Shown here piece after piece: positions 1 to 64,000 of a DNA stretch of 64,000 nucleotides. The stretch is taken from NCBI GenBank assembly GCA_020052415.1, contig JAGVPB010000040.1, positions 62,001 through 126,000 of the forward strand. The letters run 5' to 3'. The position numbers were made by a program, and so were the translations under genes. The stretch comes from Bacteroidales bacterium (lineage in GTDB: Bacteria; Bacteroidota; Bacteroidia; Bacteroidales; JAADJA01). Position 1 is the stretch's first letter. Every line of letters starts with the position of its first letter. The notes below the pieces were generated by a model. It saw only the letters and a program-made list of their open reading frames with translations. It had not been told where the DNA came from and made no database searches.

Positions 1-2
1 CT

Positions 3-1493
3 TATATCGAAGCAGAGCAGGCATCAGGAGGCAAAATGCAATCGGCAGGGAAAATTGTAATGGCAACTGTGAAGGGTGATGTGCATGATATCGGAAAAAA
101 TATTGTCGGTGTTGTTTTGGCTTGCAACAACTTTGAAGTCATTGATTTGGGAGTCATGGTTCCTTCCGATAAAATTCTTAAGGCTGTGGTCGAAGAAAAA
201 GCAGACTTGCTTGGATTAAGCGGGCTCATCACACCTTCATTGGAGGAAATGACCCATGTAGCAAAAGAACTTGAACGTGCCGGCTTGAAAATTCCATTAC
301 TTATTGGCGGGGCTACGACTTCCGAAATTCATACCGCTGTAAAAATTGCTCCGCATTATCAAGCACCCGTCATTCATGTGCGGGATGCATCCAGGGGTGT
401 GGGTGTAGCTGCCAAACTTATTTCTAAAGATCAGAAACAAGTCTTTGCGGATTCGGTAAAGGAAAGTTACAGGAAAATCAAGGAGCAGCATGATTCCAGA
501 AAAAATGAAGGAAACTACATTTCCTATAAGGATGCTATTAAGAATAAGCTTAATATAACCTGGAAAAAAACTGATATAGTCAGGCCGTCTTTCCTGGGAA
601 ATAAATTATTTATTAACTATCCGCTCGATGAAATAAGGCAATATATTGACTGGACTTTCTTTTTCCATTCCTGGAAAATCAATGGGAAGTATCCGAAGAT
701 TTTTGAAGACCCATTAAAAGGTGAGGAAGCGAAAAAGTTGTTCGATGATGCCAATCAGTTGCTCGACAGGATTGTTGCTGAAAAAATGATCAGCGCAAAT
801 GGAGTGATCGGCTTTTATCCTGCAAATTCAACAGGTGAGGATGTTGAATTATATTCGGATGAAACGAGATCTAACCTTGTTGCTACATTCAGGTTCCTGC
901 GCAACCAGCAGCAAAAAGAAAAAGGTGTACCTAATTTGTCGCTGGCTGATTTTATAGCTCCCAGGGAATCGGGATTGATGGATTATATAGGAGGATTTGC
1001 AGTTACTGCCGGGATAGGACTGGAAAAATGGACGGCGATGTTCGAAAAAGAGCTGGACGATTATAGCAGCATCATGATGAAAGTCCTTTCTGATCGCTTT
1101 GCAGAGGCGTTTGCAGAAATGATGCACGAAAAAGTCAGAAAAGAATTCTGGGGTTATGCACCTTCTGAAAACATTGATGTGGAAAATATGCTGAAGGAAG
1201 AATATCAGGGCATCAGGCCGGCCCCCGGTTATCCGGCATGTCCCGAACATTCTGAAAAGAGGATACTTTTCGATTTGATAGATCCTTCAAAAAAGACGGG
1301 TATTACTCTGACTGAGAATTTTGCCATGTACCCGGCAGCGTCGGTGAGCGGATATTATTTTGCCCATCCGGTATCACAATATTTCAACGTCGGTAAAATT
1401 GGCTCTGATCAGATTAAATATTATGCTGATCGTAAAAAGGAAAGCATTGAACAAATTGAAAAATGGCTTAATTCCAATCTTAACTATAAATAA
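3..1493 (+). CDS. metH: Cobalamin-dependent methionine synthase, C-terminal part (cut by window edge)
   Basis: This is the C-terminal half of B12-dependent methionine synthase, which moves a methyl group from methyl-tetrahydrofolate to homocysteine. The frame is open to the left edge and the residues before the first ATG (position 36) already match the family, so that ATG is internal and the gene starts outside the window. The cobalamin-binding domain comes first: D-V-H-D-I-G-K at visible residues 26-32 holds the cobalt-ligand histidine, followed by LSGLITPSL and LIGGATTS. The reactivation domain follows from about residue 175, with the SAM-binding motif RPAPGYPACP near residue 405 and a terminal YFAHP region. 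The homocysteine and folate domains cannot be seen. It lies 20 bp before a second homocysteine methyltransferase gene, so the two are probably co-transcribed. Confidence 0.95.
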   Translation, partial: YIEAEQASGGKMQSAGKIVMATVKGDVHDIGKNIVGVVLACNNFEVIDLGVMVPSDKILKAVVEEKADLLGLSGLITPSLEEMTHVAKELERAGLKIPLLIGGATTSEIHTAVKIAPHYQAPVIHVRDASRGVGVAAKLISKDQKQVFADSVKESYRKIKEQHDSRKNEGNYISYKDAIKNKLNITWKKTDIVRPSFLGNKLFINYPLDEIRQYIDWTFFFHSWKINGKYPKIFEDPLKGEEAKKLFDDANQLLDRIVAEKMISANGVIGFYPANSTGEDVELYSDETRSNLVATFRFLRNQQQKEKGVPNLSLADFIAPRESGLMDYIGGFAVTAGIGLEKWTAMFEKELDDYSSIMMKVLSDRFAEAFAEMMHEKVRKEFWGYAPSENIDVENMLKEEYQGIRPAPGYPACPEHSEKRILFDLIDPSKKTGITLTENFAMYPAASVSGYYFAHPVSQYFNVGKIGSDQIKYYADRKKESIEQIEKWLNSNLNYK

Positions 1494-1513
1494 TTTTATT
1501 CAAAATTATAGCC

Positions 1514-3346
1514 ATGCGGGTTCCATTTAAAGAATTTCTCAAAAAAAATCTTGTCCTTTTCGATGGGGCAATGGGTACGGAATTGTACAACCGGGGGATT
1601 TTTATCAATACCTGTTATGACGAACTAAATCTTACCCGTCCAAAGCTTATTATGGAAATTCACCTTGCCTATATTACTGCCGGAGCTGATGTAATTGAGA
1701 CAAATACCTTTGGTGCAAACCGCCTCAAGCTCCAGAAGTATGGCCTGGAAGATAAAACTTATGATATCAATTTCAGGGGTGCGGTAATTGCAAGGGAAGC
1801 AGCCGGCGACGAATTTTATGTTGCAGGTTCAATCGGACCTTTGAATTTAAGACTTGAACCGTGGGGGCCTCTGTCAGAGAAAGAAGCGCAGGAAATATTT
1901 TTGGAACAGGCAAAAGGATTGATTGACGGCGGAGTTGATATGATCATCCTTGAAACTTTTTCCGATCTGCATGTGATTCAACAGGCATTACAGGCCATAA
2001 AATCGAAATATGATATTCCTGTCATTGCACAAATGACCATTGGCAACGACGGTAATTCACTATTCGGAACACCGCCTGAAATATTTGCCGCAAAACTTGT
2101 CCAATGGGGAGCCGATGTTACCGGAATTAATTGCAGCGTTGGTCCCAAACCGATGCTTGATGCGCTTGAAAAAATGACTGATGTTGTAAGTATTCCCATC
2201 AGCATTATGCCAAATGCAGGTACACCTGTAGATGTGGATGGCAGAAATATCTACCTTGCAACAGCTGATTATTTCGCTGAATATACCCGGAGATTTATCC
2301 AGGCAGGTGCAGGAATAGTTGGCGGGTGCTGCGGAACTGACCCATCCTTTATAAAAGAAATGCGGAAAGCGATTCAATCCATACAGCCGCGGAGAACCAT
2401 TCAAAAACAGGTTGAAATTAAGGCGAGTGAACATAGAATTCCAGTCATTCCTGCGAAAGAAAAATCAAATTTTGCAAAAAAAATATGTACCGGTGAATTT
2501 GTAACTTCAGTTGAAATTGTTCCGCCCCGTGGCACGGATGCTTCTATTCCGGTGGAGCAGGCAAAACTTTTTAAAGCATCGGGTGTGGATGCCATTAATA
2601 TTCCTGACGGACCAAGGGCTTTATCACGCATGGGCGCCCCGTTTCTTTCAATAATGATACAACAGCAATCGGATATTGAGGTGATACTTCATTATGCCTG
2701 CCGCGATAGAAATTTGCTCGGTATGGTAGGCGACTTATTGGGAATGTATGCTGCCGGAATTAAAAACATACTACTGATAACCGGTGATCCTCCAAAAATG
2801 GGGACTTACCCTGATGCCACGGCTGTTTTTGATGTGGATGCTATCGGATTGACAAATGTTGTAAATTCGCTGAATTCAGGTTACGACCTGGGTGGTAATC
2901 CCATTGAAAAATCTACCGGATATTTTATCGGCGTTGGGGTTAATCCCGGTGCTATTGATCTTGATTATGAAATCAGAAGATTTGAATGGAAAGTAAAGGC
3001 AGGCGCTGAATATGCAATCACCCAGCCGGTTTTTGACAATGATTTGTTTTTAAAATTTAAAAGCCGTATCCGGCACTTAAAAATTCCGATTATTGCGGGT
3101 GTATGGCCATTGGTTAGCGTTAGAAATGCCGAGTTTATGAATAATGAAGTGCCGGGTGCATCGGTACCGGATCATATTATGAAAAGAATGTATGCTACTA
3201 AAACCAAGGAAGAAGCACAGGAAACAGGAATTGAGATTGCAAGGGAAACGATCAGACTATTAAGAAAGGAAATTGCAGGTGTGCAGGTGTCTATGCCCTT
3301 CGGAAAAAGTAAATACCCCCTCGACGTTCTCAAGGAGGTATTATAA
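1514..3346 (+). CDS. Bifunctional homocysteine S-methyltransferase / 5,10-methylenetetrahydrofolate reductase
   Basis: A 610-residue fusion resembling Bacillus YitJ. Residues 1 to about 290 form a homocysteine S-methyltransferase barrel, with an N-terminal LFDGAMGTEL motif and the zinc-binding cysteines in GINC and GGCCGT (about residues 270-275). Residues from about 317 to 595 form a MetF-type flavin reductase that makes 5-methyl-THF (SVEIVPPRG, LITGDPPKMG, AITQPVFD). One protein could thus make the methyl donor and help transfer it. The spacing after metH suggests one methionine/C1 operon. Having two homocysteine-binding proteins side by side would be redundant unless the MetH lacks its own homocysteine domain, which lies outside the window. 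The domain calls are firm; which methyl donor the first domain uses in vivo is inferred. Confidence 0.92.
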   Translation: MRVPFKEFLKKNLVLFDGAMGTELYNRGIFINTCYDELNLTRPKLIMEIHLAYITAGADVIETNTFGANRLKLQKYGLEDKTYDINFRGAVIAREAAGDEFYVAGSIGPLNLRLEPWGPLSEKEAQEIFLEQAKGLIDGGVDMIILETFSDLHVIQQALQAIKSKYDIPVIAQMTIGNDGNSLFGTPPEIFAAKLVQWGADVTGINCSVGPKPMLDALEKMTDVVSIPISIMPNAGTPVDVDGRNIYLATADYFAEYTRRFIQAGAGIVGGCCGTDPSFIKEMRKAIQSIQPRRTIQKQVEIKASEHRIPVIPAKEKSNFAKKICTGEFVTSVEIVPPRGTDASIPVEQAKLFKASGVDAINIPDGPRALSRMGAPFLSIMIQQQSDIEVILHYACRDRNLLGMVGDLLGMYAAGIKNILLITGDPPKMGTYPDATAVFDVDAIGLTNVVNSLNSGYDLGGNPIEKSTGYFIGVGVNPGAIDLDYEIRRFEWKVKAGAEYAITQPVFDNDLFLKFKSRIRHLKIPIIAGVWPLVSVRNAEFMNNEVPGASVPDHIMKRMYATKTKEEAQETGIEIARETIRLLRKEIAGVQVSMPFGKSKYPLDVLKEVL

Positions 3347-3392
3347 AGAGAATTTATGAAAAAGAAGATCTTGAAGTTCTTTGAGTAAATTT

Positions 3393-3644
3393 TTACATAT
3401 AAATATCTGTTATATCAATACAGTCCAGATAAAGCTCCAGCACCTCATCCGAATTTACAGCTAGAATCTGGTCTATTTCGTCGGATCCCGGCAAATAATA
3501 AACCTCTACGTAGAAACCATACACAGCATAAAGTTGTATGCTATAGATACTGTAATTTCTTTCTGCAACATGATGACCATTGTTTAAAAGAACATAGCTT
3601 TTTAAATCTTCGGTCAAATTTTGAAAGTCTAATGCTGTTATCAC
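3393..3644 (-). CDS. Small hypothetical protein, 83 residues
   Basis: The frame begins with GTG at 3644 and has no in-frame ATG until its last residue. The product is acidic with a regular alternation of hydrophobic and polar residues (YSIYSIQLYAVYGFYVEVYY), suggesting a small beta-rich soluble protein. There is no signal peptide or membrane helix. It lies 30 bp downstream of a tiny membrane peptide gene on the same strand, so the two may be one transcript. No family is recognised. The call rests on a plausible composition, an uninterrupted frame and absence of any competing gene; it could be spurious. Confidence 0.5.
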   Translation of the reverse strand: MITALDFQNLTEDLKSYVLLNNGHHVAERNYSIYSIQLYAVYGFYVEVYYLPGSDEIDQILAVNSDEVLELYLDCIDITDIYM

Positions 3645-3674
3645 GTTACTATGTTTTTAATGGTTAAAACTCTG

Positions 3675-3806
3675 TTAATTAACTAAAAAGAAACTTAAAA
3701 TTGCCAGTATCAAACTGATTAACTGAATGTAGAAAAGGCTTTTCGAGAAACTTTCCCTTGATTCCTCTAACCCCTTTCCTGCTAATTCATCATTCTTAAT
3801 TTCCAT
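3675..3806 (-). CDS. Tiny single-helix membrane peptide, 43 residues
   Basis: ATG at 3806, stop TAA at 3675-3677. The first 24 residues are polar and charged (MEIKNDELAGKG...) and the rest is one hydrophobic stretch ending LAILSFFLVN, enough for one transmembrane helix with the N-terminus inside. A GAGG sequence lies six bases before the ATG, a good ribosome-binding site for a phylum that seldom uses one. It sits 30 bp upstream of the 83-residue gene on the same strand. No family is recognised. The clean split into polar head and helix is what supports it as a gene; conservation was not tested. Confidence 0.5.
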   Translation of the reverse strand: MEIKNDELAGKGLEESRESFSKSLFYIQLISLILAILSFFLVN

Positions 3807-4112
3807 TTTACCTCGATTTGAATAGTTACCTTATTGCGTTCCCTGTATTAAAAAACTGTACCAAAAAACAAGTAACCAATTACATTATTAACAATCAATT
3901 GTTTATAATTTAAGGGGTATTGAACTCACTATCCGAAATCAATAATTCACTTCAATTTCGTAGAGTAGTCAGAGAAGAATAATGAAGTTTTAAATAAAAT
4001 AATTGAGCTGAAAAATAACGGCAGGTTTGAAATTTATTAATGTCATAATATTACATGTTCAAAATTCGGCTGAATAAGATTATTTTACTTTTTTACATTA
4101 AATAATATTATC
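3807..4112. other. AT-rich spacer with no recognised gene
   Basis: This stretch separates the small minus-strand genes from the Wzz-like genes on the plus strand. It is AT-rich with many stops in all frames. It contains one phrase (caagtaaccaatta near 3880) related to the ACCAGCAACAAGTAAC-type repeats found elsewhere in the window. Beyond the upstream ends of the two divergent units I see nothing in it. Confidence 0.5.
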
Positions 4113-4120
4113 TAAATTTG
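4113..4120 (+). promoter_or_regulatory. Bacteroidota -7 box before the Wzz-like genes
   Basis: TAAATTTG matches TAnnTTTG and lies 32 bp before the ATG at 4153. The -33 element is not a clear TTTG. It is the only candidate promoter for the polysaccharide genes that follow. Confidence 0.45.
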
Positions 4121-4152
4121 CCGGCACATTTATTTTCCCTATTATCCATAAT

Positions 4153-5193
4153 ATGATAAATAAAGTGAAAGGCAGTGAAGATTTTGAATCCACAAATTTC
4201 CTAATTTTTTTACACCAGTGGCGTAAGCCTTTGATTTATATTACAATTGCCGCTTTTGTTGCATCCGTTATATTCTCCTCACCTTTTTTTATTACACCGA
4301 TGTTCAAGTCATCAGTAATAATGTTTCCCACCTCATCAAATTCAATATCGAAATCTCTGTTATCGGAAACCTCAGCTGAAAATCAGGATATCTTACAGTT
4401 CGGAGAAGATGAACAGACCGAACAAATGCTTCAGATGCTCAGCTCCAATAAGATTCGTGACAGGATTATTGATAAATACAAGTTAATGGAGCATTATGAA
4501 ATCAATCCCGCGTCGAAATACAAGCACACCAAACTTTATAACACTTATGAGGATAATATTACTTTCAGGCGAACTGAATACATGGCTGTTAAAATCACAG
4601 TTATTGATAAAGATCCCAAAATCGCTGCACTGATAGCCAATGATATTGCTGAACTTCTGGATTCTACAAAAAACAGCATGCAGAAAGAACGTGCACTGAA
4701 AGCTTACCGGATCGTTGAAACTGAATATTTGAAACTGAAGTCAGAGGTACAGCAGATGGAAGATTCTCTGACCCGCCTTCGGGAATTGGGTGTGCATGAT
4801 TATGAATCACAGGCGGAAATGATTAACCAGCAGTTGGCCATTGAATTGGCAAGGGGAAATAAATCCGGAGTAAAAGCACTTGAGGATAAGTTAAATGTAC
4901 TTGCCAAATACGGAGGCCCTTATGTTTCATTAAGAGATGCCCTTGAATATGAAAAGAAACAATTAAGTGTAGTTAAATCCAAATTTGATGAATCGAAAAT
5001 AGATGCTGAAGAAGTTCTGCCCCAAAAATTTATTGTTAATAGTGCTTACGAAGCTGAGAGAAAATCTTATCCGGTTCGCTGGATCATTGTATTGATCTCA
5101 ACTCTGTCTGCCTTTGTACTTGGGGTCATTATCCTTGGGGTTCTGGATAGTTTATCAGGTTATAATAAAAAAAAAAGATTGATGTCGACCTGA
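4153..5193 (+). CDS. Wzz/GNVR-type polysaccharide chain-length protein, copy 1
   Basis: Inner membrane protein of the Wzz family, which sets the chain length or aids export of surface polysaccharides. It has a short cytoplasmic N-terminus, a first membrane helix near residues 27-50, a periplasmic domain with a coiled-coil stretch (about 170-290), and a second helix near 308-333 introduced by YPVRW. The sequence EQTEQMLQML followed by an IRDRII motif is shared with the next gene, so the two arose by tandem duplication. There is no attached tyrosine kinase. The reading frame ends eleven codons after a run of ten A residues (5167-5176); in the -1 frame the sequence stays open into the next gene. 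The stop at 5191-5193 is therefore either a genuine end or one of two outcomes of a frameshift. Confidence 0.85.
   Translation: MINKVKGSEDFESTNFLIFLHQWRKPLIYITIAAFVASVIFSSPFFITPMFKSSVIMFPTSSNSISKSLLSETSAENQDILQFGEDEQTEQMLQMLSSNKIRDRIIDKYKLMEHYEINPASKYKHTKLYNTYEDNITFRRTEYMAVKITVIDKDPKIAALIANDIAELLDSTKNSMQKERALKAYRIVETEYLKLKSEVQQMEDSLTRLRELGVHDYESQAEMINQQLAIELARGNKSGVKALEDKLNVLAKYGGPYVSLRDALEYEKKQLSVVKSKFDESKIDAEEVLPQKFIVNSAYEAERKSYPVRWIIVLISTLSAFVLGVIILGVLDSLSGYNKKKRLMST
5167..5176 (+). other. A10 run joining the frames of the two Wzz-like genes
   Basis: Ten A residues lie near the 3' end of copy 1. In the copy 1 frame they read AAA AAA AAA AGA and a TGA follows at 5191. A -1 slip (A AAA AAA, then AAG) reads into the frame of copy 2, which is open from the run itself to 6323. 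The read-through protein would have 723 residues and four membrane helices, with both inner linkers on the cytoplasmic side. Confidence 0.5.
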
Positions 5194-5243
5194 GTTGGTT
5201 AGATATTGACAAGTATTTTGATAAGTTACCTGCCTTATTCAGG

Positions 5244-6323
5244 TTGGATTTTAAAAAGAAAGAAACAGAAACAGTAAAAAAACAGCAGGAAATCGGGAAT
5301 AAAAAGGATCAAAAAAAAGATGGTGTATTTTTAAATATAATCATAGACATGGAAAGTCAGTTTTATCAGATCAATATATTGAAGCTTCTCTACAAGTGGA
5401 AATACCATTTGGGGCTGATTATTTTTTTGGCCGCAATCCTGGCCGCAGTTTTTTCCGGTCCTTTTTTCATAAAGCCGTTGTATAAATCCTATGCAATCGT
5501 GTATCCTTCAAATATTTCTCCTTATTCCGATGAAAGCGAAACGGAGCAAATGCTTCAGATCCTGCAATCGAGCGATATCAGAGACAGCATTATCAGGAAG
5601 TTCGACCTGGCTCACCATTATGAAATTGACAGTTCTTATAAGTATTTTGTTTCCACTATGATTTGGGAGTTCTCGCAAAATGTCAAGGTAGAAAAAACAC
5701 CCTATGAAGGCATTAATATTGAAGTGAAGGACAGGGATCCGAAGGTTGCCTGTGATATGGTAAATGCCATGCTGGATTTTTATAATCATAAGGTGCGCCG
5801 GCTCCATGAAATTAAATTCGGAGAAGTTGTAAGAATGTTCGAGCGTGCATTGGACAAAGAACAGAATTATGTTGATAGTCTGAAGAATAAATTTATGGAA
5901 TTGAGCGTGAATTACGGATTGCTCGATTATTCCAATCAATCGCGTGAAATTGCCAGAGGGTATTTGAAAACCATTGACGGCTCGGGTTCAGCACATATCA
6001 ATTCAAAAGAAGTACTCAGGCTCAAGGATAATATTGAGAAAATGGGGGGAGAATTTATTTTGTTACAGCAATTAATAACCAATGAAGCCGGGAAATATAC
6101 TGACCTTAAAAAAGAATACGACATGGCTTTCAGGGATTATGACAGAAAATTCACCTACACCAATATAATCACTGAACCCTACGTATCAGATAAAAAGGCT
6201 TACCCCGTAAGATGGCTGATCGTAGTAATCTCTTCAATTGCAGCCTTTTTTGCTGCTTTTATCGCGATTTTAGTATTTGAAAATTACCATGGCTTATCAA
6301 AAGGTCCGGAAACAAAACTTTAA
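5244..6323 (+). CDS. Wzz/GNVR-type polysaccharide chain-length protein, copy 2
   Basis: Second chain-length protein with the same plan as copy 1: helix near residues 52-75, periplasmic domain with a coiled coil (about 180-310), and a closing helix after YPVRW. It shares ETEQMLQIL and IRDSII with copy 1. The start is uncertain. TTG at 5244 gives 359 residues with a lysine-rich leader; ATG at 5349 gives 324 residues and aligns with the N-terminus of copy 1, so it is the better independent start. The frame is also open upstream to the A10 run at 5167, so a fused product is possible. It precedes an O-antigen polymerase-like gene by 17 bp, which fits a role in setting polymer length. Confidence 0.83.
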   Translation: MDFKKKETETVKKQQEIGNKKDQKKDGVFLNIIIDMESQFYQINILKLLYKWKYHLGLIIFLAAILAAVFSGPFFIKPLYKSYAIVYPSNISPYSDESETEQMLQILQSSDIRDSIIRKFDLAHHYEIDSSYKYFVSTMIWEFSQNVKVEKTPYEGINIEVKDRDPKVACDMVNAMLDFYNHKVRRLHEIKFGEVVRMFERALDKEQNYVDSLKNKFMELSVNYGLLDYSNQSREIARGYLKTIDGSGSAHINSKEVLRLKDNIEKMGGEFILLQQLITNEAGKYTDLKKEYDMAFRDYDRKFTYTNIITEPYVSDKKAYPVRWLIVVISSIAAFFAAFIAILVFENYHGLSKGPETKL

Positions 6324-6340
6324 TCTCAAAATAAATTATT

Positions 6341-7801
6341 TTGACCGACAGAAGTAAATTAATTTGGGTCTATTTATTCAGCACATTATTTATTGCATTC
6401 AATTCGATCCTGATTGTAAATAACTATTTGTGGGGAGCCTTGCTGCCGGTGATTATTTTTGTTCTGCTTCTCTATTTTGTTTCTCTTGATAAAATTCTGT
6501 TGCTCATCACTTTTCTTACACCTCTTGCTGTTAATATTCAGAGGCCTGAAATGGGTATTGCAATTTCATTACCAACAGAACCATTGATGATCGGTGTTTT
6601 GGTTGTCTTCTTTGTAAAACTATTGCATGAAGGGAAATATGATTTAGTCATTCTCCGTAACACCCTGACTATTGCAGTATTATTTAATCTCACCTGGATT
6701 TTCTTTACCAGTCTTACCAGTGAAATTCCGATAGTGTCGTTCAAATATTTGATTTCCAGGTTGTGGTTCGTAATTCCATTCTATTTTTTTGCAATACTGC
6801 TTTTCAAAAAGTATTCGAATATCAAGTTATTTATCTGGCTGTATGTCATTCCCTTCCTGGGTATCATTCTTTACACCATGTATAAACATTCTTTGAGAGG
6901 GTTTGATGAAGAATCAGGACACTGGGTAATGACACCCTTTTACAATGACCATACTGTCTATGGCGCCCTCATCTGTTTATTTATTCCCCTGCTGATTGGT
7001 TTTACAATCAACAGAAGGTTCTCAAACAGCACAAGGATTGTTTCATTTTCTGTTTTGCTGGTTTTTCTTCTCGCTTTAATCTTGTCATATAGCCGGGCTG
7101 CATGGATAAGCCTTGCTGTTGCAATGGTGGTATTTATTATTGTAATTCTAAAAATCAGATTTCGCTGGGTAATTCTTTCAATCGGCCTTTTCATTGGAAT
7201 TTTTTACACTTTTCAACAACAAATTCTGGACAGGCTCGAAAAGAACAAACAAGATTCCTCTGCTAATTTTATCGAACATGTCCAATCAATATATAATATC
7301 AGTTCTGATGCTTCAAATCTTGAAAGGATAAACCGGTGGCAATCAGCTATCCGAATGTTCAATGAGCGGCCATTCTGGGGATGGGGCCCCGGAACTTACC
7401 AGTTTTTATATGCACCGTTTCAAATGTCGAAAGAAAAAACAATTATCAGTACCAATGCCGGGGATCTGGGAAACGCCCACAGCGAATACATCGGGCCTCT
7501 TGCCGAAACGGGTATTTTAGGAATGTTATCTATGCTTGCTATATTTAGTTTATCGGTTTATTATGGTCTCAGGATTTATAAAAGAACTGATGACGGGGAA
7601 ATTAAAATAATCAGCCTTGCAATTGTTGTAGGATTGGTTTCCTACTATGTTCACGGTTTTTTAAATAATTTCCTTGATACCGACAAGGCATCGGTACCCG
7701 TTTGGGGATTTATAGCCATCCTTATTGCATTGAATTTATATCATAACAATAAAGGAGTTGTAAAAAACGTAATTAATCAGGAAGCTTTGCATGTGAAATA
7801 A
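6341..7801 (+). CDS. O-antigen ligase/polymerase family membrane protein
   Basis: A 486-residue polytopic membrane protein of the Wzy/WaaL superfamily, which joins or ligates lipid-linked polysaccharide units on the outer face of the inner membrane. I count about ten to twelve hydrophobic helices. A large periplasmic loop near residues 290-385 carries the family signature: ERINRWQSAIRMF, PFWGWGPGTYQF and AHSEYIGPLAETGILG, with a conserved histidine. The start is TTG at 6341. It follows the two Wzz-like genes closely, so the three probably form one transcript. No glycosyltransferase, flippase or initiating transferase is in reach, so the polymer cannot be named. Whether it polymerises or ligates cannot be told from sequence. 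Confidence 0.85.
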   Translation: MTDRSKLIWVYLFSTLFIAFNSILIVNNYLWGALLPVIIFVLLLYFVSLDKILLLITFLTPLAVNIQRPEMGIAISLPTEPLMIGVLVVFFVKLLHEGKYDLVILRNTLTIAVLFNLTWIFFTSLTSEIPIVSFKYLISRLWFVIPFYFFAILLFKKYSNIKLFIWLYVIPFLGIILYTMYKHSLRGFDEESGHWVMTPFYNDHTVYGALICLFIPLLIGFTINRRFSNSTRIVSFSVLLVFLLALILSYSRAAWISLAVAMVVFIIVILKIRFRWVILSIGLFIGIFYTFQQQILDRLEKNKQDSSANFIEHVQSIYNISSDASNLERINRWQSAIRMFNERPFWGWGPGTYQFLYAPFQMSKEKTIISTNAGDLGNAHSEYIGPLAETGILGMLSMLAIFSLSVYYGLRIYKRTDDGEIKIISLAIVVGLVSYYVHGFLNNFLDTDKASVPVWGFIAILIALNLYHNNKGVVKNVINQEALHVK

Positions 7802-7812
7802 GTTATAAATAT

Positions 7813-7841
7813 TTTGGAATAATAAATATTTTATATATTTG
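7813..7841 (+). promoter_or_regulatory. Bacteroidota promoter before rho
   Basis: TTTG (7813-7816), 17-bp spacer, TATATTTG (7834-7841). The -7 box is exact and the spacer is two short of the usual 19. It implies a leader of roughly 190 nt before the rho start at 8037. Confidence 0.5.
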
Positions 7842-7856
7842 CAGCACTTTATTCCC

Positions 7857-7888
7857 TGATGAATTTCACTGGTTTTCTATATTCATCA
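7857..7888 (+). promoter_or_regulatory. Hairpin in the rho leader
   Basis: TGATGAAT (7857-7864) and ATTCATCA (7881-7888) form a perfect 8-bp inverted repeat around a 16-nt loop, close to the expected start of the rho transcript. There is no U-run, so it is not a terminator. Downstream in the same leader lies a purine-rich AAGGGGTACATGAGGAGGAG stretch with a 13-codon frame (7920-7961). Function is unknown. Confidence 0.35.
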
Positions 7889-8036
7889 ATGGTTAATTAC
7901 TGATCAGCAGAAGGGGTACATGAGGAGGAGCGTTGACACAAGAAAAAAATTCCTTGAATAAATTCATTATAATTGATAACACAATCAATTTCATCTTTAT
8001 TAAGTTTATAAAAGTTTAATCAAATTTTAATTTTAC

Positions 8037-9668
8037 ATGTACGATATTATTGAGCTAAACGAAAAGTTGGTTAATGAACTTCGTGATATAGCTAAAGAGT
8101 TAAACATTGATAAGTTCGATAGTTTAAAAAAACAAGACCTTATTTATAAAATATTGGATTACCAGGCTCTCAATCCGACAAAGGAAATCCTGGAAAAAGA
8201 GCAGAAAGAAAAAATCTATAACAAAAGGAAACGGGTTAGATTAGAGCCCGGTAAAAGGATAGCTTCTTCTGAAAAATTTCAAACTGAAATAACCGAATCA
8301 GCTCCCGTTGAACCGAAAAACCCGGAAAAAGAATTGTTTTTTACACCTAAAGAAAAAATTGAAGAAGAAATACCACCCATTATGGATGAAGAAGAACCAG
8401 TAAGATTACCCGAAAGCCTTGAAGGCGAGGTTTTGAGCGGCAGTGCAAATGCCGAACCAGTTATTGTGAGTGAAGAAACTGAAATTCCAATTGAATCCGA
8501 TGACAAAAACAAAGTTCCCGGCAAAAAGAAAGATGAATATTCTTTTGAGTTCGAGGGAATGGTTTCCAGTGAAGGCGTTCTTGAAATAATGCAGGATGGC
8601 TATGGTTTTCTGCGTTCTTCAGATTATAACTACCTGAATTCGCCGGATGATATTTATGTTTCCCAATCACAGATCAAACTTTTCGGGCTGAAAACAGGCG
8701 ATACAGTGAGAGGAAGTATAAGGCCTCCAAAAAATGGTGAAAAATATTTTCCACTGATCAAAGTGGAGAAGATCAATGGCAAATTACCTGAACATGTTCG
8801 CGACAGGATACCATTTGATTTTCTTACTCCTCTTTTCCCGAATAAAAAATTCAGACTAACGGGTCACAGAGAAAGTTCAATTTCGACAAGGATCATTGAT
8901 ATGTTTTCACCTATCGGCAAAGGTCAAAGGGGTTTGATCGTTGCACAACCCAAAACAGGTAAAACAGTATTGCTGAAGGAAGTGGCTAATGCTATTGCCG
9001 GCAATCATCCCGATGCATTCCTGATTGTACTTCTCATTGATGAAAGGCCAGAAGAGGTTACCGATATGGAAAGAAGCGTAAAAGCTGAAGTCATCTCCTC
9101 CACCTTTGATGAGCCGGCTGAAAGGCATGTTAAGATTGCCAATCTTGTACTTGAAAAAGCAAAGAGAATGACCGAATGCGGCCATGATGTGGTGATCCTT
9201 CTTGACTCCATTACCCGACTGGCAAGAGCTTATAATACTGTTGCCCCTGCATCCGGTAAAGTACTTTCAGGAGGTGTGGAAGCAAATGCACTTCAGAAGC
9301 CAAAACGTTTCTTTGGCGCTGCAAGGCAGATTGAGCACGGCGGTTCTTTAACTATTATAGCAACAGCACTTACAGAAACAGGATCGAAAATGGACGAAGT
9401 GATCTTCGAAGAATTTAAAGGAACGGGTAATATGGAGCTTCAATTAGACAGAAGGCTTTCGAACAAGAGGATTTATCCGGCCATTGATATTGTGGCTTCG
9501 AGCACAAGAAGGGAAGATTTGCTTATTGATAAGGAGCAGCTTCAGCGCATCTGGATTCTCAGGAATCATCTTGCGGATATGAATCCTCTGGAGGCTATGG
9601 AGTTTTTGAAAGATAAAATGAGGTTTACCGATACGAACGAAGAGTTTTTGATTTCGATGAATGGGTAG
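8037..9668 (+). CDS. rho: Transcription termination factor Rho
   Basis: RNA-dependent helicase that ends transcription. It has 543 residues against about 420 in E. coli; the excess is an acidic, glutamate-rich insert at about residues 55-170, between the N-terminal Rho domain and the RNA-binding cold-shock-like domain ([19 protein letters not shown]). Such inserts are usual in Bacteroidota. The ATPase core has a Walker A motif AQPKTGKT near 303-311, where the usual form is APPKAGKT, and a Walker B motif [16 protein letters not shown] near 383. The gene is monocistronic, with its own promoter and long leader and a strong terminator after it. Rho often controls its own synthesis; here only the long leader hints at this. 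Confidence 0.97.
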
Positions 9669-9674
9669 TTGGGA

Positions 9675-9728
9675 AGTATTTAGTATTTAGTATGTAGTAC
9701 TGAGTATTTAGTAGTTTGTCATTTAGTT
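9675..9728. repeat. TAGTATTTAGTA short repeat patch
   Basis: Imperfect repetition of TAGTATT/TTAGTA units starting a few bases after the rho stop codon. It is one of several unrelated short-repeat patches in this window that lie just past stop codons. Confidence 0.7.
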
Positions 9729-9773
9729 TCGGGGAGGGGAATTAACCGATTTGAGATAATAATGAAAAGGATT

Positions 9774-9813
9774 TTAAAAAGCCTTCCGGAAACGGGGGGC
9801 TTTTTGCTTTTAA
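9774..9813 (+). terminator. Intrinsic terminator after rho
   Basis: AAAAAGCC (9776-9783) pairs with GGCTTTTT (9798-9805); the loop holds a TTCCGGAA palindrome and a G run. A T-rich tract (TTTTTGCTTTT) follows on the plus strand. The A-run on the other side could also serve the convergent minus-strand gene. Confidence 0.75.
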
Positions 9814-9863
9814 AACGGGAGGGGTTGGGAAATCTATATGATAAAATGTTTTATTACGGTGAA

Positions 9864-10913
9864 TTATAGGTTCCTGAAAGTCAAAACAATCCAATTATAA
9901 AGATAGGAGAAGGCCTCATTGTTCAGATAAAGAAAGCTTGAAATGATATTGCTGCGTTTTCCTTCCAGATAACCGGTTGGCTCAAAATTAATCACCCCAA
10001 CGCTGGTACCATTACCCAGAATTCTTTTATAGGTAATCAAGGTGCGCCGGCTGTGCAGGCCGGATGAGAGTATGTTTACCGAAGAAATATTTTGGTATCT
10101 GCAAAAATGGGTGAAAGCAAGCGAGGCTGCAAGTGTCTGATTTTTTTTCACCGGATCAAATTCAATAAACCGGACTTTTTGAGGATATGCACCGAGCTGA
10201 ACAAGATAATTCCATATTTCGACTGCCTGAGAATTGAATCCACTTACATAGTTAAAATATTCCTTTATCAGGAAAGTATTGTCTGTTCCGGCAAGGAACA
10301 TTGTATCATTTATTTTTAAAGAAGAAATAAACAAGTTCCGGTCCTCCTTTTTCCCATGATATACATCATTGTCGAAAAAGATTAACAGTGATTGTAACCC
10401 ATCTGCGGGAGCCGGAATGTGAAAGATGAATTCTTTGAAATCTGTTTCAGCAAATGCCCCTGCAACGCAATGGCTGTTTATCACAAGGTTAAAATGTGCC
10501 GGATATCCGAGTGCTGCTGTGCCTTTTGAAGTTACAGAAATGTGAAGGCTGTCAGTAAGTAATACCTGTGAGAATTGCCTGCAGTCGAAGGCGAGTGCTG
10601 AATTTGTAAGTAACCAGATGCCACTGTTCTTCTTAGGTTGAATTGAGTTTGTATGATCGAAAAATTCCCGGGTAAGAGATTTAACTTTTTCTCCATTATC
10701 CGGGTATCTTTGTCCGATGATGATTATCTGTGCGACTGAATCCGAATTGATGAGCGGAAGTGCCTGTTCCACTTCAAAGGGTGAAATCCATGCTTCAATA
10801 ACAAGCACATCGCTTTTTATAGGTTCGTGCAACGAAAGAAAGTGCCGGAAAAATACCAGTAAAATTGAATAAATAATGATAATTACAGCCAGATAAAGTG
10901 CAAAACGTTTCAC
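9864..10913 (-). CDS. Membrane-anchored DUF218 (YdcF/ElyC/SanA) protein with an inserted carbohydrate-binding-like module
   Basis: 349 residues. One N-terminal helix (about 5-25) anchors the protein. The DUF218 fold is split: the first half (SDVLVIEAWISPFEVEQAL ... IIIIGQ) ends near residue 70, and the second half (AVEIWNYLVQLGAYPQKV ... SSGLHSRRTLITYKRIL) starts near 230. Between them lies a segment of about 110 residues with FDNDVYHGKKEDRNLFISSL, which resembles the calcium-dependent xylan-binding modules (CBM36/60 type, pattern D-R-N-L-y). DUF218 proteins act in envelope processes such as undecaprenyl-linked sugar handling or vancomycin exclusion, so a sugar-binding insert would fit, but the role here is inferred. 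It is convergent with rho. Confidence 0.7.
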   Translation of the reverse strand: MKRFALYLAVIIIIYSILLVFFRHFLSLHEPIKSDVLVIEAWISPFEVEQALPLINSDSVAQIIIIGQRYPDNGEKVKSLTREFFDHTNSIQPKKNSGIWLLTNSALAFDCRQFSQVLLTDSLHISVTSKGTAALGYPAHFNLVINSHCVAGAFAETDFKEFIFHIPAPADGLQSLLIFFDNDVYHGKKEDRNLFISSLKINDTMFLAGTDNTFLIKEYFNYVSGFNSQAVEIWNYLVQLGAYPQKVRFIEFDPVKKNQTLAASLAFTHFCRYQNISSVNILSSGLHSRRTLITYKRILGNGTSVGVINFEPTGYLEGKRSNIISSFLYLNNEAFSYLYNWIVLTFRNL

Positions 10914-11080
10914 AGTTTTTATATTTGTCAGGTACCTAATGAGTGAACAAATATCGCTTAAATAAAGAAATCACCGAAAATCCCGAGAAATTAAAACATC
11001 TTACATCGGTACGCATTTTTTTAAGAAAATAATAAATATCCGGTTGAAAAAATACCACAGTTTCCATAATTTCTGTAAGG

Positions 11081-11110
11081 TTGCGGATAATTAACTTTCA
11101 ATTATTTTTG
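11081..11110 (+). promoter_or_regulatory. Bacteroidota promoter before the PAP2/GNAT pair
   Basis: TTG (11081-11083), 19-bp spacer, TATTTTTG (11103-11110), ending 26 bp before the ATG at 11137. Both the spacing and the -7 box agree with the phylum consensus. Confidence 0.55.
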
Positions 11111-11136
11111 AGTTGTGTTTTCGAAATGATACCTGA

Positions 11137-12033
11137 ATGTTAAACAAGCGTTTTTATACTAATTTATTGCCGGTCGAATGGATCATGATCAGTTATCTAT
11201 TATTGACGGGAATCCTGATCATTATTTTTTTCGGCAAACTTGAGCAGGCTTATAGTCATTTGATGTTTCGCGTTGCAATATTGGTCATAATATCCATATT
11301 TGCGATAACTGCTGCCAAATGGAACAAAAGCAGGGTTTTCGATATTTGCAGGCTTTACTTTCCTGTAGTGCTTCTGGGTTATTTGTACAAAGAAACCGAT
11401 TACATGAACAACCTCATATTTAAAACCGACCTGGATCCTCTTTTTGCAAACTTAGAAGAATTTATTTTCGGGATGCAGCCCTCAGTCGAATTTTCAAGTG
11501 TTATGTCCTCCGAAATATTCGCTGAATTAATGTATTTCGGTTACTTCGCCTATTATCTTATGATCCTGTTCATTCCGGTCTATTTGTATTTTAAAACCGG
11601 CAGGCAGGAGTCGGAGCAGCTCATCTTCATAATGATTAACTCCTTTTTAATATATTATCTGGTTTTTATTCTTTTACCGGTTGGCGGTCCGCAGTTTTAT
11701 TTTAAAGATCCGTCTCATAACTTACCCGGAGGATATGTATTCGGAACTGCAATCCGGTTTATTCAGGAAGTTGGTGAAGCTCCGACAGCCGCATTTCCCA
11801 GTTCACATGCCAGCATTTATTTAATGCTTACCTATGTTATTTATAAATTTGCCCGTAAGTTGCTGTTCATTGCTATTTCAATTGGTTTTTTATTACTTTT
11901 ATCAACGGTTTATATCAGGGCGCATTATGTAGTGGATGTTTTATTTGCAATGCTTTACACACCGTCACTTTTTATATTCTCTAAAAAATTGCATACCAGG
12001 TTATCGGGATTCACGAAACTAAAAGAAATTTAA
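11137..12033 (+). CDS. PAP2/AUR1-like membrane phosphotransferase or phosphatase
   Basis: A 298-residue protein with about six membrane helices. It carries the PAP2 catalytic motifs AFPSSHAS (about residues 219-226) and RAHYVVDV (about 261-268), with the two histidines that carry and activate the phosphate. A preceding GGPQFYF motif and the layout match the PAP2_3 branch, which includes inositol phosphorylceramide synthases, rather than soluble phosphatases. The stop codon overlaps the ATG of the next gene by one base (TAATG), so the two are translationally coupled. It could be a lipid head-group transferase, a lipid phosphate phosphatase or an undecaprenyl pyrophosphate phosphatase; the substrate is inferred only. 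Confidence 0.8.
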   Translation: MLNKRFYTNLLPVEWIMISYLLLTGILIIIFFGKLEQAYSHLMFRVAILVIISIFAITAAKWNKSRVFDICRLYFPVVLLGYLYKETDYMNNLIFKTDLDPLFANLEEFIFGMQPSVEFSSVMSSEIFAELMYFGYFAYYLMILFIPVYLYFKTGRQESEQLIFIMINSFLIYYLVFILLPVGGPQFYFKDPSHNLPGGYVFGTAIRFIQEVGEAPTAAFPSSHASIYLMLTYVIYKFARKLLFIAISIGFLLLLSTVYIRAHYVVDVLFAMLYTPSLFIFSKKLHTRLSGFTKLKEI

Positions 12034-13157
12034 TGGGTTTAGAAATATATGAAGTGAATACCCGTGCTGACCTAAGAAGATTTATCCATCTTCCAGCAGC
12101 AATTCATAAAAATCACCTTAACTGGATCCCGCCGGTATATATGGATGAGTGGAAGTTTTTTAATCCCCGGAAAAACCATCTGTTCGAAAGTTCCGACACC
12201 CTTCTTTTACTTGCCAGGAAAAATGGGAAAATGGCAGGACGAGTGATGGGAATTATAAACCGAAAATATAATGAAACTCACCAGGAGAATGATGGACGCT
12301 TTTGTTTTCTTGAAACATTTAATGATCCTGAAGTAGCCAAATCCCTGTTAACCGGGGTTGAAAATTGGGCAAGAAGCAAAGGTATGAATGCGATCGTAGG
12401 GCCATTAGGATTTTCCGATAAAGATCCTCAGGGGCTGCTTATCGAAGGATTCGATCAACCAATGGTGATTGCGACCAATTGCAACTTTCCGTATATGGTT
12501 GATTTTGTTGAATTGTCAGGCTACTCCAAGAAAGTTGACCTTGTGGTTTATAAAATAGAGGTACCCGATACAATTCCTGATTTCTACCTGAAAATTTATG
12601 AAAGGGCTATTAAGAACAATAAAGACATCAGGATCATCAAACTATCAGGACGAAGACAAATAAAACCCTATATCACTCCGGTATTAAGCCTTGTCAATGA
12701 AACCTTCAGGGATATTTATGCTTTTGTTCCCCTTGAGGAAAGGGAGATGAAGGAATTTGCACAACGTTACCTTATGATACTTGATAAGCGTTTTATAAAG
12801 ATTATTGAAAATGGCAAAGGCGAAGTCATTGCTTTTATACTTGGAATTCCCGACCTTAGCGAAGGCATCAAAAAAAGCAGGGGCTACGTTTTACCTTTTG
12901 GGATTTTTCAAATAATCCGTTCCCAGCACAGAACTAAACTACTGAGCCTGCTCCTGGGCGGTATCAGGGAAGATTACAGGAATTCCGGACTTGATACGAT
13001 TCTTGGTGTTAAAATGCTTGAAGAAGTTATGAAATCCGGGTTGAAATTTATTGACAGCCACCTGGAACTGGAAACTAATTTCAAAATGCGCGCAGAAATG
13101 GAAAAAATGGGTGGCGTGGTTTATAAAAGGTACCGGATCTATCAGAAAGCACTTTAA
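12033..13157 (+). CDS. Large GNAT-like acyltransferase of a Bacteroidota-wide family
   Basis: 374 residues. The N-terminal part (KNHLNWIPPVYMDEWKFF, LLLARKNGKMAGRVMGII) and VGPLGFSDKDPQGLLIEGF are conserved in a widespread family usually labelled hypothetical or GNAT N-acetyltransferase. The C-terminal part (DSHLELETNFKMRAEMEKMGG, YKRYRIYQKAL) resembles the acyl-CoA-binding end of GNAT folds. It is coupled to the AUR1-like PAP2 gene by a one-base overlap. Bacterial ceramide synthases are GNAT-like, so an N-acyl transfer in lipid synthesis is an attractive but unproved idea. No membrane helix is evident. The end overlaps the convergent ModE-like gene by four bases. Confidence 0.7.
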   Translation: MGLEIYEVNTRADLRRFIHLPAAIHKNHLNWIPPVYMDEWKFFNPRKNHLFESSDTLLLLARKNGKMAGRVMGIINRKYNETHQENDGRFCFLETFNDPEVAKSLLTGVENWARSKGMNAIVGPLGFSDKDPQGLLIEGFDQPMVIATNCNFPYMVDFVELSGYSKKVDLVVYKIEVPDTIPDFYLKIYERAIKNNKDIRIIKLSGRRQIKPYITPVLSLVNETFRDIYAFVPLEEREMKEFAQRYLMILDKRFIKIIENGKGEVIAFILGIPDLSEGIKKSRGYVLPFGIFQIIRSQHRTKLLSLLLGGIREDYRNSGLDTILGVKMLEEVMKSGLKFIDSHLELETNFKMRAEMEKMGGVVYKRYRIYQKAL

Positions 13158-13543
13158 CCTGCAATGCCATCGCTTTCACTCATACTTTTTCTGAAATTGC
13201 TAAAGGCTTCTTCCATAAAGACATCCGCCCTTGCATGAAAATCATCAAAAGCCTTTACAAGCAATTTACCTGCAGGAGTCAGTGATGACTTACCTCCTTC
13301 CGCCCCGCCTCTGCTTTTCGCCAGTAACCTGAATCCCAGTTCGTCTTCAATCCTTTGCAAATCGCCCCATGTTCTCCGGTAAGTCAACCCCAGGGCTATG
13401 GTTGCCGCTTTTAATGAGCCGTGTTTTTCAATGGCTTTCAATATTTGCCATTTTCCATCACCAAGCAGATTTTTTCCTTCCCGGGTGGATAACCAGATTT
13501 TATAATTGAACCTGATTTTTTCGAAATGATAATTGAGCTGCAT
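13154..13543 (-). CDS. ModE-type winged-helix DNA-binding protein without a molybdate-binding domain
   Basis: About 129 residues from the ATG at 13543. A longer frame from 13612 would overlap glyA and adds no family sequence. It is a single LysR/ModE-like winged helix: GDGKWQILKAIEKHGSLKAA is the first helix pair, LTYRRTWGDLQRIEDELGF the recognition helix region, and SRGGAEGGKSSLTPAGKLL the wing. The TOBE domains that bind molybdate in ModE are absent, so the effector is unknown. Such stand-alone domains are often linked to molybdenum or tungsten metabolism, but no such genes are nearby. An inverted repeat right before the start (13551-13574) is either its operator or a terminator for glyA. 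Confidence 0.85.
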   Translation of the reverse strand: MQLNYHFEKIRFNYKIWLSTREGKNLLGDGKWQILKAIEKHGSLKAATIALGLTYRRTWGDLQRIEDELGFRLLAKSRGGAEGGKSSLTPAGKLLVKAFDDFHARADVFMEEAFSNFRKSMSESDGIAG

Positions 13544-13574
13544 AAAAAATAGTTTCCACAAATATATGGAAACT
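13544..13574 (-). promoter_or_regulatory. Inverted repeat around a -7-like box: operator or glyA terminator
   Basis: AGTTTCCA (13551-13558) and TGGAAACT (13567-13574) are a perfect 8-bp inverted repeat. The 8-bp spacer reads TATATTTG on the minus strand, an exact -7 box. This would put the operator of the ModE-like gene on both sides of its own promoter. On the minus strand the repeat is also followed by ATTTTTT (13544-13550), so it could instead end glyA transcription 28 nt after its stop codon. Both may be true. Confidence 0.45.
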
Positions 13575-13601
13575 CTTGGTAACAATTTCAACAGATCAGA
13601 T

Positions 13602-14882
13602 TTACCAGTCAAATATTGGAAATTCGCCCATCATTTCGTTGACCTGTTTCTTTACTTTCAGATTCAGTTCTTCATTTTCAATATCGGATATTAGCTGATC
13701 AATTAATCCTGCAATAAGGGGCATGTGTTCTTCCTTCATCCCTCTTGTTGTAATGGCAGGAGTTCCTATTCTCAATCCCGAAGTCTGGAATGGTGAACGA
13801 CTGTCGAAAGGAACCATATTTTTGTTAACCGTAATATCAGCCTTAACAAGTGTATCTTCAACTTTCCTGCCCGTTATTTCCGGAAATTTGGTTCGAAGAT
13901 CAATCAGCATCAGGTGGTTATCGGTTCCTCCGGAAATTACATGATAACCCAGGTCAACAAATGAATTTGCCAATACTGCTGCATTATTTTTAACCCGGAT
14001 CATATAGTTTTTGTATTCTTCTGACAAAGCTTCACCAAAGGCCACTGCTTTAGCGGCTATAACATGCTCGAGCGGGCCACCCTGAATACCCGGAAAAACT
14101 GCCGAATCGAATAAGGATGACATGGATCGAACTGCCCCTTTTGGCGTTGTTTTTCCAAAGGGATTGTCAAAATCTTTTCCCATCATAATAATCCCGCCTC
14201 TCGGCCCGCGAAGAGTTTTGTGGGTTGTAGAAGTAACGACGTGACAATATTTCAAAGGATCATTCAGCAATCCGGTTGCGATTAATCCTGCAGGATGCGC
14301 GATGTCGGCCATAAGCCATGCTCCGATTTTGTCTGCTATTTCTCTCATCCGTTTGTAATCCCAGTCGCGCGAATAAGCTGAAGCGCCGGCAAGGATAAGC
14401 TTTGGTTTTTCAACTAGGGCCGTTTCTTCCATTTTATCATAATCAACGGTTCCGGTTTCTTCACCTACTTTATAAGCAATGGGTTTATATAAAATTCCGG
14501 AGGAATTCACCGGAGAACCATGAGAAAGATGACCGCCATGAGAGAGGTCAAGCCCCATGAATACATCGCCGGGTTTGAGCAGGGTGAGGAAAACAGCCAT
14601 ATTTGCCTGTGCTCCTGAATGTGGCTGAACATTTACCCATTCCGCACCAAAAAGTTGTTTGAGTCGGTCAATGGCGAGCTGTTCTGTTTCGTCCACATTC
14701 TGGCAGCCACCATAATAGCGTTTGCCCGGATAACCCTCGGCATATTTATTTGTCATTACCGATCCCATCGCTTGTAATACCTGTTCGCTTACAAAGTTTT
14801 CGGAAGCAATCAGTTCGATGCCGTATTTTTGACGATCTGCCTCTTTTTGAATGATCTCAAAAACCAAATTATCTCTTTTCAT
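13602..14882 (-). CDS. glyA: Serine hydroxymethyltransferase
   Basis: Cytosolic PLP enzyme that converts serine and THF to glycine and methylene-THF, the substrate of the MetF domain encoded near the left edge. At 426 residues it is the usual length. The PLP lysine is K222 in [14 protein letters not shown]. Other family motifs are [24 protein letters not shown] and [10 protein letters not shown] -7 box (TATTTTTG, 14949-14956) lies upstream. The gene is divergent from the M16 protease operon. Confidence 0.97.
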
Positions 14883-14948
14883 TTGATATACTTTACGTTG
14901 TTGATCCTGTTGAAAATAAACCGACTTTCACTAACGTGAAGGGCACGG

Positions 14949-14956
14949 CAAAAATA
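14949..14956 (-). promoter_or_regulatory. -7 box before glyA
   Basis: On the minus strand the sequence reads TATTTTTG (TAnnTTTG), 67 bp before the glyA start. No convincing -33 element was seen. Confidence 0.35.
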
Positions 14957-14966
14957 TAAAAATTAT

Positions 14967-14997
14967 TTTGCCTCCTGTAGTTATTGAAATATATTTG
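14967..14997 (+). promoter_or_regulatory. Consensus Bacteroidota promoter of the M16 operon
   Basis: TTTG (14967-14970), exactly 19 bp, TATATTTG (14990-14997). It is one of the two best promoter matches in the window and lies 48 bp before the ATG at 15046. A second -7-like TATGTTTG (15034-15041) is too close to the start codon to drive it. Confidence 0.7.
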
Positions 14998-15045
14998 CGA
15001 TAAAGATGTTTTAATAAACATGATGTTTTTTAATATGTTTGCAGG

Positions 15046-16281
15046 ATGATATCCTTCGAAAAATTCACATTGGACAATGGACTGAAAGTAATAGTTCACC
15101 AGGATAAATCCACTCCCATAGTGGCATTAAATATCCTTTATGATGTTGGAGCCCGTGATGAGGATCCGGACAAGACAGGATTTGCACATTTGTTTGAACA
15201 CCTTATGTTCGGCGGTTCTGTTAATATCCCGAAATATGATATACCCCTCGAAAATGCAGGCGGAGAAAATAATGCTTTCACAAATAATGACATCACAAAT
15301 TATTATCTGACAATTCCACGTCAGAACCTTGAACTTGCTTTCTGGCTCGAATCGGATCGCATGCTCGATCTGGTATTTTCCAAAAAGAGCTTATCGGTCC
15401 AGCGAAATGTGGTCATTGAAGAGTTCAAACAATCTTATCTGAACCAACCCTATGGGGATGTTTGGTTATTGCTCAGGCCTCTGGCATATAAAGTTCATCC
15501 TTACCAGTGGTCAACCATCGGAAAAGAAATTTCACATATTGAGAATGCAACTATTGAAGATGTTAAGGTTTTTTACAGGAAGTATTATAATCCGAACAAT
15601 GCCATCATGACTGTTGCAGGAAATGTGGAAATTAAGGAAATTGAAAGACTTGCTCAAAAATGGTTCGGTACGATTAAACCGGGTGAAAAACACATCAGAA
15701 ATATACCACCCGAACCCGCACAAACTGAAGCCCGTACCCTGACAACCCGCAGGAAAGTTCCGTTTGATTCAATTTATATGGTTTATCACATGTGCTCCAG
15801 ATCAAACAAGGAATACCATTCCACCGACCTTCTTTCTGATATACTCTCAAACGGGTATTCGTCGCGGCTGTATTTACAACTTGTGAAAGAGAAAAGACTG
15901 TTTAGCGATATTCATGCTTATATCAGCGGCGACATTGATAATGGACTATTTATAGTTACGGGTAAGCTTATTAAAAACATCAAAATGGAGGATGCAGAGA
16001 GTGCTATCATAGATGAGCTTGAAACAGTGAAGGAAATATTGGTGCGGGATGAAGAACTGCAAAAAGTAAAAAATAAAATTGAATCAACCCTTGAATTTTC
16101 TGAGATTAATGTTCTTGATAAGGCTATGAATCTTGCTTACGCCGAATTGCTTGGCGATGCCGATATGATCAACAGGGAAAAATCGAATTATCATGCAGTT
16201 ACAAAAGAGCAAATCCGAAAAACTGCACAGGAGGTATTCAGAACTGAAAATTGTTCCACACTTTATTATTTCGCAAATTAG
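15046..16281 (+). CDS. M16 family zinc metallopeptidase, catalytic subunit
   Basis: 411 residues, one insulinase/MPP-type half. The inverted zinc motif HLFEH is at residues 48-52, with the further glutamate expected in the VVIEEFKQS region near 125. It has no signal peptide, so it would act in the cytoplasm unless exported by another route. The following gene, 3 bp downstream, encodes a related protein without the zinc motif. The pair matches the split catalytic/regulatory arrangement of bacterial M16B peptidases, in which the two halves form a clam-shell that degrades peptides. Confidence 0.92.
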   Translation: MISFEKFTLDNGLKVIVHQDKSTPIVALNILYDVGARDEDPDKTGFAHLFEHLMFGGSVNIPKYDIPLENAGGENNAFTNNDITNYYLTIPRQNLELAFWLESDRMLDLVFSKKSLSVQRNVVIEEFKQSYLNQPYGDVWLLLRPLAYKVHPYQWSTIGKEISHIENATIEDVKVFYRKYYNPNNAIMTVAGNVEIKEIERLAQKWFGTIKPGEKHIRNIPPEPAQTEARTLTTRRKVPFDSIYMVYHMCSRSNKEYHSTDLLSDILSNGYSSRLYLQLVKEKRLFSDIHAYISGDIDNGLFIVTGKLIKNIKMEDAESAIIDELETVKEILVRDEELQKVKNKIESTLEFSEINVLDKAMNLAYAELLGDADMINREKSNYHAVTKEQIRKTAQEVFRTENCSTLYYFAN

Positions 16282-16284
16282 CTT

Positions 16285-17565
16285 ATGATTGGTATCAACC
16301 GGAAATCACAACCTGAAATTAACCTGCTGGAGAAATTCAACTTCCAGCCACCCGAGGTATGTACTCTCGACAATGGCATCCCGGTATTTCAAATGGTTAC
16401 CGGGACACAGGAAATAACAAAAATTGAATTTATTTTTAAAGCAGGAAGCTGGTTTGAGGATAAAGCCCTCGTGGCAAAATTCACAAATAAAATGCTGAAG
16501 GAAGGAACCAAATCATTCACTTCCTTAGCGTTAAATGAAAAGATAGATTTTTACGGCGCCCATCTCGAAACATCCTCCGATAAAGATATGGCTTATGTTG
16601 TTTTATATTCACTGAATAAACACCTTATGAATGTCCTGCCGGTTCTTGAAGAGGTGATTTTTCATCCTGTTTTTCCGGAACGCGAATTAAGAACAAGGGC
16701 CCAGAACAAAAAACAGGAATTTATAATCAACAGCGAGAAAGTAAAATATGTTGCCCGATGGAAATTCAACGAAATGATCTATGGTAAATCCCATCCTTAC
16801 GGGCGCTTTTTTGAAATCGGCGATTTTGACAAACTTAATCAGGCAGACCTTGTTCAGTTTCATGAAAAGAACTATAGCCTCAATAATTGCAAGATCATCA
16901 TTGCCGGTAACGTTAGGAATGACTTGATTGCATTGCTTAATCAAAGGTTCGGGAAAATACACAGAGCCCAGCCGGGCAGCACGAATGGAATAAGTGCGAT
17001 TCCACCGGGAGATATCCAGCAGATGCATATCCGAAGAGAAAATGCTATACAATCGGCAATTCGGATAGGGAAAGTACTTGTAAATAAAATTCATCCTGAT
17101 TATTTGAAACTAAAGGTTTTAAATACTCTTCTTGGCGGTTATTTCGGATCACGGCTGATGACCAATATCAGGGAGGAAAAGGGCTACACTTACGGAATTG
17201 GTTCCTCAATCGTATCCCTGCAAAATTCAGGATTCTTTTTCATTGCCTCCGAAGTTGGTTCCGACGTAACTCAACTGGCCATCAATGAAATTTACATTGA
17301 ATTAGAAAAATTGCAGCAGGATTTGGTGTCCGATCAGGAGCTAAACCTTGTTAGAAATTACATGCTGGGCACATTTTTAAGGAATCTGGACGGCCCTTTC
17401 GCGTTGTCGGAAAGCTACAAGAGCCTGATTGAATATGGCCTCGACAGCGATTATTTTAAATCTTTTGTTGAAATCATTAAATCGGTAGGTCCCGAAGAAA
17501 TAAGAAATCTGGCACGAAATTATTTTCAAAAGGATACCTTATATGAACTTAAAGTGGGGATATAA
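16285..17565 (+). CDS. M16 family peptidase-like protein, non-catalytic partner
   Basis: 426 residues, with the M16 fold but no HxxEH. At the equivalent place (about residues 65-69) the sequence reads KFTNK followed by MLKEGTKSF. It keeps the R...Y pair used for substrate binding in the C-terminal domain (GGYFGSRLMTNIREEKGYTYGIGSS, near residues 285-309). This is the usual pattern of the inactive subunit in two-gene M16B systems. It is co-transcribed with the catalytic subunit (3-bp gap). It has no signal peptide. Confidence 0.9.
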   Translation: MIGINRKSQPEINLLEKFNFQPPEVCTLDNGIPVFQMVTGTQEITKIEFIFKAGSWFEDKALVAKFTNKMLKEGTKSFTSLALNEKIDFYGAHLETSSDKDMAYVVLYSLNKHLMNVLPVLEEVIFHPVFPERELRTRAQNKKQEFIINSEKVKYVARWKFNEMIYGKSHPYGRFFEIGDFDKLNQADLVQFHEKNYSLNNCKIIIAGNVRNDLIALLNQRFGKIHRAQPGSTNGISAIPPGDIQQMHIRRENAIQSAIRIGKVLVNKIHPDYLKLKVLNTLLGGYFGSRLMTNIREEKGYTYGIGSSIVSLQNSGFFFIASEVGSDVTQLAINEIYIELEKLQQDLVSDQELNLVRNYMLGTFLRNLDGPFALSESYKSLIEYGLDSDYFKSFVEIIKSVGPEEIRNLARNYFQKDTLYELKVGI

Positions 17566-17642
17566 ATGATCAACAACATTTTTATCTTCCGTCGTTATTG
17601 GGAAAGTAATTAATCCGTGATAGAGCAATTCTGCCAATATGT

Positions 17643-18812
17643 ATGTATAAATTAATAGAAACTCTTTTTCTTTTTTTAATATCCTCATCGTTACTTGGTC
17701 AGGTGAATGCAGGGGACGATATTACCATCAGTGCCGGCCTTCCATTGAAGCTGAATGGTGAGTATCTTGGGTTTACCGGAATTCCTATTACAGCAGGCGA
17801 TGATCCATTTGTGGGACCTTTCGATATTGGGTTTGATTTTGTTTATTTTGGAGAAGTCCATGACCAGTTTGCTGTAAGTCCGAACGGGCTTGTGAGTTTC
17901 CATGTCCCTGAAATTATCGGCGTCAGTCACCAGGAAGTTACACCTATTCCCAACAATATTTATATCCAAACCATCATGGGACCTTATCAGGATTTATTTT
18001 CAAAACCTATCCAGCCGCACAATGAGTTTATTTACTACCTCACAGCCGGTACTGCACCTCAGCGCCGGCTTATTGTTGGATGGTGTGATGCTCCGATGTT
18101 TGGATGCCCTTCATTGCTGGCAACATATCAGGTCGTCCTTTATGAAACAAGCAACACCATTGTGAATCATATCATTTCAAAACCGGATTGTGATTATTTA
18201 CAAAACCGGGCTACTCATGGTCTAAACTATGATTATGATCTGGGTGTGGTTGTTCCCGGAAGGAATTCGGCATCGTGGGTCTCGAACCACGAAAGCTGGC
18301 TATTTACTCCGGAGGGTAACAATAATTACACGATTGATACTTCAGGATTTAATCCTGAGGTTATAGTTCCGGTCGGAAAGCTTGAATGGACATGGTATAA
18401 GAGCTATTATCCCGGAGGAGAGGTTATCGGAAACGATCAGTCTCTTTTGGTACATCCGCTGGAAACAACTACGTACTATCTTGAAATTACTCTTTGCGGA
18501 GGAATGAAATACGTTGATGATGTCCTTGTCACAGTAATTCCAGTTCCCAATGCATTTAACCCAAACAGTTCGGTCGAATTGAACAAAACTTTTAAATTCT
18601 TCAGCAGTCCGGCCGACAATATTAATAATTTTAAGATGTACATTTACAATCGCTGGGGGCAATTGGTTTACGAAAACGATAATATCTCCGAAGGCTGGGA
18701 CGGTAAAAAAAACGGGAGCCTTTGTAATCCGGGAGTTTATGTGTGGATTGTTTATTATGAAGCCGAAGGAGGGAAAGTGACAAACAAGGGTAATATTACC
18801 TTAATATGGTAA
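17643..18812 (+). CDS. Secreted protein with gliding-motility-associated (T9SS type B) C-terminal domain
   Basis: 389 residues. An N-terminal signal peptide (about residues 1-20, ending near LLGQVNA) leads to a beta-rich extracellular domain with FDIGFDFVYFGEVHDQFAVSPNG-like sequence of a type seen in large cell-surface proteins. A PKD-like stretch follows near 245-295, and the type B sorting domain starts near 300 (VPNAFNPNSS, YIYNRWGQLVYE, GWDGK, PGVYVWIV). The protein is thus exported by Sec and then by the type IX system to the surface. Function of the main domain is unknown. It is small for its class. Confidence 0.88.
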   Translation: MYKLIETLFLFLISSSLLGQVNAGDDITISAGLPLKLNGEYLGFTGIPITAGDDPFVGPFDIGFDFVYFGEVHDQFAVSPNGLVSFHVPEIIGVSHQEVTPIPNNIYIQTIMGPYQDLFSKPIQPHNEFIYYLTAGTAPQRRLIVGWCDAPMFGCPSLLATYQVVLYETSNTIVNHIISKPDCDYLQNRATHGLNYDYDLGVVVPGRNSASWVSNHESWLFTPEGNNNYTIDTSGFNPEVIVPVGKLEWTWYKSYYPGGEVIGNDQSLLVHPLETTTYYLEITLCGGMKYVDDVLVTVIPVPNAFNPNSSVELNKTFKFFSSPADNINNFKMYIYNRWGQLVYENDNISEGWDGKKNGSLCNPGVYVWIVYYEAEGGKVTNKGNITLIW

Positions 18813-18830
18813 TTATCCCGGGATTATATC

Positions 18831-18858
18831 CAACAAAAAAGCCTCTTTTCGAGGCTTT
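18831..18858 (-). terminator. Terminator of the bamA-ompH transcript
   Basis: AAAGCCTC (18838-18845) and GAGGCTTT (18851-18858) form an 8-bp stem with a 5-nt loop. On the minus strand it is followed by TTTTTT. It lies six bases past the stop codon of the last ompH gene and, since the plus-strand gene also ends here, may work both ways. Confidence 0.85.
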
Positions 18859-18863
18859 AAGAT

Positions 18864-19397
18864 TTATTTTTCAGGAGCTGTCTCTTTAATTCCAAGTTTC
18901 GTTTTTACCAGTTCCGAAATATCATCCGAAGGTTCGGCATACAATAAAAGTCCCTCTGAACTATTGAACACATAAGTATATCCGTTTTCCTTTGCGATAT
19001 CCTGAACTGCTTGCTTTGCCCGTTCTATAATAGGAGCAGTCAGTTCACTTTCTTTTGCCTGCAAATCCTGTGTGGCCTTAGTTTCAAAGGCATCAAGCCG
19101 TTCTTTAAGATCATTGATTTCGGCTTCTTTGGTTGATCTAATGATTTCAGACATTCCGGTTGCATTGGCCTGGTAGTCCATGAATTTATTTTCGAGCTCG
19201 GTTTGCATCGCAGCAAATTGTTCCTGTATGCTTTTATTATAACCATCAAAAACTCCTCTTACCGAATCCAGTTCTGGCATCAGGTTATATAATTTTGCAA
19301 AATCAAGATGGCCGAATTTTAATTTACTCTGGGCAAAACTGTTTGTTGAGATAAAAAAGACAAATAATAAAACGAATACACTGATTAATTTTTTCAT
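18864..19397 (-). CDS. OmpH/Skp-family periplasmic chaperone, second copy
   Basis: 177 residues with a signal peptide (cleavage after about residue 22, NSFAQ). The Skp pattern follows: KFGHLDFAKLYNLMPEL at the core strand, then a long charged coiled coil (about 50-130) forming the tentacles, and a final strand NGYTYVFNSSEGLLLY. Skp holds outer membrane proteins on their way to the Bam machine. It is the last gene of the bamA transcript and also seems to have its own promoter at 19433-19465. Confidence 0.9.
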   Translation of the reverse strand: MKKLISVFVLLFVFFISTNSFAQSKLKFGHLDFAKLYNLMPELDSVRGVFDGYNKSIQEQFAAMQTELENKFMDYQANATGMSEIIRSTKEAEINDLKERLDAFETKATQDLQAKESELTAPIIERAKQAVQDIAKENGYTYVFNSSEGLLLYAEPSDDISELVKTKLGIKETAPEK

Positions 19398-19432
19398 ATC
19401 TTATAATAAAAATTTTAAGTTAAATTGAGGCG

Positions 19433-19465
19433 CAAATGTATATAAATTATCGGAAATGAAACAAA
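19433..19465 (-). promoter_or_regulatory. Internal promoter before the second ompH
   Basis: On the minus strand, TTTG (19462-19465), 21-bp spacer, TACATTTG (19433-19440). It would allow the distal chaperone gene to be made apart from bamA. Confidence 0.45.
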
Positions 19466-19478
19466 ATATTTCAGACAG

Positions 19479-20165
19479 TTATTTCCGTTCTTTTTTTATT
19501 ACAGGACCGGTGTCAGAACCACCAGTTCTTGAAGGTGGATTCATCATGTTTGAATTGTTTTTTTGTTGGATGGTCTTATTCTCCTTTTGTTCGGTTGTGC
19601 CGGGCGAACCTTTGTATTCGCTTTTCTGCCGGTCTTCTCTTCTCACGGTTCCCAAAACTGCTCCTACATTATCCAGAACGTCATCACTAAGGTCAAATTT
19701 TGTGTTTACATATAACATTGTGAGGCTCCCGGCTTTATCAAATACAAAAGCATAATTCTTTTCAGTAGCTATTTCCTCGATGGCATTATAGATTTTTTCC
19801 TGTATAGGCTTGATGAGTTCTTCCCTTTTGATAAACAGATCACCGTCTTTGCCAAAACGCTGATTTTGCATTTCTTTTGCCTCATTCTTTTTAGCAAGGA
19901 TTTCTTCTTCCTTTTTCTTTTTAATATCCTCCGGCATCAAAACAGCTTCGGCCTGGTAGGCTTTATACATCTTGTCTATCTCAGCAAACTTTGCCTCAAT
20001 TTCTTTTTGATATTCAGCAGCAAGTTCATCAATTTGATTCTGCGCTTCCTTATATTCCGGGATGTTGGCTAGTATATAATCCGAATCTACATACGCATAT
20101 TTTTGCGCGGTAATGATTGTGGAAATAAACAGTGAAAGAACGATGATTATTAATAGCTTTCTCAT
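19479..20165 (-). CDS. OmpH/Skp-family periplasmic chaperone, first copy
   Basis: 228 residues. A signal peptide (about 1-20, ending TIITAQ) leads to the core KYAYVDSDYILANIPEYK, a coiled coil with many charged residues (about 40-120) and the returning strand KNYAFVFDKAGSLTMLYVN. Beyond residue 170 there is an extra low-complexity tail rich in K, E, N and Q (KEN, QQKNNSN) that the second copy lacks. It follows bamA by 94 bp and belongs to the same transcript. The pair, one longer than the other, is common in Bacteroidota. Confidence 0.9.
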   Translation of the reverse strand: MRKLLIIIVLSLFISTIITAQKYAYVDSDYILANIPEYKEAQNQIDELAAEYQKEIEAKFAEIDKMYKAYQAEAVLMPEDIKKKKEEEILAKKNEAKEMQNQRFGKDGDLFIKREELIKPIQEKIYNAIEEIATEKNYAFVFDKAGSLTMLYVNTKFDLSDDVLDNVGAVLGTVRREDRQKSEYKGSPGTTEQKENKTIQQKNNSNMMNPPSRTGGSDTGPVIKKERK

Positions 20166-20259
20166 TTTTTTATCCTCCGGTGAATTATGAGTGTTGAATT
20201 TATAATTTTCAATTTCAGGATTAACGTTTAAAAAAGGGTTTAAATATATAGCCCGGATT

Positions 20260-22884
20260 TTAATCTATTGACTGATTGATTGAAAAATGGAATTGACCCC
20301 TGTTTGCATCCGGCAAACCGGGTACATTATCAAAACCATATCCCCAATCGAGTCCGAGTATGCCAAACATGGGTAAAAATACCCTTACACCGAGTCCGGC
20401 AGTTTTATAAACAGCAAACGGATTGAATGCATCAAATTTTTGCCACGCGTTCCCTGCTTCGAGAAAAGTCGCGACAAAAATAGTTGCATTGGGATTGAGC
20501 GAAAGCGGATACCTCAATTCCAGGGTGTATTTACCATAAATTGTCCCACCTGTATTTGATGAACTGGAGTATTCGGGTGTCAGGCTTTCATTTGCGTAGC
20601 CCCGCATACCAATAATTTCACGACCGTCAAGGTTATTGGCACCCGATAAACCATCTCCGCCAAGGTAATATCTTTCGAACGGAGTAACACCAATATCAGG
20701 ATTTAAATATCCTAAAAAACCAAATTTTGCCCGGCCCATCAAAACAAGATCCTTCGCAATGGGAGTAAAATAGGCTGTCTGTAATCCCCATTTATGATAT
20801 TCTATCCATTTATATTTTTCATTGTCAGTTAATTCGGTAAAATCTCTGTTTGAAAAGCTTGAATACGGAGGTGTAATATCCAGTGATACCGAAACCAGGG
20901 AACCGTTCCTTGGATATATCGGTTGGTCAATTGAGTTGCGTGCCAGTGTAATATTAAAACTCACATTATTATAATTCCCTGTTCCTGAACCAAATGAAAA
21001 CAGCGAGGTATAATTTTTAAGGGAATAAGCCTGAAAATTTGCACCCAGCATCAACTGAAAATAATCATCCGGCCAGGTGAGCCGCTTTCCCAATCCCAGC
21101 GAAACACCGTCAATAGCAAATGACCAGTATGAAGGAGAATCCTTGGCAACGGTATTTGAATAAAGCGAATGATAGTAGCTTACGCTAAATGAATTGGGTT
21201 TTTTGCCACCCAGCCAGGGCTCAGTAAATGAAGCGCTGTAACTGAAATATCCTTTCCCATAGGTTTGCAATCTGACACTAAGCTTTTGGCCATCACCGGT
21301 AGGTACCGGCCTCCATTCCTTTAGTTTTAAAACATTGTTCAACGAAAAATTATTAAACGATACGCCTAAAGTGCCTATTACCCTGCTGTACCCCCATCCT
21401 CCTGACAATTCAATCTGATCGGATGAAGTTTCCTCAACCTGATATTCGATATCAACAGTTCCTTCAGCAGGATTCGGCTGGACATTTGGTACTATGGTTT
21501 CAGGATTAAAATACCTAAGTTGTGCAAGTTCGCGTGTGGTTCGTATGATATCCGACCGTGAAAAGAGATCACCGGGCAATGTCTTTAATTCCCTGATAAC
21601 AACATGGTCGTGAGTGCGATCGTTCCCTTTAACGGTTACTTTATTGATGATAGCCTGCTTACCTTCATAAATTCTTATTTCCAGGTCAATCGAATCGTTT
21701 TCAACAAGGACTTCAACGGGATTTGCCTGGAAAAAAAGATAACCGTCATTCATATACAGGGAAGTCACATCATCTTCACTCTGGCTAAAGGTGAGATTTG
21801 AATTAAGCAACTCCCAGTTATAAATATCACCCTTTTTTATTTTTAAAACCCTGCTTAAAAAAGCATCAGGATATTTCGTATTTCCGACCCAGGTAATGTT
21901 GCGAAAATAATAGCGTTCACCTTCGTACAGGTTAATGTCAATACCTACCGTATTGTCCGGATTGCGGTAAACGGAGTCGGCAATCAGTTTTGCATCTCTG
22001 TAACCCTGTGCATTGTATTTAACGATCAGGTTTTCGAGGTCCTCTTCATATTTATCTTTAAGGTATTTGGAAGACTTGAATATCCTTAGCCTGAAATTAT
22101 TATTAATGTATCCCCGTGTATATTCAATCATGTCGGTAAACCTGAAAGTAACTGAATTTTTTACAAGGTTAAAAACAAGCATTTCTAGGTCATTAAAGGG
22201 GGTTAACGAACCTTTTTCTTTAGTTTCTTTAAGGAACTGCCTCACTTTTGCATCATCAAAATGATCATTGCCATTGATGTTGATATGTGAAATTTTAACT
22301 TTTTGTTTTTTATCAATGTCAAATTGCAGCCTGACATGGTTTTTTCTAATGCTGTCTTCGGTTTGTGTAATCTTTACCTCGGTATCGAGGTAACCCTTTT
22401 TGATAAAGTAGTTTTTGATGGTATTGGTGGTCCTGATCAACATATTATCGGTAACGACATCACCGGTTGCGATTTTAATTTCATCCCTCACGTTATCGGC
22501 TTCGGCTTTTTTAATTCCGCCGAATGAAAAGGTTGACATCCTTGGCCGTTCTTTCAGGTCAATATTTAAAAAAATGAGTTCACCCTGTACACCTGTTGCT
22601 GATATAATAACATTTTCAAAAAGTCCCTGTTTCCATAAATTTCTGATTGCATTGGCAATTTCTTCACCCGGAACCGAAATAATATCGCCTACAGTGAGTC
22701 CCGACAAGGTAGAAAGTACATTATTATCAAGAAATTTTACTCCACTTATAGTAATCCCGCCAATTTCATATTTTTTCGGATAGGCGTAGTCCAGCTCCTC
22801 AAGGTTCCCAATATCTACCTGTGACCGCCCTATAAACGGGATGACCAGAATAACCAACATCAATCCAACTAATATCCTGTGCAT
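20260..22884 (-). CDS. bamA: Outer membrane protein assembly factor BamA
   Basis: 874 residues. A signal peptide (about 1-21) precedes five POTRA domains (about 35-450; the last contains VIRELKTLPGDLFSRSDI) and a 16-strand barrel. The barrel has the conserved loop motif as GMRGYANESL (usual form VRGF/VRGY). It inserts barrel proteins into the outer membrane. It lies four bases after uppS and is followed by the two chaperone genes that feed it, a fixed order in this phylum. Confidence 0.96.
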   Translation of the reverse strand: MHRILVGLMLVILVIPFIGRSQVDIGNLEELDYAYPKKYEIGGITISGVKFLDNNVLSTLSGLTVGDIISVPGEEIANAIRNLWKQGLFENVIISATGVQGELIFLNIDLKERPRMSTFSFGGIKKAEADNVRDEIKIATGDVVTDNMLIRTTNTIKNYFIKKGYLDTEVKITQTEDSIRKNHVRLQFDIDKKQKVKISHININGNDHFDDAKVRQFLKETKEKGSLTPFNDLEMLVFNLVKNSVTFRFTDMIEYTRGYINNNFRLRIFKSSKYLKDKYEEDLENLIVKYNAQGYRDAKLIADSVYRNPDNTVGIDINLYEGERYYFRNITWVGNTKYPDAFLSRVLKIKKGDIYNWELLNSNLTFSQSEDDVTSLYMNDGYLFFQANPVEVLVENDSIDLEIRIYEGKQAIINKVTVKGNDRTHDHVVIRELKTLPGDLFSRSDIIRTTRELAQLRYFNPETIVPNVQPNPAEGTVDIEYQVEETSSDQIELSGGWGYSRVIGTLGVSFNNFSLNNVLKLKEWRPVPTGDGQKLSVRLQTYGKGYFSYSASFTEPWLGGKKPNSFSVSYYHSLYSNTVAKDSPSYWSFAIDGVSLGLGKRLTWPDDYFQLMLGANFQAYSLKNYTSLFSFGSGTGNYNNVSFNITLARNSIDQPIYPRNGSLVSVSLDITPPYSSFSNRDFTELTDNEKYKWIEYHKWGLQTAYFTPIAKDLVLMGRAKFGFLGYLNPDIGVTPFERYYLGGDGLSGANNLDGREIIGMRGYANESLTPEYSSSSNTGGTIYGKYTLELRYPLSLNPNATIFVATFLEAGNAWQKFDAFNPFAVYKTAGLGVRVFLPMFGILGLDWGYGFDNVPGLPDANRGQFHFSINQSID

Positions 22885-22888
22885 TCTT

Positions 22889-23647
22889 TTACTTAATTAT
22901 TTGTTCACTGATTTTTCCGAATCTTCTTTCCCTTTTTTGAAAATCAACGATTGCTTCGTAAAGATCTTCTTTTCGGAAATCAGGCCAGTACTTGGTGGAA
23001 AAAAAGAGTTCCGAATAGGCTATCTGCCATAGCAGGAAATTGCTGATCCTGTATTCTCCGCTTGTCCTGATCAGCAATTCAGGATCGGGGATGGTGTTTG
23101 TGGTTAAACACGATTCAAACAATTTCTGGTCAATATCGGCTGACGAAATTTCTTTTGCTTCGATTTTTTGAGCAATTGTTTTAGCGGCATTGACAATTTC
23201 CCAACGCGAACTATAACTTAAGGCAAGTATCATTGTCATGCGGTCGTATTGCTGAGTTTCTTTAATGGCTTCAAAAAGTTCCCTGCGCGTGATGTCGGGT
23301 AATGAATCAAGGTTACCGATGGCTTTAAGGCTGATTTTATTTTCATGCAATGTTTTTGATTCTTTATTGATTGTCCTGACCAGTAGCTTCATCAGGGCAT
23401 TTACCTCCGATTTCGGCCGGGTCCAGTTTTCTGTGGAAAATGCATAAAGGGTGAGGTACCTGATCCCGATCTCAGCTGCTGCTTCCGCTGTTTCTCTTAC
23501 CGATTTTACACCGTGCTGATGTCCAAAGGTTCTGAACTTACCCCTTTGTTTGGCCCATCTTCCGTTCCCGTCCATAATAATGGCAACGTGCCTTGGTAAC
23601 CTGTCCTTATCTATTTTTTCTTTCCAATCCATTGGGTCCGTTAACAA
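22889..23647 (-). CDS. uppS: Isoprenyl transferase (undecaprenyl diphosphate synthase)
   Basis: 252 residues, the usual length. It makes the C55 lipid carrier used by MraY and MurG, which are encoded later in this window. The catalytic aspartate is D26 in IIMDGNGRWAK. GVKSVRETAEAAAEIGI, LTLYAFSTENW and the C-terminal LIRTSGEYRISNFLLWQ are all present. It starts directly against the stop of the DUF6089 gene, so the two are probably coupled. Confidence 0.96.
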   Translation of the reverse strand: MLTDPMDWKEKIDKDRLPRHVAIIMDGNGRWAKQRGKFRTFGHQHGVKSVRETAEAAAEIGIRYLTLYAFSTENWTRPKSEVNALMKLLVRTINKESKTLHENKISLKAIGNLDSLPDITRRELFEAIKETQQYDRMTMILALSYSSRWEIVNAAKTIAQKIEAKEISSADIDQKLFESCLTTNTIPDPELLIRTSGEYRISNFLLWQIAYSELFFSTKYWPDFRKEDLYEAIVDFQKRERRFGKISEQIIK

Positions 23648-24472
23648 TTATTGGAATCTTTCTTCATATTCTGAACACTTATTCCTGTTCTTCAGGTTGA
23701 TGCTATAAGTAATTGTTATACCGGCAAATGAATACCAGTCATCGGTTTTGGAATTACCCCTTTGCATGTTGGCTTCATGATTCAGGAGCGGATCGGAATA
23801 GAGCAATTCTGCATTTGTCGCGTCAGTTTGCGGATCACTGATGTTTTCATAATAGGTCATGCTAACGTCATCTATGTAATCGGTAAATGTTTTACGCATT
23901 CCCCATTCAATAGTAGTGGCTATTCTTTTTGAGAAACTATATTTTATCCCGACCCCGAAAGGAATACTGAAAGCAAAGTAAGAATATTTTCTGTCGTCTG
24001 TATATTGATCGGGCCAAATCAATTTAGAATAAACTTGTCCTTCAGTATTAAAATCTCTCAAATCCAGGTTTCCGACTTTGGGCCTGTGATAAAGTAAGGC
24101 AGCGCCTCCAAAGATGTAAGGAGTAAAGTAATTTTTCAGGCTACCGGTAAAATAAGGCAAAAAATTAAACTCCCCTACTCCACCGAGCTCCCAAATACCC
24201 GAATTGAATTTTAAAGATCTTTCAGGAAGGTAGGATGATTTACTATCATCGCCAGCAATAATGCCTTTATATACATTTACTTTCACAGCCCACCGCGAGC
24301 CAACTGTATATCTGACAAGCCCCCCGTATGCAAGATTGGTTTGCAGAAACGGAACATTGGGATTAAGGTCTCCCATATAAAAAGAACCGCCAGCAAATAC
24401 CCCAATTTCCATTTGAGCCTTGCAGAAAAAAGTTGTTAAAATCAGAAACAGGATAAAGATTAATTTTTTCAT
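23648..24472 (-). CDS. DUF6089-family outer membrane beta-barrel protein
   Basis: 274 residues with a signal peptide (about 1-19, ending FFCKAQ). The mature part has alternating strands typical of a small outer membrane barrel, opening with the family pattern MEIGVFAGGSFYMGDLNP. The family is nearly always found between nadK and uppS/bamA in Bacteroidota, as here, and may be a Bam-dependent envelope protein of unknown role. The final stretch (NLKNRNKCSEYEERFQ) is more polar than the usual barrel end. Confidence 0.88.
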   Translation of the reverse strand: MKKLIFILFLILTTFFCKAQMEIGVFAGGSFYMGDLNPNVPFLQTNLAYGGLVRYTVGSRWAVKVNVYKGIIAGDDSKSSYLPERSLKFNSGIWELGGVGEFNFLPYFTGSLKNYFTPYIFGGAALLYHRPKVGNLDLRDFNTEGQVYSKLIWPDQYTDDRKYSYFAFSIPFGVGIKYSFSKRIATTIEWGMRKTFTDYIDDVSMTYYENISDPQTDATNAELLYSDPLLNHEANMQRGNSKTDDWYSFAGITITYSINLKNRNKCSEYEERFQ

Positions 24473-24547
24473 AAAACCGCAAAAATATTACTTTCTGTTG
24501 ATTGTCATTTAACGTAACTAATAATAGAAAAGATTTCACCCGGTTAG

Positions 24548-25426
24548 TTAATTCCTGAAATCAAGCCCCCACATTAACTTTTCACGTATGGTTTTAAAAT
24601 AACTTGCATCGTTCAGGTGCACCAGGTTAATAATAAAATCTTCCTTTTTTACAACCAACTCCGTATTTGAATCACAAGGCAACGAACGGGAATCGAGACT
24701 CACAAAAAATTCAGTGATTCTTCCGACAATTTTAATTTTTATTTCACAATTGTCAGGGATAACGACCGGCCTAACTGTTAAATTGTGCGTTGCAATTGGT
24801 GTTATCACAAAACTTCTCGATTGAGGCAATATGATTGGTCCGCCGCTGCTCATAGAGTATGCTGTCGAGCCGGTTGGAGTCGCAATAATAAGTCCATCTG
24901 CCCAATATGAATTTAAAAATTCATCATCCACAAAAGTCTGGATTTTCAACATGGAAGTTGGATATTTTTTATTTACGCTTATATCGTTCATCGCATAATT
25001 CAATTGCCCGAACAGGTTAGCTTGTGTAATGAGCTTTAATAAAGTACGCTCATCAAGTTTAAAACGGTTATTTAACAACTGCTCAAATGCCGATCCGATC
25101 TGATCCTTCGATACGGATGAAAGAAATCCCATGCGGCCAAGGTTAATACCTAAAATTGGTATGCCCGAATTCTGAACAAATGTTATGGTGTCGAGTAAAG
25201 TACCATCGCCGCCGATGGAGAAAAGAAAATCAACCTGCCCTTTCAGACCATTGTTGTCGTTGAAAGTGCGGGCTTCGGCTTTAAGAATCTGCAGGTCCTG
25301 TAATTGCCTGTAAAATGGCTCATAAATGATAAGATCTATACCGAGATGTTCAAGCTTTTCAAGTATTTCATGTATGAAGGCTTTACTTTCTTCCGATGCT
25401 ATTTTACCAAATAATGCAACTTTCAT
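24548..25426 (-). CDS. nadK: NAD kinase
   Basis: 292 residues. It phosphorylates NAD to NADP in the cytoplasm. The nucleotide-binding GGDG motif is at residues 72-75 (FSIGGDGTLLDT), followed by LGINLGRMGFLS, a conserved YAMNDISV segment and TPTGSTAYSMSSGGPI. It is the head of the nadK-DUF6089-uppS-bamA-ompH-ompH block. The 230 bp before it carry a short-repeat patch and no clear promoter. Confidence 0.96.
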   Translation of the reverse strand: MKVALFGKIASEESKAFIHEILEKLEHLGIDLIIYEPFYRQLQDLQILKAEARTFNDNNGLKGQVDFLFSIGGDGTLLDTITFVQNSGIPILGINLGRMGFLSSVSKDQIGSAFEQLLNNRFKLDERTLLKLITQANLFGQLNYAMNDISVNKKYPTSMLKIQTFVDDEFLNSYWADGLIIATPTGSTAYSMSSGGPIILPQSRSFVITPIATHNLTVRPVVIPDNCEIKIKIVGRITEFFVSLDSRSLPCDSNTELVVKKEDFIINLVHLNDASYFKTIREKLMWGLDFRN

Positions 25427-25605
25427 TTAATCCGGCTTACCTATTTATATGTTTAAAACATAAAACACAAGATTACAAAATAAGGCATTATTTGTCTATT
25501 ATTTAACATTTATTATGACATACTGCAAATCGTCAGGGTAATGCCAATAGCTACAGATTTCCTGGTTCCTGTCAATGACTTGATGTTTTTGGTTTAACGG
25601 ATTCA

Positions 25606-25656
25606 AACAAGTAACCAGCAACAAGTAACAAGCAACTTTTCTAACCAGCAACAAGT
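25606..25656. repeat. ACCAGCAACAAGTAAC short repeat patch
   Basis: Repeated phrases of AGTAACCAGCAACAAG lie directly past the stop codon of the one-POTRA barrel gene. The same phrase recurs at 53191-53228 and 53289-53330. Confidence 0.75.
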
Positions 25657-25657
25657 T

Positions 25658-27124
25658 TCATATTGACGGCATGAAATGAATAAAAAATCCCGACTCTCCC
25701 ATTTTATTGAAGGAATATTCGAACCTTACGACAAAATCGTAATACGTCACAAAATCAAGACCGAGCCCGTAACCTACCAAAATCTCGTTTGCAAGCGGAT
25801 TATAAACATTGCTTCGGTTATCAATTGCATAACCTATATCGGTATAAACATTAAGGTAAATTGCATAATATAGCTTGCTGAATTTATCGGTAGGAATAAA
25901 GTCCAGGGAAAAGACTCTCGTTGGAACCAGCTCGAATTTCAGGTTGTTTTTCATCAGTCCGAAATGTTGTGCATCCACTACATAATATTCATAACCGCGC
26001 ACAAAATCCCGGTTATAACCCAATCCTCTTAAATAATAATAAGGCTGATGCCAGAAGGGCGAAACCTTACCCGTCAATCCATAGGCATAGTAAAGTCTTC
26101 CTTTGATTTTGTAGTACTTTCTGAAAGTTGATTTTACAGTGAGTGAGTTTACTTCCGGCTCATGAAAAAATCCAAGTCCTTTTTTATCAAGTTCTGCATC
26201 AAAATAAAAACCGTTCAGGGGATACTGCTTGTAATCGCGGTAATCGCTCCTGAACTGATAATAGAATGATAAAAACTGATTTCGGGTTGAACCACCGTAT
26301 GAGTAATCCGGATTCAGATCCAATACGGTGTCTTCCAAAAGAAGATCATTGTAACCCAACTTAAACCAGCTCAGGTTATGAATACCTTTACGGTAATAGG
26401 CCTCTACATATGTAAAATAAGTTCTTTTAGGATAGGAATTTTCACTCTTGTAATATACTTCCCTATTGGTTAATTGATGAGATTCATCATTAGCATCCAC
26501 CCCAAAGGAATTATAGGCAAGTTCATGATTTTGTGACGATCCCGCACTTATACCAAATCCCCAGGTTTGCTTTTTGTTTATATAAGGTATCTGATATGAA
26601 AGCTCATATTTTTCATCATAGCCGAAGCGGGCATAAACAATCAGCTTTTCCCTCCTGCCCCTAAAGTTATTCCAGGTAAGGAAAAGTCCGTAATTGATCC
26701 GGTTCAAATCCTTTTTCTTCAGCCATTCATTAAAGTTGCGGTCGGCAAACTCCAGTATGGGCACAGGCCATATATACCATCTTTCAATAAATTCAAAATT
26801 AACGTCAATCTGATCAGGCTGGCCCGGAACAGGAAGGGAATCAACAGTAACAAAATTAAAAAGGGAAGTATTTACAAGATTTTTTCTGCTTTGCTGCAAA
26901 AGGCCGGATATATCAGCTATAGCTATGGTGTCCATTTCTCTGATCAGCAATTCCCGCCTGATTATTCGCTCCTTGGTAATCTTGTTGCCTGAAAAAGTAA
27001 TATTCCTGATGACAAGATTTGCCGAACTGTTAAGCGAATCGGATTTCCCTTCCGCTGTATTTGGAGTTCCTGCAGTTGCGATGAGACAACTAATGATTAA
27101 AAAGTAAACAACAATTCCTCTCAT
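25658..27124 (-). CDS. Outer membrane protein with one POTRA domain and a surface-antigen barrel
   Basis: 488 residues. The N-terminus has a hydrophobic segment (about 3-20) that serves as signal peptide. One POTRA-like domain follows (about 36-110, VIRNITFSGNKITKERIIRREL), then a 16-strand-like barrel ending FVVRFEYSFNKMGESGFFIHF. It belongs to the Omp85 superfamily but is much shorter than BamA (874) and lacks four POTRA domains. It could be a TamA-like insertase or a channel. The start is 2 bp after the stop of the CBS-domain gene, which places it with nadK and bamA on one strand. Confidence 0.82.
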   Translation of the reverse strand: MRGIVVYFLIISCLIATAGTPNTAEGKSDSLNSSANLVIRNITFSGNKITKERIIRRELLIREMDTIAIADISGLLQQSRKNLVNTSLFNFVTVDSLPVPGQPDQIDVNFEFIERWYIWPVPILEFADRNFNEWLKKKDLNRINYGLFLTWNNFRGRREKLIVYARFGYDEKYELSYQIPYINKKQTWGFGISAGSSQNHELAYNSFGVDANDESHQLTNREVYYKSENSYPKRTYFTYVEAYYRKGIHNLSWFKLGYNDLLLEDTVLDLNPDYSYGGSTRNQFLSFYYQFRSDYRDYKQYPLNGFYFDAELDKKGLGFFHEPEVNSLTVKSTFRKYYKIKGRLYYAYGLTGKVSPFWHQPYYYLRGLGYNRDFVRGYEYYVVDAQHFGLMKNNLKFELVPTRVFSLDFIPTDKFSKLYYAIYLNVYTDIGYAIDNRSNVYNPLANEILVGYGLGLDFVTYYDFVVRFEYSFNKMGESGFFIHFMPSI

Positions 27125-27126
27125 TC

Positions 27127-27792
27127 CTAAATATTAAGATAGTTCATCAAAGCGTCATACCTGTCGAGCAAATCATTGTACATTCCTTCATCCTCAGTAA
27201 AGGTTTCTTTAATAAAATAGTTGTACCTGTTCAATGTTTTCACCAGCGATTGTATCTCCCATTTATTCACCTTTATCGTCAATTCCATTTTAGTGGAATC
27301 CTTTTCGGATGATACATATAAACTGAGGATTTTTGTATCCTGTGATTCAACGATCTGTGCGATTTGCGATAATACGTAATCATTCTGATTTAGTTCCAGA
27401 ATTAATACGGCTCCCGGATGATCAATGGCGGTGAATTTCCCGAAATGCTCAGCAAGCTTCCCGACCGATATGCACCCTGTATAATTCTTTTTGTCATCCA
27501 GCACAGGTAGTATCGGGATTTTTTCAGTGGTCATAACTTTAATGACATCGAATACATGTTGATTTTCATTTACATAAACAAGTTTATAGGGTACTTTTTG
27601 ATCACAGAGAGGCATATCCGGATCACTCAGGTTGAAGATATCCGGTTCGCAGATAAGGCCAAGGTACTGCTGGCCCGAAAGTACGGGAAGGCATGATACT
27701 TTATATTCATCCATATAATAAAGCGCATCCGAACCGGACTCCGTTGATTTTACGGGCGTGATTGCCGAAGAGAGTAACTGTTTACTTATCAT
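27127..27792 (-). CDS. CBS-domain protein
   Basis: About 221 residues from the ATG at 27792; a frame from 27846 adds 18 residues unlike the family. Two CBS motifs span about residues 1-125 (DALYYMDEYKVSCLPVLSGQ and TTEKIPILPVLDDKKNYTG). An ACT-like region follows (ILELNQNDYVLSQIAQIVES). CBS pairs usually sense adenine nucleotides; the ACT-like part suggests a second ligand. In Bacteroidota this gene commonly stands next to nadK. Here the Omp85-type gene lies between them. Confidence 0.82.
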   Translation of the reverse strand: MISKQLLSSAITPVKSTESGSDALYYMDEYKVSCLPVLSGQQYLGLICEPDIFNLSDPDMPLCDQKVPYKLVYVNENQHVFDVIKVMTTEKIPILPVLDDKKNYTGCISVGKLAEHFGKFTAIDHPGAVLILELNQNDYVLSQIAQIVESQDTKILSLYVSSEKDSTKMELTIKVNKWEIQSLVKTLNRYNYFIKETFTEDEGMYNDLLDRYDALMNYLNI

Positions 27793-27873
27793 CACTGAAT
27801 ACTTAATAGTTAAGATATATACAAACCATTTCTGATAAAGTTGCAAACCATATAGAACAATAAAGACAACAAA

Positions 27874-28818
27874 TTAAGTGGATCGGTAATCATTTTCAGT
27901 TGCTTTCCAATAATCGTCATTTAAAATGCTAAGATAATTCTTAAATCTGGATTCGCTAATCATTCCCTCTGATAAGGCCTTTTGAACTGCACATCCCGGT
28001 TCATGGACATGCGAGCAATTATTAAACCGGCATTCTTTCATATATCTTCTTATCTCAGGGAATCGTTCAGCTATTTCCCTGCGGTTAAAATCCGACAACC
28101 CGAATTCCTTTATTCCCGGTGTATCTATAATATATCCGCCATCTGAAAGCCGGAGCATTTCTGCAAAAGTGGTGGTATGCATTCCCACTTTGTGATAACC
28201 TGAGAGTTCTTTGGTCTTCAAATCAAGAATTGGTTCAATTGCATTGATAAGCGCTGATTTGCCCACTCCTGAATGACCCGAGAACAAAGTTCTTCGTCCA
28301 CGGAGGCTGGTTTTTAACAAATCCAGGTTATCACCGCGAATTGCTGAAACAGAGAAACAATTATATCCGGCTTCGGAATATATCTTTTCAAATTCAGCCA
28401 TTTGGGAATTTAATTTCCTGTTGTAAAGATCAATTTTATTAAATACTATACTTGCCGGGATATGATAAGCCTCGGAGGTTACAAGAAATCTGTCTATAAA
28501 TCCGGTTGAAGTTCTTGGAAGCGCCAGTGTTGCAATAATAAAAACCTGGTCGAGGTTTGCAGCAATGATGTGAGATACTTTAGAGAGATTTGTAGCCTTT
28601 CTGACAAGGTAATTGTGGCGGGGAAGGATTTGGTTGACCAAACCCGTCTTATTATCATCGAGAATCAAAAACTTAACATTATCTCCAACGGCAACCGGAT
28701 TTGTTGATTTGATACCTTTGGTCCGGAAAGTACCCTTAAGTTTGCAATTGTAGATCATCCCTTCTTCCGTTTCCACATCAAGCCAGCTTCCTGTTGATTT
28801 TATGACCACTCCAACCAT
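27874..28818 (-). CDS. rsgA: Small ribosomal subunit biogenesis GTPase RsgA
   Basis: 314 residues. An OB-fold (about 1-70) precedes a circularly permuted GTPase in which NKID (127-130, G4) comes before the P-loop GHSGVGKSAL (181-190, G1) and DTPG. The C-terminus holds the zinc knuckle (ECRFNNCSHVHEPGCAV). It releases late assembly factors from the 30S subunit. Length and motifs are standard. Confidence 0.96.
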   Translation of the reverse strand: MVGVVIKSTGSWLDVETEEGMIYNCKLKGTFRTKGIKSTNPVAVGDNVKFLILDDNKTGLVNQILPRHNYLVRKATNLSKVSHIIAANLDQVFIIATLALPRTSTGFIDRFLVTSEAYHIPASIVFNKIDLYNRKLNSQMAEFEKIYSEAGYNCFSVSAIRGDNLDLLKTSLRGRRTLFSGHSGVGKSALINAIEPILDLKTKELSGYHKVGMHTTTFAEMLRLSDGGYIIDTPGIKEFGLSDFNRREIAERFPEIRRYMKECRFNNCSHVHEPGCAVQKALSEGMISESRFKNYLSILNDDYWKATENDYRST

Positions 28819-28906
28819 AAATGAATCCGTTAATTTTTTTTACTTCCAACGATTAATTGTATAATAACCGGACTAGGATGAATCAGCAATAGGATTTAAA
28901 ATATTT

Positions 28907-29176
28907 TCAGTGGAAATTATAGTGCTTTTTAACAGGTTTCTTAATATCCCAGGTACAATTCAATCCATTTTTGAAGGTCACGAAATCACCTTTTATAATT
29001 GTGAATTTTCCATCCGGGGTATCCACAATAACCTCACCTTCGAGAATCAGACATTCTTCGTCGCCATCATATTGCCAATCGAAGTGTGATATTTCTTTTT
29101 CCCAGATCGGCCAGCTTTTTATAGCCCGTGTTTTGACCTCAGTTTCCGACAGCTTTTCAATAATTACTTTTGCCAT
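28907..29176 (-). CDS. Small cupin-domain protein
   Basis: About 89 residues from the ATG at 29176 (MAKVIIEKLSE); the longer frame to 29224 adds 16 residues without family features. It is a single cupin barrel of the (S)-ureidoglycine aminohydrolase-like type (WPIWEKEISHFDWQYDGDEECLILEGEV and FVTFKNGLNCTWDIKKPVKKHY). Members of this family bind a metal and have unknown substrates. No metabolic neighbours point to a role. Confidence 0.85.
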   Translation of the reverse strand: MAKVIIEKLSETEVKTRAIKSWPIWEKEISHFDWQYDGDEECLILEGEVIVDTPDGKFTIIKGDFVTFKNGLNCTWDIKKPVKKHYNFH

Positions 29177-29271
29177 AATATTTGGATTTTCTGTAAAAGT
29201 ACATTTTAAACCTGAATTTTGCAACTGCTGGTTATCCGATCATTCAAGGAAAGTTCAGCTTCATATCAAAT

Positions 29272-29874
29272 TTAAATTGCCATTTTTTTATTCATCGCAG
29301 CGATCATCGTTAATATTTCATCCTTCCCTTTTCCGGTTCTGGCAGAGGTTACGACAGATACAGGAGCCTCTTCCCAATATTCCAAAAGAATGCTTTTGTA
29401 ATTCTCCAGGTTGGAATTGAGTTTCGATTTTGATAGTTTATCGCTTTTTGTAAAAATAAGTACAAAAGGCAGGTTCTTTTCACCAAACCAGGAAATAAAT
29501 TCAAGGTCCGATTTCTGAGGTGTAAGGCGCGAATCTATCAGAATAAATGTGTTGATTAAATTCACTCTGTGAAGCAGATAATCCTGTGACATTTTTTCCC
29601 ATTTGATCCGAACACTTTTTGAAATTTTTGCGAATCCATAACCGGGCAGGTCAACCAGATACCAGCTATTGTTTATTATGAAATGGTTGATCAACCGCGT
29701 TTTACCGGGAGTACCTGAAATTTTCGCCAGATTCTTTCTGCCGGCAAGCATATTTATCAATGATGATTTCCCGACATTTGATCTGCCGATGAAGGCAAAC
29801 TCAGGAATATCAGGTACTGGGCATTTTAAATAACCGGTATTGCTTACAATAAAACGTGCATCAAAAATCTCCAT
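29272..29874 (-). CDS. engB: Ribosome biogenesis GTP-binding protein EngB/YsxC
   Basis: 200 residues. The P-loop is GRSNVGKSSL (30-39). DLPGYGFAK (G3) and FTKSDKL (G4) follow in order. It is an essential GTPase in 50S assembly. It lies 32 bp after glsB on the same strand and may share its transcript. Confidence 0.95.
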   Translation of the reverse strand: MEIFDARFIVSNTGYLKCPVPDIPEFAFIGRSNVGKSSLINMLAGRKNLAKISGTPGKTRLINHFIINNSWYLVDLPGYGFAKISKSVRIKWEKMSQDYLLHRVNLINTFILIDSRLTPQKSDLEFISWFGEKNLPFVLIFTKSDKLSKSKLNSNLENYKSILLEYWEEAPVSVVTSARTGKGKDEILTMIAAMNKKMAI

Positions 29875-29906
29875 TGAATTAATAGTTATTCTCCAAACAC
29901 CGGAGA

Positions 29907-30839
29907 TTATTGACTGGATTTAAAAGTTGACATGTGCCTGTCCTTTTTGTAATCATAAATATCGGCTATGGTAATGATTATTGCCGATTCCTCCACCATC
30001 CCGAATTCATCATTAATGGCCGTTCCGAACATTTTCATTGAACCGGAAAGATTCATATAAGCATTCACAAGGGGTGGTATTTGTTCACCGAGCCTTCTTA
30101 CTTTCTGTACAAGGATTTTATAATCTTCGTCATAGTTCGCACCCATAAAAATGCTGCGTAAAACTTTTTCCTTGGTTTGAATTTTAAATGGGTTTTTAGG
30201 TCTTACAAGTTCTTCATCATCAGGAAAATATTTATGTAGAAAATAAAGGATCAGGTCACGTCCAAAAGAATCGAAGCTGGGATACATGGTGATTTTACCG
30301 AAGAAATACCTGACTTCAGGATTCACTATTGTAATTGCGCCAAGCCCATCCCACAGGTTGTCGAGTGAATACATGCCTTTTCTTAAATTTACTGTGGGCT
30401 GATAGTTGGGTTGTACAAACGACCGTCCGAGTTCAAAGGTCACCGGCCAGTAATCGTGAATAAATTTATCGGAGAACCGGAACAACTTTGAAGTTGGTGT
30501 ATGCGGCTGGCCTTCCTCATCCGTTTCGACTTCCTCGCCGATTAAATAACGGTAGCCTCCTACGATTTCCTTATCTTCAGGATTCCAGACGATCAGTTGC
30601 CTGAAAGGTGATTTACCAATATCATAATCGTCAATATCAAGGCTTTTACCTGTACCTCCGCTTGCATCTCTGAAAGTAATTTCACGCAGGCGTCCAAGTT
30701 CGCGCATTACATTTGGCGCCTGATCATGGGTGAAAATGTAAATTTTATTATTTCCGCTATTGGTATCCCTGAAAAACAAATCACTGGTAAGTTCCCGATC
30801 AAGAAGCTGGCGATCAACCGGTGGAATTATTGTTTCCAT
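29907..30839 (-). CDS. glsB: Glycine lipid N-acyltransferase (OlsB-like GNAT)
   Basis: 310 residues with an OlsB/hemolysin-type GNAT domain (MRELGRLREITFRDASGGTGKSLDIDDYD, ELGRSFVQPNYQ, YFFGKITMYPSFDS). In Bacteroides the glsB/glsA pair makes glycine lipids: GlsB N-acylates glycine with a 3-hydroxy fatty acid and GlsA adds the second acyl chain. The neighbouring PlsC-like gene 100 bp upstream supports this. The assignment rests on family resemblance plus that pairing; ornithine or serine-glycine lipids are possible alternative products. Confidence 0.75.
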   Translation of the reverse strand: METIIPPVDRQLLDRELTSDLFFRDTNSGNNKIYIFTHDQAPNVMRELGRLREITFRDASGGTGKSLDIDDYDIGKSPFRQLIVWNPEDKEIVGGYRYLIGEEVETDEEGQPHTPTSKLFRFSDKFIHDYWPVTFELGRSFVQPNYQPTVNLRKGMYSLDNLWDGLGAITIVNPEVRYFFGKITMYPSFDSFGRDLILYFLHKYFPDDEELVRPKNPFKIQTKEKVLRSIFMGANYDEDYKILVQKVRRLGEQIPPLVNAYMNLSGSMKMFGTAINDEFGMVEESAIIITIADIYDYKKDRHMSTFKSSQ

Positions 30840-30939
30840 AATAAATTTATTAAATTTTTAGGTTTATTTTTATTATTACATTCAAGTCGTTTTCAATAAT
30901 GATAAGCCTGATCCGATTATATTTGATCAGATACGCCGG

Positions 30940-31794
30940 TCATAATGCGTTAAAAGGTTCTTTAAAATCCATTCTGCCCGACGAATAAATATAATCCTTC
31001 ATCTTTCCCGCCCATTCTGCAAAATTGTATCTTTTATCAAATGTTTCAACCGGAATCGGACTTCCAATTGTTATTTTTATAATTTTATTTCTTTGCCTGT
31101 ACAATTCATCAGGTAAAAACATCATTTCAATGTTGGCTTTAATTTTCAGCTTTTTCCTAACGCTTGCCAAATTGTAAAAAAAATTTGAATTCTTCCCTTC
31201 AATATAAACAGGAATTATATCCCTGTTGTACTGCTTTGCCTTTGAAATAAAAGTTTTCTTCCATTCAAGATCTTTTATACTGCCTTTTTGCTTTCGCGAA
31301 ACCAATCCGGCAGGGAAATACAGAACCAACTTGTCCGAATTGAAAGTATTATGGATCAGTTCAATATTCTCTGTATTGCTTCCGTGCTTATTGATGGGAA
31401 TAAACAATTCCTGAAGGTTGGGTAAATACATCAATAGATCGTTTACCGGAAAAACGATATCTCTGCGAACCCTTCCGATTACCTGCATCAGTGCAACACC
31501 ATCAAGAGCGCCAAGCGGATGATTGGAAGCAATTATATATCGTCCGGTCAGCGGGATATTTTCTTCACCTTTTACCTGGACTATCGCACCGAAGCCCTTT
31601 ATGATCGCATCAACAAAATCAAGCCCGTAATAATTCCTGTTGCTGAATAAAAAATCATTGATCTCATTTTCATGAATAATTCTTCGCAGGAAATTAAATA
31701 CAAAACCCGGGATCCACCTCGCTAATTTAGGATTCTTCGACCGGAAAACATTTTCGAGATCAATTGTCCGCCGGGTTATTTTAATATCTTCCAT
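30940..31794 (-). CDS. glsA: Glycine lipid O-acyltransferase (PlsC-like)
   Basis: 284 residues, a lyso-lipid acyltransferase. The catalytic motif is NHPLGALDG, spaced one residue wider than the usual HX4D, as is common in this Bacteroidota branch. FPAGLVSRKQKG serves as the substrate-binding block. It has no signal peptide and no clear membrane helix; it is probably peripheral on the inner membrane. Together with glsB it should make di-acylated glycine lipids. The two genes are transcribed away from the dcw cluster. Confidence 0.75.
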   Translation of the reverse strand: MEDIKITRRTIDLENVFRSKNPKLARWIPGFVFNFLRRIIHENEINDFLFSNRNYYGLDFVDAIIKGFGAIVQVKGEENIPLTGRYIIASNHPLGALDGVALMQVIGRVRRDIVFPVNDLLMYLPNLQELFIPINKHGSNTENIELIHNTFNSDKLVLYFPAGLVSRKQKGSIKDLEWKKTFISKAKQYNRDIIPVYIEGKNSNFFYNLASVRKKLKIKANIEMMFLPDELYRQRNKIIKITIGSPIPVETFDKRYNFAEWAGKMKDYIYSSGRMDFKEPFNAL

Positions 31795-31814
31795 TTAATC
31801 GAGCTATAGGGTTG

Positions 31815-31822
31815 CAAAAATA
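31815..31822 (-). promoter_or_regulatory. -7 box before glsA
   Basis: Reads TATTTTTG on the minus strand, 21 bp before the glsA start. No clear -33 TTTG. Confidence 0.4.
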
Positions 31823-32007
31823 AACAATATTCGGATGAAGTTCGCGGTCTCAGTATTAATCAGCTTTTTATGATGAATTAAATTGTTTTAACACGATTAA
31901 TATTTCTATTAAAATATTCGTGATCCAATACCAAACCTGCCATAATTGAAGTTATTATATTCTCCGGTGGGAATAAGTGTAAAAAAGTTATTAACATTAG
32001 GCAAAAT

Positions 32008-32035
32008 GTGGAGATTTGTTTTTATTTTTATCCAC
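32008..32035 (+). promoter_or_regulatory. Possible MraZ-binding region
   Basis: GTGGA (32008-32012) and TCCAC (32031-32035) lie 38 and 15 bp before the mraZ start. MraZ binds repeats of a GTGG core before its own gene in other bacteria; here there is one direct and one inverted copy rather than several direct copies, so the call is weak. Confidence 0.25.
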
Positions 32036-32049
32036 TGAATATTTAATTG

Positions 32050-32514
32050 ATGACAAACCTTACATACACATACGAATGTAAAGCCGATTCCAAGGGCAGA
32101 GTAGCGCTTCCGGGCGGACTGAAGAAAGAGCTTGCCCCGGTTTTGAACAATGGCTTTGTAATTAAAAAAAGTGTTTTTTATCACTGCCTCGAATTATATC
32201 CCAGGGCCGAATGGGAAAAAGAGATGGCGGGAATTGATAAACTTAACCGCTTTGTCAAAAAAAATATTGATTTTATAAGGAAGTTCATGGCCGGTGTTCG
32301 CCCAGTAGAGCTTGATATCAGCGGCAGGATCAATATCCCCAATGAACTGATTGCATTTGCAAATATCAAAAAGAACCTTGTGCTGACTTCCCAAATCAAC
32401 AAGATTGAAATCTGGGATAAAGAGAATTATGAAAAGGTTTTAAATGACGAAGGAATAGACTTTGGGACGCTGGCTGAAGAGGTGATGGGACAATCACAAA
32501 AACCGGATGAATAA
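32050..32514 (+). CDS. mraZ: Transcriptional regulator MraZ
   Basis: 154 residues from the ATG at 32050; a TTG one codon earlier is also possible. Two SpoVT/AbrB-like DNA-binding motifs are visible: CKADSKGRVALPGGLKKEL near the start and ELDISGRINIPNELIAFA near residue 97. It is the first gene of the dcw cluster and normally represses it. The last base of its stop overlaps the ATG of rsmH. Confidence 0.95.
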   Translation: MTNLTYTYECKADSKGRVALPGGLKKELAPVLNNGFVIKKSVFYHCLELYPRAEWEKEMAGIDKLNRFVKKNIDFIRKFMAGVRPVELDISGRINIPNELIAFANIKKNLVLTSQINKIEIWDKENYEKVLNDEGIDFGTLAEEVMGQSQKPDE

Positions 32515-33407
32515 TGTACCATCAGCCGGTTTTATTAAAGGAAAGCATTGAAGGATTAAATATCAAAAAAGGCGGCATCTACGTGGATGCTACATTTGGC
32601 GGAGGCGGGCATTCGCTTGAAATTTTAAAGCACATTGGAAAGGGTTCTTTGATGGCATTCGACCAGGATGAAGATGCACTGAAAAACAAGCCGGAGGATG
32701 AAAGACTAATTCTGATCAACCAGAATTTCAGGTTCATGCGGAATTTCCTGAAACTATATAAGGCTTTGCCGGTGGATGGAATCCTTGCCGACCTCGGAGT
32801 TTCCTCACACCAGATTGATGAACCGGAAAGGGGGTTTTCGATGCGGTTTGAAGGAAATCTGGATTTAAGGATGAACAAGCGCAAAAGTCTAACCGCCGCA
32901 CAAATTGTAAATGAATATCCAATAATTAAGCTGAGGGATATTTTTTTCAAATACGGAGAGCTGAGCAACGGATCAAAAATAGCATACGAAATTGAGCAGG
33001 CAAGGACAAGGGAATACATTGGCACAACAAAACAGTTACAATCGGCAACTCAAAAATGTGCACCAAAAGGTCAGGAAAATAAATTTTATGCAAAGTTATT
33101 CCAGGCCTTGCGGATTGAAGTAAATGATGAATTGGGATCGCTGAGGGATTTATTGGATCAGTCGGTCGGATTGCTTGGGACAGGAGGAAGGCTGGTAATA
33201 ATATCTTATCATTCGCTTGAAGACAGGTTGGTAAAAAACTACATGAAATCAGGAAATTTTGAAGGAAAAATAAGCACTGATTTTTTTGGTAATCCGGAGG
33301 TAAATTTCAGGTTGATTACAAAAAAGCCTTTAATTCCCGGCGAGGAGGAGATCAGCAGTAACAGCAGGGCGAGAAGCGCCAAACTCAGGATCGCAGAAAA
33401 AAAATAA
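32514..33407 (+). CDS. rsmH: 16S rRNA (cytosine(1402)-N4)-methyltransferase RsmH
   Basis: 297 residues. The SAM-binding region is YVDATFGGGGHSLEIL with LMAFDQDEDAL; LADLGVSSHQIDEPERGFSMR is the family signature and ISYHSLEDRLVKN the catalytic block. It is coupled to mraZ by a TAATG overlap. Confidence 0.96.
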   Translation: MYHQPVLLKESIEGLNIKKGGIYVDATFGGGGHSLEILKHIGKGSLMAFDQDEDALKNKPEDERLILINQNFRFMRNFLKLYKALPVDGILADLGVSSHQIDEPERGFSMRFEGNLDLRMNKRKSLTAAQIVNEYPIIKLRDIFFKYGELSNGSKIAYEIEQARTREYIGTTKQLQSATQKCAPKGQENKFYAKLFQALRIEVNDELGSLRDLLDQSVGLLGTGGRLVIISYHSLEDRLVKNYMKSGNFEGKISTDFFGNPEVNFRLITKKPLIPGEEEISSNSRARSAKLRIAEKK

Positions 33408-33419
33408 AAGGACAAACAG

Positions 33420-33746
33420 ATGTTTAAAAAGCCAAAAACATTGAAATCATTCAGAAATATTCTCGGTGGAGCATTTCTGACGGATGAGAAAACGACAAGG
33501 AACCTGCCTTACCTTCTGTTCCTTGCAGTCCTGGCTATTTTATACATCGGAAATTCCTACTATGCTGAGAAAAATATCAGGAAAATTGAAAAGAAACAAA
33601 AAGAGCTGAGAGAGCTGAGATATGAATACGTCAACATTAAGTCGCAGCTTTTACAAAAGAGCAGGGCGTCGAAAGTTGCCACCAGCCTTTCAAAAAAGGG
33701 AATAAAGGAATCAACTGTTCCTCCAAAAAAAATAATTGTAAAGTAA
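33420..33746 (+). CDS. ftsL: FtsL-like divisome protein
   Basis: 108 residues. A basic cytoplasmic tail of about 27 residues, one membrane helix (about 28-46, NLPYLLFLAVLAILYIG) and a coiled coil (about 50-85) give the FtsL layout. The place between rsmH and the transpeptidase gene is the FtsL place. Sequence similarity to E. coli FtsL is very low, as is normal. It should join FtsQ and an FtsB-like partner at the septum. Confidence 0.85.
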   Translation: MFKKPKTLKSFRNILGGAFLTDEKTTRNLPYLLFLAVLAILYIGNSYYAEKNIRKIEKKQKELRELRYEYVNIKSQLLQKSRASKVATSLSKKGIKESTVPPKKIIVK

Positions 33747-33752
33747 CACCGG

Positions 33753-35858
33753 ATGCAGGACATCAAGACTGATATATTATGGCGTGTTTACCTGGTTTAC
33801 CTGGTAATGCTTGTATTCGGCGCAGCCATTATATTGAAGGTGATGTATATTCAGGTCATCGAGGGTGGCGAACTTCATGAAAAAGCACAGAAACAAACCC
33901 TTCAGTATTTTGACATTGAGGCCGAAAGAGGAGACATTTATGCCAGCGATGGAAGCCTGCTGGCCACTTCCGTTCCCATTTTCGATATCAGGATGGATGT
34001 AGCCTCACCCTTAATTTCCAAAGCTTATTTCCAGAAAAATGTTGATGGCCTTGCCGGTGAATTATCAAAATTATTTGGTGACAAGCCAAAAAGCGAATAC
34101 AAAAGGAAACTCGTGCAGGAAAGAAACGAGAAAAACCGGTATTACCTTATTAAACGGGATGTGACCTACGACCAACTTGAAAAGATCAAAACCATGCCCA
34201 TCTTCAAAAGAGGTAAAAATAAAGGAGGGTTAATTATTGTTCCTAAGTCCAAAAGGCAAAAACCTTTTGGTACAATGGCCGGCAGGATCATAGGCTATGA
34301 AAACCAGGAATCAGGGAAATATGTCGGCATTGAAGGAGCTTACAATGAAGAACTTGGCGGAAAGCAGGGAAAGCAACTTATGCGGAAAATCAACAACGGG
34401 GATTGGGTTCCTGTTGGCGATGAAGGCGAAATCTTTCCGGAAAGCGGCAAAGATTTGATTACCACCATTGATGTTAACCTTCAGGATGTGGCAGAATCAT
34501 CCTTATCCAAACACCTCGCTGAACATCATGCCGAATGGGGATGCGCTATTTTAATGGAGGTTGAAACTGGAGCCATTAAGGCCATTGCGAACCTGGAAAG
34601 AAAAAAAGATGGTGATGGCTATTCCGAAATGTACAACTATGCCATCGGGCACAGTATGGAACCGGGTTCCACATTTAAGCTTGCATCCATGATCGCCCTT
34701 TTCGAAGATGGACTGGATAATCTTGACGATACCATTAACATAGGCAAAGGCATTGCAAATTATTGGGGGCTGAAAGTCCAGGATGTTCATAAAATAAGGG
34801 ATGGTAAAGTTTCAATAAGAGAAGTCTTTGAGCAATCTTCAAACGTTGGGGTGTCGAAACTTGTAACCGAAAGATTCTCAAAAAACCCTCAAAAATACAT
34901 TGACAGGCTCTACGATATGTCGCTCAATGAAAAAAATGGAATTGAACTCGAGGGAGAGCCTGAACCCAATATTAAAGATACGAAAAGCAAGTACTGGTGG
35001 AAGGGATCGCTGCCCTTTATGTCGTATGGATACGAAACTCAGCTTACACCAATGCAAATACTCACCTTCTATAACGCTGTTGCAAATGATGGGAAAATGG
35101 TGAGGCCGATGTTTGTTCAGGAAATCTGGAAATCGGGAAGGTGTGTAGATCGGTTCAGTCCAAAAGTCATCAATTCATCTATATGCTCGCGCTCTTCATT
35201 AAAGAAGGCAAGGGAAATCCTTGAAGGTGTTGTTCAGCGCGGTACTGCAGATATGCTGAAAAAATCGGTGTATAAAATTGCCGGTAAAACGGGTACAGCC
35301 CAGATAGCCTCCGGAAAAGGGTACGACAAAAGCAATTATAATTCCTCCTTCGTTGGTTATTTCCCCGCTGAAAACCCAAAATATTCATGTATAGTAGTTA
35401 TCAGCCAGCCTTCAGTCGGCGGATATTATGCAAGCACTGTAGCGGTTCCGGTATTCAAAGACATTGCCGACAGGGTTTATGCCTCGCATGTTGAAATTCA
35501 AAACCACGAGGAAGAGAATGCCTGTAAAATTGTTTATCCGACTTATGCATTAGGACCTCTCGAAGAAATGGAAATGATTTATGATGAGCTTGAAATTCCG
35601 ATGGTTGAATATGACCTTGATTCGGGTTGGGCAATATCAATGAAATCGGATAGCCTGGTTACTCTGCAGGCCCGAAGTATTAAAAAAGAAATCATTCCAA
35701 ATGTCAAAGGAATGGGAGCAAAGGATGCGGTTTTTGTCCTGGAAAGTTTGGGATTAAAAGTATTCCTCGAAGGAAAGGGCTTTGTAAAACAGCAATCCCT
35801 CCAGCCAGGATCAAAGGTAATAAAGGGAAGTCAGATTTATTTAAAGCTTAATGTTTAG
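33753..35858 (+). CDS. ftsI: Division transpeptidase (class B PBP, FtsI/Pbp3) with C-terminal PASTA domain
   Basis: 701 residues, longer than E. coli FtsI (588). A membrane helix (about 9-30) anchors the protein. The dimerisation domain follows and then the transpeptidase with STFK (306-309), SSN (362-364) and KTG (512-514). A PASTA domain fills about 637-701 (IIPNVKGMGAKDAVFVLESL). It makes septal peptidoglycan cross-links with FtsW. PASTA tails on this protein are usual in Bacteroidota. It starts six bases after ftsL. Confidence 0.95.
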   Translation: MQDIKTDILWRVYLVYLVMLVFGAAIILKVMYIQVIEGGELHEKAQKQTLQYFDIEAERGDIYASDGSLLATSVPIFDIRMDVASPLISKAYFQKNVDGLAGELSKLFGDKPKSEYKRKLVQERNEKNRYYLIKRDVTYDQLEKIKTMPIFKRGKNKGGLIIVPKSKRQKPFGTMAGRIIGYENQESGKYVGIEGAYNEELGGKQGKQLMRKINNGDWVPVGDEGEIFPESGKDLITTIDVNLQDVAESSLSKHLAEHHAEWGCAILMEVETGAIKAIANLERKKDGDGYSEMYNYAIGHSMEPGSTFKLASMIALFEDGLDNLDDTINIGKGIANYWGLKVQDVHKIRDGKVSIREVFEQSSNVGVSKLVTERFSKNPQKYIDRLYDMSLNEKNGIELEGEPEPNIKDTKSKYWWKGSLPFMSYGYETQLTPMQILTFYNAVANDGKMVRPMFVQEIWKSGRCVDRFSPKVINSSICSRSSLKKAREILEGVVQRGTADMLKKSVYKIAGKTGTAQIASGKGYDKSNYNSSFVGYFPAENPKYSCIVVISQPSVGGYYASTVAVPVFKDIADRVYASHVEIQNHEEENACKIVYPTYALGPLEEMEMIYDELEIPMVEYDLDSGWAISMKSDSLVTLQARSIKKEIIPNVKGMGAKDAVFVLESLGLKVFLEGKGFVKQQSLQPGSKVIKGSQIYLKLNV

Positions 35859-35861
35859 TCA

Positions 35862-37331
35862 TTGAAAACACTTACCGAAATATTAGCTGCAGTCAGGATC
35901 ACAAAAGCCATTGGATCAACCGATATAAGGATAAAGTCGGTTCAGTTCGATTCGCGGCTCATCAAACCTGGCGATGTTTTCGTTGCTGTAAAAGGAACAC
36001 AATCTGACGGCCATGATTTTATCGAAAAGGCTATTCAATCAGGAGCTGTGGCAATTATCTGCGAAATTTTACCTTCAAACCCGGATCAAAATATAACTTA
36101 CGTTCAAACCATTCATTCAGGAAAAGCACTGGGATTGATGGCATCACAATTATTTGACAATCCATCTGCCAGGTTAAATTTAGTCGGAGTAACAGGTACC
36201 AATGGTAAGACCACCATTGCAAGTTTATTGCATGAGGTATTCCGAAAATTAGGATACAAGGCCGGTTTGCTTTCAACAATTCAAAACAAAACAGGTGATA
36301 CGGTCATTCCTTCAACTCATACAACTCCTGACCCGGTTCAAATCAATGACCTTTTAAACCGTATGGTCCGGGAGGGCTGCTCACACTGTTTCATGGAGGT
36401 CAGCTCACATGCTGTTGATCAGGGCAGGATAGCAGGCCTTACCTTCAAAGGCGGAATTTTTACCAACCTCACTCACGACCATCTTGATTACCATAAGACT
36501 ATTGAGAACTATCTGAAAGCAAAGAAAAAATTTTTCGATGAGTTGCCGGCTGAAGCATTTGCACTAAGCAATATTGATGATAAAAACGGGAGGGTTATGC
36601 TTCAGAATACCAAAGCTTTGAAGAAGACCTACAGTCTTAAAAGTGTCTCCGATTTTAAAGGAAAGATAATTGAAAATCAATTCGAGGGACTGAATCTGGA
36701 TTTCGACGGGCAGGAATTTATAAGTCAGCTTATCGGGAAATTCAATGCTTATAATCTGCTTGCAGTATATGCTGCGGCTATTTTATCAGGTGAGGATAAA
36801 AATGAGGTGCTCACTGCATTAAGTTCTGTAAAGGCAGTCGAAGGCAGGTTCGATTATATCCGTTCTCAGAACAATATTGTTGGAATCGTTGACTATGCCC
36901 ATTCTCCTGATGCTCTTGAGAATGTTTTAAATACTATCGGTTCTATTCGGACCAAAAATGAGACTCTGATCACTGTAATCGGCGCCGGAGGTGACCGGGA
37001 TAAATTAAAAAGACCCGTGATGGGTAAGGTAGCCTGCGAAAAAAGCGATAAAGTGATCATTACCTCTGATAATCCAAGATCAGAAGAACCCGAAGACATT
37101 ATCAGGGATATTGAAAAGGGCATAGATCCGTCACAATTAAAAAAAGTCCTGACAATTACCAACAGGAAAGAAGCCATAAAAACCGCTTGTATTATGGCAA
37201 GGCCGGGTGATATTATCCTCATTGCCGGGAAGGGCCATGAAAAATACCAGGAAATCGGGGGAGTAAAATACCCATTTGACGACAAGGAAATATTGAAAAA
37301 TTATCTGTTAACGAATATAAACCATAATTGA
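35862..37331 (+). CDS. murE: UDP-MurNAc-tripeptide synthetase MurE
   Basis: 489 residues from a TTG start at 35862, three bases after the previous stop. The ATP-binding loop is TGTNGKTT and [11 protein letters not shown] is the central motif. DNPRSEEPE matches the DNPR signature that selects meso-diaminopimelate as third residue, so the peptidoglycan should be of the mDAP type. Confidence 0.96.
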
Positions 37332-37335
37332 GAGA

Positions 37336-38589
37336 ATGTTTTACTACTTATTCACATATTTGGATGAAGCATTTGATGTTCCCGGTGCAGGAGTATTTCA
37401 GTATATTACTTTTCGTGCAGCGGCTGCGGTTATCCTTTCGCTGGTTATTTCCCTTTTGTTTGGTAAAAGCCTGATCAGGATTCTTGTAAAAAGGCAGGTA
37501 GGCGAGACCATCCGTGATCTCGGGTTGGCTGGTCAATCGGAAAAAAAGGGAACTCCAACAATGGGAGGTTTGATCATCCTGAGCGCTGTCCTCATTCCTA
37601 CTTTGTTGTTCGCCAAACTCGATAATATTTACATTTTACTCATGCTCTTCACCACAGTCTGGCTGGGAATGATCGGTTTTCTCGATGATTATATCAAAGT
37701 TTTCAGAAAAAATAAGAAAGGGCTTGCAGGCAAATTTAAAATTTACGGACAAATGGTATTGGGACTTATCATAGGACTAACCATGCATTTCAGTGATGAT
37801 ATTGTGATCCGGGAAAAAGTCAGCGATGTAAAGTTGATTGAGACCAGGGACAACGGTGAAATAGTAAAAATAACCAATCCGGCCCAAAAATTTACTACTG
37901 AGTCGCATAAATCCACTAAGACTTCGATCCCGTTTTTTAAGAACAATGAGGCGGATTATTCAAAAATATTATCATTCTTAGGAGAAGGCTATAAAGAATG
38001 GTCATTCCTGATCTTTATTCCGATCGTGATTTTTATAATCGTGGGGGTTTCAAACGGTGCAAACCTGACGGACGGCATTGATGGCCTTGCAACAGGAACA
38101 TCGGCCATCATCGGTGCGACACTGGCAATTCTTGCCTGGGTATCGGGTAATATCGTTTTTGCCGATTACCTTAATATCATGTATCTCCCCGAAACCGGCG
38201 AACTGACCATTTTCATCAGCGCATTTGTCGGCGCATGCATAGGATTTTTATGGTACAACACCTACCCGGCGCAGGTTTTCATGGGAGATACCGGCAGCCT
38301 GGCCATCGGAGGCATCATTGCGGTATTTGCGATCCTTATCCGCAAAGAACTATTGATACCCATATTATGCGGAATTTTCCTGGCGGAAAGCCTTTCGGTG
38401 ATTTTACAGGTAAGTTTTTTCAAATATACAAGAATACGGTTCGGAACCGGAAGGCGGATCTTTAAAATGTCGCCCCTGCATCATCATTACCAGTTGAGCG
38501 GATATGCAGAACCTAAAATTGTACAGAGATTTTTTATCATCGGCATCATGCTGGCAGTTTTTACAATTATAACCCTTAAGCTAAGATAA
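37336..38589 (+). CDS. mraY: Phospho-N-acetylmuramoyl-pentapeptide transferase MraY
   Basis: 417 residues, with ten membrane helices, longer than E. coli MraY (360). The excess is an inserted cytoplasmic-loop segment near residues 155-215 ([20 protein letters not shown] and on), typical of the phylum. Conserved motifs are [28 protein letters not shown] and MGDTGSLA. It links UDP-MurNAc-pentapeptide to the C55 carrier made by UppS. Confidence 0.96.
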
Positions 38590-38595
38590 TGGGCA

Positions 38596-39936
38596 TTGAA
38601 AAAGAACATTGTCATATTGGGAGCAGGAGAAAGTGGCGTAGGTGCGGCAGTGCTCGCCGCAAAAAAAGATTTTAATGTTTTTGTTTCGGATTCAGGAAAC
38701 ATAAAGGAAAAATACAGAAACGTTCTTTTACATCATGATATAAGGTTTGAGGAAGGAAAACACACGGATAAAGAAATCCTCTCTGCCTCTGAAATAATTA
38801 AGAGTCCCGGAATTCCGGAAAACGCACCGGTTATTATAAAGCTTAAAGAAGCGGGGATTGGTATCATTTCGGAGATTGAATTTGCAGGCAGATACACCAA
38901 AGCAAAAAAAATCTGCATTACCGGAAGCAATGGGAAAACTACAACAACAAAGCTGACCCATCATATTCTGAAAAATGCAGGGCGCAATGCAGGACTTGCC
39001 GGCAATGTCGGACAGAGTTTTGCCTTACAGGTTGCCAATCAGGATTTTGACATCTATGTGCTTGAGATCAGCAGCTTCCAGTTGGACGACATGTTTGACT
39101 TTAAAGCGGATATTGCAATCCTGCTCAACATTACACCCGATCATCTCGACAGGTATAATTATAACTTCCGTGAATATTTAAGCTCAAAATTCAGGATCAT
39201 TCAAAATATGCAAAAAAATGACGCTATTATATTTTGCGCTGATGACCCGGAAATTATTAATGAATTAAGTAAAAGAAAGATTGCACCGGCTTTGTATCCT
39301 TTCTCGATTAAAAATAAGATTACCGGCCAGGGAGCCTGGCTGGATGGAGATAATATATGTTACGACATACAACCAAACTTTTTTAAAATGACACTTGAAA
39401 ATTTAGCATTGCAGGGAAATCACAACATTTACAATTCGATGGCAGCAGGAATTGCAGCCAGAGTTTTGGATATCAGAAAAGGCAGTATCAAGGAAAGCCT
39501 TTCCGATTTTAAAAATGTTGAGCACCGCCTTGAATTCGTTGCACGGATTCATGGCGTGGATTTTATTAACGACTCAAAGGCTACAAACGTGAATTCTGCA
39601 TGGTACGCCCTTGAATGTATGGACCGTCCTGTAATATGGATTGCAGGTGGCATTGATAAAGGCAATGACTATGCATCCATAATTGAACTTGTGAAAAAAA
39701 AGGTGAAAGCGATCATTTGTATCGGAAAAGACAATGGAAAGCTTATTAAGGCTTTCGAAAATGTGGTGGAAACCATTGTCACAACCACCTCGATGGATGA
39801 TGCAGTTAAGTATGGTTCTATGCTTGCAAGAATGGACGACATCGTTCTGTTATCGCCTGCTTGCGCCAGCTTCGATTTTTTTGAAAACTTTGAAGAAAGA
39901 GGCAATAAATTCAAGAGAGCCGTTGGAAAACTGTGA
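38596..39936 (+). CDS. murD: UDP-N-acetylmuramoylalanine-D-glutamate ligase MurD
   Basis: 446 residues from the TTG at 38596. An ATG overlapping the mraY stop (38589) is out of frame, so TTG is the start. ATP loop TGSNGKTTTT, central ISSFQLD and NITPDHLDR, and terminal LLSPACASFDFFENFEERG identify it. Confidence 0.95.
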   Translation: MKKNIVILGAGESGVGAAVLAAKKDFNVFVSDSGNIKEKYRNVLLHHDIRFEEGKHTDKEILSASEIIKSPGIPENAPVIIKLKEAGIGIISEIEFAGRYTKAKKICITGSNGKTTTTKLTHHILKNAGRNAGLAGNVGQSFALQVANQDFDIYVLEISSFQLDDMFDFKADIAILLNITPDHLDRYNYNFREYLSSKFRIIQNMQKNDAIIFCADDPEIINELSKRKIAPALYPFSIKNKITGQGAWLDGDNICYDIQPNFFKMTLENLALQGNHNIYNSMAAGIAARVLDIRKGSIKESLSDFKNVEHRLEFVARIHGVDFINDSKATNVNSAWYALECMDRPVIWIAGGIDKGNDYASIIELVKKKVKAIICIGKDNGKLIKAFENVVETIVTTTSMDDAVKYGSMLARMDDIVLLSPACASFDFFENFEERGNKFKRAVGKL

Positions 39937-40016
39937 TTTATATTATTAAAATTGAAATCAAGTTAAATCATGAAAACTGGCCTGCTATAATACAACTGTT
40001 TTAAAAACTCATAACA

Positions 40017-41192
40017 GTGAAAGGACTTCAAAATATCAGCAAAAAAATTAAAGGTGACAAGGTCATCTGGCTGGTGGTCATTATTCTTTCTACGTTTTCG
40101 ATCCTGGCGGTTTACAGCTCGACAGGTACTCTTGCCTATAAGTACCAGGGTGGAAACACCGAGTACTACATGCTGAAACATTTGATAATCATTTTACTTG
40201 GATTTTTGCTGATGTACATCGCACATCTTGTCAAGTACACCTATTTCTCAAGAATATTTCAGGTAGCGCTTTGGGTGGCCGTTCCATTATTATTACTTAC
40301 CCTTGTTGCCGGTGTTAACCTCAATGAGGCCAAACGGGTTTTACCCTTACCCTTCGGACTTACCTTTCAAACATCGGATCTTGCCAAGCTCACCCTGATC
40401 ATGTACCTTGCAAGGATGCTTACCAAAAGACAGGAAGTCATTAAAGACTTTAAAACAGCCTTCATTCCTATCATCATCCCGGTGCTGATCGTGTGTTTTC
40501 TTATTCTTCCGGCTAATTTTTCAACGGCAGCCATACTTTTTGCAACCAGTCTTGTTTTGATGTTTATGGGACGGGTCAGCTTGAAGCATATTTTTTCGAT
40601 GGTTGGTTTGGGAGTCGCTATGATCGTCATTTTATTGGTTGTTACAAAGGCAAACCCTGACCTTTTACCCAGAGTTTTTCCGCGTGCGGAAACATGGCTT
40701 AACCGTCTTGAAAGCTTTACGGATGGTGGATCGGAGGATAATTACCAGGTGGAGCAGGCAAAAATTGCAATCGCAGGCGGAGGGCTGTTCGGCAAATTAC
40801 CCGGAAACAGTGAACAACGAAATTTTTTACCGCATCCTTATTCTGATTTCATTTATGCAATTATCATCGAAGAATATGGTTTGCTCGGTGGAATCCTAAT
40901 CATAGTTTTATATCTCATCTTACTTTTCAGGGCAGTGAAGATAGTAGCCAAAGTGCCCCGGAATTTCGGAGCCTTCCTCACCATTGGAGTTGCATTTAGC
41001 CTGGTATTCCAGGCGATGATCAATATGGGAGTGGCGGTGAGCCTGCTACCTGTAACCGGGCAGACCCTGCCTTTTATAAGTATGGGTGGTACTTCGATAT
41101 GGTTCACCAGCATTTCGATAGGAATCATATTAAGTGTGAGTAAAGAAATTGAAAATAATCCGGAAAATGGAACCATCGCACAACAGGCATAA
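40017..41192 (+). CDS. ftsW: Septal peptidoglycan polymerase FtsW
   Basis: 391 residues, SEDS family, about ten membrane helices; GTG start at 40017. VYSSTGTLAYKY near residue 35, YLARML, the large loop with ESFTDGGSEDNYQVEQAKIAIAGGGLFG-like sequence, and the terminal LPFISMGGTSIWF are family motifs. It polymerises lipid II at the septum together with the PBP encoded upstream. Confidence 0.95.
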   Translation: MKGLQNISKKIKGDKVIWLVVIILSTFSILAVYSSTGTLAYKYQGGNTEYYMLKHLIIILLGFLLMYIAHLVKYTYFSRIFQVALWVAVPLLLLTLVAGVNLNEAKRVLPLPFGLTFQTSDLAKLTLIMYLARMLTKRQEVIKDFKTAFIPIIIPVLIVCFLILPANFSTAAILFATSLVLMFMGRVSLKHIFSMVGLGVAMIVILLVVTKANPDLLPRVFPRAETWLNRLESFTDGGSEDNYQVEQAKIAIAGGGLFGKLPGNSEQRNFLPHPYSDFIYAIIIEEYGLLGGILIIVLYLILLFRAVKIVAKVPRNFGAFLTIGVAFSLVFQAMINMGVAVSLLPVTGQTLPFISMGGTSIWFTSISIGIILSVSKEIENNPENGTIAQQA

Positions 41193-42291
41193 GATAAGGG
41201 TGATCATCAGCGGAGGTGGTACCGGAGGTCATATATTTCCGGCAATTGCCATTGCCAACACTCTCAGGACACGGATTCCCGATATTGATATCCTATTTAT
41301 CGGCGCTAAAGATAAAATGGAAATGGAGAAAGTCCCGGCAGCCGGTTATCCAATTGAAGGACTCTGGATCAGCGGACTTCAAAGAAAACTGACATTGAAA
41401 AATCTTTCATTTCCTTTTAAGGTATTATCGAGTTTGGTAAAGGCAGGAACTATCATTAACAGGTTTAAACCGGATGTAGTGGTTGGAGTTGGAGGTTTTG
41501 CAAGCGGGCCGGTTCTAAGAATAGCAACAAATAAAGGCATTCCGACTGTGATCCAGGAGCAGAACTCATTTCCGGGAATTACCAATAGGTTGCTAGCGAA
41601 AAAGGTGAATAAAATTTGTGTGGCTTTTGATGGGATGGAAAAATATTTTCCAAAGGAAAAAATTGTTCTCACAGGAAATCCGGTACGGAAAGAGGTCATT
41701 GATATTGACGGTAAAAAAGATGAAGCCCTTAAATACTTTGGTCTCGAATCAGGTAAAAAAACTATTCTGGTTATCGGCGGCAGCCAGGGAGCATTGACAA
41801 TCAACAAAAGCATTCATACAAATCTCGACAAATTTATAAAGAACGACATTCATCTGATCTGGCAAACAGGCAAATATTTTTTCGAAACTGCGCAAGCTGC
41901 TGTAAAAGATATGAGTTCAAACGGGATAAAGGCGAAGGCATTTATTGATAAAATGGATTATGCCTATGCGCTGGCTGATGTGATCATTTCACGAGCCGGG
42001 GCAATAGCAATTTCTGAAATATGCGCCGTCGGGAAGCCGGTCATCCTGGTTCCTTTGCCTTCAGCTGCCGAGGATCATCAAACCAAAAATGCGATGTCGC
42101 TGGTAGAGAAAAATGCAGCATTCATGGTCAGGGATGCCGAAGTTAATTCAAAGTTAACCGATATAGCGATTCAACTCATAAATGACCCGGCCGGTCAACA
42201 GGTAATGAGCCGGAATTTAATTAACTTAAGCCACGTTGATGCTGCTGAAAAAATTGCGGATGAAATTCTGGCTCTTATAAAAAACAAATAA
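41167..42291 (+). CDS. murG: UDP-GlcNAc:lipid I N-acetylglucosaminyltransferase MurG
   Basis: About 374 residues from the ATG at 41167, which overlaps the ftsW end by 26 bases; a TTG at 41149 would add six residues. SGGGTGGHIFPAIAIA is the N-terminal glycine loop; VIGGSQGA and ISRAGAIAISEI with VPLPSAAEDHQTKNA form the UDP-GlcNAc site. It completes lipid II. Confidence 0.96.
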   Translation: MEPSHNRHKIRVIISGGGTGGHIFPAIAIANTLRTRIPDIDILFIGAKDKMEMEKVPAAGYPIEGLWISGLQRKLTLKNLSFPFKVLSSLVKAGTIINRFKPDVVVGVGGFASGPVLRIATNKGIPTVIQEQNSFPGITNRLLAKKVNKICVAFDGMEKYFPKEKIVLTGNPVRKEVIDIDGKKDEALKYFGLESGKKTILVIGGSQGALTINKSIHTNLDKFIKNDIHLIWQTGKYFFETAQAAVKDMSSNGIKAKAFIDKMDYAYALADVIISRAGAIAISEICAVGKPVILVPLPSAAEDHQTKNAMSLVEKNAAFMVRDAEVNSKLTDIAIQLINDPAGQQVMSRNLINLSHVDAAEKIADEILALIKNK

Positions 42292-42306
42292 TAATAACTG
42301 TCAAAA

Positions 42307-43674
42307 TTGGATCTTAAAAAAATACATAGCATTTATTTACTTGGTATCGGAGGCATCGGTATGAGCGCCCTTGCAAGGTATTTCAAAGGTCAGGGGATGA
42401 AGGTGAGCGGATATGACAGAACACCGACAATTCTTACTTCGAAACTTGAAAATGAAGGAATGGAGATTCACTACGACGATAACATCAATAAAATTCCTGG
42501 CAGCCTGGATTTGGTAATTTATACCCCAGCCATTCCAAAGTACTTGCACGAATTTGTGTTCCTTTTAAATTCCGGGGTTACCGTGAAAAAGAGATCGGAA
42601 GTGCTTGGAATTCTTACACGGGATAAAAGGACAATTGCCGTCGGCGGGACGCATGGAAAAACCACCATTTCTACCTTGACCGCACATTTGCTCAGGCAAT
42701 CAGGTGTGGGTTGTACTGCTTTTCTTGGCGGCATATCCAAAAACTATCATTCGAATCTTCTCACCTCGGATAAGTCAGACTGGATGGTGGTTGAAGCCGA
42801 CGAATATGACAAGTCTTTTTTACAACTGCAACCCGAACTTGCTGTAATTACTGCAACCGACGCCGATCATCTGGATATTTACGGGAATATTGGCAACATG
42901 AAAGCTGCTTATCAGCAATTTGCCGGTAATATAAAAACCGATGGGATACTACTCATAAAAAAAGGCGTTGACCTTCATTTGAATAATCTGAAAGGAACAA
43001 GGGTGCTTCAATATTCTCTTAATTATAAAGCTGATTTTTATGCCGGGAATGTTCGCAATCACGATATCGGATATATTTTCGATTTTATCACACCTGAACA
43101 GACCATAAATGATTTGGAGCTTCGGTTGCCCGGGATGATCAACGTTGAAAATGCCGTAGCTGCTCTGACAATGGCCACTCTTGCAGGCTTAAGAGATGCG
43201 GAATTGAAGGCGGCATTACCGCTCTTTACGGGAATTGAAAGAAGATTTGATATTCAGTTTCGGTCTAAGGACATGATTTATATTGACGATTATGCACATC
43301 ACCCGGAAGAAATAAAAGGAGTTGTAGCCTCGGTAAAAAATATGTTTCCCGGTAAAAAGATTACCGGAATATTTCAACCGCATTTGTACAGCAGAACGAG
43401 GGATTTGGCAAATGAATTTGCTCAAAGCCTTGAATTGCTCGATGAAATTATTTTATTGCCTATTTACCCTGCACGGGAAAAACCAATAGAAGGTGTAAAT
43501 TCTGAAATGATCCTGAGTAAAATATTACATAGGAAAACTTCGGTATGCACCAGAGAGGAGGTCATCAATGTGATTTCTCATAAAGATTTTGATATCCTGA
43601 TGACTATGGGAGCCGGCGACATTGACCAACTTGTAAATCAGATCAGAGATTACTTTATTAAAACCCGGAGTTAA
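42307..43674 (+). CDS. murC: UDP-N-acetylmuramate-L-alanine ligase MurC
   Basis: 455 residues from a TTG start. GIGGIGMSALARY is the N-terminal nucleotide loop; GGTHGKTT the ATP loop; EADEYDKSFL and DYAHHPEEIKG the catalytic and C-terminal motifs. It adds L-alanine to UDP-MurNAc. There is no murB or ddl in this cluster. Confidence 0.95.
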   Translation: MDLKKIHSIYLLGIGGIGMSALARYFKGQGMKVSGYDRTPTILTSKLENEGMEIHYDDNINKIPGSLDLVIYTPAIPKYLHEFVFLLNSGVTVKKRSEVLGILTRDKRTIAVGGTHGKTTISTLTAHLLRQSGVGCTAFLGGISKNYHSNLLTSDKSDWMVVEADEYDKSFLQLQPELAVITATDADHLDIYGNIGNMKAAYQQFAGNIKTDGILLIKKGVDLHLNNLKGTRVLQYSLNYKADFYAGNVRNHDIGYIFDFITPEQTINDLELRLPGMINVENAVAALTMATLAGLRDAELKAALPLFTGIERRFDIQFRSKDMIYIDDYAHHPEEIKGVVASVKNMFPGKKITGIFQPHLYSRTRDLANEFAQSLELLDEIILLPIYPAREKPIEGVNSEMILSKILHRKTSVCTREEVINVISHKDFDILMTMGAGDIDQLVNQIRDYFIKTRS

Positions 43675-43676
43675 TT

Positions 43677-44447
43677 ATGAAAATTAAAAAAATCATAAAC
43701 CTTTCCGTCTGGGCAATTTTAATTGCAGGAATTTTGGTACTTGTCGGTTTTATGAATGCCGGACACAGGAAAATGACCTGCAAAAACATTGAAGTGTCAA
43801 TTGATTTACAGGGAGGTGAACAATTGATAACCGAATCGAAAATTAAAAAGCTGATACGGCAGGATACACTCCTGGATAAAAAGCTTACGGATATTGATAT
43901 CATCAGGATTGAGAACCGTCTCAATAAAATCGGTGTGGTTTCCAAAGCAGATGTTTATACTACCATTACCGGAAATCTGAATATCCATATCAGGCAATGC
44001 CGGCCGATTGTGAGGATTTACAACACCTCGGGACAAAGCTATTATATTGACCGCAGCGGCAGTCTGGCACCGGAAAGCCCCGGTTATCCGGCCAATGTCA
44101 TCGTTGCGACTGGATATATTAAAACAAAATATTCCGACACCCTTAATGTGTTAACAACACAATTGACCCCCGTACTTACCAATCTCTATAAGCTGTCGGA
44201 TTACATTTTTAACGACGAATTTTTAAGTGCTCAAATACAACAGATTTACGTTAATCAGGACAGGGAATTCGAGCTTATTCCCAGGGTAGGAAGGCATGTG
44301 ATCGTTTTTGGCGGTACGGACAAAATGGAAGAAAAGTTTGATAATCTTTTGCTCTTCTACCATGAGGGATTAAATAAAACCGGATGGGATAAATATAGGG
44401 TCATCAATTTAAAATTTGAAAATCAGGTGGTGTGTACTAAAAAATAA
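43677..44447 (+). CDS. ftsQ: Cell division protein FtsQ
   Basis: 256 residues. A short basic N-terminus, one membrane helix (about 8-27), a POTRA-like domain (KNIEVSIDLQGGEQLITESKIKKLI) and the FtsQ beta domain (YYIDRSGSLAPESPGYPANVIVATG, FELIPRVGRHVIVFG). Its position between murC and ftsA agrees. Two bases separate it from murC. Confidence 0.92.
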   Translation: MKIKKIINLSVWAILIAGILVLVGFMNAGHRKMTCKNIEVSIDLQGGEQLITESKIKKLIRQDTLLDKKLTDIDIIRIENRLNKIGVVSKADVYTTITGNLNIHIRQCRPIVRIYNTSGQSYYIDRSGSLAPESPGYPANVIVATGYIKTKYSDTLNVLTTQLTPVLTNLYKLSDYIFNDEFLSAQIQQIYVNQDREFELIPRVGRHVIVFGGTDKMEEKFDNLLLFYHEGLNKTGWDKYRVINLKFENQVVCTKK

Positions 44448-44453
44448 TTCTTT

Positions 44454-45752
44454 ATGAAATCTTCAGAAATAATTGTCGGTTTGGACATTGGAACAACCAA
44501 AATTGCCGCTATAGCCGGACGCAGAAATGAACATGGAAAAATCGAGATTCTTGGCCACGGCCGAACAGAATCTATCGGTGTTAAACGTGGCGTAGTTTCG
44601 AACATTGAAAATACAGTAAATTCAATAACCAAAGCCATTGAAGAAGCGTCGCAGAAAGCGGGCATCAACATCAAATATGTTAATGTAGGTATTGCAGGCC
44701 AGCATATTAAAAGCCTGCAGCACAGGGGCGGGATCATACGTGAAAACTATGATGATGAGATCAGCAAGGAAGATGTGGAACTGCTCCTGAACAATATGTA
44801 TAACCTCAACATGAGCCCGGGTGAAGAGATCATTGATGTGATTCCACAGGAATATATTGTGGATAATGAACAGGGAATTAAGCAGCCTGTCGGAATGCTC
44901 GGCAACAGCCTGGAAGCCAATTTCCATATCATCATCGGTCAGACCACTGCTGCGAAGAATATTTTCAAATGTGTTACCAAAGCCGAGTTGGAGGTTGTGG
45001 ATCTTATTCTTGAACCTATAGCTTCCGCAGAGGCAGTTTTAAGCGACGAAGAAAAAGAAGCCGGTGTAGTACTTGTGGACATCGGTGGCGGAACAACCGA
45101 CATTGCCATCTTCCAGGAAAACATCATTCGCCATACCTCCGTCATCCCATTTGGCGGGGATGTAATCACCGATGATATCAAGGAAGGATGCACGATTATC
45201 CGCAAACATGCTGAAGAATTGAAGGTCAAATTCGGCTCGGCACTGGCCAGTGAAAACAGGGATGATGAAATTGTGGCTATTCCTGGTTTGAGAGGCAGGG
45301 CGCCTAAAGAGATCAGCCTGAAAAACCTGGCAAGCATCATTCAGGCGAGGATGGAAGAGATCATTGAGCATGTATATTATGAAATTAAAAACTCCGGATA
45401 CGAGAAAAAGCTGATAGCTGGAATTGTACTGACAGGAGGCGGTGCACTGCTCAAAGACCTCATTCAGCTTACCGAATTCATTACAGGCATGGATACCCGG
45501 ATCGGCTACCCGAATGAACATCTGGCCAATAATGTTTCGGATGAGCTTGCCAGCCCGATGTATGCCACCGGCATTGGACTGGTGATCGAAGGTATGAGAA
45601 GGTATTATAAAGAGAATGAAGCCATAATTGAAAAAGAAAAAGGAAAAAGCAGGGAATCCGAAGAACCAACAGAGAAGCCGGAAGCTTCAAATTACAAACC
45701 GTTGAGCTTCCTGAAAAAAATACAGGACTTCTTTGAGAAGGATGATGTTTAA
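44454..45752 (+). CDS. ftsA: Cell division protein FtsA
   Basis: 432 residues. Actin-like ATPase that ties FtsZ to the membrane. VGLDIGTTKIAAIAG (phosphate 1), VLVDIGGGTTDIAIF (phosphate 2) and GIVLTGGGALLKDL (adenosine) are clear. The C-terminal membrane-targeting helix is PLSFLKKIQDFFEK after a charged linker (about 385-415). In most relatives ftsZ follows directly; here it is almost 800 bp away because of an inserted gene. Confidence 0.96.
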   Translation: MKSSEIIVGLDIGTTKIAAIAGRRNEHGKIEILGHGRTESIGVKRGVVSNIENTVNSITKAIEEASQKAGINIKYVNVGIAGQHIKSLQHRGGIIRENYDDEISKEDVELLLNNMYNLNMSPGEEIIDVIPQEYIVDNEQGIKQPVGMLGNSLEANFHIIIGQTTAAKNIFKCVTKAELEVVDLILEPIASAEAVLSDEEKEAGVVLVDIGGGTTDIAIFQENIIRHTSVIPFGGDVITDDIKEGCTIIRKHAEELKVKFGSALASENRDDEIVAIPGLRGRAPKEISLKNLASIIQARMEEIIEHVYYEIKNSGYEKKLIAGIVLTGGGALLKDLIQLTEFITGMDTRIGYPNEHLANNVSDELASPMYATGIGLVIEGMRRYYKENEAIIEKEKGKSRESEEPTEKPEASNYKPLSFLKKIQDFFEKDDV

Positions 45753-45805
45753 CAAATAAAGGATCTATAAAATCCATTCAGTAGTAATAAAATTGGTTAA
45801 TTAAT

Positions 45806-45840
45806 ACCACGGAGACACTTAGAACACAGAGGAACACAGA
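45806..45840 (+). repeat. Left CACAGAG-rich inverted repeat of the GxxExxY unit
   Basis: Reads CCACGGAGACAC..., then AACACAGAGG and AACACAGA, ending at the start codon of the GxxExxY gene. Its imperfect reverse complement lies right after that gene at 46254-46290. Confidence 0.7.
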
Positions 45841-45841
45841 A

Positions 45842-46252
45842 ATGATGACTCAAAAATATATAAATGAATTATCATACAAGATAATTGGATGTGCTATTGA
45901 AGTGCACAAACATCTTGGTCCCGGATTGCTCGAATCAGTTTATGAATCCTGTTTTATTGACGAATTGAGAACCGCTGGATTGTTCGTTAAATCTCAGATT
46001 TATATTCCGGTGTTTTATAAAGGAAAGAATTTGGGTGGAAATTTAAAGCTGGATTTACTTGTTAATGATATAATTATTGTAGAAGAGAAGGCAGTGGAAC
46101 AAATGATTCCCTTATACAGAGCTCAACTTTTATCATATCTGAAACTTGCAGTAAAACCAAAAGGGTTGCTAATTAATTTTAATAGTGAAAATATAAAAGA
46201 ACAGCTTGTTTCACTTGTTACTGAAGAGTTTGCAAAGCTGCCTAAGGTATGA
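45842..46252 (+). CDS. GxxExxY-family protein
   Basis: 136 residues. The name-giving motif is seen as GPGLLESVYE near residues 27-36, followed by a restriction-nuclease-like core (LKLDLLVNDIIIVEEKAVE) and QLLSYLKLAVKPKGLLINFN. The D...E-x-K arrangement recalls the PD-(D/E)xK fold. Members occur in many copies in Bacteroidota and environmental genomes; the biological role is unknown. The gene sits between ftsA and ftsZ and is bracketed by inverted CACAGAG repeats, so it probably arrived as a unit. It is complete and intact. Confidence 0.9.
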   Translation: MMTQKYINELSYKIIGCAIEVHKHLGPGLLESVYESCFIDELRTAGLFVKSQIYIPVFYKGKNLGGNLKLDLLVNDIIIVEEKAVEQMIPLYRAQLLSYLKLAVKPKGLLINFNSENIKEQLVSLVTEEFAKLPKV

Positions 46253-46253
46253 C

Positions 46254-46290
46254 CTCTGTGCATCTCTGTGATCTCTGTGCCTCTGTGGTG
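46254..46290 (-). repeat. Right CACAGAG-rich inverted repeat of the GxxExxY unit
   Basis: The plus strand carries four CTCTGTG units and ends CTGTGGTG. Read on the minus strand it begins CACCACAGAGGCACAGAG and matches the left arm at 45806 imperfectly. A related solo copy lies at 52938-52979. Confidence 0.7.
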
Positions 46291-46544
46291 AAAAATTACG
46301 ATATATTAAGATAACTAGTGCGTGTAAATAACTGTTTGCAATTAATCAGACCTGAAAATAAATTTTACTTTAAATTTCAGGTTAAAGGAATGAATAAGTC
46401 AATTTCGGATGGTGTTAAATAAAAAATTAAAATGCCGTTTTTGCCCTGTTATCAAGGGAAATAATTAACATTCATTTTGTTGATAAAAAAAAGGCCGGCA
46501 ATGAAATATAGTTTTATTAAGTAATAATTTTAAAAACAAAAAAT

Positions 46545-48110
46545 ATGGATAGCATGCTTAAGTTCGATTTACCTAAGAATCAATCCTCTATCATAAAAGT
46601 TCTCGGAGTTGGTGGAGGTGGTAGCAATGCTGTTTCCCACATGTATAGCCAGGGAATACAGGGTGTTGACTTTTTTATTTGCAATACGGACGCCCAGGCC
46701 ATGGAGGCCAGTCCGGTTCCTACCAAAGTACAGCTTGGCTCAAAAGGCCTTGGCGCGGGATCATTGCCATCTGTTGGTAAAGAAGCTGCGATTGAGAACA
46801 TCGAGGACATCAAAATGATCCTTGAGAAAAACACCAAAATGTTATTCATCACTGCCGGTATGGGCGGTGGTACCGGGACAGGCGCTGCACCTGTCATCGC
46901 TGAAACTGCAAAGAGCCTAGGAATCCTTACCGTCGGGATAGTAACTATTCCATTCCTTTTCGAAGGAAGAAAACGAAAGCTTCAGGCGGAGTCAGGACTT
47001 GAAGAACTGAGAAAATATGTGGATACCCTCCTGATCATCTCCAACGACAAGCTTAGGGAAGTCCATGGCGATCTCAAACTTTCGGAAGCCTTTCAAAAAG
47101 CCGACAACATCCTGACGGTGGCAGCCAAAGGAATCGCTGAGATCATTACAGTTACAGGCTATATCAATGTTGATTTCGAGGATGTGAAAACTGTGATGAA
47201 AGACAGCGGCACAGCCATCATGGGATCGGCTACGGCCGAAGGTGACAACCGGGCCATCCGTGCGGTTGAAGAAGCGCTTTCCTCTCCCCTGCTCAACGAC
47301 AACAGGATCAACGGTGCAGATAATATCCTTCTATATATTGCCTCCGGCGATGAAGAAATTACTATGGACGAGGTGACGGAAATAACGGAATATATCCAGA
47401 ACGAAGCCGGCCAGAGCGCCGAGATCATCTGGGGTAACGGTAAGGATAATTCACTCGGTAATAAAGTAAGCATCACCCTTGTTGCAACAGGATTTTCAGG
47501 TGATAAAGAAACCGGAATTGTAAAGACAGTAAAGAAGATAGTCCATCCGCTGGCCGACGTAAAAAAGGATGAAAACAAAGAAAAATCTCGCATTCTCGAA
47601 CCCATCACTGAAATTACGCTGGTAAGCCAACTCAGGAAAGAGCCTGAAATAAAACAGGAAGAAACAATTACACTCGTTTCTGAACCTAAGGAAGAAATAA
47701 AAACGGCAGAGCCTGTTTCTCATTTCAGGACTTTCGAACCCATTTCTACACCCGAAAAAAAGTCTTCCGTTACAGAAGAAAAGAAAGTTGAGGATCGCAA
47801 TACCTCAAATCCGGTTGAACTGGTGATAGCAAAAAACAACAGCTATTCCGTTGAACTGGAGAAAGAAGAGATTGAAAAGAAAGCTTCCGAACGGATCAAA
47901 AAGCTGAAAGACCTGAGCATGAAGCTTAAAACTCAGAATGAGATTGAGGAGCTTGAAAAAACACCCGCTTATATCCGCAGGAATGTTGAATTGTCAGAGG
48001 TGAAACATTCATCTGAGAGCGAAGTCCCGAATTACACCTTATCGGAAAACGACGACAAGCAAATTGAAATAAAATCCAACAATTCCTTTCTGCATAAGGA
48101 CGTGGATTGA
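46545..48110 (+). CDS. ftsZ: Cell division protein FtsZ
   Basis: 521 residues. Tubulin-like GTPase that forms the Z ring. GGGGSNAV near residue 23 and GMGGGTGTGAAP near 105-116 form the nucleotide site; NNILTV-like DNILTVAAKG and the T7 loop (GYINVDFEDVKTVM) complete it. Beyond residue 320 is a linker of about 200 residues rich in E, K, P and S, with a coiled stretch (EKEEIEKKASERIKKLKDL), then TPAYIRRNVEL and a final NNSFLHKDVD. That double end motif is the Bacteroidota form of the FtsZ tail that binds FtsA and others. The inserted unit upstream means it may depend on a promoter in 46291-46544, though I see no exact -7 box. Confidence 0.96.
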   Translation: MDSMLKFDLPKNQSSIIKVLGVGGGGSNAVSHMYSQGIQGVDFFICNTDAQAMEASPVPTKVQLGSKGLGAGSLPSVGKEAAIENIEDIKMILEKNTKMLFITAGMGGGTGTGAAPVIAETAKSLGILTVGIVTIPFLFEGRKRKLQAESGLEELRKYVDTLLIISNDKLREVHGDLKLSEAFQKADNILTVAAKGIAEIITVTGYINVDFEDVKTVMKDSGTAIMGSATAEGDNRAIRAVEEALSSPLLNDNRINGADNILLYIASGDEEITMDEVTEITEYIQNEAGQSAEIIWGNGKDNSLGNKVSITLVATGFSGDKETGIVKTVKKIVHPLADVKKDENKEKSRILEPITEITLVSQLRKEPEIKQEETITLVSEPKEEIKTAEPVSHFRTFEPISTPEKKSSVTEEKKVEDRNTSNPVELVIAKNNSYSVELEKEEIEKKASERIKKLKDLSMKLKTQNEIEELEKTPAYIRRNVELSEVKHSSESEVPNYTLSENDDKQIEIKSNNSFLHKDVD

Positions 48111-48201
48111 TAATTAAACAGTTCTCAGTTTTAATTTCTGCACAATGGGAAATAAAGGAAATAAAGGGCTAAGGTTTCGCAAATCAATATTACCCGTATT
48201 T

Positions 48202-48246
48202 CCTCTATCTCCCTATCTCCCTATCTCCCTATCTCCCCTATTCCCC
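48202..48246. repeat. CTATCTCCC tandem repeat
   Basis: About four imperfect copies of an 8-base CTATCTCC(C) unit ending in CCCTATTCCCC, located downstream of ftsZ. The complementary strand is G-rich and resembles the patch at 59205-59268. Confidence 0.8.
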
Positions 48247-48305
48247 TTTATCGAAAGCAATCTTATTTTCAAATTTAAGTATAATAAACCCTGAAATTTC
48301 AAATC

Positions 48306-48758
48306 ATGAACCTCGAACAACACATCAACGACGACATAAAAGCCGCGATGCTGGCCAGAGACAAGAAAAAACTCGAAGCGCTGAGGGCCGTTAAGGCTTC
48401 AATTTTATTAGCCAAAACGGATAAGGGAACTTCAGGAGAAATAGAGGATGCGGCCGGGATGAAGATCCTGCAAAGGCTCGTCAAGCAACGGCGTGAATCT
48501 GCTGAAATCTATAAGCAGCAAGGCAGACCTGACCTTGCTGATGAGGAGGAATTCCAGCTTTCAGTAATTGCGGGATACCTGCCTGCACAAATGAGTGAGG
48601 CTGAGGTGCGAAAAGTCATCAGCGGTATTATTTCTGAAAACGGAGCCGCTTCCCTTAAAGATATGGGCAAAGTGATGGGCATGGCCACAAAGAAGCTCAG
48701 CGGGCAGGCCGACAATAAACTCATTTCTTCAATTGTCAAGGAATTGCTTAACGGGTAA
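48306..48758 (+). CDS. GatB/YqeY domain-containing protein
   Basis: 150 residues, the usual size of stand-alone YqeY proteins. LEQHINDDIKAAMLARDKKK opens the first helical bundle; GRPDLADEEEFQLSVIAGYLP and the tail domain (GKVMGMATKKLSGQADNKLISSIVKELL) match the tRNA-contact domain of GatB. It may interact with tRNA or aminoacyl-tRNA; the role is not known. It follows ftsZ in many Bacteroidota. Confidence 0.93.
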   Translation: MNLEQHINDDIKAAMLARDKKKLEALRAVKASILLAKTDKGTSGEIEDAAGMKILQRLVKQRRESAEIYKQQGRPDLADEEEFQLSVIAGYLPAQMSEAEVRKVISGIISENGAASLKDMGKVMGMATKKLSGQADNKLISSIVKELLNG

Positions 48759-48840
48759 ACCTTTAGGACATTTCCGGCTATTCTCCCCATCCCATATTTT
48801 ATTAATATTCGGATTTTCTATGCGGATTTTGGCAAAAGTC

Positions 48841-51258
48841 CTACCTGCCGGCTTTTGTAACTGAAACGGTTGAATCTAATCTTCCATCCGAATAAAGACA
48901 GATAAAATAATATCCCGGTTTTACTTCAAAACCTGAATCATCCTGTCCATTCCAGACAAGGCGATATTCCCCGGCAGGATACCGTGCGGAGGTGATACGC
49001 CGGACTATTTCACCCTGTAGATTCACCACTTCAAGATTGATTTGGTGGTCTTTTGAGGTAGTAAAACTGATAAATGTATTTGAAGTAAACGGATTCGGAT
49101 ATACCTTCACTTTTAACTTTTCACTTTTTCCTTTTTCCTTTGAACTTCCCGTCAGGGTGTCCTGCCACTCATACGCTCCCATGTCTATCCTTCCGCCTGA
49201 GATGCGGGGATTGCCAGCAAGATCAGTGGAGGGTAGAGTAACTGTATCTCCATCGAGCATGTAGAGGACATACTTTCCGTTTTCCTCTTTAATGTACGGA
49301 TAATCCATTCCCGCTTCATACATAGGCACTCCGGCGTTGATGCAGGGCGATCCCGGCTGCAGGGCATAGTTGAAGGGTTCTCCGCCTTCCCAGAGCGGGT
49401 CTTCATCAATGTTGCCATCGAGCCAGTTAAGAATATGAATATTGTTCCAGTTTTGGATGTTTTCTTCGCCGCCTTTGACATCGGTACTGGAGATATTAAC
49501 GGTTGCAATATCAGAAGTTGATGTACCTTCGCCCAGGAAAATTTCATAATTTTCTGTGCCGTAAACGATGCTGTTGTAGAAGTTGATTTCGGCGCCTTCA
49601 GTGGCATAGACCTGACCACCCGGAACCGGATTGGTTACAATATTATTGGCAATTGATGTATTAATAACATCCACTTTAGCATAATCAGCGCAATTTAATC
49701 CACTTGTACCAAAATTACCTGCACCTTGATCAAATGTCTTAATATTTTCATTTATCTGAACATTTACGAGTTTAGTCGAATTGTTATCAGGATTTGAATA
49801 GGATCCTCCAATTAATAATCCTCCGCCCCAATTATCACCACCAGGACCATTATTAGAAATGAATGAATTAACAATATGTATTTCTCTAAATATATCACTT
49901 GTATTGCTTAAAACCACTGGGAATCCTCCCGAATTATCATAAACACTCAATCCATAAATATTAATTTCTGAAGCTCTGCTTGTCAATGCTGAGCTTAAGT
50001 AGCCTGTAGTTCCACTTATAGAAATATTCTGAAAATAAACATTATCACAGTGAACAATTTCAAAACCACCATATAAGCCATAGGAATCATAATTGTTATC
50101 GTTTCCATTTATAAAAGAGATTTCCTTTATAGAATAACTCTTCATCCTTGATTCGCTATTATATAAAGGATACGTTAATTCTGCATCAATAATCGTATTT
50201 TCGACGCCCGAGCCAACTAATGAGGTATAATTACGCTGGTAAACCGGGAAGATTTGGCCGGTAGCATGGGAATAAGTGCCTGAACCGAGATAAATTGTTT
50301 TTGGATTTATTGAATCGGACACGATTTTACTCATTGCAAAAGCAACAGTTTTTAAGGGATCTAAGGGTGTCAAACCACTGTTTTCATTACTTCCATTAAT
50401 ACTCACATATAAATCAGCATTTACCTGTTCAATTTTGCCATGATCAATTTCCCAGGTCAAATTATTCAGTGGGTTACCATCGATATCATGCGAGTAAAAG
50501 AAAAATTGGTCAGGCGATAAAACTGAGGCTGTATCCAGGACAATATGCTGCTCTTCCAATGAAATCGTTTTAGTAATATCACAGCCTACAGGACTATAAT
50601 TCAAATAAACTGAATTTTTTTGAATAGTATCGAAAATAAAATCACACTCATTTGAAATGATAATACCTCCGGCTTCTATCAGGGCAGAATTATTTTTTAC
50701 AACCGTACCTATCAAATGTACATTTGAAAAATAACATAAGATGCCACCTCCGAACAAGCAGTGGTTATCCTGAATGATGCAATGCGAAATAGCTATTGTA
50801 CTTGTTACTATCAGGATACCACCACCTGAATATATTAAAGAAGAATTGCCTGAACCATGCTGGATTTTAAATCCGCAAAGGGTTGCATCATCACCGATAA
50901 TGTGTGAAATGTAAACACAACTGCCATTGCTGGCTCCATCGATTATGGTTGTATTAATGTAATTGAGATTTCCTGTGGTAAAATAAAGGCTTGCTACAGT
51001 AATATTTTTGCTGTGATAATCTATATTTTCGAAATAGGTACCGGGCCAGACTAGTACCGTATCACCGTTTGATGCTGCATTAATGCCTGCCTGAATGGTC
51101 GTAAAATTGCCGGAACCATCCTGTTTGACTGTAACTACAGTGGCGAGGGCTGCAGAAGATAACAGAACCAGAAAAATGATTACTATAAACAAATTGCCTC
51201 TTTCCGGCAGTTGCCGGACGGGATCGCAATGACGGTTAAATTTTACATAATGTTTCAA
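48841..51258 (-). CDS. Surface right-handed beta-helix protein with T9SS type A sorting domain
   Basis: Up to 805 residues. The mature protein opens with VTVKQDGSGNFTTIQAGIN and GDTVLVWPGTY, the pattern of parallel beta-helix proteins such as pectate lyases and CASH-domain proteins; many N-x-S/T-rich turns follow, with a second helix block from about residue 290 to 640. A linker (KEKGKSEKLKVK) leads to the type A sorting domain (VYPNPFTSNTFISF, GEYRLVWNGQDDSG, GYYFICLY). The first 22 residues (including HCDPVRQLPERG) are translated from a dispersed palindromic repeat, so the original start is more likely the TTG at 51192, just before the signal peptide FIVIIFLVLLSSAALA. Substrate is unknown. 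Confidence 0.8.
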   Translation of the reverse strand: MKHYVKFNRHCDPVRQLPERGNLFIVIIFLVLLSSAALATVVTVKQDGSGNFTTIQAGINAASNGDTVLVWPGTYFENIDYHSKNITVASLYFTTGNLNYINTTIIDGASNGSCVYISHIIGDDATLCGFKIQHGSGNSSLIYSGGGILIVTSTIAISHCIIQDNHCLFGGGILCYFSNVHLIGTVVKNNSALIEAGGIIISNECDFIFDTIQKNSVYLNYSPVGCDITKTISLEEQHIVLDTASVLSPDQFFFYSHDIDGNPLNNLTWEIDHGKIEQVNADLYVSINGSNENSGLTPLDPLKTVAFAMSKIVSDSINPKTIYLGSGTYSHATGQIFPVYQRNYTSLVGSGVENTIIDAELTYPLYNSESRMKSYSIKEISFINGNDNNYDSYGLYGGFEIVHCDNVYFQNISISGTTGYLSSALTSRASEINIYGLSVYDNSGGFPVVLSNTSDIFREIHIVNSFISNNGPGGDNWGGGLLIGGSYSNPDNNSTKLVNVQINENIKTFDQGAGNFGTSGLNCADYAKVDVINTSIANNIVTNPVPGGQVYATEGAEINFYNSIVYGTENYEIFLGEGTSTSDIATVNISSTDVKGGEENIQNWNNIHILNWLDGNIDEDPLWEGGEPFNYALQPGSPCINAGVPMYEAGMDYPYIKEENGKYVLYMLDGDTVTLPSTDLAGNPRISGGRIDMGAYEWQDTLTGSSKEKGKSEKLKVKVYPNPFTSNTFISFTTSKDHQINLEVVNLQGEIVRRITSARYPAGEYRLVWNGQDDSGFEVKPGYYFICLYSDGRLDSTVSVTKAGR
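51192..51236. repeat. Dispersed palindromic repeat (TCATTGCGATCCCG...GGCAATTTG type)
   Basis: On the minus strand it runs from TCATTGCGATCCCG through the palindrome CCGGCAACTGCCGG (51204-51217) to AGGCAATTTG. Elements opening TCATTGCGA and closing GGCAATCTG are a known kind of scattered intergenic repeat. Here it lies at the 5' end of the beta-helix gene and is read in frame with it. Confidence 0.6.
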
Positions 51259-51265
51259 TTGTGTA

Positions 51266-52669
51266 CTATTGTATCAATACAATCTTATCTGTCTGTAAGG
51301 TTTTATTATCGGAAGTCACTTTATAAAAATAGATTCCAGGCTCTATACGATTTCCTGATGCATTATCACCATTCCAGGACAGGTTATAATAACCTTCAGG
51401 ATAAGGGCCATCGATCAGTGTTTTAACATGGTTACCCTGCAGGTCGAAGATGCGGATGCCGATATTATTTTTTTCGTTGATCCTGAATGTAAATGTTGTT
51501 TTGTTACTAAAAGGATTCGGTTGGCAGGTGACGAATCCGATATCAGGAGGCAGCTCATATATTTCATTGCTTTTCAATGAAACATGATAATATCTTGCTT
51601 TTTCACCTGCATAGATATTTCGTTTTTCACGAAGTTTCTTAGAATGATCGATTACCACATAATTTCCTTTTTCTACAGGGGCACTTTTATAACCGTTCCA
51701 GGTTTCAAATTCAATCACTGCACCCGGTGGAACTCCCTGCAAATAACCATTGACTTCAACAAGGGTGTCTCCAGTTTCCCTTACTGCTCCACCTTTCACT
51801 TCGCCGTCAGCCAAAACAGCGATTTCCTCAATGTCGGATAACGAATCCATTTCTACATAGAAGGGAAGGTAATCAGCCTGTTCAGTAAAAGAATAAAAAT
51901 TGGTTTGCGGAATATTTTCTGCATCACTGCCCACACCTCCTGGTATCTGCCAATGAAAGTCTACCGGATGATTTGTGGTTAATACTACCAGTTCTCCATA
52001 TTGAAACGGTTTTGGTTTTCCGAGCCAGGTTGGAGGATTCTGGAGAATTTTCACCATAGTCCAATATTGAGTCTGGATCTGTGTAAGACCCGCCCAAATA
52101 TTTGCAGGAATGCACTGCTGGGGTAAATAGCACTGATCAAGGAAATAACCAACCCAATTGGCACCTTCATTCATATCTATGGTTGCATCATAATCCTCTT
52201 TAGCACCTTCCAGGCGGATGGAGGCAAGATTTGTATTTCCCTCATATTTTAACTTATAACCTTGAGTTGATTTTAGCTCAATAAGTGTCGGGGTTTGCTC
52301 CCATCCATATACGTAATCATACGAAATTGACCAGTCAATACCCTGCGGTTTATATTCCATATATAAAAGTTCCGGAGTCTGTCCATCCCAGGGCTCAATT
52401 CTGCTAAGCAAAGTTTTAGCATCGAATGTTTCATCTTTATAGCGTTCCATGCGTGGGAAGGAAATCCATTTCCAGCCAATGCCATTAACAACCTGGAAAT
52501 TTAAAGATTCATCGTAAGCTTTAATTTTTGAGGAGTCGCCCCTATCAATTGAATTGGTTGCTTTCTCTTTCTCTACATTAACCAAATCCTGACAATTCCC
52601 CTGAAAGACTAAAACTTTAAATACAAATATAAATAGGTAGTAACAAATAGTTTTACTCAGGTGATTCAT
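51266..52669 (-). CDS. Secreted protein of unknown function with T9SS type A sorting domain
   Basis: 467 residues. A hydrophobic N-terminus (about 8-25, YYLFIFVFKVLVFQG) is the signal peptide. The main part holds repeated segments of the form GWKWISFPRMERY and ANWVGYFLDQCYLPQQ, with conserved tryptophans, a pattern seen in other secreted Bacteroidota proteins; no enzyme is recognised. The type A sorting domain starts near 385 (CQPNPFSNKTTFTF, YNLSWNGDNASGN, GIYFYKVTS). It is 7 bp upstream of the beta-helix gene and likely co-transcribed, so the two may work together on the cell surface. Confidence 0.82.
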   Translation of the reverse strand: MNHLSKTICYYLFIFVFKVLVFQGNCQDLVNVEKEKATNSIDRGDSSKIKAYDESLNFQVVNGIGWKWISFPRMERYKDETFDAKTLLSRIEPWDGQTPELLYMEYKPQGIDWSISYDYVYGWEQTPTLIELKSTQGYKLKYEGNTNLASIRLEGAKEDYDATIDMNEGANWVGYFLDQCYLPQQCIPANIWAGLTQIQTQYWTMVKILQNPPTWLGKPKPFQYGELVVLTTNHPVDFHWQIPGGVGSDAENIPQTNFYSFTEQADYLPFYVEMDSLSDIEEIAVLADGEVKGGAVRETGDTLVEVNGYLQGVPPGAVIEFETWNGYKSAPVEKGNYVVIDHSKKLREKRNIYAGEKARYYHVSLKSNEIYELPPDIGFVTCQPNPFSNKTTFTFRINEKNNIGIRIFDLQGNHVKTLIDGPYPEGYYNLSWNGDNASGNRIEPGIYFYKVTSDNKTLQTDKIVLIQ

Positions 52670-52688
52670 TACTTTTTAATTTTCATAT

Positions 52689-52696
52689 CAAAAGTA
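52689..52696 (-). promoter_or_regulatory. -7 box before the T9SS cargo pair
   Basis: Reads TACTTTTG on the minus strand, 19 bp before the start of the 467-residue protein. No clear -33 element. Confidence 0.4.
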
Positions 52697-52781
52697 GCAG
52701 AAGTAATCGGATTGATAAAATAATAAGTCAGAAATCAGCCATCAAATAAATAAGAGTTTTCTCATTTCTTTTATATTTCGG

Positions 52782-52798
52782 CTAAGGCTCTGCCTTAG
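52782..52798. repeat. REP-like palindrome CTAAGGC-TCT-GCCTTAG
   Basis: Perfect 7-bp inverted repeat with a 3-base loop. Such short palindromes are scattered in many Bacteroidota genomes and resemble REP elements moved by RAYT transposases; no transposase is present here. Confidence 0.6.
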
Positions 52799-52852
52799 TC
52801 GCAAATATCCTATCAGGCTACAGTCTGTCAAAAAACAAATCTTCGGATCGGA

Positions 52853-52868
52853 GTAGTCCCCAGACTAC
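52853..52868. repeat. Palindrome GTAGTC-CCCA-GACTAC
   Basis: Perfect 6-bp inverted repeat with a 4-base loop, 54 bp from the preceding palindrome. Probably part of the same or a similar repeat element. Confidence 0.5.
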
Positions 52869-52937
52869 GTCACAAATAGCAAATCTCAAATCCTTCTATT
52901 TTGTGGCAAAGAATCCTTTCCCCCTTTGCAAGCAAAT

Positions 52938-52979
52938 TCTCTGTGTCCCTCCGTGCCCTCCGTTTCCCCGTGGTAAAAT
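52938..52979. repeat. Solo CTCTGTG/CCGTGG element
   Basis: Reads CTCTGTGTCCCTCCGTGCCC and on to CCCCGTGGTAAAAT. It resembles the right arm of the GxxExxY unit (46254-46290) including the GTGG ending, but no gene is attached. Confidence 0.55.
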
Positions 52980-53190
52980 CACACCCCTGCCTCTCTCTCT
53001 CATCCCAATTCCAAAAAACATGACGCCTTTTTCCCTTCCATTTTAAAACCGTTTTTTCAAAATTACAAAATCCGAAAAGTTAACTCCCTAACATCAATCC
53101 TCATTCACCCTAAGAAAAGATAAACCGACTCGAAACCGAACTATCTTCTTACCGCGACATCATGACAATCCTCAAATCAAAACCCCTTTT

Positions 53191-53228
53191 ACCAGCTACC
53201 AGCAACAAGCAACCTGCCGCCAGTAACA
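53191..53228. repeat. ACCAGCAACAAGCAAC short repeat patch
   Basis: Repeated CCAG(C/T)A(A)CAAG phrases, on the far side of the tsf terminator. Related patches are at 25606-25656 and 53289-53330. Confidence 0.75.
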
Positions 53229-53263
53229 AAAAAAAACCCGTCAGATTTTTCAACCCGACAGGT
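53228..53263 (-). terminator. Intrinsic terminator after tsf
   Basis: On the minus strand ACCTGTCGGG (53254-53263) pairs with TCTGACGGGT (53236-53245) over ten pairs, three of them G-U, with an 8-nt loop and then a run of eight T. Because the pairing needs G-U wobble, it works only on the minus strand. At DNA level the two arms look like direct rather than inverted repeats. Confidence 0.75.
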
Positions 53264-53288
53264 CTGTCATTTAACTCAAGCTAATTTA

Positions 53289-53330
53289 ACCAGCTACCAG
53301 TAACAAGCAACCAGTAACCAGTAACTAACT
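53289..53330. repeat. ACCAGTAACAAGCAACC short repeat patch at the tsf stop
   Basis: CCAGTAAC units run up to and into the tsf stop codon (53325-53327), so the repeat touches the coding end. Confidence 0.75.
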
Positions 53331-54155
53331 TCCCAGCATCATCCTTCTGAAGCCCGTAACTTTTAATTCAGGGTCAACCTGCTTTAAATATTGCCCTACC
53401 GTCATCTTGCTGTCTCTCACAAAATCCTGGTTCAGCAGGGTATTTTCTTTGTAAAACTTATTCAGTTTTCCGACGGCGATTTTCTCAACCATATTCTCCG
53501 GTTTCCCTTCCTGCCTTGCCTGTTCCATGCCAATCTCTATTTCTTTATCAATCACCGTTTGCGGTACATCTTCCTTATCCACCGCCACGGGGCTCATTGC
53601 AGCAACCTGCATGGCAAGCTGGTGGCCGGCTTCGTCCGATCCGTTTTCCTTGTTGAATCCGAGAATAGTCGCCAGCCTGTTTCCCTGGTGATTATACGCA
53701 AACACTTTCCCCGCCTCTATACATTCATACCCCGATAATTCCATTTTTTCGCCCGTTTTCCCGATCAGGTCGGTGAGTCCGTCGGCTACTGTTCTACCGT
53801 TCAATGGTAAAGATTTCGCTTCGCCGGCGCTTTTTGGCTTTGAAATCAATATCTGGTTTAAGGTATCATTTGCAAAGCTTACAAACTCCTTGTTTTTAGC
53901 AACAAAATCCGTTTCACAATTCACCATGATCAGCGCGGCGAATTTTTTATCGGTCGTAGTTTTCGCAATCACTATTCCTTCGTTGGCTTCTTTGTCAGCC
54001 CTTTTGCTGGCCACCTTCTGCCCTTTTTTGCGAAGAATATCAATTGCCTTTTCATAATCTCCTTCAGCTTCAACCAGTGCATTTTTACAATCCATCATAC
54101 CTGCACCGGTCATCTTCCTTAATTTATTGACTTCTGCTGCTGTGATATTTGCCAT
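53325..54155 (-). CDS. tsf: Translation elongation factor Ts
   Basis: 276 residues. Exchanges GDP for GTP on EF-Tu. The N-terminal UBA-like domain (VNKLRKMTGAGMMDCKNALVEA) and the nearby TDFVAKN motif (CETDFVAKNKEF) are diagnostic. It follows rpsB by 46 bp in the standard order. Confidence 0.97.
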   Translation of the reverse strand: MANITAAEVNKLRKMTGAGMMDCKNALVEAEGDYEKAIDILRKKGQKVASKRADKEANEGIVIAKTTTDKKFAALIMVNCETDFVAKNKEFVSFANDTLNQILISKPKSAGEAKSLPLNGRTVADGLTDLIGKTGEKMELSGYECIEAGKVFAYNHQGNRLATILGFNKENGSDEAGHQLAMQVAAMSPVAVDKEDVPQTVIDKEIEIGMEQARQEGKPENMVEKIAVGKLNKFYKENTLLNQDFVRDSKMTVGQYLKQVDPELKVTGFRRMMLGS

Positions 54156-54201
54156 TTTTATTTTTATTTAATCCCTTATCATAAGGGAAAATTAATTTTT
54201 C

Positions 54202-55128
54202 TTAGTTGATCTTAGTGGGTTTTTTACTTCCTTTTGAAATTGGTCTCCTTGCCCGTTTAGCCGGTTTCTTAACCTCTTCACCGGGTTCATCTGTAGCTTT
54301 CGCTTTTAATCTTGCCAGCGTTTTTGCCTTTTCAATTGCCTCATCTTCCTCGTCCTCTACCATTTTTAACGATTCGGCTTTTACCCTTATCATTTCTTCC
54401 TGTTCTTCTTTATCTTCAAGGTCGCGCTTGTCTTTGTCGAGTTTTCTGTCCATCAATCCTTCTTCGATGGATTGCACCATTGCACCGACAATGAGGTCAA
54501 TAGATTTTGAAGCATCGTCGTTAGCCGGGATCGGGAAATCCACTTTAGTAGGATCCGAATTGGTATCAACAATCGCGAATGTAGGTATGTTCAGCTTTTT
54601 AGCTTCAGCCACAGCGATATGCTCTTTCAGGATGTCAACAACAAATATTGCGGAAGGCAAACGGTTCAGATCGGCGATACTGCCAAGCTGTTTTTCGAGT
54701 TTAGCCCGCTCGCGCTGTATCTGAAGGCGCTCCCTTTTGGACAAATTCTTATACGAATTGGTGGCGATCATTTTATCAATGGATGCCATTTTGCGAACCG
54801 CTTTACGTATAGTAGCAAAATTGGTAAGCATTCCACCCGGCCAGCGCTCCGTAACATAAGGCATTCCGATCCTTTTTACGTGGGCGGCTACAATTTCCTT
54901 TGCCTGCTTTTTAGTAGCGACAAATAATATTTTTTTACCTGAGCGGGCAATTTGTTTTATTGCCGAAGCCGCTTCTTCAATCTTTGCGGCTGTTTTATAA
55001 AGATCAATAATGTGAATCCCGTTCTTCTCCATAAAAATATAAGGAGCCATATTCGGATTCCATTTTCTTTTAAGGTGTCCAAAGTGCACACCGGCTTCTA
55101 ATAAATCGTTGAAAGTTGTTTTTGACAT
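54202..55128 (-). CDS. rpsB: 30S ribosomal protein S2
   Basis: 308 residues against 241 in E. coli. The S2 core (LLEAGVHFGHLKRKWNPNM, RWPGGMLTNFATI, NIPTFAIVDTNSDP) ends near residue 225. A charged tail of about 80 residues follows, first acidic (KEEQEEMIRVKAE) and then lysine-rich (KKPAKRARRPISKG). Extended S2 tails are common in this phylum. Confidence 0.96.
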   Translation of the reverse strand: MSKTTFNDLLEAGVHFGHLKRKWNPNMAPYIFMEKNGIHIIDLYKTAAKIEEAASAIKQIARSGKKILFVATKKQAKEIVAAHVKRIGMPYVTERWPGGMLTNFATIRKAVRKMASIDKMIATNSYKNLSKRERLQIQRERAKLEKQLGSIADLNRLPSAIFVVDILKEHIAVAEAKKLNIPTFAIVDTNSDPTKVDFPIPANDDASKSIDLIVGAMVQSIEEGLMDRKLDKDKRDLEDKEEQEEMIRVKAESLKMVEDEEDEAIEKAKTLARLKAKATDEPGEEVKKPAKRARRPISKGSKKPTKIN

Positions 55129-55229
55129 GTGTTTTATGTTTACATTCCGTTAATAATGCAATTGCGGAGTAGCCCCGTTTTACCGGAAGTCTCAGCAATT
55201 TAGATACTAAACATCCTATTAAAATATTT

Positions 55230-55616
55230 CTATCGTTTGCTGAACTGGAATTTTTTACGGGCTTTCTTTTGTCCGTACTTTTTCCTTTCCACCATACGCG
55301 GATCTCTTCTCATCAGTCCTTTAGCCTTCAGAGGCGGCCTGTATTCAGGATTAATTTCAACAAGGGCCTTTGAAATTGCAAGCCTGAGCGCTTCCGCCTG
55401 GCCTGTAATACCGCCGCCATCCAGGTTAACAAGAATATCGTATTTCCCAACATTTCCGGTTATTTCCAAAGGCTGGTTTACGATATATTGAAGTGTGGCA
55501 ACTGAAAAATAGTCTTTATAATCTCTTTTGTTTACAGTGATCTTACCATTGCCTTCTTTAAGGTAAACCCTAGCAACAGCAGTTTTTCTTCTTCCTGTAG
55601 TATTGATTACTTCCAT
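55230..55616 (-). CDS. rpsI: 30S ribosomal protein S9
   Basis: 128 residues with TGRRKTAVARVYL at the start and the invariant end KKARKKFQFSKR, whose last arginine contacts P-site tRNA. It follows rplM by five bases, as in most bacteria. Confidence 0.97.
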   Translation of the reverse strand: MEVINTTGRRKTAVARVYLKEGNGKITVNKRDYKDYFSVATLQYIVNQPLEITGNVGKYDILVNLDGGGITGQAEALRLAISKALVEINPEYRPPLKAKGLMRRDPRMVERKKYGQKKARKKFQFSKR

Positions 55617-55621
55617 TATTG

Positions 55622-56077
55622 TTATTTGATTTGTTTCAGGTCAATAGTTCTTGGTTTTTGTGCTTCATGAGGATGAGCCGGGCCTGCATAAACATGCAGA
55701 TTTCTGAATAAGGCATCACCCAGTTTATTCTTGGGCAACATTCCCCTGATCGCAATTTCCACTACGGCAAAGGGCTTTTTCACCAGAAGCTCTCTTGGTG
55801 TCCTTATCCTTTGACCTCCCGGATAACCGGTATGCCTTACATATTCCTTATCGGTCATTTTCTTGCCGGTCAATTGAATTTTTTCAGCATTAATGATGAT
55901 CACATTATCACCGCAATCAACATGAGGAGTAAAATTGGTTTTATATTTACCCCTTAAAAATTTTGCTGCAACGGTTGAAAGCCGTCCTAAAATCTGGTTC
56001 TCTGCATCAATGAGAACCCATTCTTTCCTAACTGTTTCTTTATTTGCGCTAACCGTTCTGTAGCTTAAAGTATCCAT
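55622..56077 (-). CDS. rplM: 50S ribosomal protein L13
   Basis: 151 residues from the ATG at 56077 (MDTLSYRTVSANKETVRKEW). The longer frame to 56155 runs over the promoter and is not real. DAENQILGRLSTVAAKFLRG, YVRHTGYPGG and GMLPKNKLG are L13 motifs. It heads the rplM-rpsI-rpsB-tsf operon. Confidence 0.97.
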   Translation of the reverse strand: MDTLSYRTVSANKETVRKEWVLIDAENQILGRLSTVAAKFLRGKYKTNFTPHVDCGDNVIIINAEKIQLTGKKMTDKEYVRHTGYPGGQRIRTPRELLVKKPFAVVEIAIRGMLPKNKLGDALFRNLHVYAGPAHPHEAQKPRTIDLKQIK

Positions 56078-56125
56078 TATTTTATTGTTACTTGTTCGAC
56101 AATTCTCCTTTCGAAAATCGGGTGG

Positions 56126-56156
56126 CAAAAGTAGGAGTATTTTTTTAATTAACAAA
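56126..56156 (-). promoter_or_regulatory. Consensus Bacteroidota promoter of the ribosomal operon
   Basis: On the minus strand, TTTG (56153-56156), exactly 19 bp, TACTTTTG (56126-56133), 48 bp before the rplM start. It supports the ATG at 56077. Confidence 0.7.
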
Positions 56157-56200
56157 CTTTGTCAATAAGAATTTTTTACCGGTCTTTTAACGTTATAGAA

Positions 56201-56208
56201 TAACTTTG
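56201..56208 (+). promoter_or_regulatory. -7 box before the unknown membrane protein
   Basis: TAACTTTG matches TAnnTTTG, 40 bp before the ATG at 56249. No clear -33 element. Confidence 0.4.
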
Positions 56209-56248
56209 AAATTAAAATTCCATACGGAGATTTAATTCGTTCGGTAAA

Positions 56249-56965
56249 ATGCAAAAAACAACTTTAAGAACCATCATTAATCTGACGATCTTTTCAGCAG
56301 CGATGGGATATCTCGAATGTGCAGTTGTAATTTACCTCCGTAAGATTTATTATCCCGAAGGTTTTGATTTTCCGCTGAAACCGATTGAAATAAACATTGG
56401 CATTGTCGAAATCATTCGTGAAGCTGCCACGCTTGTAATGCTCATCGGAGCCGGATTACTTGCCGGCAGGACAAAAACCGAGCGGTTTGGTTTTTTCCTT
56501 TACAGTTTTGCCATCTGGGATATTTTCTACTACCTGTTTCTCAAACTGCTGATCGGCTGGCCCGACTCGCTTTTAACCTGGGATATCCTGTTCCTTATAC
56601 CGGTCACATGGGTCGGACCTGTAATTGCACCCGTGATCAATTCGCTGACGATGATTGCAATGGCTTTACTGATCAATTATTTCACCGATAAAAATCTTTT
56701 AACCGGAATAAAAAAGGTTGAGTGGGCAATGTTAATTTTTGGTTCATTGGTTATGATTTTATCTTACACGCTGGATTACATGAAGTTCATTGTTGAAAAT
56801 GCCGATCGTTTCAGCCTGCCGGAAAGCTCAGCAATGATTGAAAAATCCACCGGATATGTTCCCCAGTCATTTCCCTGGTGGTTATTTATTATTGGTCAGA
56901 CAATATTAATCGCTGTGTTGATTTTATTTGTATTACGGAATATCCGGATTATAAAAAATACTTAA
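56249..56965 (+). CDS. Polytopic membrane protein of unknown function
   Basis: 238 residues with about six membrane helices. The N-terminal helix contains MGYLECAVVIYLRKIYYP; a charged loop precedes EIIREAATLVMLIGAGLLAGR, then FAIWDIFYYLFLKLLIGWP and PVTWVGPVIAPVINSLTMI with buried prolines and tryptophans, and a final PWWLFIIGQTILIAVLILF. Conserved glutamates (E23, E51, E54) in or near helices could bind an ion or substrate. No family name is recognised. It stands alone on the plus strand between the ribosomal and frr-pyrH operons. Confidence 0.8.
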   Translation: MQKTTLRTIINLTIFSAAMGYLECAVVIYLRKIYYPEGFDFPLKPIEINIGIVEIIREAATLVMLIGAGLLAGRTKTERFGFFLYSFAIWDIFYYLFLKLLIGWPDSLLTWDILFLIPVTWVGPVIAPVINSLTMIAMALLINYFTDKNLLTGIKKVEWAMLIFGSLVMILSYTLDYMKFIVENADRFSLPESSAMIEKSTGYVPQSFPWWLFIIGQTILIAVLILFVLRNIRIIKNT

Positions 56966-57014
56966 ATCCGGTTTCAAATACCTACTCTCATTCCTTATGT
57001 CTCCCATCTCATTT

Positions 57015-57060
57015 CTCACTCAATACTAAAGACTAACGATTCAATACTAAAGACTCCCTC
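57015..57060. repeat. CAATACTAAAGACTA short repeat patch
   Basis: Two close copies of TCAATACTAAAGACT separated by a few bases, between the converging membrane protein gene and frr, ending just past the frr stop codon. Confidence 0.7.
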
Positions 57061-57061
57061 C

Positions 57062-57625
57062 CTAAATCGTCATAATATCCTTCTCCTTCGCTTCCATCAG
57101 TTTATCTACTTTCTCGATATAATCGGTGGTAAGCTTCTGAATGTCCTCCTGCAACTTCTCAACATCATCCTCCGAAATTCCTTCTTTTTCAAGCTTTTTA
57201 GCTTCATCGTTGGCAGTCCGCCGGGTATTCCGAATCCCGACTTTGGTATTTTCAGCTTCAACACGAGCCTGTTTTACAAGATCTTTCCTTCGTTCTTCGG
57301 TTACCGCCGGAACGATTATTCGTAATACTTCGCCTTCGTTCTTTGGATTAAAGCCCAGGTTTGCAGCCTGTATCGCCTTCTCGATCAATCCGATCACACT
57401 TTTATCCCAGGGCTGAACGATGATCTGGCGCGGATCGGGTGAAGTGATGTTCGCGGTTTGATGGATAGGTGTATTTACTCCATAATAATCAATCATCACT
57501 CCTTCGAGCATGGCAGGGCTTGCCTTTCCGGCCCTTATTTTCTGAAATCCCCGTTCGAGGTGAGTTATCGCTTTACCCATGCCCTCCGAGGCGACATCAT
57601 ATACAAACTGACATTCTTCTACCAT
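57062..57625 (-). CDS. frr: Ribosome recycling factor
   Basis: 187 residues. GMGKAITHLERGFQKIRAGKASPAML-like N-terminal helix, then YYGVNTPIHQTANI and PWDKSVIGLIEKAI of the beta domain, and RRTANDEAKKLEK in the returning helix. It follows pyrH by about 55 bp, the usual pair. Confidence 0.97.
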   Translation of the reverse strand: MVEECQFVYDVASEGMGKAITHLERGFQKIRAGKASPAMLEGVMIDYYGVNTPIHQTANITSPDPRQIIVQPWDKSVIGLIEKAIQAANLGFNPKNEGEVLRIIVPAVTEERRKDLVKQARVEAENTKVGIRNTRRTANDEAKKLEKEGISEDDVEKLQEDIQKLTTDYIEKVDKLMEAKEKDIMTI

Positions 57626-57679
57626 AATTTTATGATTAACAGTTTCAGTGCAAATTTAAATTATTTTGAGATATTCATA

Positions 57680-58390
57680 TCACCTGTTTTCTATCAGAGT
57701 ACCGATGTTTTCACCCATCAGCATCCGTTTCAGGTTACCCATTTTATTCATATTAAAAACGATGATCGGAAGATTATTTTCTTTGCACATCGTAAATGCG
57801 GTCAAATCCATAATTTTCAATTGCTTTTGATATGCTTCATCAAACGTTAAAGCCGAATATTTAACAGCTTTCGGATCTTTTTCAGGATCTGTGTTGTAAA
57901 CGCCATCAACACGTGTACCTTTGAGAAAAACATCAGCTTGTATTTCAACACCTCTCAGAACGGATGCGGTATCCGTTGTAAAATACGGATTGCCTGTACC
58001 TCCGGCAATGATCAAAACTTTTCCATCTGAAAGGTATTCAACAGCCTTCCTGCGGCTCATCAATTCTGAAACGGGTCCTATCTGAAACCCGGAAAGCAGA
58101 GCCGTTTTAATACCTGTTTTTTCGATGGCAGCCTGCAATGCCAGGCTGTTGATCACAGTTGCAAGCATACCCATATAATCGCCCTGAACACGGTCCATCC
58201 CACCGGAAGCGCCCTGCAAACCCCTGTAAATATTTCCTCCGCCGATCACGATTGCAATCTGAACGCCAAGATCAGCCGCCTGTTTAATCTCATTCGCATA
58301 ATCCGAAAGGCGCATGGGGTCAATTCCAAACTCCTGTTCACCCATAAGCGCCTCACCGCTAAGTTTTAATAATATCCTTTTATATTTCAT
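57680..58390 (-). CDS. pyrH: UMP kinase
   Basis: About 236 residues from the ATG at 58390 (MKYKRILLKLSGEALMG); a start at 58414 would add eight residues. IAIVIGGGNIYRG and GTGNPYFTTDTAS are the phosphate-binding motifs; DVFLKGTRVDGVYNTDP is the acceptor region. It makes UDP, the entry to UDP-GlcNAc used by the Mur enzymes. Confidence 0.97.
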   Translation of the reverse strand: MKYKRILLKLSGEALMGEQEFGIDPMRLSDYANEIKQAADLGVQIAIVIGGGNIYRGLQGASGGMDRVQGDYMGMLATVINSLALQAAIEKTGIKTALLSGFQIGPVSELMSRRKAVEYLSDGKVLIIAGGTGNPYFTTDTASVLRGVEIQADVFLKGTRVDGVYNTDPEKDPKAVKYSALTFDEAYQKQLKIMDLTAFTMCKENNLPIIVFNMNKMGNLKRMLMGENIGTLIENR

Positions 58391-58411
58391 TTCCGGCAAT
58401 TTTGATGGAAT

Positions 58412-58419
58412 CAAAGATA
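58412..58419 (-). promoter_or_regulatory. -7 box before pyrH-frr
   Basis: Reads TATCTTTG on the minus strand, 21 bp before the ATG at 58390. The -33 region is only a partial match. Confidence 0.45.
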
Positions 58420-58512
58420 AATATTTCCGTTTTACTTAAACCTTATAAATTTATTTGTGCTTGGCATCTTACTTTTTATAATTTTATGTGTTCTATATAA
58501 AAACTATGTAAA

Positions 58513-59145
58513 ATGAAACTCATTGACCGAATTTATTGGTTTGGACAGGCTTCCGTAAAAATTGAAACAAACGGCAGTATCATTTATTTCGACCCGTACA
58601 AGATCAAAAGCAAGGACAAAGCTGATGTGGTTTTTATAACCCATTCTCATTTCGATCACCTGTCAATGGATGATTTGAAGAAAGTTGCCGACAGTCAAAC
58701 ACCGGTTGTTGCTCCGTCTGATTGCCTGGGAAAACTAAAGGATGCAGGTTATACCAATATTACCGAAGTCGCGCCGGGCGGTACCGGATCTGTATTAAAT
58801 TTTTATTACGAAGCTGTCCCTGCTTACAATGTTGTAAAGACAAAATTTCATCCCAAATCCAATAACTGGGTAGGTTATGTTGTGGAGGTCGAAGGAAGGA
58901 AAATATACCTTGCCGGGGATACTGAACGCATACCGGAAATGAAGACCATTGCTTGTGATATTGCCCTGTTGCCGTTAGGTCAAACCTTTACAATGAACCG
59001 TGTGGAGGATGCTGTTGAAGCGGCAAAGGATGTAAAAGCAACCATTGTGATTCCGATTCACTACGGTTTGTATGAAGGGACCAAAGCTGATGCAATCCGG
59101 TTTAAAGATTTATTAAAAGGAAAGGCAGAAGTAGTTTTAAAATGA
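58513..59145 (+). CDS. Metallo-beta-lactamase-fold hydrolase (UlaG-like)
   Basis: 210 residues. The metal-binding motif THSHFDHLS has H44, H46, D48 and H49; later ligands are in YLAGDTERIP and IPIHYG. It opens with the UlaG-type pattern IYWFGQASVKIETNGSIIYFDPY. Members cleave phosphodiesters, lactones or other esters; substrate is not known. No signal peptide, so cytoplasmic. It is divergent from pyrH and stands alone. Confidence 0.88.
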   Translation: MKLIDRIYWFGQASVKIETNGSIIYFDPYKIKSKDKADVVFITHSHFDHLSMDDLKKVADSQTPVVAPSDCLGKLKDAGYTNITEVAPGGTGSVLNFYYEAVPAYNVVKTKFHPKSNNWVGYVVEVEGRKIYLAGDTERIPEMKTIACDIALLPLGQTFTMNRVEDAVEAAKDVKATIVIPIHYGLYEGTKADAIRFKDLLKGKAEVVLK

Positions 59146-59204
59146 GTTGCTGCTCACGATAAAAACTGCATTAAAAATTGAGTTGTGCAAACATGAAAAA
59201 TAGA

Positions 59205-59268
59205 GGTATAGGGATAATAGGGGAAATAGCGGAAATAGGGGTAATGGGGGAAATAGCGGAATTAGGGG
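59205..59268. repeat. G-rich patch with AATAGGGG/AATAGCGG units
   Basis: Imperfect repetition of (A)ATAGGGGAAATAGCGG-like units, with five tracts of three to five G. It lies between the converging MBL-fold and radical SAM genes. The unit is close to the complement of the patch at 48202-48246. Four or more G tracts could in principle form a quadruplex, but two loops are long (14 nt). Confidence 0.75.
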
Positions 59269-59326
59269 AAAAAATATTCAACAAGAGTTAGATTTGGCTC
59301 AAATTGTTAATAACAAAGGATGATCA

Positions 59327-60325
59327 TTACATTCCTTCGGTGCAGTTTTGACAAATATCCGTTTGTTTGCGGTTTGTAAAAACCCTTGTACGGAAGTCGT
59401 AATACATTTTACTCCTCCATACTTCACGGAATGGTTTTTCTTTCAAATCTCCCATTTTGTAATCGGCATCTTTATCAAAACAGCAGGGAACTGTTATCCC
59501 ATCCCAGGTGATCACACAGGATGACCACATGCGGTAACATTTGTCCGGAAGATTGTTTTTGAACTCATAAGTACCATCTTCCAGTTTGCGGTATCGGGAG
59601 TATTTGTCAATGGTTGGGATCAGGGTATTTCCATTTTTATAGTCGTATATCTGTGCCGTTTTGAACTGCAGTTCATCCACACCCCATTCGTCGCAGAGTT
59701 GTTTAATTTCCTTCAACTGGTGTTCATTTGACCGGAAAACGATGAACTGAACAATGATGTGAGGTGTATGTGACTTTAGCTCCTTTTTCCACCTTACCAT
59801 ATTTTTAATTCCATCCGTTACTTTCTGGTACCTGCCACCAACCCTGTAAGTGGAATATTCCTGTTGTCCTATACCGTCGAGGGAGATGATCAATCTGTCG
59901 AGTCCCGATTCGATTGTTTTTCTGGCATTTTCATCGTTCAGAAAATGCCCGTTGGTTGAAGTCGCGGAATAAATCCTGTTCTGCCGGGCATATCTGACAA
60001 AATCAAAAAACTGAGGATTCAGAAAAGGCTCACCCTGAAAATACAGGATCATATAAATCAGCCTGTCTTTTAACTGGTCAACTATTTTTTTGTAAAGTTC
60101 AAGGGTAAGCATGCCGGTATTTCTTGAAAACTGCCGCAATCCTGAAGGACACTCCGGACAGCGCAGGTTGCAGGAGGTTGTTGGCTCAATCGAAATACTG
60201 TAAGGATTTCCCCAGTGGATGGTGCGTTTGCTGATCCTTGTAATGTAATAACTCAGGTTAATAATTAATATATTCCAGATCCTCCTGAATGTGAGCCTGC
60301 TGATTATGTTCAATTTATCTCTCAT
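59327..60325 (-). CDS. Radical SAM protein with SPASM domain
   Basis: 332 residues. The SAM-binding cluster motif is CNLRCPEC (C52, C56, C59). A TIM-barrel pattern follows (YFQGEPFLNP, ATSTNGHFLN, IISLDGIGQQEYSTYR). The C-terminal SPASM region has further cysteines in CYRMWSSCVITWDG, VPCCFD and DICQNC for one or two extra iron-sulphur clusters. Such proteins modify peptides or act as anaerobic sulfatase-maturing-type enzymes. No precursor peptide gene was seen beside it, so its target is unknown. Confidence 0.88.
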   Translation of the reverse strand: MRDKLNIISRLTFRRIWNILIINLSYYITRISKRTIHWGNPYSISIEPTTSCNLRCPECPSGLRQFSRNTGMLTLELYKKIVDQLKDRLIYMILYFQGEPFLNPQFFDFVRYARQNRIYSATSTNGHFLNDENARKTIESGLDRLIISLDGIGQQEYSTYRVGGRYQKVTDGIKNMVRWKKELKSHTPHIIVQFIVFRSNEHQLKEIKQLCDEWGVDELQFKTAQIYDYKNGNTLIPTIDKYSRYRKLEDGTYEFKNNLPDKCYRMWSSCVITWDGITVPCCFDKDADYKMGDLKEKPFREVWRSKMYYDFRTRVFTNRKQTDICQNCTEGM

Positions 60326-60431
60326 TATTATCTTCCTGCAGTCAAATAGTAAACGTTTACTTTACGACAATATATTATTAAGGTTTTAATTCAATTTCTG
60401 TTCAATAGAAAAACGTAAATTCTCCCGGGCA

Positions 60432-61526
60432 CTAAATATTTTCAGTGATCTTTTGTACCAGCTTTGACTGGTTGAAAAACTGCTTGGCAATGATCCTCAG
60501 CACTGTATAACCGGGAATAGCGAGGATCATACCAGGAATTCCTGCCAGACTGCCAGCCATAAGTATAACAAGGAAAATTTCAATGGGATGGGCATTTACA
60601 CTTCTGGAATATATCAGGGGTTGAAGGATAAAATCATCTATCAGTTTTGCAACTGCGAATGTGAGGATTATAATTGTGGAGATTGGAATGATGTTTTCAT
60701 AGGCTCCGGCGCTCAGATTTCCCGTTGCACCAATGAGAACGCCCAATGCAGCGCCAATAATGGGACCGAGATAAGGGATCACATTCATTAATCCTCCGAC
60801 AAATCCAATAAACAGTGCATTTTCCACTCCGAAAAAAGTAAGACCAGCAGTTATCATAATCATCATGGCTAATATTTCAAGTATCAGCCCGACGAAATAT
60901 CTTGAAAGTAACCGGCGGGTATCGCGCATAATTATAGCCGCTTTTTCCTCAAATTTAACAGGGACAAAAAGCATGATGCCGTGATAAAACAACCGGTCGT
61001 CGCGCAAAAAGAAAAATGTCATAAACACTACAGAGAATATACCTATGAATAATGAACCGGCAAATCCCACTACATTCCCAAAAATTGTCTTTATGGAAGT
61101 CATGTTTACAAGCGATTCGAGTTCGGAAGCAATCATCGCTTCGAGGGTCTGATCATTTTCAAGAATATTATACCTGAGCAACTGCGCTTCAAGATCATGA
61201 AGCGGTTTCTGCAATTGACTTCCGAGATACTGAAAATCAATGCTTGTGATCACCTGCGCCTGCCTGTTGATAATGGGTACGAAAATCAGAAATAAGGAAA
61301 CAAAAATCAGTAGCATCACCAGTAAGGTCAGAACAGAACTGAGTGTATGAGGCATACTGAAATTCTTAATATGAATTTTGTCGAACAACCTGACGATAGG
61401 CTGGCCAATAAACGAAAGTACGCCTGCAATGAGAACATACACCAGGATATCGGAAAAATACCAGGCAAAGAATAATCCAACGATGGTAACTGCGATGCCG
61501 CTGATGTATTTTAAAGTCTGATTCAT
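60432..61526 (-). CDS. AI-2E family (PerM/YdiK) permease
   Basis: About 364 residues from the ATG at 61526 (MNQTLKYISGIAV); six extra residues from 61544 are unlikely. About eight membrane helices with a large central loop. GGLMNVIPYLGPIIGAALGVLIG and NAHPIEIFLVILMAGSLAGIPGMILAIP are family motifs. Relatives export small molecules or act as Na/H antiporters; the substrate cannot be told. It has a -7 box at 61542-61549 upstream. Confidence 0.9.
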   Translation of the reverse strand: MNQTLKYISGIAVTIVGLFFAWYFSDILVYVLIAGVLSFIGQPIVRLFDKIHIKNFSMPHTLSSVLTLLVMLLIFVSLFLIFVPIINRQAQVITSIDFQYLGSQLQKPLHDLEAQLLRYNILENDQTLEAMIASELESLVNMTSIKTIFGNVVGFAGSLFIGIFSVVFMTFFFLRDDRLFYHGIMLFVPVKFEEKAAIIMRDTRRLLSRYFVGLILEILAMMIMITAGLTFFGVENALFIGFVGGLMNVIPYLGPIIGAALGVLIGATGNLSAGAYENIIPISTIIILTFAVAKLIDDFILQPLIYSRSVNAHPIEIFLVILMAGSLAGIPGMILAIPGYTVLRIIAKQFFNQSKLVQKITENI

Positions 61527-61541
61527 ACTTTCCGCCTTATG

Positions 61542-61549
61542 CAAATGTA
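61542..61549 (-). promoter_or_regulatory. -7 box before the AI-2E family gene
   Basis: Reads TACATTTG on the minus strand, 15 bp before the chosen start. No clear -33 element. Confidence 0.4.
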
Positions 61550-61588
61550 GGAATTATTTGGAAAGTAAAAGGGAAAAAGGAAAAACTC

Positions 61589-61614
61589 TGAACTTTGAAC
61601 TTTGAACTTTGAAC
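61589..61614. repeat. GAACTTT tandem repeat
   Basis: Three and a half copies of the 7-base unit GAACTTT, just past the stop codon of the DUF5686 gene. Confidence 0.85.
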
Positions 61615-61620
61615 CTCCCG

Positions 61621-64000
61621 TTATTGCTGGAACCTATCGAAAGCAAATTTAATGGTGAACTTGGCTGCAAGGTTGTCCCATCCGTTTTGAAAAGTGTAAG
61701 GGCCATACCGGTAATAAAAAGCCAGGCCAAGTGTATATAACTGAAGATTTAACAACCTGTTGAACTGAATGCCGGATTCATAATAACCGTTTTCGAGCGT
61801 CCTATAATCAATATTTGAATGATAGTCTTTAAAATCAAGATTACCGAAAGCAATGTTCGTAGCAATTGCCAGTTCCGGCTTGAACTTTTTACCCTTGTAT
61901 AAAAGATTTTCGAAATCATGTGTTAAATAAAGCGCTGCATATTTATTTGACAGGAATTCATTCATCCTCATTGTCGCAAAGCTGTTGTCGGCAAAGATTG
62001 TGAAAGTCCGGTAAGCCTCGTTGCCGTTATAAAGATTGGTATAAGGGATATCGGAATTAATATATCCAGCAGCAAGTTTGAAGGATGTTTTGCCGATGTA
62101 CTTTGTGTAGAACGATTTTTCAATCTTTAAATCAATGCGGTCATAATCAAAATCCCCGTCGAGAAATCCGCGGATGCCCCTTGTATATTGCAGCCAGATG
62201 ACAGGGTAATCGGTTCCCATTGAGAGTTTTTTACGCATATTCTGTATGAACTTTTCACCATACGCGTATCGCAGGCCAATCCTGGCTTCGGTAAAATCAA
62301 AGCGGTCGAAATATACATTTACCGATTCGCCGGCAATCCGGTAACGGTAATCATCCGTAACCTCTTTATTGGATTTGATCAGCCCGAAATTAAGTTTTGC
62401 ATAATTCAATGTTCTGAACCCGATATTGGCTTCATACATCTCGGTTTTATCCATTTTTTTAACAAGGAAATCCCTGAAATAGTCGGGTTTAAAAAATCCG
62501 GGTTTATCATCAAAAAATCTGATGCCCGACGTTTCGGTAACATCCTTCATATAACCCAGGAATATTTCAAGCTCTGAGTTGTGATTAAGTACGAGTGTGA
62601 GGTCGCCGCCGTATTTAAATGCGTTATCGCCAATGCCATATCTTACAAACCCTCCAACCCTGAAAGCTTGTGAAATCCTTTCATTGGTGTGAATTCCCAC
62701 CCCGGCAGCCAATCCTTCATATTGATTGTACTTCAAAAAACGATTTATGTCGAAGTCAATCCTGCCCCAGGGAATTTTACCGGTCATCAAGCTCTCGAAA
62801 GTTTTGGCTGTTTTATCGAGATTGGCTTCCTTGCTCACACTATCAACAAAGTCGTAGGTATTGATCTCTTTCTGGCTGAGGGTGTCAATCCTGAAATTTT
62901 CCCAGTAAGCTTCATCCCTGTGAGTGGCTTCAGGGTCAACATCCACCACAACGCTCCCGAATTCATTTCTTTTAAGTTCGGGATTCAAATCAATATTTTT
63001 GATATAGCTTTTACCAAAACCGAAAGGCAACCTGTAAAGTCCGGAGTCTGCGGATTCGCCACCTGAGCTTATTTGAAGTCCTTGTGTTGAATCGCTAAAG
63101 GAAACATTATTCAGTATGGCAATTGTATTCAACTGCACAGGAAACCATTGTTTGCCGAGTATATATTCATACATCTGTTCGATCCTGAAACTGATCATAC
63201 TCTTCTTACCTGCCGGTTCGGCAATGACATTCTGAACAGCCCAGTTATTCGAGTTTATTGAAATTATACCCTCCAGTCCTTCAAAATTTGTATTCTTAAA
63301 AGGCCTGAAAGAAATTACAAAGGTTGAGTCGCTGACACCCGAATACAAAGTATCCTGCAAAAGAAAAAGATATTTGTTTGTGCTCCCTTTACTAATGGGA
63401 TTAATATATTCTTCTTCTGCAACCCTGATCCTGTCATTGTAAAAAGTGGTGGATTGCATTTGCGATAGCAGGAATACAAATATTGGATCCCTGAAACCTG
63501 CAACTTTAGTGGCGATGACTTCCTCATGATTTTTGTCAGGGAACCTGAACTTTCTTTCCGAAACGGTTTCCATAATGAAGAGGTGATGTTTATCCAGAAA
63601 TTCACGTACCTCTGCATCTGTTGTATCTGCAACGAGTGAATCGAGCTCGGGAATGGAATCCAGTTCAGGGGTAAAGATCATTTTATCGTAAGAGGTATAG
63701 GAAAAGGAAGGCAGCTTTTCCGGATCGTTATAATCCCGGTAGGCAATGGCATTATTGATGATTCGGTGCGCCGGATTTTCGGTCGGGAAAATAATAACCT
63801 CCGGCAATTCATACTCCACTTTTTTCATTTGTATGAGCAGGTTTTGTCTTTTGCCGGTAAGCGTAATCTTTTGCGGTTCGTATCCCACATAGCTGAGCGA
63901 CAAAACTCTAATTTCTGCAGATGAACGGAGTAAAAATTTCCCGTCAATATCGGTGGTTCCGCCTTTCGGACCGTCATTGACCACAATGTTTACAAACGGA
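61621..64000 (-). CDS. DUF5686-type outer membrane protein with carboxypeptidase-like regulatory domain (cut by window edge)
   Basis: At least 793 residues; the 5' end is outside the window. The frame stays open to the edge (PFVNIVVNDGPKGGTTDIDG), so the GTG at 63984 is internal. The first part is a CarboxypepD_reg-like beta sandwich (VLSLSYVGYEPQKITL) as in SusC/TonB-dependent proteins. It leads through PTENPAHRIINNAI and YTSYDKMIF into the DUF5686 region and a C-terminal barrel ending IKFAFDRFQQ. DUF5686 proteins are outer membrane proteins of unknown function, common in Bacteroidota. Confidence 0.88.
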   Translation of the reverse strand, partial: PFVNIVVNDGPKGGTTDIDGKFLLRSSAEIRVLSLSYVGYEPQKITLTGKRQNLLIQMKKVEYELPEVIIFPTENPAHRIINNAIAYRDYNDPEKLPSFSYTSYDKMIFTPELDSIPELDSLVADTTDAEVREFLDKHHLFIMETVSERKFRFPDKNHEEVIATKVAGFRDPIFVFLLSQMQSTTFYNDRIRVAEEEYINPISKGSTNKYLFLLQDTLYSGVSDSTFVISFRPFKNTNFEGLEGIISINSNNWAVQNVIAEPAGKKSMISFRIEQMYEYILGKQWFPVQLNTIAILNNVSFSDSTQGLQISSGGESADSGLYRLPFGFGKSYIKNIDLNPELKRNEFGSVVVDVDPEATHRDEAYWENFRIDTLSQKEINTYDFVDSVSKEANLDKTAKTFESLMTGKIPWGRIDFDINRFLKYNQYEGLAAGVGIHTNERISQAFRVGGFVRYGIGDNAFKYGGDLTLVLNHNSELEIFLGYMKDVTETSGIRFFDDKPGFFKPDYFRDFLVKKMDKTEMYEANIGFRTLNYAKLNFGLIKSNKEVTDDYRYRIAGESVNVYFDRFDFTEARIGLRYAYGEKFIQNMRKKLSMGTDYPVIWLQYTRGIRGFLDGDFDYDRIDLKIEKSFYTKYIGKTSFKLAAGYINSDIPYTNLYNGNEAYRTFTIFADNSFATMRMNEFLSNKYAALYLTHDFENLLYKGKKFKPELAIATNIAFGNLDFKDYHSNIDYRTLENGYYESGIQFNRLLNLQLYTLGLAFYYRYGPYTFQNGWDNLAAKFTIKFAFDRFQQ

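Follow-up and report, generated by a model that had tools for sequence, protein, structure and literature searches.

GxxExxY genes framed by inverted word arrays suggest a repeat-associated nuclease element, with one copy between ftsA and ftsZ of a Bacteroidales bacterium

Why does a complete GxxExxY gene, closely framed by inverted repeats, lie between ftsA and ftsZ, and do gene and repeats belong together as one spreading unit? In the window, by which we mean the whole 64,000-nt stretch of DNA that was analysed, both neighbours are intact: ftsA at 44454..45752 on the plus strand (TIGR01174, E 2.6e-113) and ftsZ at 46545..48110, also plus (TIGR00065, E 2.6e-108). The initial annotation had reported almost 800 bp between them with a complete GxxExxY gene, and this was accurate. 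The gap is 792 bp and holds a 136-aa open reading frame at 45842..46252 (+) that matches TIGR04256 (E 2.5e-39; 134.3 bits, cut-off 35) and PF13366 (E 1.6e-37; 128.8 bits, cut-off 22). On direct reading, the left arm (45806..45840, +) is made of the words CACGGAG, CACTTAG, CACAGAG and CACAG and stops just 5´ of the start codon; it was also matched by a genome-wide word pattern (C46:107808-107831). The right arm (46253..46290, minus strand), read directly and recovered by word-pair matches, is the inverted CACCACAGAGGCACAGAGATCACAGAGATGCACAGAGG and begins one base past the TGA. The arms that had been described as hugging the gene are thus imperfect CACAGAG copies in opposite orientations on its two sides. 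The word pair CACAGAGN{0,20}CACAGAG matched at three overlapping places in the window, each of them in the right arm, with 0.00 expected from 100 shuffles. An ungapped repeat search at the locus listed an AT-rich pair only and not the gapped arm pair, and the gapped score of this pair, 23, equals, but does not exceed, the top score from shuffles of 74 loci. What makes the pairing of the window arms convincing is their many relatives, not the window locus by itself. The gene-less relative of the right arm that had been placed further along the window is likewise real, and word-pattern matches locate it at 52938..52979 (-) as a single arm, ACCACGGGGAAACGGAGGGCACGGAGGGACACAGAG, with no second arm visible.

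To follow the history of the insert, FtsA was searched in 60 relatives, among them 16 genomes of the same genus, 13 of which had a readable ftsA-ftsZ spacer. These spacers were 93-361 bp long in 12 of the 13, and the thirteenth was ~200 bp up to the visible ATG. The GxxExxY gene was present in none of the 13 readable siblings and in none of 15 further order-level loci, so that the search for empty sites suggested in the initial annotation found an insert that is not conserved at this place. The insertion is recent and intergenic, and was probably tolerated. Neither target duplication nor clean excision was seen, and neither can be defined here because the related genomes are different species with diverged spacers. 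The sibling spacers could not be aligned except for the stretch before ftsZ, where a TTAACATTCATTTTGTTGATAAAAA-like block (window 46465-46492) and the bases just 5´ of the ftsZ start are the sole part that aligns across the 13 same-genus siblings; this block is perhaps the ftsZ promoter or leader.

The limits of the unit emerged from comparison with a copy (L126) at an unrelated site in genome G038, which belongs to another family. The genes are 80% identical and the two arms 79% and 80% identical, and identity is 53% in the 100 bp beyond either side, with 50% expected at random. On this homology the whole unit, comprising left arm, gene and right arm, covers 485 bp (45806..46290, +), and, judged by the alignment, copies at unrelated sites share the boundaries of gene plus arms. 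L126 lies on contig C7 of G038 and its ftsA on C18. FtsA of the window genome and G038 is only 55% identical, against about 80% for the unit, which makes transfer of the unit between families what would be the simplest reading. Among the loci used, the proteins closest to the window copy are those of L126 and L116, both from other families of the order; the next-closest four (L131-L134) come from records named Bacteroidetes or uncultured bacterium. The outer ends of the window unit read ACCAC...GTGGTG, with neither a GTAG nor a CGTC tag. No DDE or HUH transposase is encoded in the 485 bp, the sole gene matching PF13366 only among Pfam families, and no obvious target duplication was found by eye at other sites.

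We then asked how general the arms are. The window genome (4.67 Mb in 94 contigs) has seven GxxExxY matches, and by eye all seven genes have short-period repeats on both sides. The words are CACAGAG at the window gene, CACATAG at two genes, and CACAAAG, CGCAAAG, AATTCGTG and CGCAGATTACGC at the others. Five of the seven look inverted, the nearest arms of L005 and L007 have the same orientation, and L006 and L010 fall under the 99% shuffle threshold of the test that was applied to all loci, in which up to 150 bp on each side are compared by gapped local alignment. Two sets were examined, mostly draft or metagenome assemblies. For the order set, 113 matches in 60 genomes gave 82 loci (the genome's own seven, the retrieved loci, and full-length ones away from contig ends); an open gene was detected in all but L083 and L084, leaving 80. 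The second set (genome_contigs) comprised the best 80 of 580 relatives, 79 after removal of L162, in which no open reading frame was detected; by record title, these 80 represent many other phyla too, with one archaeal record, and many are metagenome assemblies. Loci with a flank below 100 bp or with N were dropped (5 of 80 and 4 of 79).

Inverted arms were detected at 44 of 75 usable order loci and 42 of 75 usable loci of the second set, and arms in either orientation at 51 and 48. The flank comparison that had been suggested for other GxxExxY genes hence gave inverted arms at 86 of 150 usable loci compared with 13 of 212 neighbour genes (4/60 and 9/152), and mismatched pairs of upstream and downstream flanks passed at ~3%. 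As a positive control, loci of RAYT genes passed the same test in 15 of 24 usable cases. Among the loci under the threshold (24/75 and 27/75), several have arms by eye and others do not. An arm consists of a few words, typically three to four, that fit C[AG][CT]NNA(G or TT) and mostly follow each other at 8-11 nt; together the two arms can fold into a hairpin within a single strand. Assigning words by the most frequent 7-mer was too noisy and was discarded. Rfam gave no match at gathering score for the arms and hairpins of 20 chosen loci.

The repeats also occur as dispersed copies without the gene, often as two-armed hairpins. Hairpins with two arms and no longer than 140 nt were present in 28 of 52 loci fetched for gene-less arrays, with 0.2 expected in shuffles; these 52 loci had been selected for word arrays, and the expectation refers to the two-armed arrangement there rather than to a genome-wide rate. 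Folding gave z below -2 in 26 of 32 folded gene-less loci (median z -5.8). One gene-less locus, L372, has outer ends identical to those of the gene-bearing L078 unit. Another, L373, retains the first 17 GxxExxY codons between L078-type ends (88% identity, E 3e-6) and by its sequence is an internal-deletion derivative of a gene-bearing unit. In genome G205, a hairpin without a gene is repeated in tandem together with its flank, with a period of ~168 bp (L234, C12:218971-220353).

Across the window's phylum (taken as Bacteroidota), the arrays and the gene occur together. TIGR04256 matched in 122 of 247 sampled genomes, with up to 12 matches each. A three-word CAC..AG pattern had 491 matches in 74 genomes, compared with 17 matches for the reversed pattern; these counts include gene arms, and overlapping matches are counted repeatedly. 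CAC..AG arrays were found in 69 of the 122 genomes with the gene versus 5 of the 125 without it (P 2.6e-21, computed from hand-copied match tables whose totals agree). Within families, 58.4 are expected, and the observed 69 was reached in none of 20000 permutations. Many of the arrays are gene-less, and some genomes without the gene hold other words. In 18 gene-bearing genomes the CAC..AG matches exceed twice the number of genes, for example 47 matches and 4 genes, and none of the 16 listed array places (17 matches) in G243 lies at its one gene. Word by word among the 60 relatives, copies away from the cognate gene were seen in 16 of 17 genome-word pairs (within-genome permutation p 0.001, two gene-adjacent genomes having been added by hand). 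CGCAAAG pairs occur also in 23 of 54 genomes without the cognate gene, and their link to the gene, taken for this word by itself, is weak (p 0.009 over all 60 genomes, and not significant, at 0.11, among gene-bearing genomes).

Arms vary from locus to locus but go with the protein, also among copies inside a single genome. Protein identity correlated with arm similarity across 156 loci (Mantel r 0.34, and 0.21 for pairs below 65% protein identity; 0/2000 permutations in each case). For the 137 pairs within a genome, r was 0.46 (1/5000 permutations), and for those below 65% identity 0.32 (4/5000). As the correlation holds inside single genomes, host composition is not its cause. The words fall into two classes, ending in AG or ending in ATT. 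ATT words accompany 14 of the 15 scored proteins that have NFG near the C-terminus, and AG words 75 of the 79 others (P 2.5e-12), in a post hoc test, the pattern having been noticed before testing; 60 of 154 loci have neither word pair and are outside the test, and the genome_contigs set by itself holds no scored NFG protein to compare. In a later set, all 13 NFG rows and all 22 others fit the code (35 of 38 rows were scored and three were not). This set is mostly two orthologous groups at one site; its 13 NFG rows are nine distinct places, and 7 of the 22 others have no detected NF motif and were counted as not NFG.

A single site was traced across a genus: 150 species in the genus of G304 were searched for the GxxExxY unit of that genome together with the flanks of the unit. 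Readings of the site come from 40 stretches chosen among the listed matches and from 30 loci used for a tree; the two sets overlap, and the 30 tree loci are the best-scoring matches, in which occupied sites are over-represented. Eight of the 40 stretches have a 2-bp spacer (TA|ATG) and 11 a spacer of 22-30 bp without repeat. An AG-word unit is present in 19 of the 30 loci. Six genomes (G378, G320, G392, G313, G309 and G397) have a CACGAATT-like unit with an NFG-type protein at this site, three (G351, G359 and G350) have other ATT-word units, and in G346 and G367 the gene is absent and only remnants are left. In these last two (L307 and L309), a CCTGCAAGGTTTTGAAAACCTTGCAGG-type palindrome lies between the arm remnants, where the gene is missing. 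At L338 and L339 (G404 and G360), the spacer is ~1.9 kb and starts like an AG-word unit, and no GxxExxY open reading frame was found in it. On the tree built from these 30, six changes of the AG-word state are required, five or more of which are placed by well-supported branches, and sister loci joined with good support can differ, as G080 and G367 do. We therefore consider that some loci look old and vertically inherited more than freely mobile, with recurrent gain, loss or replacement.

Could such turnover come about passively, with homologous recombination between dispersed repeats of other origin swapping gene-bearing and gene-less copies? The outer ends shared by gene-less L372 and gene-bearing L078 would fit this, as would the occurrence of three kinds of unit, empty sites and gene-lost states at one intergenic site across species. 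Passive swapping leaves unexplained, however, both the association of repeats with the gene and the difference in words by protein subfamily, and the eight stretches with a 2-bp spacer, which may or may not be the ancestral state, offer no repeat for recombination. We regard this explanation as very unlikely.

Some genomes hold the repeats with no cognate gene. G051 (92% complete) has 18 CACATAG matches and no GxxExxY match, with one 60-nt hairpin at no fewer than five of nine fetched places, and G033 (70% complete) has 8 CACATAG matches and no GxxExxY match. For CGCAAAG, G047 has 19 matches and no GxxExxY match, G032 has 93 matches and weak partial family matches only, and G026 has 117 matches and a gene of another word; small numbers of repeats without a cognate gene are also found in other genomes. 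G026 and G032 are, with G052 (106), the genomes of heavy CGCAAAG pair load, and in G052 several copies lie at the ends of contigs and may be what interrupts the assembly. Two candidate traces of the gene were looked at. A weak match in G215 (L236, E 0.009) lies in an open reading frame that we judged by eye to encode a chemotaxis-type protein, and G215 stays an exception. A 36-residue remnant-like match in G051 (L355, E 2.5e-5 for one query, with 156 queries run) is no more than suggestive of a GxxExxY gene remnant. Persistence of the repeats thus does not strictly depend on a cognate gene in the present genome: they can survive its loss, or another agent can spread them as well.

One such agent would be another enzyme that owns the repeats, for instance a resident RAYT, with the GxxExxY genes as passengers. 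PF01797, the enzyme family tested, has matches in 13 of 14 tested genomes, including G051 and G033 with their repeats and no GxxExxY match. From 53 PF01797 matches, the 25 strongest with loci were taken and one was dropped as short, leaving loci from 11 of the 14 genomes. None of these 24 usable loci has a three-word array, compared with 31 of 78 and 39 of 76 GxxExxY loci (0.2 and 0.4 expected by chance). The RAYT genes instead carry REP-like palindromes of their own, of GGGCTTTAGCCC, AGGCTGAAGCCT and GTCCCGTTAGGGAC types (L255-L282, in G000, G007, G013, G018, G026, G028, G032, G033, G045, G051 and G052), which are quite different, so that two repeat-associated enzyme systems exist side by side in one genome. 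G047 lacks a PF01797 match despite its 19 CGCAAAG matches, the arm words follow the GxxExxY protein, and the seven PF01797 transposase matches of the window genome are all on contigs other than the window's. RAYT ownership of these repeats was rejected, and ownership by another enzyme in general is highly improbable.

What kind of protein is GxxExxY? The window protein has G27, E30, Y33, D70, E80 and K82 (numbering starts at the second ATG, following L008 in alignment A1), all invariant in 15 diverse members of the alignment; the members were chosen for the GxxExxY motif, so that only D70, E80 and K82 are a free test. The fold test that had been suggested for the nuclease core gave a predicted model (pLDDT 96.6, pTM 0.89) with a PD-(D/E)XK-type fold, and the closest solved folds are Cas4- and lambda-exonuclease-like. 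The best match is SSO0001 (Z 9.5, rmsd 4.0 over 101 residues), which we take to be Cas4, and the Foldseek list is led by lambda exonuclease (E 9e-4). No solved structure is clearly related to the window protein by sequence. In PADLOC the window protein was unmatched and 4 of the 15 members had weak matches to Cas4 profiles; in PHROGs the window protein was likewise unmatched, and a few of the 15 relatives had weak matches. An excerpt of one report has a GxxExxY call where another program gave cas4 (PMC8934634). Among Pfam families only PF13366 was matched at E up to 0.001, and not PF04754 (Rpn). GxxExxY genes were found on 8 of 72,556 plasmid records with one query and at three viral-contig loci with two peptide patterns, both lower bounds; the window protein used as a single query found no relatives on viral contigs. 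The viral-contig genes have CACGAAG-type arms at L211 and other short repeats at L212 and L213.

A nuclease of this kind might have nothing to do with moving repeats. The arms could be slippage-grown repeats or regulatory hairpins, such as terminators or autoregulatory sites, next to a defence or toxin gene that favours safe intergenic places. The word arrays do look slippage-prone, L234 shows tandem amplification of a whole hairpin, the rarity of GxxExxY on plasmid records and viral contigs would fit, and the part of a 2023 report available to us describes Rpn proteins, PD-(D/E)XK nucleases of another family, as toxin-antitoxin defence systems (PMC10327210). Hairpins of this origin would not, however, account for within-locus arm pairing far above that of mismatched pairs, for homology that stops at the arms at unrelated sites, or for a word class that tracks the protein subfamily, and PADLOC left the window protein unmatched. 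This explanation is unlikely.

The reading that we favour, at a probability of roughly 0.7 for the model as a whole, is a repeat-associated, REPtron-like element run by a RecB/Cas4-like PD-(D/E)XK nuclease. We are more confident that the gene, linked to its arms, spreads as one unit than we are of the model as a whole. This had been the central proposal of the initial annotation, and it gained support, since neither of the two findings named there as refuting it, flanks of other GxxExxY genes without such repeats or an insert conserved at ftsA-ftsZ across a whole family, was obtained; the movement itself we infer. In the mechanism that we propose, the nuclease would recognise its own words, probably in an extruded or single-stranded hairpin, and cut at or near the hairpin, after which host repair would copy or join the unit elsewhere. 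Gene-less hairpins would be miniature elements served in trans, of which at least one would have arisen when a gene-bearing unit lost its interior, and the NFG subfamily would read ATT-ending words and the other proteins AG-ending words. We know of no case in which a PD-(D/E)XK nuclease fold drives transposition-like spread alone, and that GxxExxY itself is the sole mobility enzyme is a tentative proposal, to which we give slightly less than even odds. The same caution goes with the broadest form of the idea, in which GxxExxY proteins would be the mobility enzymes of a new class of element widespread in bacteria and archaea, moving their own unit, spreading hairpins in trans and following a two-class AG/ATT code; we would bet on it a little short of evenly.

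The closest likeness is to RAYT/REP systems and REPINs. As described in the available portions of PMC3116915 and PMC8266576, these combine an enzyme gene amid repeats, dispersed gene-less doublet hairpins and co-evolution of enzyme and repeat, and are passed on mostly vertically within species, with lateral transfer among distant hosts. As in a REPtron, the GxxExxY gene is flanked by inverted repeats that are also dispersed as gene-less hairpins. The enzyme differs, a PD-(D/E)XK nuclease (Pfam match to PF13366 only) here and an HUH/Y1 tyrosine transposase in RAYT, and so do the repeats, which are arrays of 7-8 nt words here and, in the accessible text of PMC3733652, a palindrome with a GTAG tag in REP. 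TIRYT genes and their TIRtrons, in the same part of that source, resemble our unit in that the gene lies inside inverted repeats, some of them also repeat families, and differ in that the enzyme is a tyrosine transposase and not a PD-(D/E)XK nuclease (PMC3733652). Rpn proteins (YhgA-like, PF04754) are likewise PD-(D/E)XK nucleases, with horizontal spread suggested for them and with one paralog inserted independently more than once in the same place; they belong to another Pfam family, RpnA has little sequence specificity, and flanking repeats are not mentioned in the portion of the source on which this comparison draws (PMC5350276).

Two further comparisons bear on the parts of the unit. The closest solved folds of the GxxExxY model are Cas4/RecB-like exonucleases. 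Cas4 has a four-cysteine iron-sulphur cluster; the window protein, at ~135 aa, has two cysteines and so cannot hold a four-cysteine cluster, and the neighbours of its gene are ftsA and ftsZ. MITEs are short gene-less elements with an autonomous parent element. The gene-less hairpins here are alike in sharing ends with a gene-bearing unit, and in the apparent origin of L373 by internal deletion; they differ in that the unit has no DDE transposase and no target duplication was seen. By these comparisons, the RAYT/REP-like way of life would be what is known, and the enzyme class and the repeat architecture what is new. In the open-licence literature searched we found no association of GxxExxY with repeats, GxxExxY occurring there in two papers as a bare name and PF13366 in one, and none of six typical repeat strings.

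Collectively, these data suggest that bacteria widely carry a type of spreading element that seems not to have been described before, and they suggest where a large group of intergenic repeats may come from. The GxxExxY family gains a probable function, a probable DNA substrate and a recognition code that can be tested, in which protein subfamily goes with word class. If this is true, the RAYT/REP way of life would have evolved a second time, independently.
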